This document shows positions 1 through 34,352 of a DNA stretch of 34,352 bases, piece by piece. Both the position numbers and the translations under genes were made by a program. Origin of the DNA: Bacteroidota bacterium (GTDB lineage: Bacteria; Bacteroidota; Bacteroidia; Flavobacteriales_D; Sanyastnellaceae); the NCBI GenBank assembly GCA_016868835.1, contig VGFR01000008.1:1-34352 (forward strand). The letters run 5' to 3'. Within the stretch, counting starts at the first letter, position 1. Each line of letters starts with the position of its first letter. The notes beneath the pieces are model-generated. The model saw only the letters and a list, made by a program, of their open reading frames with translations, had not been told where the DNA came from and did not search any database.

Positions 1-4
1 GGGC

Positions 5-2602
5 ATGCTCGATATTTCTACCCAACTTCTGAAAGAAAACTCAAAAGACATTTTTCACCAACTGCAAAAACTTTCTCTTTCAGATTACCAGCAAATTCGG
101 AAAAAACTATTCAATAGACAAGAAGTACTTTTTGCACCCATTGCCAATAAAATTGCCTCTGCTCTGGAAGAATTAGACCGCGTTGGAATTACTCCGAAAC
201 AAATTTATTTCGGGGGAAGCGGAAGCTATACTTTTTTAACACGCATTCTTACAGGGAATTTCGAGCCTCCCGGTCCTCGACTTCAAGAGACTATTGCTAA
301 AGACTGGGTGAAGAAAAAAGGCGAATACCCAGCATTGGATTCGCGTGCAGCCCTGCTTACCGAAGCTGCTCAATGTGGTATGGATTGGATAGAAAGTAAG
401 GAACTAAAAGAATTTCGACGCATAGAAAAAATACTTCCTCATGTCTTTACCACTGGACTTTTAAGCAAGCTATTCGACATTTCTGTTCGATTGAAAAATG
501 AGGAAAATTTTCTGTTAATCAATGACTTTCACATCATTGTTTCAGAAATTGTACAACAAAGCCCTGCACCGTTTATTTATGAACGAGCTGGAGAGAGGTA
601 CAATCATTTGCTAATAGATGAGTTTCAGGATACATCAGAAATGCAATGGAAAAACTTTCTACCGCTCATTGAAAATTCATTAGCAGAAAATCATTTCAAT
701 TTACTTGTTGGTGATGGTAAGCAGAGTATTTACAGGTGGAGAAATGGCAATGTTGAACAGTTCGTTCAGTTACCTCAATTGCATGATCAAGCTTCTGTTC
801 TTCTTCAAGAAAAAATTAAACATGCCTACGAAGATGACAATTTAAACACCAACCGCAGAAGCGGTAAAACAATCATTGATTTTAACACTTGGCTTTATGA
901 TCAAATGCAAGCGAAACTGCCCGCATTTCAGAAAGTCTATCATGGTCACCAGCAACTGCATCACCGCGATTTCAACGGATTGGTTAAAACAGAAATCGTA
1001 AATTTTGGAAAGCGTGAACCCAACAGAGCTCGCATATTACAGGGAATCTACGAGGCAATACAAGATTGTTTGAAAGATGGTTATTCATACGGAGACATTG
1101 CCATTCTTACTAGAAAAGGTAAATCTGAGAGCACCCTTATTTCTGAATATCTCATGGATGTGTCAGGTGGCGAAATTCCATTAATGACCGAAGATAGTTT
1201 TTTACTGAAAAATAGTCGATCCGTTTTACTCATCATGGCTTGTATTCGATACTTAGCCAAACCCAATGAGGCTTTTTATCAATTCAATTTAATTGAAAAT
1301 ATTTGCGCTTCATTTCCTGAGAGGTTCAATTATGAAGAGATCATATCTACCTATAGTAGGCCCGTAAAAAATCCGGAAGGAAAAAAATATCTTAAGGGAA
1401 AACTGGAATTTCTTGTTAAAGAATTTCTTCAAACCCATTACCCCAAATTTTTAAGTGATCATCACTTTTATTCGCATCCATTCGAATCCATTCAAAATTT
1501 AATTCGATTGTTTAATCTGTCCTTTGACATGTATTTGGAATGTTTCGAAAATCAAATGCTACAACTATCGCATAGAAATGGAATGGGATTTTTAGAAATT
1601 GTACAGTGGTGGACAGAAAATGAAAATAAACTTTATGTAACCAACACACAGAAGCAAGAAGCCATTCGCATTTTAACGGTTCACAAAAGCAAAGGGCTTC
1701 AATTTCCTGTTGTAATTTTTCCCAAATTCGGAACGAAAATTCCAACACAATCCATTTGGGTAGAAGCTCCTTCAGTGGTTCATCCGTTTGAATCAGGACT
1801 CATTTCATTCACTCCTGCTGTCAACAGTAAAGAGTCCGATTTAGAAGAGGAGCAAGTTGAGAACAGTAAATTATTCCTAGATGAACTCAATGGGCTATAC
1901 GTTGCCACCACACGACCAGAAGATCGGCTGTATTTGTTTGTTGAGGTAAGCTCGGGCAATAACAGTGGTGCGCACCATGCACTAATAGAATCATTATTAA
2001 AACATGGAAATAATGAGCCTGTCTTGACCTGGGGAAATTCGGATCAGAAAGAAATAAAAAAAGAAAAAACTTCAACTCAATCTACACAAACACTTATTGG
2101 TACCCGAAGTAAAATTGAACTCCCAAATCTGAGATACAAAGAGCAAACGAAGCGCACGCTAGATAACATTGAGCACCTTCGTGTTGGAAATGCCTTTCAT
2201 GCATGCATGGAAAACATTCAAACTAAAAAAGACGCTGACGGTATATGCAAACAATTTTTAATGCAAGAAAACTTATCCATTTCAGATAAAAAAATACTCG
2301 AAGATCTACTGCAGAATGCCTTGACACTTCCCGTTTTTGATGCACTATTCAATACTTCGGCTGAAATAAAAACAGAGATTGATATTCGCTATGCTACTAC
2401 GCTATCTGTAAGACCAGACCGAATCTTATTTTTCTCAGATCGGGTAGAAGTATATGATTTCAAAACAGGAAACACCAAGAAAGATGATCATCTCAATCAA
2501 GTGAAAACCTATATGAAATACCTAAGTGATATCACCACACTGCCTGTAACAGGCTATTTGGCTTACGTGCAACTGAAAGAGCTTATTGCTGTCCAGCCAT
2601 AA
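5..2602 (+). CDS. UvrD/RecB-family (AddA-like) helicase-nuclease, 5'-truncated by window edge
   Basis: Motif II LLIDEFQDTSEMQW, motif III LLVGDGKQSIYRWR, motif V ILTVHKSKGLQFPVVIFP, motif VI LYVATTRPEDRLYLF; C-terminal RecB-like nuclease RPDRI...VYDFKTG...NQVKTY. Walker A is absent, so the N-terminus probably lies outside the window. Confidence 0.88.
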   Translation: MLDISTQLLKENSKDIFHQLQKLSLSDYQQIRKKLFNRQEVLFAPIANKIASALEELDRVGITPKQIYFGGSGSYTFLTRILTGNFEPPGPRLQETIAKDWVKKKGEYPALDSRAALLTEAAQCGMDWIESKELKEFRRIEKILPHVFTTGLLSKLFDISVRLKNEENFLLINDFHIIVSEIVQQSPAPFIYERAGERYNHLLIDEFQDTSEMQWKNFLPLIENSLAENHFNLLVGDGKQSIYRWRNGNVEQFVQLPQLHDQASVLLQEKIKHAYEDDNLNTNRRSGKTIIDFNTWLYDQMQAKLPAFQKVYHGHQQLHHRDFNGLVKTEIVNFGKREPNRARILQGIYEAIQDCLKDGYSYGDIAILTRKGKSESTLISEYLMDVSGGEIPLMTEDSFLLKNSRSVLLIMACIRYLAKPNEAFYQFNLIENICASFPERFNYEEIISTYSRPVKNPEGKKYLKGKLEFLVKEFLQTHYPKFLSDHHFYSHPFESIQNLIRLFNLSFDMYLECFENQMLQLSHRNGMGFLEIVQWWTENENKLYVTNTQKQEAIRILTVHKSKGLQFPVVIFPKFGTKIPTQSIWVEAPSVVHPFESGLISFTPAVNSKESDLEEEQVENSKLFLDELNGLYVATTRPEDRLYLFVEVSSGNNSGAHHALIESLLKHGNNEPVLTWGNSDQKEIKKEKTSTQSTQTLIGTRSKIELPNLRYKEQTKRTLDNIEHLRVGNAFHACMENIQTKKDADGICKQFLMQENLSISDKKILEDLLQNALTLPVFDALFNTSAEIKTEIDIRYATTLSVRPDRILFFSDRVEVYDFKTGNTKKDDHLNQVKTYMKYLSDITTLPVTGYLAYVQLKELIAVQP

Positions 2603-3878
2603 GCGCTTCAATCTCTTCCACCTCCAATGGGAAGTTTGCGAATAAATCACGGTTTCCATTTTCAGTAATAACAATGTTATTTTCTAAGCGAATACCGAGA
2701 TTTTCTTCAAGGATGTAAATACCTGGTTCAACAGTGAATACATTTCCTACTTCAATGGGTTTATTCCAATTGCCAACGTCATGTACGTCAAGGCCCAAGA
2801 AATGCGAAGTTCCATGCATGAAATATTTTTTGTACGCAGGCCATGCTGGATTCTGATTTTTCACCTCATCAGCAGAAATTAATTTCAAATCAACTAACTC
2901 TTTGGTCATCATTTCGCCAACCGCTGAATGATATTCTGCTAACATAACTCCTGGTTTCAAAAAAGCTGTTGCTCCTTTCATAACCCGAAGAACGGCATTG
3001 TAAACATCTTTCTGACGTTGGGTGAATTTTCCACTAACGGGCAAACAACGGGTCATATCTGCATTGTATCCACCATACTCGGCACCTACATCTAAAAGAA
3101 TTACATCGCCATCTGCACACGCATGATCATTTTCAATGTAATGCAATACACATGCATTTCTCCCAGACGCAACAATTGGTGTATAGGCAAAGCCTCTTGA
3201 TCCATTACTTAGGAATTCATGAGCAAACTCGGCTTCAATTTGATACTCCATAACACCGGGTTTTAACATACCCATGACCCTGCGCAATCCTTGGTTTGTT
3301 AAATCAATGGCACGTTGAATTTGGTCTATTTCTTCCTTGTCCTTCACGGCTCTCAGAGCATGCATGATTGGAGCACTGCGTTCAACAGCGTGGTGCGGAT
3401 ATTTTGCTCTTACATGTTTCGAGAGACGCATCTCACGTGTCTCTACTTCAATACTTGCGCGAGAATGTTCATTGCTATTCAAATAAAGACATGCTGCTTC
3501 ACCAATAACCGTATGAAGTATCTTTTCGAAATCTTGTGACCAATAGATACTTGCAATACCCGTTCTTTCGGTGGCTTGTGCTTTCGATAATTTAGCACCT
3601 TCCCAAATGGCAATGTGTTCGTTGGTTTCACGAACAAATAATATTTCTCTATGTGCAGGGTTGTGCGCCTCAGGAAACAGAACAAGCATTGTTTCTTCCT
3701 GATCTACACCCGTCAAATAAAAAATATCGCTAAGTTGCTTAAATGGCAAGGTACCATCGGCACTGGAAGGGTAAATATCATTACTTGTAAAAACCGCCAA
3801 GCCTTTGCTTTTCATTTGCTTCGCGAAGTTGGCTCTGTTCTTCTGATAGAAAGAACTTGATAAGGCTGGGTATCTCAT
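2583..3878 (-). CDS. pepP: Xaa-Pro aminopeptidase (aminopeptidase P, M24B)
   Basis: N-terminal AMP_N-like region (RANFAKQMKSKGLAVF), metallopeptidase motifs LLDVGAEYGGYNADMTRCLPVSG, HGTSHFLGLDVHDVG, FTVEPGIYI, GIRLENNIVIT. Confidence 0.93.
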   Translation of the reverse strand: MRYPALSSSFYQKNRANFAKQMKSKGLAVFTSNDIYPSSADGTLPFKQLSDIFYLTGVDQEETMLVLFPEAHNPAHREILFVRETNEHIAIWEGAKLSKAQATERTGIASIYWSQDFEKILHTVIGEAACLYLNSNEHSRASIEVETREMRLSKHVRAKYPHHAVERSAPIMHALRAVKDKEEIDQIQRAIDLTNQGLRRVMGMLKPGVMEYQIEAEFAHEFLSNGSRGFAYTPIVASGRNACVLHYIENDHACADGDVILLDVGAEYGGYNADMTRCLPVSGKFTQRQKDVYNAVLRVMKGATAFLKPGVMLAEYHSAVGEMMTKELVDLKLISADEVKNQNPAWPAYKKYFMHGTSHFLGLDVHDVGNWNKPIEVGNVFTVEPGIYILEENLGIRLENNIVITENGNRDLFANFPLEVEEIEALMAGQQ

Positions 3879-3882
3879 ACGT

Positions 3883-5931
3883 TTATAATTTCACAAAACG
3901 AAACGCACTTCCCGATCCAGCCTGATTGAACGGATGAATGGTATATACGCCTGTTGATAAATCAGAAATTTCCAAAGTATTCCAAACATTCAAACTAAGT
4001 GAAGAAATGGTTTTTACCGTTCTTCCTGTAGCATCTTGAATGGCCATGTGTGTGGTTCCTTCACTTAAAGCATTCACACGAACACGGATTTCATTGTTTG
4101 CAGGATTCGGGTACACTTCGGTAGAAGCAGCAACAAGACTAGAATTCTCATCTACACCCACCAATTGCACACATGATCCATAAACATAGCTTGGTAAGCG
4201 CTCTGCATTGTTGTTTACAATATCTACAACTTCGTCAATACAAATTTCATTGCCTTCAAAATTTGATAAGTACACACGACACAATTGCGTTGGATTTGAA
4301 CTGTTTTCAATTTTATTCCCATACACATTCGACACAACAAAAACACCTTCAGAGAAAGCGTTGTAACCCACTTCGCAACTGAAAATTGTTGGATCTACCA
4401 AACTAGAAACGCCTACTACGTCTGCACCAGAGATTTCAAATTGATAACCGGTCACATCATCCACGGTGCTCATTAATTCCACATCAATATAACCATCTGC
4501 TGCACTGAAATTCGAAATGGACAAACCTGCTGCTGTATTCACGTTGACAATGTTACGAGGGAAGTCGCATGCATTTGTAATTGTTGATCCGCCATTTCCA
4601 CCATTCATGCACCATTGCGCCAAATAAATATCATACACTGAAATCTCACCGTTTGCGTTCAAATCATTACATGTTGTTGCCTGAATGGTTTCCTGAGCCA
4701 ATATGCCGAGATAGGAAACAACGTCTGATCCATTGAGGTCACTGTCAGCGTTCACGTCACCAAATACAGACTGACCATTACAAACACCGTTGCAATCCAA
4801 TTCTGCGGAACCATTGATATTTCCTGCACAATCAATATAAGTAGGGCAATCTGGTATCAATTGGAAAGTGGGTACTCCGTTGTTCCAAAAAATTTCCATG
4901 CAAATCGATACGGCGTTGTTTTGAGTATTGCTTTCATATCGACCCAACGCATCGGGCAAATAGTACGGATTTACAAGGGCAACGAATCGATACTGTCCTG
5001 CAGGAATTTCAGTAATATCTAGCCATTGGCATTGTGTTCCAGCACCATAAATATCATAGCAACCGGAAGATATTCCCATATCTGAACAATTGTATTGTCC
5101 CATTCCACATAAGTCCATGACACAGAATCCATTCTTATGCCCTACAGGAACCAAATCGCCATTATCATCCATTAATCTATAGTCACCATATCCTTCATAG
5201 TGGGTATGGCCGTGACAATTCACAACACTAAACATTTCTGGATTTGCAGATGGGTTTCCAATATAGTAGTCTGCTTCACCTATGTTGTCAATTTTTGAGC
5301 TGAATCCGATGATCCAACGATTTCCGTATCCTGTAACACAACCCTCTTGAACATCGCACTCCGCAGCCGAAATTTGGCCAACGTACAAAGAATTTACGAG
5401 AGCTAAGCTATCAAATCGCAGATCGGGCTGAGAGCAGGCTTCACTTGGAAAGTAAACACAAGAACCATCATCAGCAGTTGCCATTGGATTGAAGTTACAT
5501 GCCGTAGCATCTGTGCAACCGTAAATCTGACCAATGTATGTGATATTGAAATTGACAGAAGCGGTGCAGCTCTGATAATAGTCTCCTATGCGCACATAAT
5601 AGGTTGTTCCGGCAATTAGATTTACTTCAAGATGCGCTTGCAATCCGCAGAAATCGTCATTGTATGCATAGGTTCCTTCAGCAAATTCGGTTGGATTCGC
5701 AACGCATGAAGAATAGATCCAAATCTTCGTATCACACGAGTTCGTTCCACAAGTGGAGAATGCCGTAATTCCTGATTCTGTTGGGGTGTAGGTATACCAC
5801 GTATCTTCGAAAGTACCTGTATAATCACCTGGGCTAGCAAGTGGAATTGGATTATCACATGTAGTACCTTGTTGAGAAAAAGAGAGGCTCCAAGACAAAA
5901 CAAGTCCGAGCAGAAGGAATAATTTTTTCAT
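3883..5931 (-). CDS. Secreted T9SS-targeted protein with lysyl oxidase domain, dockerin-like and cohesin-like modules
   Basis: Signal peptide MKKLFLLLGLVLSWSLSFSQ; PPC-like N-terminal domain; GCTDATACNFNPMATADDGSCVY motif; LOX signatures CHGHTHYEGYGDYRLMDDNGDLVPVGHKNGFC and SSGCYDIYGAGTQCQWLDITEIPAGQYRFVALVNP; dockerin-like GDVNADSDLNGSDVVSYL and CNDLNANGEISVYDI; C-terminal VYPNPANNEIRV...GVYTI...FRFVKL typical of type A T9SS sorting domains. Confidence 0.85.
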   Translation of the reverse strand: MKKLFLLLGLVLSWSLSFSQQGTTCDNPIPLASPGDYTGTFEDTWYTYTPTESGITAFSTCGTNSCDTKIWIYSSCVANPTEFAEGTYAYNDDFCGLQAHLEVNLIAGTTYYVRIGDYYQSCTASVNFNITYIGQIYGCTDATACNFNPMATADDGSCVYFPSEACSQPDLRFDSLALVNSLYVGQISAAECDVQEGCVTGYGNRWIIGFSSKIDNIGEADYYIGNPSANPEMFSVVNCHGHTHYEGYGDYRLMDDNGDLVPVGHKNGFCVMDLCGMGQYNCSDMGISSGCYDIYGAGTQCQWLDITEIPAGQYRFVALVNPYYLPDALGRYESNTQNNAVSICMEIFWNNGVPTFQLIPDCPTYIDCAGNINGSAELDCNGVCNGQSVFGDVNADSDLNGSDVVSYLGILAQETIQATTCNDLNANGEISVYDIYLAQWCMNGGNGGSTITNACDFPRNIVNVNTAAGLSISNFSAADGYIDVELMSTVDDVTGYQFEISGADVVGVSSLVDPTIFSCEVGYNAFSEGVFVVSNVYGNKIENSSNPTQLCRVYLSNFEGNEICIDEVVDIVNNNAERLPSYVYGSCVQLVGVDENSSLVAASTEVYPNPANNEIRVRVNALSEGTTHMAIQDATGRTVKTISSLSLNVWNTLEISDLSTGVYTIHPFNQAGSGSAFRFVKL
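4885..5430 (-). other. Lysyl oxidase-like catalytic domain (residues about 168-349 of the 3883..5931 protein)
   Basis: Ordered HxHxH (residues 240/242/244), GHK Lys266, CYDIY Tyr295 and the CQWLDIT...NPYYL...NN block, collinear with animal LOX catalytic domains. Confidence 0.82.
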
Positions 5932-5990
5932 GATTTTGATTAAGTATGCCGAATTTAAGAAAAAACTGAGGGTGAACAGAATAGAATCGA

Positions 5991-6704
5991 TTATTTAGGT
6001 AGATTCGTTTCAGCTTTTTTTTTCTTTCTATTCAATTCCCATTTATATCCAGACAGAACAACAAAATCCATATCCCCATTTCCAAGATCTTTTTGAATAA
6101 GATATCCTACTGAAAAATTCGACGTCTTATTGATTTTGAATTTTAAATTGATTTGACTACGCCAATCACTATAGACGTAAGTTATCGGCTCGAAGAATAA
6201 CTCATGTGAAAGTTGCACATTCACATTTTTTAAACCAGAAAATTCGAACGTAAACTTCTCTCTCCATGTTGATTTTAAATCTATATCTGTACCGTAAGTA
6301 GTGGTAGTTTGGTAGCGTGTAGTGGAAGATAATTTAAAATTGTTTGCTGGAAGTATCAATTGAAGACCATATGACCATCTCTGTCTAAAATTATACTCTC
6401 CACTACTTCTTTTACCACCCAATCGGTGTTCTATGGAAGTTGCAATGTATTTATTCCATTTTTTAGATGTCCCAAAGTCAGAAAAAAATCCGTTGACACG
6501 AGTCATGTTCTCATCCAGTCGCAACTCGGGCGCAGCATAGACATTCCAATTCTTTAATGCTTTGTTGTTCGATAAAAAAACTTCTTCCAACTCAAAAGAA
6601 AAAGATGAACCAACCCACAATCCAGCATCTTTCTGCTGGGCAAACGTGTTGCTTACAGATGATAGAATTAGAATGAATAACCAAGCAAATCTATTGCGTA
6701 TCAT
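5991..6704 (-). CDS. DUF2490-like outer-membrane/secreted protein
   Basis: Signal peptide; pattern DAGLWVGSSFSFEL..., AAPELRLDEN..., RHxW-like RQRWSYGLQLILP, alternating beta-strand segments; resembles the Bacteroidota DUF2490 family. Confidence 0.65.
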   Translation of the reverse strand: MIRNRFAWLFILILSSVSNTFAQQKDAGLWVGSSFSFELEEVFLSNNKALKNWNVYAAPELRLDENMTRVNGFFSDFGTSKKWNKYIATSIEHRLGGKRSSGEYNFRQRWSYGLQLILPANNFKLSSTTRYQTTTTYGTDIDLKSTWREKFTFEFSGLKNVNVQLSHELFFEPITYVYSDWRSQINLKFKINKTSNFSVGYLIQKDLGNGDMDFVVLSGYKWELNRKKKKAETNLPK

Positions 6705-7107
6705 AAATGGTTAAATCCGAAAGTTCAATTTGATCTTGATTGTCTATTAACTCAACCTCTTTCAGAATGACCATTCGCGAAGGGTCGATCACAGGTGGGT
6801 TTACTCCGGTGGTGTCTTTGCTATACGTGTATATGGTATACTTGCCTCTGCGTAGATTTCTAAATTCAAATTCACCATTGTAATTCGTTACCACCTTATC
6901 ATCTGGAGATATGTGACCTCCATAAACAATATATACATCTTGATCTGCCGCTGGAACCGTATAGATAGCCGTGTTTGGATTTGTTAGCACGACCCTTACT
7001 TCTTTATTTACTTTACCTGAGATGATGCCTGAACCACCTAAACCAGGATCTTTTACACACGACATCAAAGTGATTGATGCCAAAAGAATTAAAAAAATAT
7101 ATCTCAT
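6691..7107 (-). CDS. Small lipoprotein with carboxypeptidase-regulatory/Ig-like fold
   Basis: Lipobox LMSC in MRYIFLILLASITLMSC; NYNGEFEFRNLRRGKYTIYTYSKD resembles CarboxypepD_reg-like domains. Overlaps the next gene by 14 nt. Confidence 0.65.
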   Translation of the reverse strand: MRYIFLILLASITLMSCVKDPGLGGSGIISGKVNKEVRVVLTNPNTAIYTVPAADQDVYIVYGGHISPDDKVVTNYNGEFEFRNLRRGKYTIYTYSKDTTGVNPPVIDPSRMVILKEVELIDNQDQIELSDLTIYDTQ

Positions 7108-7817
7108 TATTTTAAATTATGATAAACGGCCTGTACATCATCATCTTCTTCCATCTTCTCAACCAACTCTAGAATTTCATCTACTTGCTCCTCCGTTACT
7201 TCAGCATAGCTATTTGGAATTCGTTCAAGACCCGCTTTATTCACAGGAATATTGCGATCTTCCAACTCTTTTTGCATGGAACCGAAATCAGCGAAAGCGG
7301 TATAAACCACAATTTCGTTTTCATCTATTTCAGATGATTCTAATCCCGCGTCTATGAGTTCCAATTCCAATTCTTCCCAATTGGAAAGGTGTTCAGCCGG
7401 CAAGCAAAATACGCCTTTACGTTCAAATATGAATGAAAGTGATCCACTTGTTCCTAAGGCACCACCTCCTCGGTTGAAATACATGCGAATATTTGCGACG
7501 GTTCGAGTAGGGTTATCTGTTGCTGTTTCTATCAATACCGCAACTCCATGTGGTCCATAACCTTCATAAACGACTTCGTCATAATTGCTAGCATCTTTTG
7601 AAGATGCTCTTTTGATAGCAGCTTCAACACGATCCTTTGGCATGTTTGCGCCTTTGGCGTTTACTATGCACTGTCTCAATCTTGGATTGTAAGAGGGATC
7701 TGGTCCCCCGGCTTTAACAGCCATTGCAATTTCTTTCCCAATTCGTGTAAATGCCTTCGCCATTTTATCATAGCGGGCGAACATTTTATGTTTTCGTTTT
7801 TCGAATATGCGTCCCAT
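7107..7817 (-). CDS. yebC: YebC/PmpR (TACO1) family protein
   Basis: FARYDKMAKAFTRIGKEIAMAVKAGGPDPSYNPRLRQCIVNAKGANMPKDRVEAAIKRA, YEGYGPHGVAVLIETATDNPTRTVANIRMYFNRGGG. TAATG overlap with the downstream lipoprotein gene. Confidence 0.95.
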   Translation of the reverse strand: MGRIFEKRKHKMFARYDKMAKAFTRIGKEIAMAVKAGGPDPSYNPRLRQCIVNAKGANMPKDRVEAAIKRASSKDASNYDEVVYEGYGPHGVAVLIETATDNPTRTVANIRMYFNRGGGALGTSGSLSFIFERKGVFCLPAEHLSNWEELELELIDAGLESSEIDENEIVVYTAFADFGSMQKELEDRNIPVNKAGLERIPNSYAEVTEEQVDEILELVEKMEEDDDVQAVYHNLK

Positions 7818-7859
7818 ACAGACTAAAATAAAACAGGTTCGTGAAAGGTGAAAAATGAA

Positions 7860-8921
7860 TTAAGCCATTCCCATGGTTCTCAAATAACGGACGTGAGAAA
7901 CAACTGCCTTGGCAACATTTGAAAATTCATTGTATTGAACGCCAAACTCTTTGCACGTTTCTCTAACAATTTTATTGATTTGAGGGTAATGAACGTGACT
8001 GATTCTCGGGAACAAATGGTGCTCAACCTGAAAATTCAGGCCTCCAGCGAGGATATTCACTATTTTACTTTTGGTTGCAAAATTTGAGGTGGTTAAAATT
8101 TGATGCACAGCCCATTCTGAGTGCAATTCATTTCCATCGAACTCTGGCAAATGAAATTGTGTGTTTTCAACCACGTGAGCCAATTGAAACACAACGGCAA
8201 TTAACCAACCGCATACAAACAACATGATTAAGTAGCCTACAAGAGCTTTCACCACTCCAATGAAAATGAGGGGAAGTACTAAAAAGACGAAGAGGTACCC
8301 CACTTTACTCACCCAAAAAATAATGTGCTCTTTCAATGGCATCTTCCGAATGGGTGTAACTCCTACTCGTTTATTGAAATATTTTCCAAAATCTTTGATG
8401 TAGACCCACAAGAAATAAGTCATGCCATAGATGATTGTCCAATAAATGAACTGATATCTATGAAACCAATATCTTTTTTGCTGTGCATTCACTCTTAGAA
8501 ACGGCTGTACGTCTATGTCATCATCTACCCCCTCAACGTTTGTATATACGTGATGAATTTGGTTGTGTTTAATTTTCCATAAGAAAACGTTCCCACCAAT
8601 GAGGTTTAAGGAGTATCCTGTAAGTTCGTTCACCCATCTTTTAGAAGAGAAACTTCCGTGAGCACTATCGTGCATTAAATTGAAGCCTATTGCCGCGAAA
8701 ACAACACCTAAAGTTCCCCAAAGCAGAAAATGTATGAATAGATTTTCAATGGCAAAAAGTAAGATGTAATTTACAATGAGTATGGCAATGAGCACTATGG
8801 CCTTGGAATAGATTTTCCAATTACCTGTTTTCTGCACCCCTTCCTGTTGGAAGTACTGATCTACTTTTTCGCTCAACGCATTAAAAAACGGGTGAGCATG
8901 ATTTCCTAGTGATATTGACAA
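7860..8921 (-). CDS. Membrane fatty acid desaturase (front-end/linoleoyl-CoA desaturase-like), TTG start
   Basis: Histidine boxes HDSAHGSF, HNQIHH, QVEHHLFPRISHVHY; multiple TM segments. Start codon TTG at 8921..8919; no in-frame ATG between the upstream stop and the histidine-box region. Confidence 0.9.
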   Translation of the reverse strand: MSISLGNHAHPFFNALSEKVDQYFQQEGVQKTGNWKIYSKAIVLIAILIVNYILLFAIENLFIHFLLWGTLGVVFAAIGFNLMHDSAHGSFSSKRWVNELTGYSLNLIGGNVFLWKIKHNQIHHVYTNVEGVDDDIDVQPFLRVNAQQKRYWFHRYQFIYWTIIYGMTYFLWVYIKDFGKYFNKRVGVTPIRKMPLKEHIIFWVSKVGYLFVFLVLPLIFIGVVKALVGYLIMLFVCGWLIAVVFQLAHVVENTQFHLPEFDGNELHSEWAVHQILTTSNFATKSKIVNILAGGLNFQVEHHLFPRISHVHYPQINKIVRETCKEFGVQYNEFSNVAKAVVSHVRYLRTMGMA

Positions 8922-8936
8922 AATATTATACTTTGG

Positions 8937-8969
8937 TTGCTAAGGTAAGGGAAGAAGAGAATAACTTTG
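8937..8969 (+). promoter_or_regulatory. Putative Bacteroidota-type promoter of purH (TTG-N22-TAACTTTG)
   Basis: TTG at 8937-8939 and TAACTTTG at 8962-8969, matching the described Bacteroidota consensus TTG...TAnnTTTG; 19 nt upstream of the GTG start. Confidence 0.5.
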
Positions 8970-8988
8970 TCACTTAATTTTTTCCACT

Positions 8989-10512
8989 GTGAACAAACTT
9001 ATCAAATCTGCCCTTATTTCAGTTTACTACAAACACGGTTTAACCCCAATTGTTCAACGTATGCATGAATTGGGAATAACACTGTACAGTACCGGAGGAA
9101 CTCAAACTTTCATTGAAGACCTTGGTATTCCCGTTATTCCTGTTGAAACATTAACGGGTTATCCCAGCATTTTTGGTGGTCGTGTAAAAACTTTACATCC
9201 AGGCGTTCTTGGTGGAATTCTCTACAGAAGAAATCATGAACAAGATGAAAAAGAAGCCGTAAAATACGGCATACAAGCCATTGACTGCGTTGTGGTAGAT
9301 CTTTATCCGTTCGAAGATACCGTGGCAGCCGGGGGTAGCGCAGACGAAATCATTGAAAAAATAGATATTGGAGGTATTGCTCTTATTCGCGGTACCGCGA
9401 AAAATTTTCAAGACACGCTCATTATACCTTCAGTCAATCATTATGCAGCACTACTAAATATTTTGAATGAACAACAGGGAGCATCCACATTGAAACAACG
9501 CAAGTATTTCGCCAAAGAAGCTTTTGAGGTTTCTTCTCATTATGACTCTGCCATCTACAATTATTTCAAGGGGGAAAACAACGGATCTTTAAGAATTGCC
9601 AATAGAAATGAGCACGTTCTTCGCTATGGAGAAAATCCGCATCAAAAGGGCAGTTTTTACGGAGATTTAGATGCCCTCTTCACGAAACTGAATGGTAAAG
9701 AACTTTCGTATAATAATTTACTAGACGTTGAAGCAGCGGTGCAATTGATAGATGAGTTTAAAAACTGCAACCCTACGTTTGCTATTTTAAAACATAACAA
9801 TGCCTGCGGCTTGGCAACACGCGCTAACATGGCAGAGGCCTATGAAGCAGCATTTGCCTGCGATAGCACTTCGGCCTTTGGTGGTGTATTAATTTCGAAT
9901 GGCACCATTGATCTTCAAACAGCAGAAAAAATAAACACATTATTTTGCGAAGTCATTATTGCGCCCAATTTCAGTGATGAAGCGGTTCATATTTTAAAAT
10001 CAAAACCGAATCGCATCATACTCACCCGGAAAGAGACTCCATTATTACAAACTTCGGTTCGCTCTATTCTGAATGGTTATTTGGTTCAAGACAAAGATGA
10101 TGCAACCGAGACGGAAGCTGAACTAAAATTAGTAACTGAAAAGGGATTGGACGCTTCAGAAATTAACGATTTAATTTTCGCAAATAAATTGGTCAAGCAT
10201 ACCAAGAGCAATACCATTGTTCTTGCAAAAAATGAAACTCTTATTGCAAGCGGAACAGGACAAACTTCACGTGTTGATGCATTAAATCAGGCCATAGAAA
10301 AAGCCAGACATTTTGGATTTTCTTTGGAGGGAACCGTTATGGCTAGTGACGCCTTTTTTCCTTTTCCAGATTGTGTTGAAATAGCAGATAAAGCTGGCAT
10401 TTGTGGTGTCATTCAACCTGGAGGTTCCATTAAAGATCAGCTGAGTATAGACTATTGCAATGCACATGGATTAGCGATGTACATGACAGGTGTTCGACAT
10501 TTCAAACACTAA
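8989..10512 (+). CDS. purH: Bifunctional AICAR formyltransferase/IMP cyclohydrolase, GTG start
   Basis: ALISVYYKHGL, STGGTQTFIEDLGIPV, GGRVKTLHPGVLGGILYRR, RYGENPHQKGSFYG, LKHNNACGLATR, SDAFFPFPDCVEIADKAGICGVIQPGGSIKD; GTG at 8989. Confidence 0.97.
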   Translation: MNKLIKSALISVYYKHGLTPIVQRMHELGITLYSTGGTQTFIEDLGIPVIPVETLTGYPSIFGGRVKTLHPGVLGGILYRRNHEQDEKEAVKYGIQAIDCVVVDLYPFEDTVAAGGSADEIIEKIDIGGIALIRGTAKNFQDTLIIPSVNHYAALLNILNEQQGASTLKQRKYFAKEAFEVSSHYDSAIYNYFKGENNGSLRIANRNEHVLRYGENPHQKGSFYGDLDALFTKLNGKELSYNNLLDVEAAVQLIDEFKNCNPTFAILKHNNACGLATRANMAEAYEAAFACDSTSAFGGVLISNGTIDLQTAEKINTLFCEVIIAPNFSDEAVHILKSKPNRIILTRKETPLLQTSVRSILNGYLVQDKDDATETEAELKLVTEKGLDASEINDLIFANKLVKHTKSNTIVLAKNETLIASGTGQTSRVDALNQAIEKARHFGFSLEGTVMASDAFFPFPDCVEIADKAGICGVIQPGGSIKDQLSIDYCNAHGLAMYMTGVRHFKH

Positions 10513-11324
10513 GATTTTTCGGACCAAATTCTTTTCTCAACCAACTTTTGTTTGGTTTTGAAGAATATGGCTGTGCTCTTTTCGAAAGACTCCGTGTAAT
10601 CGGAAACCCAGAAATGATATTTAGGTTTTTTCCCTGAAGTGCACAGTAATCCCTTTTTACCCAAAGTTTCTTTTACTGCGCTTGCCACTACAGATGCGCT
10701 GTCTATGATTTCTGTTTTCCCTTCATAAAAACGCTCAACCTCCTTTTTAATGAGCGGATAGTGCGTGCAACCTAATATCAAGGCATCTATTCCCTTGAAG
10801 GTTGGCTTCGCTAAATAATTATTGATGATAGTCTGAGAAATTTTGTTGTTAAAATATCCTTCTTCAATCATAGAGGCAAGTAGCGGCGTTGCATTCGATA
10901 GCACCTTAAGTTTCGCATTGTGTTTTTCAATGCGTTTTACATAGATTCTAGATTGAATTGTTCCCTTGGTTCCAATTACACCTATTTTACCCTTTTCATA
11001 GTGCTGGGCAGTGTAGGTTGCAACTGGATCTACTACGTTAATTACAGGCACGTGATTCGGAACTATTTTCAAAACCTCTTTGTAGGCGTGAGCAGATGCC
11101 GTATTGCATGCAATGACAATGGCCTTACAGTTGTTTGAAAGTAATAGTTCTGTTATTTTCTTCGCATAAGACCGAATACTCTCAGGCGATTTATCGCCGT
11201 ATGGAAGATGAGCGGTATCTCCGAAGTAAATAAACGATTCATTGGGCAATGCGCGTTGAATGGCCTTCGCTACAGTAAGCCCACCTATGCCTGAATCAAA
11301 AATTCCAATGGGTGTGTGACTCAT
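10509..11324 (-). CDS. murI: Glutamate racemase
   Basis: IGIFDSGIGGLTVAKAIQRALPNESFIYFGDTAHLPYGDKS, IVIACNTASA, LILGCTHYPLI. Confidence 0.96.
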   Translation of the reverse strand: MSHTPIGIFDSGIGGLTVAKAIQRALPNESFIYFGDTAHLPYGDKSPESIRSYAKKITELLLSNNCKAIVIACNTASAHAYKEVLKIVPNHVPVINVVDPVATYTAQHYEKGKIGVIGTKGTIQSRIYVKRIEKHNAKLKVLSNATPLLASMIEEGYFNNKISQTIINNYLAKPTFKGIDALILGCTHYPLIKKEVERFYEGKTEIIDSASVVASAVKETLGKKGLLCTSGKKPKYHFWVSDYTESFEKSTAIFFKTKQKLVEKRIWSEKS

Positions 11325-11347
11325 AAAAAAATCCCGAAAATCGGGAT
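11325..11347 (-). terminator. Intrinsic terminator-like hairpin downstream of ompH and immediately upstream of murI
   Basis: Minus strand ATCCCGA-TTT-TCGGGAT: perfect 7-bp stem at 11331-11347, then a 7-T run (11331-11325) leading directly into the murI ATG (11324-11322). Confidence 0.72.
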
Positions 11348-11354
11348 CTTCATT

Positions 11355-11894
11355 TTATTTACCGGTTGCTCCTGGAGCAGGGGTAGGGATTTTAAGTTCA
11401 ATTCTAAGTTTTTCAGTGATATCCTCACCGCCTTTGTAAAGCAGATTTCCAGCGGCTGCATCAAATACATAAACGTAGTTATGCGTTTTTGCAATCTTTT
11501 CAACTGCCTTGTTGAATTCATCAATTAATGGTTGCAATTGATCATCTTGAATCTTTTGTAATTCTGTATTAGCTGTGTTTTGAAAGTCAACCATGTTTTG
11601 CTGATGGTCTGCAATAGCCTGGGCTTTACTTTGCTTGATAGCTTCTGGCCATCCGCCTTGATTCACAGGCAATTTAGATTTGGTTTCATATTCAGCAACT
11701 TTGGTCTCATACTCTTTTTGCATAGCCAAAAATTCATCTTCAAAAGATTTTTTTGCATTATTTAATACTTTCTCAACGTCTTTCATTTGAGGCATTTCAG
11801 ATACAATTTGTTGACTATCTACATGGGCTAATTTCTGTGCGAATGTGGTCAAACCAAGTGTGCAAAGGGCTGCAAGAACAATTACTTTTTTCAT
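11355..11894 (-). CDS. OmpH/Skp-family periplasmic chaperone (copy 2)
   Basis: Signal peptide, KLAHVDSQQIVSEMPQM, coiled-coil centre, YVYVFDAAAGNLLYKGGEDITEKLRIEL; directly follows another OmpH-like gene. Confidence 0.9.
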   Translation of the reverse strand: MKKVIVLAALCTLGLTTFAQKLAHVDSQQIVSEMPQMKDVEKVLNNAKKSFEDEFLAMQKEYETKVAEYETKSKLPVNQGGWPEAIKQSKAQAIADHQQNMVDFQNTANTELQKIQDDQLQPLIDEFNKAVEKIAKTHNYVYVFDAAAGNLLYKGGEDITEKLRIELKIPTPAPGATGK

Positions 11895-11944
11895 TTTTAC
11901 TTATTTATCTTTTCTTCTTTCAATGACAGTACCAAAAATACGAA

Positions 11945-12574
11945 TTACTTTCCTTTTCCACCTCCGGTTTTTGGCTGGGTGCGATCATTTCCTCCTTTTG
12001 GGGCGTCTGAATCGTCTGAATCATCCTTATCACCACCCGATTTTCCATCTAGAGTTTCTCCTGGTTTCAATCCCATTTTTTTAATCACCTTGTCACTGAT
12101 ATCGTGCTTGGGATTGGTGTATAACAAATTTCCTTGTTCAGATCGGTCGAATACAACCATGAGTGCGCTTGTTGAAGCTACTTCTTCAATGGCCTTGTAG
12201 ATTTCTTCTTGAATTGGAGCAATGAGTTCTTCTCTCTTTTTAAATAATTCTCCGTCAAGTCCAAACTTAGATTTTTGAAGTTCCATGGCCTCTTTCTTTC
12301 TTAATTCAATATCTCCTTCGCGTTTCTTTCGCATGTCTTCTGTAAGCAAAATTTTCTCAGCTTGATATGCCTTTTCTAGCTGTAAGATTGATTCATATTT
12401 CGCTTCAATTTCCATTTGCCATTGAGCAGATAATTCATTGATTTCTTTTTGTGCCGCCTCATAAGCTGGAATATGTGACAAAATATATTTGGAATCTACG
12501 TATGCAAATTTCTGAGCATTCAGCGTAAGGCTGAATACTGCGATAATTGTAAGGAAGAAAATCTTTTTCATCAT
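11945..12574 (-). CDS. OmpH/Skp-family periplasmic chaperone (copy 1) with Gly/Asp/Lys-rich C-terminal tail
   Basis: MKKIFFLTIIAVFSLTLNAQKFAYVDSKYILSHIPAYEAAQKEI...LMVVFDRSEQGNLLYTNPKHDISDKVIKKMG; the ORF track extends to 12595, but MMKKIFF at 12574 is the better start and removes the bamA overlap. Confidence 0.9.
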   Translation of the reverse strand: MMKKIFFLTIIAVFSLTLNAQKFAYVDSKYILSHIPAYEAAQKEINELSAQWQMEIEAKYESILQLEKAYQAEKILLTEDMRKKREGDIELRKKEAMELQKSKFGLDGELFKKREELIAPIQEEIYKAIEEVASTSALMVVFDRSEQGNLLYTNPKHDISDKVIKKMGLKPGETLDGKSGGDKDDSDDSDAPKGGNDRTQPKTGGGKGK

Positions 12575-12584
12575 TCTGTAATTA

Positions 12585-15128
12585 TTAAAGTTCACCCATG
12601 TTCATACCAATACTGAAGTGGAATTGTCCGCGAGCCATATTCGGGTAATTGGGAAGGTCATCTAATCTCCATCCGTAATCAAATCCCAACAAACCAAACA
12701 TAGGCAAGAAAATTCGCAGCCCTGCACCGGCCGATTTATAAAGGTTAAACGGATTGTAATCTGTGAAGTCTGTCCATGTTCTTCCGGCTTCAGCGAAGGC
12801 CAATGCAAAAATGGTGGCTTGTGGATTTAATGAAATTGGATATCGCAATTCAGCACCGTATTTCGATATTACCGGGGCACCAACTCTATCACTAGGCATG
12901 GTCAAAGACAAATCATCGTATCCACGCAAATTCACTATTTCGCGACCATCGAGCATGAATCCACTTAAATACACACCGCCTAGATAAAATCTTTCAAATG
13001 GTGACGACCCCAATTTCTTATTGTATGTTCCTAAGAAACCGAATCCCACATGTGTATGCAACACCAACTTATTCGTCTTATGCTTATTGAGCGGAGTGTA
13101 CCATTTAGCAGTAAATTTCATTTTATAATATTCCAACCAGTCTACTTTGTCTTGCTGGCTCATGGCTTCATAATCATATGATTTCCCCATGAATTTTTCT
13201 CCAATAAACGTGTATGGTAATGTGCACTTTGTTGTCAATGTAATTTGTGACCCCCAGGTTGGATAAATATTATCTGAGATGGAAGTTCGAGCAAGGGTAA
13301 AATTAGCTGCTAGGTTGTTCGAATATCCATCTTTGAAACTGAAGAAAGAAGCATAATTGCTCAGGTTGAAGTGTTGGTATGAGATACCTGTTTGTACAGA
13401 AAACCAATCGTCTGGTTTTTGCAAGCGCTGTCCAAAAATCACAGACGCACCTGTCACTTGAAGTGATTGTCTAGCTGGATTCAATTCATCATCATTGATA
13501 TATTTCTTCTGTCCGTTCGATTGAACCGTGTGCGTTACAGATACCATTAATGAATTTGGTTTCTTTCCTCCCAACCAGGGCTCAACAAAACTTAAACTGT
13601 ATGATTGGAAAAACGTACCGTTACTCATTGCTCGGATAGACAATCGCTGTCCATCGCCGGTTGGAAGTGGAGACCAGGCTTCTTTTTTAAAGAAGTTTCT
13701 CATGCTGAAGTTATTGAAGCTTAACCCCAGCGTACCTACAACACGTCCACCGCCCCAACCACCAGAAAGTTCTATTTGATCTGATGGTTTTTCAGCAACA
13801 ACATATTCCAAATCAACAAGTCCTTCATCAGGTCTTGGATTGGTTCGAACATCAAATCCTTCTGGATCAAAATAACCCAATGCGTTCAATTCTCTCTGGG
13901 TTCGCATGAGGTCTGAGCGATTAAAGAGATCGCCCGGAAGGGTTCTAATCTCTCTGTATATGACGTGATCATTGGTTTTATCATTTCCAGAAACAGATAC
14001 AGTTCCTAATCGATACTGCTTCCCTTCACCCATTCGAATTTCAATATCAATGCTATCTGGCGGAACCAACGACTCTACAGGGTAAGCATAGAAGTTTAAA
14101 TATCCATCATCGGAATACAAAGAAGCAATGTCTCTTCCATTCTGATTCATGTTAATTCGGGTTTGAAGAACTTCCATATTGAAGACATCACCCTTTTTAA
14201 TGTTCAATACACTATCTAAACTTGAGCTTCGGTATTTGGTATTTCCAATGAACGAAATGTTTCTGAAGTAGAACTTGTTTCCCTCTTCAACCTCAATTCT
14301 AACTTTCAAACGTTCTGGGCTAATTCTATACACGGAATCTTTCAGGATTCGCATGTTGCGGAACCCCTCTTTGTTGTATTTATTTACGATAGCCACTTTA
14401 TCTTCTTCGTATTCTTCATCAATGAATTTCGAAGATTTGAATACTCTCCACCAGGCTACAGACTTGGTGTTTTTCATGGCCCAATTCAATTTGGCTGTTT
14501 TGAATTGTGAAACACCTACCCATTCAATTTCTTCAATTTTAATGCGATTTCCCCGCTCAATGTCAAACGTTAACTCAACAGAATTTGGAAGGTTATCATA
14601 AGGCTTTTCCTTGATACTTACCTGTGCGTTGTAAAACCCTTTCTCCAGGTAGTATTCACGAATGACATTAATGGCAGTTGCTTTCAGATTTTCGTTTGCA
14701 ACATTACCTGTTCTAATCTTCATTTTCTCTCTTAGATTGTCAGCTTCAGATTTCTTTATTCCGTCAAATCTAAAAACCCCAAGTCTTGGCATTTCCTTTA
14801 CCACAATAACGAGATAGGCGTCATCGCCTCGTGCTTCTGCCAATCGAATATCGATATCTGAAAAAAGCTGATTGGTCCATAGCTTTCTCACTGCGTCTGC
14901 AATTTCATCACCTGGAATCATGAGCTCTTGGCCCACTTGCAGACCTGCAAAAAGTTTAATGGCCTGTGGATCGGTAAACTCAGCACCTAGCACTGTAATA
15001 CCCGCTATTTTCATTTTCCGCGGTTCGGCATAATCTACATTGGTATTGCCTAGCTCAATTTGCCCAAATCCTTGCTGATTGATCAAAAATAACGCGCAGG
15101 TAACTAGGCAAAAGTGAATGAATTTCAT
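12585..15128 (-). CDS. bamA: Outer membrane protein assembly factor BamA (Omp85)
   Basis: Five POTRA-like repeats, e.g. GNTKYRSSSLDSVLNIKKGDVFN; beta-barrel with the VRGY-like motif NLRGYDD; C-terminal LGFDYGWRLDDL...GQFHFSIGMNMGEL. Confidence 0.94.
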   Translation of the reverse strand: MKFIHFCLVTCALFLINQQGFGQIELGNTNVDYAEPRKMKIAGITVLGAEFTDPQAIKLFAGLQVGQELMIPGDEIADAVRKLWTNQLFSDIDIRLAEARGDDAYLVIVVKEMPRLGVFRFDGIKKSEADNLREKMKIRTGNVANENLKATAINVIREYYLEKGFYNAQVSIKEKPYDNLPNSVELTFDIERGNRIKIEEIEWVGVSQFKTAKLNWAMKNTKSVAWWRVFKSSKFIDEEYEEDKVAIVNKYNKEGFRNMRILKDSVYRISPERLKVRIEVEEGNKFYFRNISFIGNTKYRSSSLDSVLNIKKGDVFNMEVLQTRINMNQNGRDIASLYSDDGYLNFYAYPVESLVPPDSIDIEIRMGEGKQYRLGTVSVSGNDKTNDHVIYREIRTLPGDLFNRSDLMRTQRELNALGYFDPEGFDVRTNPRPDEGLVDLEYVVAEKPSDQIELSGGWGGGRVVGTLGLSFNNFSMRNFFKKEAWSPLPTGDGQRLSIRAMSNGTFFQSYSLSFVEPWLGGKKPNSLMVSVTHTVQSNGQKKYINDDELNPARQSLQVTGASVIFGQRLQKPDDWFSVQTGISYQHFNLSNYASFFSFKDGYSNNLAANFTLARTSISDNIYPTWGSQITLTTKCTLPYTFIGEKFMGKSYDYEAMSQQDKVDWLEYYKMKFTAKWYTPLNKHKTNKLVLHTHVGFGFLGTYNKKLGSSPFERFYLGGVYLSGFMLDGREIVNLRGYDDLSLTMPSDRVGAPVISKYGAELRYPISLNPQATIFALAFAEAGRTWTDFTDYNPFNLYKSAGAGLRIFLPMFGLLGFDYGWRLDDLPNYPNMARGQFHFSIGMNMGEL

Positions 15129-15868
15129 TTAATAAGTTCTTCTAAAGTTTGTTCCGAAGTCTTCCCAAACCTTCTCTCTCTTGTTTGATAATCAAGAATG
15201 GCTTGAAAAAAATCTTCCTCTTTAAATTCTGGCCACATCACCGGAGTAAAATGAAATTCAGTATATGCAATTTGCCACAACAAAAAATTACTTATTCTGT
15301 GCTCACCACTTGTACGAATTAACAACTCCGGATCTGGAATACTTGCTGTTGAAAGATGCGCTTCTATCGTGGCACTGGTAATTTCTTGAACCGGAATTCC
15401 TGCGTTGGTTATGGATCTCACTGCTTCAACCAACTCCCATTTTGCACTGTAGTTCAATGCTAAAACAAGCACAAGTTCATTATTTTCTGCAGTTTCAGAA
15501 ATAACTGCTTTCAATTGCTTTCTACATTTTTCAGGAAGGTTCTCTGTATCACCAATGGTTCTCAGTTGAATCCCCCTCTCTTTCAATTCACCTAATTCTG
15601 AAATAAGTGTGCTCACCAACAAATCCATTAGGGCATCAACCTCTTCCTTTGGTCTATTCCAGTTTTCAGTAGAAAACGCATAGAGTGTGAGGTATTTGAC
15701 ATGGCTTTTACGTGCAGCTCGAATGGCTTCTCGAACAGATTCAACTCCGTTGAAGTGACCAAAAATACGCTCTTTCCCTTGATTTCTCGCCCAACGTCCA
15801 TTTCCGTCCATGATGATAGCAACGTGTTCAGGTGATTTTTCAAGGTCTATTTTCTGCAGTAAACTCAT
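15125..15868 (-). CDS. uppS: Isoprenyl transferase (undecaprenyl diphosphate synthase)
   Basis: HVAIIMDGNGRWARNQGKERIFGHFNGVESVREAIRAA, LTLYAFSTENWNRPKEEVDALM, PDPELLIRTSGEHRISNFLLWQIAYTEFHF. Start refined to ATG 15868; the track ORF extends into the upstream gene. ATGA overlap with bamA. Confidence 0.96.
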   Translation of the reverse strand: MSLLQKIDLEKSPEHVAIIMDGNGRWARNQGKERIFGHFNGVESVREAIRAARKSHVKYLTLYAFSTENWNRPKEEVDALMDLLVSTLISELGELKERGIQLRTIGDTENLPEKCRKQLKAVISETAENNELVLVLALNYSAKWELVEAVRSITNAGIPVQEITSATIEAHLSTASIPDPELLIRTSGEHRISNFLLWQIAYTEFHFTPVMWPEFKEEDFFQAILDYQTRERRFGKTSEQTLEELIK

Positions 15869-15885
15869 TGTAGCGCGAAGATACG

Positions 15886-16743
15886 TTATTTCCAACAGGT
15901 TGTGCCCTTCCTGTCTATGCGAACGTGAAGTGATGCCATGCAAAAAAAGTAAAGATCCTTTCTTCCTGGATCACCCCGCTGCATGCCTGTGTTATTGAAG
16001 TTTTCTTGGTTCAAAGCTTGATTCGCGAAATTGGCAGCAAGCTGCCCTCTTGAATTGGCCAATACTGTAGGATCTTCATAGACCGTAGAGATATCATCAA
16101 AATAATCTGTCCATGTTTTTCGTACGCCCCACTCCACCGATGCACCTATAAGTCCTGCAATGTTCCATTTCAACCCAGCACCAAGGGGAAGAGAAAATCC
16201 AGTAAGCTTGTATACTGGATCATTTCCTTCTAAACCTTGACCTTCTGTTCCAGCTGGTTGAAGCGAATGCCAGAATCCATTGTATTGCCCTTCTGGATTC
16301 ATATTATAAATGGCACCTCCGGTAAATAAGTATGGTGATATGGTGTAATTCGAACCAATTTGATAATTCAAAAAATTCAACTCGAACAAAACACTTCCTT
16401 CATAAAACCTATTTCTAAAATTCAAATTTCGATTTTGAATCCATGGATCCGGGCTGTCCTTATCCCAGGCTTCCACATTGCCATAACTTGCAGCGATACG
16501 CATGGACCACCTGTAATTGAAATTATTTCTATATCCCAAACTAGCCGCAACTTTCAAATCTGAACCAAAATGCGTGTAAGGGTTGACTTCACCGAGGTAA
16601 TAGGCAGTACCAAGACCAAGCACCAATTCTTTACTTCGTTCCTTGCCTTTCAACAACGCCTCATATTTTTTTTTCGGCTGAGCAGAAGCCGCGATAGCGA
16701 ATCCAACGAAGAAAAGTAGAACGAGTGTTAAATTCCTATTCAT
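15886..16743 (-). CDS. porG: DUF6089 / PorG-like outer-membrane beta-barrel protein (type IX secretion)
   Basis: Signal peptide, ELVLGLGTAYYLGEVNP, YRNNFNYRWSMRIAASYG, WGVRKTWTDYFDDISTVYEDP; located directly upstream of uppS-bamA-ompH-ompH, the neighbourhood of porG (PG0189) in Porphyromonas gingivalis. Confidence 0.72.
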   Translation of the reverse strand: MNRNLTLVLLFFVGFAIAASAQPKKKYEALLKGKERSKELVLGLGTAYYLGEVNPYTHFGSDLKVAASLGYRNNFNYRWSMRIAASYGNVEAWDKDSPDPWIQNRNLNFRNRFYEGSVLFELNFLNYQIGSNYTISPYLFTGGAIYNMNPEGQYNGFWHSLQPAGTEGQGLEGNDPVYKLTGFSLPLGAGLKWNIAGLIGASVEWGVRKTWTDYFDDISTVYEDPTVLANSRGQLAANFANQALNQENFNNTGMQRGDPGRKDLYFFCMASLHVRIDRKGTTCWK

Positions 16744-16744
16744 A

Positions 16745-17620
16745 TTAATCTTTCCGAATATCTATTCCCCAACCCATTTTTTTCCGGATGGTTCTGAAAA
16801 AATTTTGACCTTCTAATAAAATCATGTGCAGCTCGAACGGCGCTTTGGATAATAATATTTCACAGCCTGCATCCAATGTGTAACTTTTGCTGTCTATAGA
16901 GATTAAAATACTACCATTCCGAGTATCAGCCTTAAGTTTAATCGTAGACGTGTCGCCAACAATTAAGGGACGGGCTGTTAAATTGTGAGCGGAAATTGGA
17001 GTTACAATGAAATTTTGACAATTCGGTGTTACAATAGGCCCACCGCAAGAGAGCGAATACGCTGTTGAACCGGTTGGAGTTGCCACAATGAGACCATCTG
17101 CCCAGTAATTACTCAGAAATACATCATTGATACTTGCGTGAAGATTGACCATTTCATTACGGGCCGTGTTACTTACTGTAATTTCATTCACCGCATAAGG
17201 GAATGAATCGAAATCAACACCCTCTGCCTGAATTTGTATCAACGACCTCTTTTCAATTGAATACTCACTGTTTACGAACTGCTCAAGTGCATTATCCATT
17301 TCTTGAATATCTACATGTGAGAGAAATCCCAGCCTACCTGTATTTATTCCCAAAATAGGAACTTTTTTAGAACCTACCAGTGTTGCTGCGTCGAGGAAAG
17401 TGCCATCACCACCTATACTAAATAAGGCAAAGGCTCCCTCAAAATTTGAATCTTCTTCAAATGTGGTATGAACTGGTAAGATCAGCTGGCCATCAAGGAA
17501 TCGTTTGAAAGATGAAAAGATACACAGCGACATGCCTCTTCTCACCATTCGATCGAGAAGTGTTTGAATCACCGGTGCATAATCCGGTTCGAACTTTATT
17601 CCGTAGATGTAGACTAACAT
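16745..17620 (-). CDS. nadK: NAD kinase
   Basis: SIGGDGTFLDAATLVG, GINTGRLGFLSHV, VNEITVSNTARNEMVNLHASIND, DGLIVATPTGSTAYSLSCGGPIVTPN, PISAHNLTARPLIV. Confidence 0.96.
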   Translation of the reverse strand: MLVYIYGIKFEPDYAPVIQTLLDRMVRRGMSLCIFSSFKRFLDGQLILPVHTTFEEDSNFEGAFALFSIGGDGTFLDAATLVGSKKVPILGINTGRLGFLSHVDIQEMDNALEQFVNSEYSIEKRSLIQIQAEGVDFDSFPYAVNEITVSNTARNEMVNLHASINDVFLSNYWADGLIVATPTGSTAYSLSCGGPIVTPNCQNFIVTPISAHNLTARPLIVGDTSTIKLKADTRNGSILISIDSKSYTLDAGCEILLSKAPFELHMILLEGQNFFRTIRKKMGWGIDIRKD

Positions 17621-17645
17621 GTGAAGGGCAAAGGTAGGAAACCTA

Positions 17646-18308
17646 TTAGATATTTAGATAGCGCATGAGCTCATCATATCGATTCTTGAGTTCATGATTA
17701 AATTCATCTTTCTGAAATTGATCTGACACAACATAGCCAAAACGAGCAAGGCTTTGGAGAATGGGATTCAAATCTTGCACATTCACTTTCACATGCATTT
17801 CAATCAGGTTGTCGGCAGTAGGAGCAACTGAAAGACTTAAAATTTTTGCACCGTTCTCTTCAACAATGCGGGCAACTTGTTGTATGCTTTGATCTCTTTC
17901 GCCCAATTGAAGAACTATGATACCCCCGTCTGATGCGGCACCGAGCAAATGAGAAAGTCTCTGAATCAGATTTTCAACGGGAATGGAGCCCACATACATG
18001 CCATTTTCAAGAACAACAGGGACAACAGAAGTTTGATTCGCGCTTGCATTTTTCAAAACATCGAGAACATGGGCTTGTGGTAATACACGGACATCTTTGA
18101 TGTCAATGGCTTGCGTTCCAATTTCCCCTTCGAACAATTCCAAATCCAAGAAAGAAGACTCACTTATTAAACCTAAAAACATGCCATCTTGTACCAAAGC
18201 AAGCTCGGTAACACGCCATTCGTCCATCAAATGAAGAACGGCTGGTGCACTATCGCTATTCGACAATACAGGCAAATGCGGGTTAATAAGATGTTCTGCT
18301 CTATTCAT
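17646..18308 (-). CDS. CBS-pair protein with C-terminal ACT-like domain
   Basis: Two CBS-like repeats (VLHLMDEWRVTELALVQDGMFLGLISE; VLDVLKNASANQTSVVPVVLENGMYVGSIPVENLIQ), then ACT-like GGIIVLQLGERDQSIQQVARIVEENGAKILSLSV...LIEMHVKVNVQDLNPILQSLARFGYVV. Confidence 0.78.
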   Translation of the reverse strand: MNRAEHLINPHLPVLSNSDSAPAVLHLMDEWRVTELALVQDGMFLGLISESSFLDLELFEGEIGTQAIDIKDVRVLPQAHVLDVLKNASANQTSVVPVVLENGMYVGSIPVENLIQRLSHLLGAASDGGIIVLQLGERDQSIQQVARIVEENGAKILSLSVAPTADNLIEMHVKVNVQDLNPILQSLARFGYVVSDQFQKDEFNHELKNRYDELMRYLNI

Positions 18309-18351
18309 TTTCTTTAAGACCGAGAAACGATAAGTTACGTTGCAGGGCGTT

Positions 18352-18379
18352 CAAACGTACATTTATTTTTCTTTACAAA
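18352..18379 (-). promoter_or_regulatory. Putative Bacteroidota promoter of the CBS-nadK-porG-uppS-bamA-ompH cluster
   Basis: Minus strand TTTG-N16-TACGTTTG (-7-like box at 18359..18352), about 44 nt upstream of the CBS gene ATG; the spacer is at the short end of the consensus. Confidence 0.4.
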
Positions 18380-18432
18380 TCGAAAAAAGAAACTTGATTA
18401 TTACCGAGTTTTGCACAACCTAAAAGCGAATC

Positions 18433-19152
18433 ATGAAATTAAGTGTAAATATCAATAAAATTGCAACCATCCGAAATGCTCGAGGCGGTAATACACCCAA
18501 CCTTTTGTTAGCAGCGTCTCGCATTGAATCCTTTGGTGCCGATGGAATAACCGTGCATCCAAGACCAGACGAGCGTCACATTCGCTATGCCGATGTTCGA
18601 GATTTGAAAGCACAGGTGCAAACGGAATTGAATGTGGAAGGCTACCCAAATGGTTCTTTCATGAATTTGGTGTTGGAAGTAGTTCCGCATCAAGTAACCT
18701 TGGTCCCGGACCCTCCCGAAGCATTGACTTCAAACGCAGGCTGGGATATTGAAACAAATTTCAACTTTTTAAGTGGGGTCATACGGCAATTAAAAGACGC
18801 TGGAATACGCACCAGTATTTTCGTGGAAGCCAATATTCAACACATGCAAGCTGCAAAAGATTCGGGTGTTGACCGGATTGAATTGTACACGGAATCATTT
18901 GCAGTTGGGTATCATGAGGGCAACAAGAAAGCCATTGAACCTTTTGTGCAAGCGGCTTATAAAGCGAGAGAACTTGGCTTAGGAGTGAATGCAGGACATG
19001 ATTTAAACCTCGATAATCTGGCATATTTCGCTCAAGAAATTCCAATCCTCGATGAAGTTTCAATTGGTCATGCACTCATTTCAGACGCTCTTTATTACGG
19101 GCTTGAAAATACAGTAAGAATGTACAAACAAGCGCTAAGTATTACCAAATGA
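18433..19152 (+). CDS. pdxJ: Pyridoxine 5'-phosphate synthase
   Basis: LSVNINKIATIRNARGGNTPNLLLAA, GADGITVHPRPDERHIRYADV, VTLVPDPPEALTSNAGWD, VDRIELYTESFAVGY, GLGVNAGHDLNLDNL, EVSIGHALISDAL. Confidence 0.97.
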   Translation: MKLSVNINKIATIRNARGGNTPNLLLAASRIESFGADGITVHPRPDERHIRYADVRDLKAQVQTELNVEGYPNGSFMNLVLEVVPHQVTLVPDPPEALTSNAGWDIETNFNFLSGVIRQLKDAGIRTSIFVEANIQHMQAAKDSGVDRIELYTESFAVGYHEGNKKAIEPFVQAAYKARELGLGVNAGHDLNLDNLAYFAQEIPILDEVSIGHALISDALYYGLENTVRMYKQALSITK

Positions 19153-19913
19153 ATTTGAGTTATAAAAAATATGGTGAAGGTCAGCCACTTCTTATTTTTC
19201 ACGGACTTTTCGGTTCGGGTGACAACTGGACTACCCATGCAAAAAACTGGTCTAATGCGGGATATAGCGTTTATTGCATAGACCAAAGAAATCATGGCCA
19301 CTCTGAACATGATCAGGTCATGACTTATGAAGCTATGGCTGAAGATGCCATTGAATTTATAGCTGAACATCAACTGCGCGACATACTGCTATTGGGGCAT
19401 AGTATGGGAGGAAAAACCGTTCTTCATTTAGCGGAACAAATTCCCATTTTAATTTCAAAAATGATTGTGGTAGACATGGGCATCAAAGCTTATCCACCTC
19501 ACCACGGAGCAGTCTTCGAAGCATTAAATAATCTTTCGGTTGAATCTTTGAAATCTCGTGGCGAAGCAGAAGTGCACATGAAAAAAAGTTCACTAGATTC
19601 AGCTACTCAACTCTTTTTGCTTAAAAATCTTTATTGGAAATCACCTGAACAACTCGCGTGGCGATTTAATCTGCCCGTGCTGCAGGAACAGATAAACAAT
19701 ATTTTAAAGGGATTTGACGGGAAGATAACCGACATTGAAACGTTATTCATCAAAGGTGGATATTCCAATTATATCCTACAAGATGACCTTCCTGAAATAA
19801 AAAAATCAATCAATTTCGTTGAATTCAGAACATTAGACCACAGTGGTCACTGGCCCCATGCTGAGGAACCTCAGTTGTTTTATGAAACAGTTTTGGACTT
19901 TATCAGCAACTAA
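19149..19913 (+). CDS. Alpha/beta hydrolase (YbfF-like esterase)
   Basis: LLIFHGLFGSGDNWTTHAKNW, VYCIDQRNHGHSEH, LLLGHSMGGKTVLHLAEQIP (GxSxG nucleophile), DHSGHWPHAEEP; ATGA overlap with pdxJ. Confidence 0.92.
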   Translation: MNLSYKKYGEGQPLLIFHGLFGSGDNWTTHAKNWSNAGYSVYCIDQRNHGHSEHDQVMTYEAMAEDAIEFIAEHQLRDILLLGHSMGGKTVLHLAEQIPILISKMIVVDMGIKAYPPHHGAVFEALNNLSVESLKSRGEAEVHMKKSSLDSATQLFLLKNLYWKSPEQLAWRFNLPVLQEQINNILKGFDGKITDIETLFIKGGYSNYILQDDLPEIKKSINFVEFRTLDHSGHWPHAEEPQLFYETVLDFISN

Positions 19914-19932
19914 TTTTTGTAATTTGGTGTCG

Positions 19933-19940
19933 TAACTTTG
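19933..19940 (+). promoter_or_regulatory. Putative -7 box (TAACTTTG) upstream of the universal stress protein gene
   Basis: TAACTTTG, the same octamer as at purH, 16 nt upstream of the ATG at 19957; no well-spaced -33 TTG. Confidence 0.35.
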
Positions 19941-19956
19941 TAAAAAAAAATAATTT

Positions 19957-20796
19957 ATGCCTTTATCGAAGAAAATTTTAGTTCCTACAGACTTTACAAA
20001 AGTGAGTGATGTAGCACTGGATCATGGACTACTCATGGGTAAAACCATTCAAGCCGATATTCACATGGTGCATGTGGTAGATAGTAAAAAACAGGTGAAT
20101 GAGGCACGATTGAAATTAAATTCCCTTCAGGAGCGTATTCGCACAGAGAAAGGAGTGGAAATTTTCACTCATATCCGCATTGGAAATATATTTGAAGACA
20201 TTGATAAGACGGCTACAGAAATGGATGCCGCATTGATTATCATGGGAACTCATGGTGTTCGAGGTATGCAATTTTTAACAGGAAGTCGTGCGTTGAAAAT
20301 TGTAACAGAAAGTTCCATTCCATTCATAATAGTGCAAGAGCGCAATATTCGCGAGCATGGATATCACCGTTTGGTTGTTCCATTGGATCTTCACAAAGAC
20401 ACCAAACAAAAACTAAGCGTAGTTTCAGATGTTGCCCGCTATTTCAATTCGAAAGTTTATTTGGTTTCACCTGGTGAAACAGATGAATTTTTGAAAAACC
20501 AATTGGAAAGAAACATCAATTTTGCCAAGGAATACTTGGGATCGAACAACATACCTTTTGAGGTTGAAATTACTGAGGAAAAATCAGACGGGTTCGTTAA
20601 AGCCCTATTGAAATACAGCGCGTCTGTTGAGGCAGATTTGGTTTGTATTATGAATTTCTATGAAAGTTCAATACTCAATGTTTTCAACTCGAGCTACGAA
20701 CAACAAGTCATCACGAACGACGCTCAGATTCCTGTATTGTGTGTAAATCCGATTGATACTTTCATTTTAGACAGGCCAAGTTACACGCCTAACTAA
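19957..20796 (+). CDS. Universal stress protein with two USP domains
   Basis: KKILVPTDFTKVSDVALDHGLLMG, ALIIMGTHGVRGMQFLTGSRALKIVTESSIPFIIV; the second half (RLVVPLDLHKDTKQKLSVVSDVARYF...VLCVNP) is USP-like without an obvious nucleotide loop. Confidence 0.9.
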   Translation: MPLSKKILVPTDFTKVSDVALDHGLLMGKTIQADIHMVHVVDSKKQVNEARLKLNSLQERIRTEKGVEIFTHIRIGNIFEDIDKTATEMDAALIIMGTHGVRGMQFLTGSRALKIVTESSIPFIIVQERNIREHGYHRLVVPLDLHKDTKQKLSVVSDVARYFNSKVYLVSPGETDEFLKNQLERNINFAKEYLGSNNIPFEVEITEEKSDGFVKALLKYSASVEADLVCIMNFYESSILNVFNSSYEQQVITNDAQIPVLCVNPIDTFILDRPSYTPN

Positions 20797-22258
20797 CCCG
20801 AATTCCAATAACGAGAATATCGTCTGTTTGTTCAAAATTGCCCTTCCACGTATCGAAAGCGTGTTGAAGGGCTTTTTCTTGTTCTGATATTTCTAAACTT
20901 GAAATTTGACAAAGCAATGATTTAAAATTCTTACGCATGAATTTTTTGTTCTCCATTCCACCAAATTGATCTGCATACCCATCAGAAAAACAATACAGCA
21001 TATCACTAGACTCCAATTGCATTTTCTGCGTGTGAAAATTTTCTCCTTGTTCACCAAATGACCCAATGCTTCGCTTGGTGGCCTTCAATTCCATTAATTC
21101 GTTGTTTCGAACGATATAAATTGAATTGTTCGCTCCGCTATACTCAAGAGTTCTGGAATCTTCATGATAACTACAAAGTGCTATGTCCATTCCATCGCGA
21201 ACACCTGAGCTATTGGTTTTCATAACCTCGGTTGCTAAACGATTTACATTGTTGAGGATTTGTGCTGGATCAAGAAAAACCTTGGTAACATGATTCAAAA
21301 AATTATGACCCACCAAGGACATGAATGCACCCGGAACACCATGTCCCGTGCAATCGGCAGCAGCGAACAATTTCTTTCCACCCACATTCTTAAACCAATA
21401 AAAATCGCCACTTACTAAAGACTTGGGTTTGTAAAAGATAAGTGACTTTGGAAATAATTGTCGCACATTACCCATGGTTGGTAAAATGGTCGACTGGAGT
21501 CGTTGTGCATATTGAATGCTATCTGTGAGGTCTTGATACAGTTGATCTAAAACTTCCTTTTGAGCCTGTGTTTCTTCCCGCTGAAGTCTCAATTGCTTTG
21601 CAAAAAATCCAATCACCAATCCCGCCATTACTACAAACAATGCTACCAAACCAATTATGATCATTAACCGATCAAATTGTCTATTTAATGACTCCAATTC
21701 TGTATTCATTTTGGAAGTCAAATTAGACCTCAAAGACTCCAGCGTTTTCTTACATTTTTGTTCCATGAGTGGAATACCTGAATTATCAAGGAAAAACGCT
21801 TCTGCCTCCATTTGCACAATGGGATCTGAGTAACTCTCAAACGATGGTAAAAGAGCTTGTACCTCAAGACACATGTTGATATAATTCTGAAGATAAAAAT
21901 CTAACGAATCGAAATCATTCTTCACGTAGTCATTCATTTTCAAACTGGACGTTCTGAAAACTAGAAAAGAATTTTTCAGTTTACCACCTGACAATTCTCG
22001 CATTTCTACTTTATTCCTATCCTCATCAACCCGCTGTACAAATGCCCATTCTTTGATTAAATCTTTGCTTCGAAGCAAATGAGATTCAAATGAATCTAAG
22101 TCTTGAAGTGCTGGCACATACTCTTGTTTTATTCGCATGTGCACTGCATAGCTTTCTTGAAGCGTATAAAAAATTCCAGCTAATGTAGCAGCAACAACAG
22201 TGACCACCGTGATTAACACGAGGTTTACATGTGTTCTACCAAATTTCTTAAAAATCAT
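20789..22258 (-). CDS. Membrane-anchored SpoIIE-type (PP2C) serine phosphatase with N-terminal helical extracytoplasmic sensor domain
   Basis: Two TM segments (VNLVLITVVTVVAATLAGIFY; IIGLVALFVVMAGLVIGFF) flanking a helical sensor; SIQYAQRLQSTILP, SGDFYWF, AAADCTGHGVPGAFMSLVGHNFLN, MLYCFSDGYADQFGG, TDDILVIGIRV. Confidence 0.9.
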   Translation of the reverse strand: MIFKKFGRTHVNLVLITVVTVVAATLAGIFYTLQESYAVHMRIKQEYVPALQDLDSFESHLLRSKDLIKEWAFVQRVDEDRNKVEMRELSGGKLKNSFLVFRTSSLKMNDYVKNDFDSLDFYLQNYINMCLEVQALLPSFESYSDPIVQMEAEAFFLDNSGIPLMEQKCKKTLESLRSNLTSKMNTELESLNRQFDRLMIIIGLVALFVVMAGLVIGFFAKQLRLQREETQAQKEVLDQLYQDLTDSIQYAQRLQSTILPTMGNVRQLFPKSLIFYKPKSLVSGDFYWFKNVGGKKLFAAADCTGHGVPGAFMSLVGHNFLNHVTKVFLDPAQILNNVNRLATEVMKTNSSGVRDGMDIALCSYHEDSRTLEYSGANNSIYIVRNNELMELKATKRSIGSFGEQGENFHTQKMQLESSDMLYCFSDGYADQFGGMENKKFMRKNFKSLLCQISSLEISEQEKALQHAFDTWKGNFEQTDDILVIGIRVS

Positions 22259-22261
22259 GGC

Positions 22262-23140
22262 TTATTGAAATCTCTTTTTCATTTCAGATTGAATTCGCTT
22301 CACTTCCTCTTCATTACCAAGAGCCTTATTGATGTAGAGAAGTACTTTATAATTCGATTCCTGAGGCTTACAATCTTGGAATGACTTTTCTGCGAAAGGC
22401 AGTGCTTCCTTAAATTTTTGAATGCTTCGATCTTGAATGGTAAATAAGTCTTCAATATTTGTACTTGATCCGGCTGAACGAATTACGAAAATGCCCTGGT
22501 TATATGAAATAATAGCTAGGTTTAAATGGGCCGAACATGTTCCAGGAAACTTGGAAACAAGCAGCGTGTAAATGCGCACACACTCGTTCAGATGAAAAAT
22601 ATTCTCAGTATTTGTTATCCAAAGTCGATAATGTCCCTCCGCCAATTTTGAAAGAAACTCCTCTTCCATATTTAGCAATTCATCTTTGGTTCCTTGATGG
22701 GTCGATTGTGCATTTTTAAACAACTCTTCAGGGATATTCACGGTGCTGGAATCCATGATAATGGTGGCCGATAGCGCATCATTGTACCAAGTTGAAGACA
22801 AATAACTAATTGCAAATTTGGCATTCGCCGTAACCTCGTTTTTCGAATCCAACTCTATGGATTTCGTTAAATTCATTCGTGCTTTATTTCGCAATTCGCT
22901 TTCAAAAGTGCCTAACTCATTGCGTTTATAACACTCTTTAAGTATGTATCCATACAAATAAAAATTCTGTGCAGAGTTTCCCAAATCTGCTTGGCTAATA
23001 GCTACTAAGGCTTGATCAAATTGACCTGATTTTGATAGTTCCAGCGCCTTGGTTATTTTGGGATTTCCTTGTGAAAAACCAGCCACCTGAAGCAGTGAAA
23101 ATAAAATTGAAATGGCAATGATCTTTATTGTACTTTCCAT
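22262..23140 (-). CDS. Secreted TPR-like protein of unknown function
   Basis: Signal-peptide-like N-terminus (IIAISILFSLLQVAGFSQ); helical repeat segments ALELSKSGQFDQALVAISQADLGNS and INKALGNEEEVKRIQSEM. Confidence 0.6.
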   Translation of the reverse strand: MESTIKIIAISILFSLLQVAGFSQGNPKITKALELSKSGQFDQALVAISQADLGNSAQNFYLYGYILKECYKRNELGTFESELRNKARMNLTKSIELDSKNEVTANAKFAISYLSSTWYNDALSATIIMDSSTVNIPEELFKNAQSTHQGTKDELLNMEEEFLSKLAEGHYRLWITNTENIFHLNECVRIYTLLVSKFPGTCSAHLNLAIISYNQGIFVIRSAGSSTNIEDLFTIQDRSIQKFKEALPFAEKSFQDCKPQESNYKVLLYINKALGNEEEVKRIQSEMKKRFQ

Positions 23141-23658
23141 TGTAACAATTTATTACCGGGTGTTATTTTTCTTTCTGACATCGATAATTCGTTCATTTCA
23201 TATCGAATGGAATTTTCTACATTCTTAAAATTTATACAAGCTCCTGCAGTTAATGCCCCTTCCCAATTGGTAACCACGAGCATGCTTTTTGATTTCCCTT
23301 CTTTTATGATCTTTTGTAATTCTGACTTTTTCGATTTGTCAACGAAAATAATTTGTGCGAATTGACCTGCATTCCATACCGAAGCGTTCACCACTTCAAT
23401 GGCTTGCGCTCCGATGGGTTTCGTACCATATTTTTCCGCCATGTGTTTGAATACATTTTCATTTCCAACTACAACTATTTGAAATTTTCCTTTTTTAACC
23501 TCCGTTGGCCAATTGCTGTTGATTGCAAACTGATAAATAAAATTTGCTTGAATCATGGCCCGTGCGTCTCCCTCTTCCAATTGCTGCCCCATGGAAACTT
23601 GTGTCTTCAAAATTGAAAGCACGCCAAACAGAATAAGCAAGAGCAGTTTTCGCGACAT
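23125..23658 (-). CDS. YfiR family (DUF4154) periplasmic protein
   Basis: Signal peptide; IQANFIYQFAINSNWPTEVKKGKFQIVVVGNENVF, NASVWNAGQFAQIIFVDKSKKSELQKI, AGACINFKNVENSIRYEMNELSMSERKITPGNKLLQW. Confidence 0.85.
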   Translation of the reverse strand: MSRKLLLLILFGVLSILKTQVSMGQQLEEGDARAMIQANFIYQFAINSNWPTEVKKGKFQIVVVGNENVFKHMAEKYGTKPIGAQAIEVVNASVWNAGQFAQIIFVDKSKKSELQKIIKEGKSKSMLVVTNWEGALTAGACINFKNVENSIRYEMNELSMSERKITPGNKLLQWKVQ

Positions 23659-23663
23659 CTAAA

Positions 23664-23698
23664 CAAATCTATACTTCGATTGCTACTCTTATTCCAAA
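23664..23698 (-). promoter_or_regulatory. Putative promoter of the yfiR-TPR-SpoIIE operon (TTTG-N23-TAGATTTG)
   Basis: Minus strand TTTG (23698..23695) and TAGATTTG (23671..23664); the -7 box ends 5 nt before the yfiR ATG. Confidence 0.5.
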
Positions 23699-23737
23699 GC
23701 ACGAAGGTGGTTCTTCACGAGTGCATGTTGAAGAAAT

Positions 23738-24784
23738 CTACGATTTCAAATACCTCTTTGCATTTACCTCATGATCGAGAGGCGTGCCGTGCATCAAATG
23801 GGCAACTAACATTTTCGAGAAGTAGGGGGCTAGCAAGACTCCCTTTGCACCCAGTCCACCAAAAAATTGAATTCCATTTTCTTCAATGCAACCCAAAATG
23901 GGCCTTCTATCTTTGGTTGTTGGACGGAGTCCGGCATTGTGCTGTAACACTTGAAAAGGCGTTCTAATGTGGCATTGAAATGCTTTCAGCAACTCTTCTT
24001 TGGCTGTTTCGGTTGGAAATTCATCTGTTGGTGACCAATCAAAAGTAGCTCCCAATTTATATTTGTTTGTATCGAGGGGAAGTAAAAAATTTCCAAAATG
24101 AATCATCTCGTTCCAATCAGCTTCAGGGAGATTCAAGGTGACTGTTTCGCCTTTATTGGGTATTACATTCAAAGTGCTTAAACTTGGCCATTCAGTCAAC
24201 GAGACTCCCGAACAAACAACTACAAAATCAAATTTAATTTCGTTCCACACCCACATATTGTCTTTTTTGTGTAGGTCTTTTTCAGCAATTGTTTGCTGAT
24301 GAAATTTTTGCTTTGATATAAAATAATTCCGAGCAACGCTCAAAAAATGAGGAACATTCAGCCAACCCGCATGTAAAACTTCACCAATACCAAACGGAGC
24401 TTCCACTGCTACCGAATTCCTATTTTCTATTCGCTTTGAAGAATAATATTTACCTTTTGGACCCTCTGAAATGACATCCCATTGATTTTGCTCTTCAATG
24501 GAAGCGAAAACCCGGTGAAAATTTAGGGGGGTGTAGAATTTCAATTGAAACTTTGTCTCTACCGCAGTCAAAAATTGGTACATTACAGGAAGTAATTCAT
24601 CAATCTTCCAACTCAATGTAAGTCTTTTAAAACTGACAGGATTAACCAAACCACCCGCCCATTGCGACGCTCTAATAGGTCTATCATCATCTGCAATGTG
24701 TACATCGAAACCGGCTTCTTCGGCTTGCAGAGCGAGCACACTTCCCGCTAAACCTTGACCAACCAGTAATATTTTCGCACACAT
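23738..24784 (-). CDS. NAD(P)/FAD-dependent oxidoreductase (DAO family)
   Basis: Rossmann N-terminus ILLVGQGLAGSVLALQAEEAGFDVHIADDD, FVVVCSGVSLTEWPSL, HNAGLRPTTKDRRPILGCIEENGIQFFGGLGAKGVLLAPYFSKMLVAHL. Confidence 0.85.
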   Translation of the reverse strand: MCAKILLVGQGLAGSVLALQAEEAGFDVHIADDDRPIRASQWAGGLVNPVSFKRLTLSWKIDELLPVMYQFLTAVETKFQLKFYTPLNFHRVFASIEEQNQWDVISEGPKGKYYSSKRIENRNSVAVEAPFGIGEVLHAGWLNVPHFLSVARNYFISKQKFHQQTIAEKDLHKKDNMWVWNEIKFDFVVVCSGVSLTEWPSLSTLNVIPNKGETVTLNLPEADWNEMIHFGNFLLPLDTNKYKLGATFDWSPTDEFPTETAKEELLKAFQCHIRTPFQVLQHNAGLRPTTKDRRPILGCIEENGIQFFGGLGAKGVLLAPYFSKMLVAHLMHGTPLDHEVNAKRYLKS

Positions 24785-25974
24785 TAGTTGATTACATTCA
24801 GCATTTTACCCACTTTAGTAAATGCTTCAATGGCTTTATCAATATGCTCGAATTCATGACCAGCACTGAGTTGTACGCGAATACGTGCTTGCCCTTTTGC
24901 AACAACGGGATAGAAAAACCCGATAACATAAATTCCTTCCTGCAATAGCGTATCTGCAAAATCTTGAGCCAACTTCGCATCATAAAGCATGACCGGAACA
25001 ATAGCACTATCCCCGTCTTTTATTTCAAATCCAGCGGCTTTTATTCCTTGTTTAAATCGAATAATATTGGCTTCCAATTTATCTCTCAAATCTGTGGTGG
25101 CGCTTAGCATATCCATTACAGCAATGGAAGCACCAACAATTGAAGGGGCCAAAGAGTTTGAGAAGAGGTAGGGTCTTGAGCGTTGACGAAGCAACTCAAT
25201 AATTTCCTTCCTACCGCTTGTAAATCCGCCCATGGCTCCACCTAAGGCCTTTCCTAAAGTACCGGTGATGATATCAACTCTACCCAAAACATTTTTTAGT
25301 TCAATTGTTCCACGACCGGTTTTTCCAATAAATCCGGTTGCATGACATTCATCTACCATAACCATGGCATTGTATTGATCAGCCAAATCGCAAATCTTAT
25401 CTAATTGAGCTACATATCCATCCATGCTGAATACGCCATCAGTTACAATTAGTTTGAATCTTGCTCCGCTTGCAGACTGGAGTTGTGCTTCAAGATCGGC
25501 CATATTGTTATTCTTGTAACGAAAGCGCTGTGCTTTGCACAGGCGAACACCATCTATGATTGATGCGTGGTTCAACTCATCTGAAATAATAGCATCTTGC
25601 TCGCCCAGGAGGGGTTCAAAAACACCTCCATTGGCATCAAAAGCAGCTGCATACAAAATGGTATCTTCTGTATGAAGAAATTCAGAGAGTTTTGATTCAA
25701 GAGTTTTATGAATATCTTGGGTGCCGCAGATAAATCGTACACTTGACATTCCAAAACCGTGTGTATCAATGGTTGCTTTTGCAGCTTCTAACACTTTAGG
25801 ATGACTCGAAAGACCGAGGTAGTTGTTTGCACAAAAATTCAAAACCTCTTTACCATCTGTTGTTTGAATCACAGCAGCTTGCGGGGTAGTAATGATGCGT
25901 TCGCGTTTGAAAAGACCTGCCTCTTGAATTGACATTAATTCTTTTGCTAGATGCTCTTTCATTTCGTTGTACAT
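24784..25974 (-). CDS. kbl: Glycine C-acetyltransferase (2-amino-3-ketobutyrate CoA ligase)
   Basis: [98 protein letters not shown]. Start moved from 25998 to ATG 25974 to clear rnc; exact start uncertain. Confidence 0.93.
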
Positions 25975-25984
25975 GTTGTATAAT

Positions 25985-26701
25985 TTATTCGTTAACAATC
26001 AATACTTTTTGTGCTGCTTCTTTTGCCGCCATCTGTTCAGCAGCTTTTTTAGATCCACCTTTTCCCTGCCCCACCGGTTCTCCATCAATTTCCAATTGAA
26101 TGTGATACTCCATGTAAGGTCCATTGTTCTTTTGATTTAACACAGAATATTGAAGTGTTCGTCTGTGTTTCTGTGACCATTCATGCAATTTACTTTTGTA
26201 ATCTACATCGCTATGCACACGTTCATCCAATCCATGCTCTTTTAACAACTTCAATGCAACCTCACGGGTTGTTTTATATCCTTGATCTAAAAACATGGCT
26301 CCAAAAAGTGCTTCCAAAGCATTCCCCATGAGTGACTCATGCATTTCTTGATTTCCAATATTGACTTTGAGTACCTCGTAAAGTTTCAATTCAAAACCTA
26401 TTGCATTTAGGTTATCTCTGCGAACCACCTTACTTTTCATTTTGGTTAATTCGCCTTCCGTTAGTGAGGGATATTTCGTAAAGAGGTAATGTGCTACAAT
26501 GCTATCTAAGATGGCATCTCCCAAGAATTCTAATCGTTCGTTGCTATTTTTTACTCCAGGTTTTATTTCGTCGGCAGCAGATGCGTGTCGCAATGCCGTT
26601 TCATACAACGCCAAATTTTTTGGCCTGAACTGAAATGTAAGATGAATAAACTTCGCTAAAGATGAATTCCGTTGTTGATGAAAGATAGACCGCCAAATCA
26701 T
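25985..26701 (-). CDS. rnc: Ribonuclease III
   Basis: [63 protein letters not shown], ds[31 protein letters not shown]; gene order acpP-fabF-rnc. Confidence 0.96.
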
Positions 26702-27951
26702 TCGTACTTCTTGAAAATCGCAGACGTGTTGTGTCCACCAAATCCAAAAGTATTGGTTAGAGCGGCTCTCACCTCTCTGTGTTGCGCTTTATTGAATGTG
26801 AAATTCAATTTTGCGTCGAGATTTTCATCTGGCGTAGCGTGGTTAATTGTTGGAGGAACAATATTATTTTTCACAGCCATGATGGTTGCAATTGCTTCAA
26901 TTGCACCGGCTGCACCAAGCAAATGTCCGGTCATGGACTTTGTACTTGAAATATTTACGTTGTATGCATGTTCGCCAAAAACAGTTTGAATAGCTTTTGC
27001 TTCTTGAACATCTCCGAGGGGTGTTGATGTACCGTGAACATTGATATAATCTAAGTCTTCTGGTTTCATCTCTGCATCTTCAAGTGCTGCGCGCATAACA
27101 AGGGTAGCGCCTAGTCCCTCTGGGTGAGGTGCGGTAATGTGGTAAGCGTCGGCAGACATTCCACCACCCACTATTTCGGCATAAATTTTTGCACCACGGG
27201 CTTTGGCGTGCTCTAATTCTTCAAGAATGATACACCCACCACCTTCACCAAGAACAAATCCGTCGCGAGTAGCATCAAAAGGTCTTGAAGCGGTAGCGAA
27301 ATTGTCATTGTTTTCAGATAACGCCTTCAATGCGTTGAATCCACCAACACCAGCTTCAGTTACTGCAGCTTCTGAACCACCACTTACAATAACATCTGCT
27401 TTACCCAAACGAATATAGGTGAAAGCATCAATGAGTGCATTGGTTGAAGAAGCACAGGCCGCTACTGTAGTGTAGTTTGGTCCTCTGAAACCATATTGGA
27501 TACTGATATGACCCGACGCAATGTCGGCAATCATTTTAGGTATAAAAAAAGGATTAAAACGAGGGGTACCATCGCCTTTGGCGAAATTTACACACTCCTC
27601 TTGAAATGTATAAAGACCACCAATTCCTGACCCCCAAATTACTCCTACTCTATCTTTATTTAAAGAACCAGATTCTAACAAACCAGCGTCTTGAATGGCC
27701 TGTTGAGCCACAATCACAGCATAGTGCGTGTAGGGATCCATCTTACGCATCTCTTTGCGCTCAATGAAATCTTCTATGTTCAAACCTTTCAATTCACAAG
27801 CGAAACGCGTTTTAAACTTCGACGCGTCAAAACGAGTAATAAGGTTCGCACCGCTAACACCACGAATAAGACCGTCCCAGTATTCTGAGACGGTGTTACC
27901 CAAAGGTGTTACAGCACCAAGACCGGTTACAACAACCCTTCTAAGCTGCAT
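26698..27951 (-). CDS. fabF: 3-oxoacyl-[acyl-carrier-protein] synthase II
   Basis: VVVTGLGAVTPLGNTVSEYWDGLIRGVSG, TVAACASSTNALIDAF, DYINVHGTSTPLGDVQEAKAI, STKSMTGHLLGAAGAIEAI, NTFGFGGHNTSAIFKKY. Confidence 0.97.
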   Translation of the reverse strand: MQLRRVVVTGLGAVTPLGNTVSEYWDGLIRGVSGANLITRFDASKFKTRFACELKGLNIEDFIERKEMRKMDPYTHYAVIVAQQAIQDAGLLESGSLNKDRVGVIWGSGIGGLYTFQEECVNFAKGDGTPRFNPFFIPKMIADIASGHISIQYGFRGPNYTTVAACASSTNALIDAFTYIRLGKADVIVSGGSEAAVTEAGVGGFNALKALSENNDNFATASRPFDATRDGFVLGEGGGCIILEELEHAKARGAKIYAEIVGGGMSADAYHITAPHPEGLGATLVMRAALEDAEMKPEDLDYINVHGTSTPLGDVQEAKAIQTVFGEHAYNVNISSTKSMTGHLLGAAGAIEAIATIMAVKNNIVPPTINHATPDENLDAKLNFTFNKAQHREVRAALTNTFGFGGHNTSAIFKKYE

Positions 27952-27974
27952 AGTTCGTTTAATAAGTAATAAGA

Positions 27975-28211
27975 TTACTTGGCGTGAGCTGAAATATATT
28001 CTACTGCCTGACCAACGGTAACAATCTTCTCAGCTTGATCGTCTGGTATGGCAATATTGAATTCTTTTTCAAATTCCATAATTAACTCAACTACATCCAA
28101 AGAATCAGCACCTAAATCATTTGTGAAGCTAGCCTCTGGAGTTACAACTGATGCTTCAACTCCTAATTTGTCAACGATAATTTCCGTTACTTTTTGTGCA
28201 ATTTCTGACAT
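27975..28211 (-). CDS. acpP: Acyl carrier protein
   Basis: [17 protein letters not shown]...[41 protein letters not shown]. Start refined from 28262 to ATG 28211. Confidence 0.97.
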
Positions 28212-28243
28212 TGTAATACTATTTAAATGGTTAAATACGCTCG

Positions 28244-28251
28244 CAAAAGTA
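28244..28251 (-). promoter_or_regulatory. Putative -7 box (TACTTTTG) of the acpP-fabF-rnc-kbl operon
   Basis: Minus strand TACTTTTG, 32 nt upstream of the acpP ATG, preceded by a cluster of A-tracts; no clear -33 TTG. Confidence 0.42.
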
Positions 28252-28386
28252 CAACTTTTCACTTTGCACCCGTTTTTTTTTCATTTTTCCACACTCTTTT
28301 TTTTCAACACTCTCATTTTCAGATATTTAAAATTTCATTCCAAAAATAAATTCTCCCCTCTTGTATGTAAATTGCACCCAAATTCC

Positions 28387-29307
28387 ATGAAAACCTCTTC
28401 TAAAAAGCATATACTCTTAATTGGAGCAGGTGGCCTGTGTCATGCCGCCTTGCCCTCAATTTTGGATTTACCTTTTGAAAAAATGACGTTGATGGATGGT
28501 GATGTAGTTACTGAAGAACCTTTGCCCAGACAATGGCTTTTCACGAAAAATGATTTGGATCAGTTCAAAGTTGTGGTGCTTCAGAAATGGATTTCAGACA
28601 GAAACTCGAACAAGTCTGTTGTTGCTCTTCCAAAATATTTCCATGAGGAAATTGATTTTCGCCCTGATCTTGTTTTTGATTTCACTGATCGTCTGAGTTC
28701 GAAACAGTCCATTATGAAATTCTGCCAAAAGCATAAAATCCCGCTTATTCATGCTGCTTCGCAAAAAAATCACGGAGCAGTCGCCTTTCTTCACCCTGAA
28801 TCTTCACTGTTTCATCACTTGTTAGCAGATTTAGAGGGAAAGGACAACACTGAAATGTCTTGCAACGATGGAGTAACAACCTCTGTGGTTGGCACCATAG
28901 GCATGCAAGCTGCGCATTTGGGTTGGTTATATTTTGAAGACGTTATCATTCAAAATGGCTACAGCATGTTTGATGGTAAAAGCAATCAATGGGAGACCTT
29001 CAAACTACATCAAGGAATGGCAGATAAGCCAACATTCGATCATTTGATTACAAGCGTGGATCAATTCATTTCCATTCAACATAAATACCAAACTACAATT
29101 CTTCATTTGGGAGAACATGCGGTATTTCCATCATGTGAACCCGATGAATTACAAGCTGAATTATTGAGGGGTGGAAATGTTATTCTTATTTGTAAAAATG
29201 GAATGGAGGCATCAACAGCCGTGGCGCATTTCTCAAAAAAATTCAAAGACAAACATATATTTGCTTTCGCCGGACCGGCAGATTCACTGATACCAAGTAT
29301 TGAATAA
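28387..29307 (+). CDS. ThiF/MoeB/HesA-like adenylyltransferase with C-terminal rhodanese-like domain
   Basis: KHILLIGAGGLCHAALPSIL, MTLMDGDVVTEEPLPRQWLFTKNDL, DLVFDFTDRLSSKQSIMKFC, EMSCNDGVTTSVVGTIGMQAA; C-terminal rhodanese loop NVILICKNGMEASTAVAHFSKKF. Start refined from 28048 (antisense to acpP) to ATG 28387. Confidence 0.78.
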   Translation: MKTSSKKHILLIGAGGLCHAALPSILDLPFEKMTLMDGDVVTEEPLPRQWLFTKNDLDQFKVVVLQKWISDRNSNKSVVALPKYFHEEIDFRPDLVFDFTDRLSSKQSIMKFCQKHKIPLIHAASQKNHGAVAFLHPESSLFHHLLADLEGKDNTEMSCNDGVTTSVVGTIGMQAAHLGWLYFEDVIIQNGYSMFDGKSNQWETFKLHQGMADKPTFDHLITSVDQFISIQHKYQTTILHLGEHAVFPSCEPDELQAELLRGGNVILICKNGMEASTAVAHFSKKFKDKHIFAFAGPADSLIPSIE

Positions 29308-30582
29308 ATGAGCGCATTTCAAACAGGTCTTTCTTTCCTCAAACAACGAAAAAGGTGTAGAAATGCGACTGACTTTCGATGGGTATACGAGAGATCCATA
29401 AATGATTTATCCTATCGTCTTCCCGATGCGGCAAAATTCGATCCTTGGATTGGATTTAAAGAATTGTATCGCATTATTAAAAGGAAAAAAAACAGGCAAT
29501 GTCAACTACAGAACGGACATCTCATGCTTGTTTCAACCTCGAATCAAATACAAGTTGCCAGAGAATATGTATTGGCGAATTTAAAATCGGCTGAAGCACT
29601 ACATGTCATTTCGCGTGAAGATTTAAAAATATCACCTTCATTTCGTTTTCTCTTGTTTTCAATCTTCGTTTCTGTCCAATGTATTTGGTCAAGAAATCGG
29701 TTAAACCTTGCCCTTCAGATTCGCGAGGTTATGGAGTGGGCTTGCGTATTGAAATTGATGCATGAGAATCATTTAAAATCATTTATCGATTTCACACCAT
29801 TCGAAAAAGATGCAAACCTGTTGTCACTTTTGTTGATGGAGCAAGGTATTCATATAATGAAAATTCCATCACCTGGTCCATTGAGTGCTCACCATACGCA
29901 TCTGATTGCAAATACTGTTGTTTGTTCTTCCGCCTATCATTTGGAGGAAATAGCACAGTTTACTAATTGGACCTACAACAGCCTTTTGCATTGGCCCCCG
30001 GAGCAATACCATACGTATGAACACCTTTATCAGATTAATCAACAACCCCCGGCAAACTCAATTGCCTTTTACAGTCACGGGGAATGGGTTCGCAGAGAAG
30101 AAGGGCATGCTGATCCTGGTTTAGGTATTTTAGAAAATGAAGCGATTATTTTGAGTGAGCTCCGCACTTTCCTTAAGGAAAATAACCACACTACTCTAGT
30201 CATTTATCCTCATCCGAAAGAGAGGGAACGAAAAGACATGCTAGCACATTACACGCAACTTCTTTCAGACTGTTCATTTCATATTTTCGATGGAGAGACC
30301 CCTACGGCATGGAATTTTCATGAGGAAGACATTGCCATAATGGCCTATTCCACTTTACTCTTTGAACGTTTATCACTCGGATTTAAAATGCTTTTTGTGT
30401 CAACACAATCGAGTCCGTTCCCACTTTCAACCAGTTCATTAAATAACATTTGTATTCGTTCAGAAGCAGAATTTCAGAAGAAATTAAAAAATGCCCTTCA
30501 GGAAAGTCAAATTGAATTTTTCGAAAATAATCAACTCCAAACCTACAGACTTTCACATTTCCTCGAGGCGAAAAATGGCTAA
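29308..30582 (+). CDS. Putative surface-carbohydrate biosynthesis protein (possible GT-B/capsule-type glycosyltransferase)
   Basis: AFYSHGEWVRREEG, TTLVIYPHPKERERKDMLAHY, DIAIMAYSTLLFERLSLGFKMLFV resemble polysaccharide-synthesis GT-B folds; starts directly after the ThiF-like stop (TAA|ATG) and precedes sugar-nucleotide genes. Confidence 0.5.
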   Translation: MSAFQTGLSFLKQRKRCRNATDFRWVYERSINDLSYRLPDAAKFDPWIGFKELYRIIKRKKNRQCQLQNGHLMLVSTSNQIQVAREYVLANLKSAEALHVISREDLKISPSFRFLLFSIFVSVQCIWSRNRLNLALQIREVMEWACVLKLMHENHLKSFIDFTPFEKDANLLSLLLMEQGIHIMKIPSPGPLSAHHTHLIANTVVCSSAYHLEEIAQFTNWTYNSLLHWPPEQYHTYEHLYQINQQPPANSIAFYSHGEWVRREEGHADPGLGILENEAIILSELRTFLKENNHTTLVIYPHPKERERKDMLAHYTQLLSDCSFHIFDGETPTAWNFHEEDIAIMAYSTLLFERLSLGFKMLFVSTQSSPFPLSTSSLNNICIRSEAEFQKKLKNALQESQIEFFENNQLQTYRLSHFLEAKNG

Positions 30583-30612
30583 GATTAGAAAATGATTGTT
30601 ACTTTGCAGCAC

Positions 30613-31623
30613 ATGAAAGTAAAATTTGCTGTTGTTGGATGTGGAAGTATTGGTAAGCGTCACATAGCCGTTTTGGATGCTGACCCCAATGTTGAAATTG
30701 TGGGTATCTGCGATATTGAGCTTACTCGTGTTCAAGAGTTATCAGAACTCTACAACCACATTCCATACTATACCAACTTTGAAGACTTGATGGCAGTATG
30801 TGATGCAGATGTCATAAACATAGTAACACCCCACGCCTTACATAAAACTCAATCTATTCAGGCCTTGAATAATGGATTTCATGTTTTGGTTGAAAAGCCC
30901 ATGTCATTGAATGTGCGTGATGCACAGGAAATGAATGATGCGGCTAAAGCCAATGGTAAAAAGTTATGGGTTGTAAAACAGAATAGATTCAACGTACCCG
31001 TTTCACTCACACACCAAGCCATTCGTTCTGGTTGGTTAGGTCGAATTTTCATGGTCAAGTGTGACGTACTATGGAATCGTTATCAAGGGTATTATGACGA
31101 TTCAAGTTGGAGAGGAAAAATACAAGAAGAAGGTGGTGCTCTTTTCACTCAGGCCAGTCATTTCATTGACTTACTTATTTGGTGGTGTGGAGAAGTGAAA
31201 AGTGTGAAAGCGAAAGCTGCAACACAAAACCACAATATAGAAACTGAAGATTCAGGAGTTGCCGTAATGGAATTTGAGAATGGTGCATTGGGATCTTTAA
31301 CTTGGACTACTTGTGTTTACGAAAAAAACTACGAAGGAAGCATTACTGTCATTGGCGAAAAAGGAACCATTAAAATAGGAGGTGCCTATTTGAATAAAAT
31401 TGAATTTTGGAATGTAGAAAATCAACCACTACCAACAGATATTGACTTCAATGATAAACCAAATGCATATGGTAAATACCAAGGCACAAGCAGTAATCAT
31501 GATAAAGTTATTGAGAGTATTGCAAAAGAAATACAAACTGGTATAGGCCAGAATGTGGAAGGGACAGAGGGTTTAAGAAGCATTGATGCGATAGAAAAAA
31601 TTTACGCAAATATTTTGCAATGA
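30613..31623 (+). CDS. Gfo/Idh/MocA oxidoreductase (WbpB/WlbA-like)
   Basis: MKVKFAVVGCGSIGKRHIAVLDADPNVEIVGICD, NIVTPHALHKTQSIQALNNGFHVLVEKPMSL, WVVKQNRFNVPVSL, EEGGALFTQASHFIDLLIWWCGEVKSV. The track start is 30592; ATG 30613 is preferred. Confidence 0.9.
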   Translation: MKVKFAVVGCGSIGKRHIAVLDADPNVEIVGICDIELTRVQELSELYNHIPYYTNFEDLMAVCDADVINIVTPHALHKTQSIQALNNGFHVLVEKPMSLNVRDAQEMNDAAKANGKKLWVVKQNRFNVPVSLTHQAIRSGWLGRIFMVKCDVLWNRYQGYYDDSSWRGKIQEEGGALFTQASHFIDLLIWWCGEVKSVKAKAATQNHNIETEDSGVAVMEFENGALGSLTWTTCVYEKNYEGSITVIGEKGTIKIGGAYLNKIEFWNVENQPLPTDIDFNDKPNAYGKYQGTSSNHDKVIESIAKEIQTGIGQNVEGTEGLRSIDAIEKIYANILQ

Positions 31624-32078
31624 GTGATGTAAAAAAATATCAATCGCAATTACGCGATGTCAAACTGGGGTCAGGAGTGACCGTTGTAGAACCTGTGAAT
31701 GCATACGAGTGTGAGATTGGAAACGATGTATTTGTTGGTCCATTCGTAGAGATTCAGAAAGGGGTTGTTATTGGGAATAGAACCCGCATTCAATCACACA
31801 CCTTTATTTGTGAACTCGTGACTATTGGAGAAGACTGCTTCATTGCTCACGGTGTAATGTTCACTAATGATTTATTCAAAGAGGGTGGTCCAAGTGGGAA
31901 TGATAAATCGAAATGGGGAGAAACAAAAATTGGAAATCATGTCTCCATTGGATCAAACGCAACCCTACTGCCCGTCACTATATGTGACCATGTTGTAATT
32001 GGTGCAGGGGCGGTTGTTACTAAAAACATAACAGAATCTGGAATTTATGCTGGGAATCCAGCAAAAAAAATACGCTAA
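31620..32078 (+). CDS. Left-handed beta-helix N-acetyltransferase (WbpD-like)
   Basis: Hexapeptide repeats: CEIGNDVFVGPFVEIQKGVVIGNRTRIQSHTFICELVTIGEDCFIAHGVMFTND...KIGNHVSIGSNATLLPVTICDHVVIGAGAVVTKNI; ATGA overlap with the upstream gene. Confidence 0.9.
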   Translation: MSDVKKYQSQLRDVKLGSGVTVVEPVNAYECEIGNDVFVGPFVEIQKGVVIGNRTRIQSHTFICELVTIGEDCFIAHGVMFTNDLFKEGGPSGNDKSKWGETKIGNHVSIGSNATLLPVTICDHVVIGAGAVVTKNITESGIYAGNPAKKIR

Positions 32079-33169
32079 TGAACATACCATTTGTAGATCT
32101 AAAAGCACAATATAAAAGCTTACTTCCAGAGATGGATGAAGCCATTATGCATGCCATTCACACTACTGCGTTTATAGCAGGAGGGCCCGCAGATACTTTT
32201 GAGAAAGCGTATGCCTCGTATATGGGCATGACGCACACCATTGCATGTGCCAATGGAACAGATAGCCTTGAAATTCTTCTAAAAGCTATGGGAATTGGAA
32301 CAGGTGATGAAGTTTTGGTTCCAGCTATTTCATGGATTAGTACTGCAGAATCTGTTACAACTGCTGGCGGTACTCCAGTCTTTGTAGATGTTGATGATGA
32401 TTTGTTAATTGATTTGAATTTAATTGAGCAGCACATTACTCCTCGCACCAAAGCCATTATTCCAGTGCACCTTTACGGTAATCCTGTAGATATGAATAGA
32501 ATCATGGAGATTGCAACAAAACACGGGCTTCACGTTTTGGAAGATTGCGCTCAATCTCATGCCGCCACAATACATGGTAAAAAAGCAGGAACTTTTGGAC
32601 ACGCGTCAAGCTTTAGTTTCTATCCCGGAAAAAATTTAGGAGCTTATGGCGATGCGGGAGGAATGGTGACAAACAATGATGAAATTGCCCGAATAGCCAG
32701 AGCCATCGCTAATCATGGACAAGAAGGAAAACACAATCATTTGCTTGAAGGTAGAAATTCAAGAATGGACGGTATTCAAGCAGCCGTGCTGAATACGAAA
32801 CTTCCACATCTTGAAAAATGGACTGACATGCGTATCAACAATGCCCGCATATACAGTGATTTGCTTCAGGCCTCTGTTCATAAACCAAGAGAAAGAGAAG
32901 GATTTAAGCATGTTTATCATCTCTATGTTATTCAATGTGACAACAGAGACGAACTTGCACTTCGTTTGAAAGAGAAGGGAATTGACACCGCCGTTCACTA
33001 CCCAATTCCAATGCCTTTCATGCCATGCTATTCTAGATTCAATCATTCTGAAATTGATTTCCCCAATGCGGCAAAAATTGCAAAGCGAATAATTTCTTTA
33101 CCCATGTATGCCGAATTAACACAAGAACAAATCGCTTACGTTGCAGAGCATGTAAATGCCAACTACTAA
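32078..33169 (+). CDS. DegT/DnrJ/EryC1/StrS sugar aminotransferase (WbpE-like)
   Basis: IPFVDLKAQYKSLLPEMDEAI, CANGTDSLEILLKAMGIGTGDEVLVPAISWISTAESV, HVLEDCAQSHAATIHGKKAGTFGHASSFSFYPGKNLGAYGDAGG, RNSRMDGIQAAVL; TAATG overlap with the upstream gene. Confidence 0.94.
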   Translation: MNIPFVDLKAQYKSLLPEMDEAIMHAIHTTAFIAGGPADTFEKAYASYMGMTHTIACANGTDSLEILLKAMGIGTGDEVLVPAISWISTAESVTTAGGTPVFVDVDDDLLIDLNLIEQHITPRTKAIIPVHLYGNPVDMNRIMEIATKHGLHVLEDCAQSHAATIHGKKAGTFGHASSFSFYPGKNLGAYGDAGGMVTNNDEIARIARAIANHGQEGKHNHLLEGRNSRMDGIQAAVLNTKLPHLEKWTDMRINNARIYSDLLQASVHKPREREGFKHVYHLYVIQCDNRDELALRLKEKGIDTAVHYPIPMPFMPCYSRFNHSEIDFPNAAKIAKRIISLPMYAELTQEQIAYVAEHVNANY

Positions 33170-34352
33170 AGAACATATCATCATTGTCAACTACGACTTT
33201 CCTCCGAACAAGGGAATTGGTGGAAGGCGGTGGGCAAAATTAGCCAAAGCATTTGCAGAGAAGAATTACCATGTTCACGTTATAAAAGCTGATTCTATAT
33301 CAGATACTGAAACTTCTGTTTGGACAGACGATGTTCGTCATAAAAATATACAAGTGTACTCCTTGCCAAGAAAGTACCCGAATATACTCTTGAGCACACC
33401 CCAAAACTTTTTGGAGAAAATTCAATACCGAGCGTCCCTTCGGTCCGTACTCAAGAAACATCAAGGTACCCCTTACGATATAAGTCTTGGATGGAATCAT
33501 TCGCTTTCTGAAAAATTAAATGAAATAACTAAGAATCATCCGGTTCATTGGATTTTTGCTACAGGTGCGCCGTGGGAAATGCTAAGAGCATGTGCCACAT
33601 TTAAAGAAAAATTTGATTACCTTAAGCTTTGGGTTGATCTTCGTGATCCTTGGCTCAATGCACGTAATTATGGCATCACCCATTTATCTGAACTTAAGCA
33701 AAAGGAAGAGGAAGAAAAAGCAAAGAAGGTGGTAGAGCAAGCCACAATAATTTCTGCTCCAGCTCAAGAAATTTTTGAGCCGTTTATTTCCAAAGGGTGG
33801 TTGTCAAGCTCAGACAAAAAACTATTTCATCTTAAACATTTCTATTCAGACAAGCGTATGGAAATACGCAAATCACCGAGAAATACGCAATCAATACAAT
33901 TGATTTATGGCGGTGAAATTTATCTCGATACCGAAAAGTATTTTGAAGAGATTGCCCAAGATTTAGACCTACTACGAAAAGAGTATCCAAAAAAATATCA
34001 GGAACTAACCATACAGATTCATTCTTCGAGCGCGGACAAACTTCAACCTATTTTCAAATCACATCCAACAGTACAACTATCAGACTCCATAGGTAAAAGC
34101 ATAGAGCGCAAAATATCACATGCCCAATGGTGTGTTATTCTATTGGCTGAGCACAATCAAGATTTTTTCACTACAAAATATTTCGAATACCAACAATTTG
34201 GAATACCCTACCTCTTTATTGGGCCTGATCTTAGTTTGGTAAGAAAGAGAATTGTTGAGGAAAACCGTGGAACCGATTGGAAAAACTTTTTCAATCATTA
34301 CCTTAACGGAGAAGCTATTGATCATACCACCTTCAATCAGATAGTAAGTGAA
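33156..34352 (+). CDS. GT4-like glycosyltransferase, 3'-truncated by window edge (not in the supplied ORF track)
   Basis: Translated by hand: ATG 33156, MPTTKEHIIIVNYDFPPNKGIGGRRWAKLAKAFAEKNYHVHVI..., no stop in 399 codons to the window end; LKLWVDLRDPWLN and YFEYQQFGIPYLFIGP are typical of GT-B donor/acceptor regions. Overlaps the aminotransferase gene by 14 nt. Confidence 0.78.
   Translation, partial: MPTTKEHIIIVNYDFPPNKGIGGRRWAKLAKAFAEKNYHVHVIKADSISDTETSVWTDDVRHKNIQVYSLPRKYPNILLSTPQNFLEKIQYRASLRSVLKKHQGTPYDISLGWNHSLSEKLNEITKNHPVHWIFATGAPWEMLRACATFKEKFDYLKLWVDLRDPWLNARNYGITHLSELKQKEEEEKAKKVVEQATIISAPAQEIFEPFISKGWLSSSDKKLFHLKHFYSDKRMEIRKSPRNTQSIQLIYGGEIYLDTEKYFEEIAQDLDLLRKEYPKKYQELTIQIHSSSADKLQPIFKSHPTVQLSDSIGKSIERKISHAQWCVILLAEHNQDFFTTKYFEYQQFGIPYLFIGPDLSLVRKRIVEENRGTDWKNFFNHYLNGEAIDHTTFNQIVSE

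What the first reader, a model, noticed from the sequence alone, without database searches (positions are those of the whole stretch)
4885..5430. Bacterial lysyl oxidase domain with an intact copper/LTQ catalytic set in a T9SS cargo protein
Residues 168-349 read as an animal-type LOX catalytic domain. CHGHTHYEGYGDYRLMDDNGDLVPVGHKNGFC aligns by eye with human LOX [34 protein letters not shown], and SSGCYDIYGAGTQCQWLDITEIPAGQYRFVALVNPYYL aligns with [38 protein letters not shown] (human sequence recalled from memory). The three Cu-ligand His (240/242/244 here), the GHK Lys (266) and the CYxxY Tyr (295) that form lysyl-tyrosyl-quinone in animals are all present and in order. LOX domains are known in some bacteria and archaea, but their substrates there are largely unexplored. 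This would be an exported amine oxidase, possibly crosslinking or deaminating extracellular protein, or acting on host or algal matrix.
Basis: partly seen in the sequence, partly recalled or inferred. Interest (0 to 1): 0.78.

Follow-up and report, generated by a model that had tools for sequence, protein, structure and literature searches.

The report
Bacterial lysyl oxidase on cell surface
An uncultured lake bacterium carries a secreted enzyme whose core matches the animal enzyme that hardens collagen and elastin, fused to parts that probably anchor and lock it at the cell surface; that bacteria have such enzymes was known, but this design, and how common it is in one bacterial family, appear new.

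Summary
Window 3883-5931(-) encodes a 682-residue protein with a true lysyl oxidase (LOX) domain: PF01186 E=1.3e-24, and the predicted fold matches human LOXL2 (E=8e-15). The copper histidines (H240/H242/H244) and cofactor pair K266/Y295 align exactly with LOXL2 H626/H628/H630, K653 and Y689, and are invariant in 117 of 117 aligned domains. A type IX secretion tail and the SprA translocon gene are present.
New here: (1) LOX is followed by a dockerin-like and a cohesin-like domain, an architecture conserved end to end in about 50 proteins. (2) LOX occurs in 100 of 114 genomes of this Bacteroidota family but in about 2 of 394 others sampled across the phylum. (3) The window copy is not the family's own LOX: it groups with LOX of other Bacteroidota, and three congeners have a clean empty site. 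(4) In five other genera LOX is directly followed, mostly within 20 bases, by a CotH protein kinase that is also type IX cargo, which favours protein modification over amine feeding.
Bacterial LOX, including in Bacteroidetes, has been known since 2015, and an archaeal one is active. I call this a new variant of a known kind. Activity and substrate are untested.

The parts
3883..5931 (-). lysyl oxidase protein gene, 682 aa
   Evidence: ORF, ATG start; end-to-end homologues, 37-82% identity over about 650 aa
5875..5931 (-). signal peptide, residues 1-19 (by eye: MKKLFLLLGLVLSWSLSFS)
   Evidence: read from sequence; no predictor run
5527..5874 (-). N-terminal disulfide-rich domain, residues 20-135, no confident family
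   Evidence: alignment A4; only weak Pfam hits: GBD_T9SS_assoc in 8 of 30 members, best E 0.002
5452..5523 (-). Cys/Asp-rich repeat CTDATACNFNPMATADDGSC, residues 137-160
   Evidence: sequence and conservation in A4
4885..5430 (-). lysyl oxidase catalytic domain, residues 168-349
   Evidence: PF01186 1.3e-24; AF2 pLDDT 87.9, pTM 0.83; Foldseek best 5ze3 LOXL2 E 8.3e-15
5200..5214 (-). copper ligands H240-x-H242-x-H244
   Evidence: aligned with LOXL2 H626/H628/H630; 117/117 invariant
5134..5136 (-). K266, Lys half of the LTQ cofactor
   Evidence: aligned with LOXL2 K653; 117/117
5047..5049 (-). Y295, Tyr half of the LTQ cofactor
   Evidence: aligned with LOXL2 Y689; 117/117
4612..4773 (-). dockerin-like domain, residues 387-440
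   Evidence: profile A3 positions 28-81 match PDB dockerins, E 0.0037; Dockerin_1 weak in 35 of 50 members; two-helix prediction
4162..4548 (-). cohesin-like beta-sandwich, about residues 462-590
   Evidence: AF2 pLDDT 87.5, pTM 0.82; Foldseek best 2ccl_A cohesin E 3.9e-6, most of 22 hits below 1e-3 are cohesins
3886..4116 (-). type IX secretion (type A) C-terminal sorting domain, residues 606-682
   Evidence: PF18962 3.1e-10 and TIGR04183 1.1e-6, both over their cut-offs
2583..3878 (-). M24 Xaa-Pro aminopeptidase, start codon 4 nt after the LOX stop (flank of the insertion)
5991..6704 (-). DUF2490 protein (other flank of the insertion)
   Evidence: PF10677; directly next to the aminopeptidase gene in G006, G008, G010
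6691..7107 (-). small lipoprotein, 138 aa, next gene of the flanking block

Best explanation
It is a cell-surface or extracellular copper/quinone amine oxidase of the lysyl oxidase family. Steps: (1) the protein crosses the inner membrane by its signal peptide and the outer membrane by T9SS, which removes the tail and anchors or releases it (inferred from sequence). (2) Copper bound by H240/H242/H244 drives the self-processing of K266 and Y295 to lysyl tyrosylquinone (inferred from LOXL2). (3) The cofactor oxidises primary amines, most likely lysine side chains of surface proteins, to aldehydes with release of H2O2 and ammonia (inferred); the aldehydes can cross-link neighbouring chains. (4) The dockerin-like and cohesin-like domains pack on each other within one chain or between chains, fixing the catalytic domain on the surface (fold predicted; role inferred). 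The window copy is a horizontally exchanged extra LOX beside the family's own (non-vertical kinship and empty site shown; direction inferred).
For: LOX family: PF01186 and LOXL2 matches; exact equivalence of the five catalytic residues and eight disulfide cysteines with LOXL2, one Cys after a one-residue shift; 117/117 conservation. Secretion: tail domains, SprA in the genome at 1943 bits. Dockerin and cohesin. Protein-directed role: in LOX paralogues of other genera of the family the next gene on the same strand, mostly overlapping or within 20 bases, is a CotH kinase with a CHU_C T9SS tail in 8 loci of 5 genera; in others LOX lies divergently 1-3 genes from an SprB-repeat adhesin, often with PorP/SprF. 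A haloarchaeal LOX is an active, inhibitor-sensitive amine oxidase on lysine polymers (PMC6452851).
Against: No biochemical test. The protein-directed role rests on paralogues elsewhere in the family; the window copy itself sits as a clean insert beside unrelated genes. The characterised archaeal LOX has relaxed specificity and also oxidises small amines (PMC6452851). No substrate protein was identified, and neighbouring surface proteins are lysine-poor (0.6-1.2% Lys). The LOXL2 H623 equivalent is missing.
Confidence: 0.75

Rival explanations
1. An amine-scavenging oxidase: the enzyme sits on the surface and deaminates small primary amines (polyamines, free lysine, taurine) to free ammonium and carbon for growth; cross-linking is not its role.
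For: The archaeal LOX oxidises methylamine, cadaverine, glycine and taurine (PMC6452851). S46 dipeptidyl peptidase genes lie near the LOX-B paralogue and an M24 peptidase follows the window copy, which fits nutrition.
Against: Tight LOX-CotH gene pairs and neighbouring adhesin/PorP genes point to protein modification; ammonium would be released outside the cell; the M24 gene is next to LOX only because LOX was inserted there.
Confidence: 0.25
2. An H2O2 generator for competition or defence: the oxidase makes peroxide at the surface that harms neighbours or grazers.
For: H2O2 is an obligate product of LOX chemistry; di-haem MauG/MbnH-type proteins lie near several LOX genes.
Against: The MbnP/MbnH genes near the window locus are there in congeners without this LOX and MbnP is found in 111 of 114 genomes of the family, so the linkage is not specific; no immunity or effector genes nearby.
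Confidence: 0.08
3. A catalytically dead LOX fold used as a structural or binding domain.
For: One animal-conserved His (LOXL2 H623) is Val237; no activity shown.
Against: His3, Lys and Tyr are kept in 117/117 sequences that differ at many other places, which is hard to explain without catalysis; the missing His is missing in bacterial LOX in general (PMC4448552), and the archaeal LOX, a prokaryotic member, is active (PMC6452851).
Confidence: 0.07

Closest known systems
Human LOXL2 catalytic domain (PDB 5ZE3)
   Same: Fold (Foldseek E 8e-15, TM 0.79 on the query), H-x-H-x-H, Lys and Tyr of the cofactor, eight disulfide cysteines
   Different: No SRCR domains; first His (H623) and H637 replaced; fused to dockerin, cohesin and a T9SS tail; 36% identity
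[quoted passage not shown]
   Same: Prokaryotic LOX with the three His and the Lys/Tyr pair; active, copper-dependent, BAPN-sensitive
   Different: Archaeal, no T9SS, no dockerin or cohesin described; native role unknown
Bacterial LOX of Grau-Bove et al. 2015 (PMC4448552), which include Bacteroidetes
   Same: Same Pfam family; first His absent; catalytic residues kept
   Different: Almost all were described as LOX-only with a signal peptide or membrane segment; the LOX-dockerin-cohesin-T9SS design is not described there
Cellulosomal type I cohesin-dockerin pairs (1OHZ, 2CCL)
   Same: Fold of the C-terminal beta-sandwich; dockerin-like duplicated calcium-loop segment
   Different: Both halves lie in one chain behind an oxidase, not in a scaffoldin/cellulase pair; little sequence identity (8-14%)

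Membership tests
Lysyl oxidase family (PF01186) | Profile match above the curated cut-off | tested here: met
   87.4 bits against 20.4, E 1.3e-24
Lysyl oxidase family (PF01186) | Three copper-ligand His in H-x-H-x-H | tested here: met
   H240/H242/H244 align with LOXL2 H626/H628/H630; 117/117
Lysyl oxidase family (PF01186) | Lys and Tyr that form lysyl tyrosylquinone | tested here: met
   K266 and Y295 align with K653 and Y689; 117/117
Lysyl oxidase family (PF01186) | Conserved disulfide cysteines of the catalytic domain | tested here: met
   C192, C198, C239, C270, C282, C291, C301 at LOXL2 positions, C275 one residue off C663
Lysyl oxidase family (PF01186) | LOX fold | tested here: met
   AF2 model, Foldseek best hit LOXL2, all other hits E>=0.01
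Lysyl oxidase family (PF01186) | First His of the animal copper-talon motif (LOX H289 / LOXL2 H623) | tested here: not met
   V237; absent in bacterial LOX generally (PMC4448552), so it does not define the wider family
Lysyl oxidase family (PF01186) | Copper-dependent, BAPN-sensitive amine oxidase activity | not testable with these tools
   needs protein
T9SS type A cargo | C-terminal sorting domain over cut-off, with a signal peptide | tested here: met
   PF18962, TIGR04183; signal peptide by eye only
T9SS type A cargo | T9SS translocon encoded in the genome | tested here: met
   SprA TIGR04189, 1943 bits
Dockerin type I | Profile match above cut-off | tested here: not met
   PF00404 9.3-11.9 bits against 22.9; homologue profile reaches PDB dockerins at E 0.004: dockerin-like only
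Cohesin | Cohesin beta-sandwich fold | tested here: met
   Foldseek 2ccl_A E 3.9e-6; no sequence-level match
Cohesin | Binds a dockerin | not testable with these tools
   needs binding assay

The most novel reading that the evidence does not exclude
LOX, CotH-type extracellular kinase and T9SS adhesins form a bacterial matrix-maturation system: after secretion, surface proteins are phosphorylated and their lysines oxidised and covalently cross-linked, with the enzyme held in place by its dockerin-cohesin clamp. That would be a bacterial counterpart of animal extracellular matrix hardening.
Probability: 0.3. Interest if true: 0.82.

Novelty: new variant of a known kind. Interest (0 to 1): 0.55.

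Why it matters
What bacterial lysyl oxidases do has been open since they were reported in 2015. A family of Bacteroidota in which the gene is nearly universal, with a fixed secreted architecture and, in five genera, a tight pair with a protein kinase gene, turns the question into concrete tests: which surface protein carries allysine, and what is lost without LOX. It also bears on where animal matrix-hardening chemistry came from.

Tried and rejected
(1) Lysine depletion of secreted proteins as a footprint of LOX: T9SS-A cargo in LOX-positive genomes of the family had 1.9% Lys against 3.2-4.6% in LOX-negative genomes outside it, but LOX-negative members of the family were just as low (1.9%) and LOX-positive genomes of other families were not (3.4% against 3.1%, p=0.66). 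It tracks ancestry, not LOX: rejected. (2) MbnP/MbnH copper partner: directly upstream in L089 and L090 and near LOX in L037/L078, L075, L104, but MbnP is in 111/114 genomes and the pair near the window locus is also there in congeners without this LOX. Left as a weak lead. (3) Vertical inheritance of the window LOX with the family's LOX: rejected (p-AU 3e-57; the group was defined after seeing the tree). (6) Literature for LOX with Bacteroidetes and T9SS: none in the library.

Full report
OBSERVATION. The interval 4885-5430 is residues 168-349 of a 682-aa minus-strand ORF (3883-5931). Pfam Lysyl_oxidase matches residues 198-342 (E 1.3e-24, 87.4 bits against a cut-off of 20.4) and the T9SS tail PF18962 matches 606-666; TIGR04183 agrees. 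phmmer finds human LOXL2 5ze3 (E 4e-19). With LOXL2 numbering anchored on C625, the alignment puts H240/H242/H244 on H626/H628/H630, K266 on K653, Y295 on Y689, H265 on H652, and seven cysteines on their LOXL2 positions with C275 one residue off C663. These are the cysteines of four of the five LOXL2 disulfides (PMC9180022). The first His of the animal motif is V237; its absence is general in bacterial LOX (PMC4448552), while in LOXL2 its mutation cuts cofactor yield by more than half (PMC9694262).

FOLD. An AlphaFold2 model from 45 family domains (pLDDT 87.9, pTM 0.83) has LOXL2 as its only close match in the PDB (E 8e-15, TM 0.79 on the query; everything else E>=0.01). The Lys-Tyr distance could not be measured, and would not decide: it is 16.6 A in the LOXL2 precursor crystal (PMC9694262).

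CONSERVATION. All three His, the Lys and the Tyr are invariant in 45/45 family domains and in 117/117 domains including LOXL2. Positions beside them vary freely (residue 265 is Phe in 77 and His in 37; residue 292 has six states), so the invariance is not mere closeness.

ARCHITECTURE. About 50 proteins align end to end with the window protein (37-82% identity over about 650 residues). Behind LOX lies a segment (residues 387-440) whose profile reaches PDB dockerins at E 0.004; single sequences stay below Pfam's dockerin cut-off. Then comes a beta-sandwich (about 462-590); the model of 360-605 (pLDDT 87.5, pTM 0.82) has type I cohesins as its best fold matches (2ccl_A E 3.9e-6). LOX-dockerin-cohesin-T9SS tail is therefore the standard design. 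Grau-Bove et al. described nearly all prokaryotic LOX as LOX-only. Some relatives end in a dockerin-like repeat instead of a recognised T9SS tail (L047).

DISTRIBUTION. PF01186 is found in 100 of 114 genomes of the window's family (45 of 50 good ones; 18 of 21 genera), in 36 of 185 other genomes of the order (13 of them strong), and in 2 of about 394 others of a phylum sample, both weak. A genome-contig scan gave 548 relatives; the 80 kept are almost all Bacteroidota metagenome-assembled genomes (MAGs), many from lakes and wastewater.

ORIGIN OF THE WINDOW COPY. The genome has a second LOX in a 1475-aa protein on contig 25. In the tree, the second copy falls with the family's other LOX, whereas the window copy falls in a 100/100-supported clade with LOX of other Bacteroidota. 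Holding the window clade together with the family's LOX is rejected (p-AU 3e-57; group named after seeing the tree). In congeners G006, G008 and G010 the DUF2490 and aminopeptidase genes that flank this LOX are separated by 32 bases only, while G000, G005 and G011 carry LOX exactly between them; in G012 the contig ends within LOX. The three-protein tree needs at least two changes and does not settle gain against loss. Shown: presence/absence polymorphism and non-vertical kinship. Inferred: horizontal transfer.

CONTEXT AND FUNCTION. The window copy's own neighbours were there without it, so they say little. The family's own LOX copies are more telling. One paralogue is followed on the same strand by a CotH kinase with its own CHU_C T9SS tail (PF08757 E 1e-33, PF13585) in 8 loci of 5 genera, with overlaps or gaps of up to 16 bases in seven and 147 bases in one; an S46 peptidase gene lies upstream. 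The other paralogue lies divergently 1-3 genes from an SprB-repeat/CHU_C adhesin gene, often with PorP/SprF. I read this as a link to modification of secreted surface protein. It is guilt by association among related genera. T9SS is present in the window's genome (SprA), as are SprB repeats.

WHAT IS SHOWN AND WHAT IS INFERRED. Shown: LOX family membership, catalytic residues, fold match, T9SS tail, dockerin-like/cohesin-like fold, distribution, non-vertical kinship, gene neighbourhoods. Inferred: copper loading, cofactor formation, amine oxidase activity, surface location, substrate, cross-linking. A lysine-depletion footprint and a copper-partner hypothesis were tested and rejected or weakened.

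NOVELTY. LOX in Bacteroidetes is known (2015) and a prokaryotic LOX from an archaeon is active (2019), so the finding is not a new kind. The conserved four-part secreted architecture, near-universality in one family, and the LOX-CotH gene pair are, as far as the library shows, undescribed: a new variant of a known kind.

Noticed in passing
L055, L056, L058, L046, L061, L065, L066, L069 (next to LOX): A LOX gene and a CotH-kinase/CHU_C gene lie next to each other on the same strand, mostly overlapping or within 20 bases, in five genera; two extracellular protein-modifying enzymes possibly made together.
   Followed up: partly
L089:7324-9145, L090:731-2593: MbnP (copper protein) and MbnH-type di-haem genes directly upstream of LOX on the same strand.
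   Followed up: partly
L045, L062, L063, L064: In genus g20 two LOX genes of the two family paralogue clades face each other on one contig about 6-9 kb apart (4 kb in L064), suggesting an ancestral LOX pair.
   Followed up: no
L047:9044-11380, L057:3802-6123, L071:8706-11045: Secreted LOX proteins that end in dockerin-like repeats with no recognised T9SS tail; what they dock to is unknown.
   Followed up: no
window 3883-5931 and LOX-adjacent secreted proteins: T9SS cargo of this family is very lysine-poor (about 2%, some below 1%) at GC 38-57%; the trait follows the family, not LOX presence.
   Followed up: yes
window 28048-34352: ThiF-like protein, Gfo/Idh/MocA oxidoreductase, hexapeptide transferase and DegT aminotransferase genes on one strand, looking like a surface sugar (O-antigen-type) cluster cut by the contig end.
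   Followed up: no
L116:19788-20591, L126:19701-20591, L114:15364-18018: Second, very divergent LOX-like proteins beside normal LOX; in L116 and L126 the stretch NDIYSEGLDGMW (or NDIYQEGLDGMW) lacks the usual Cys; possible degenerate LOX paralogues.
   Followed up: no
   Followed up: no
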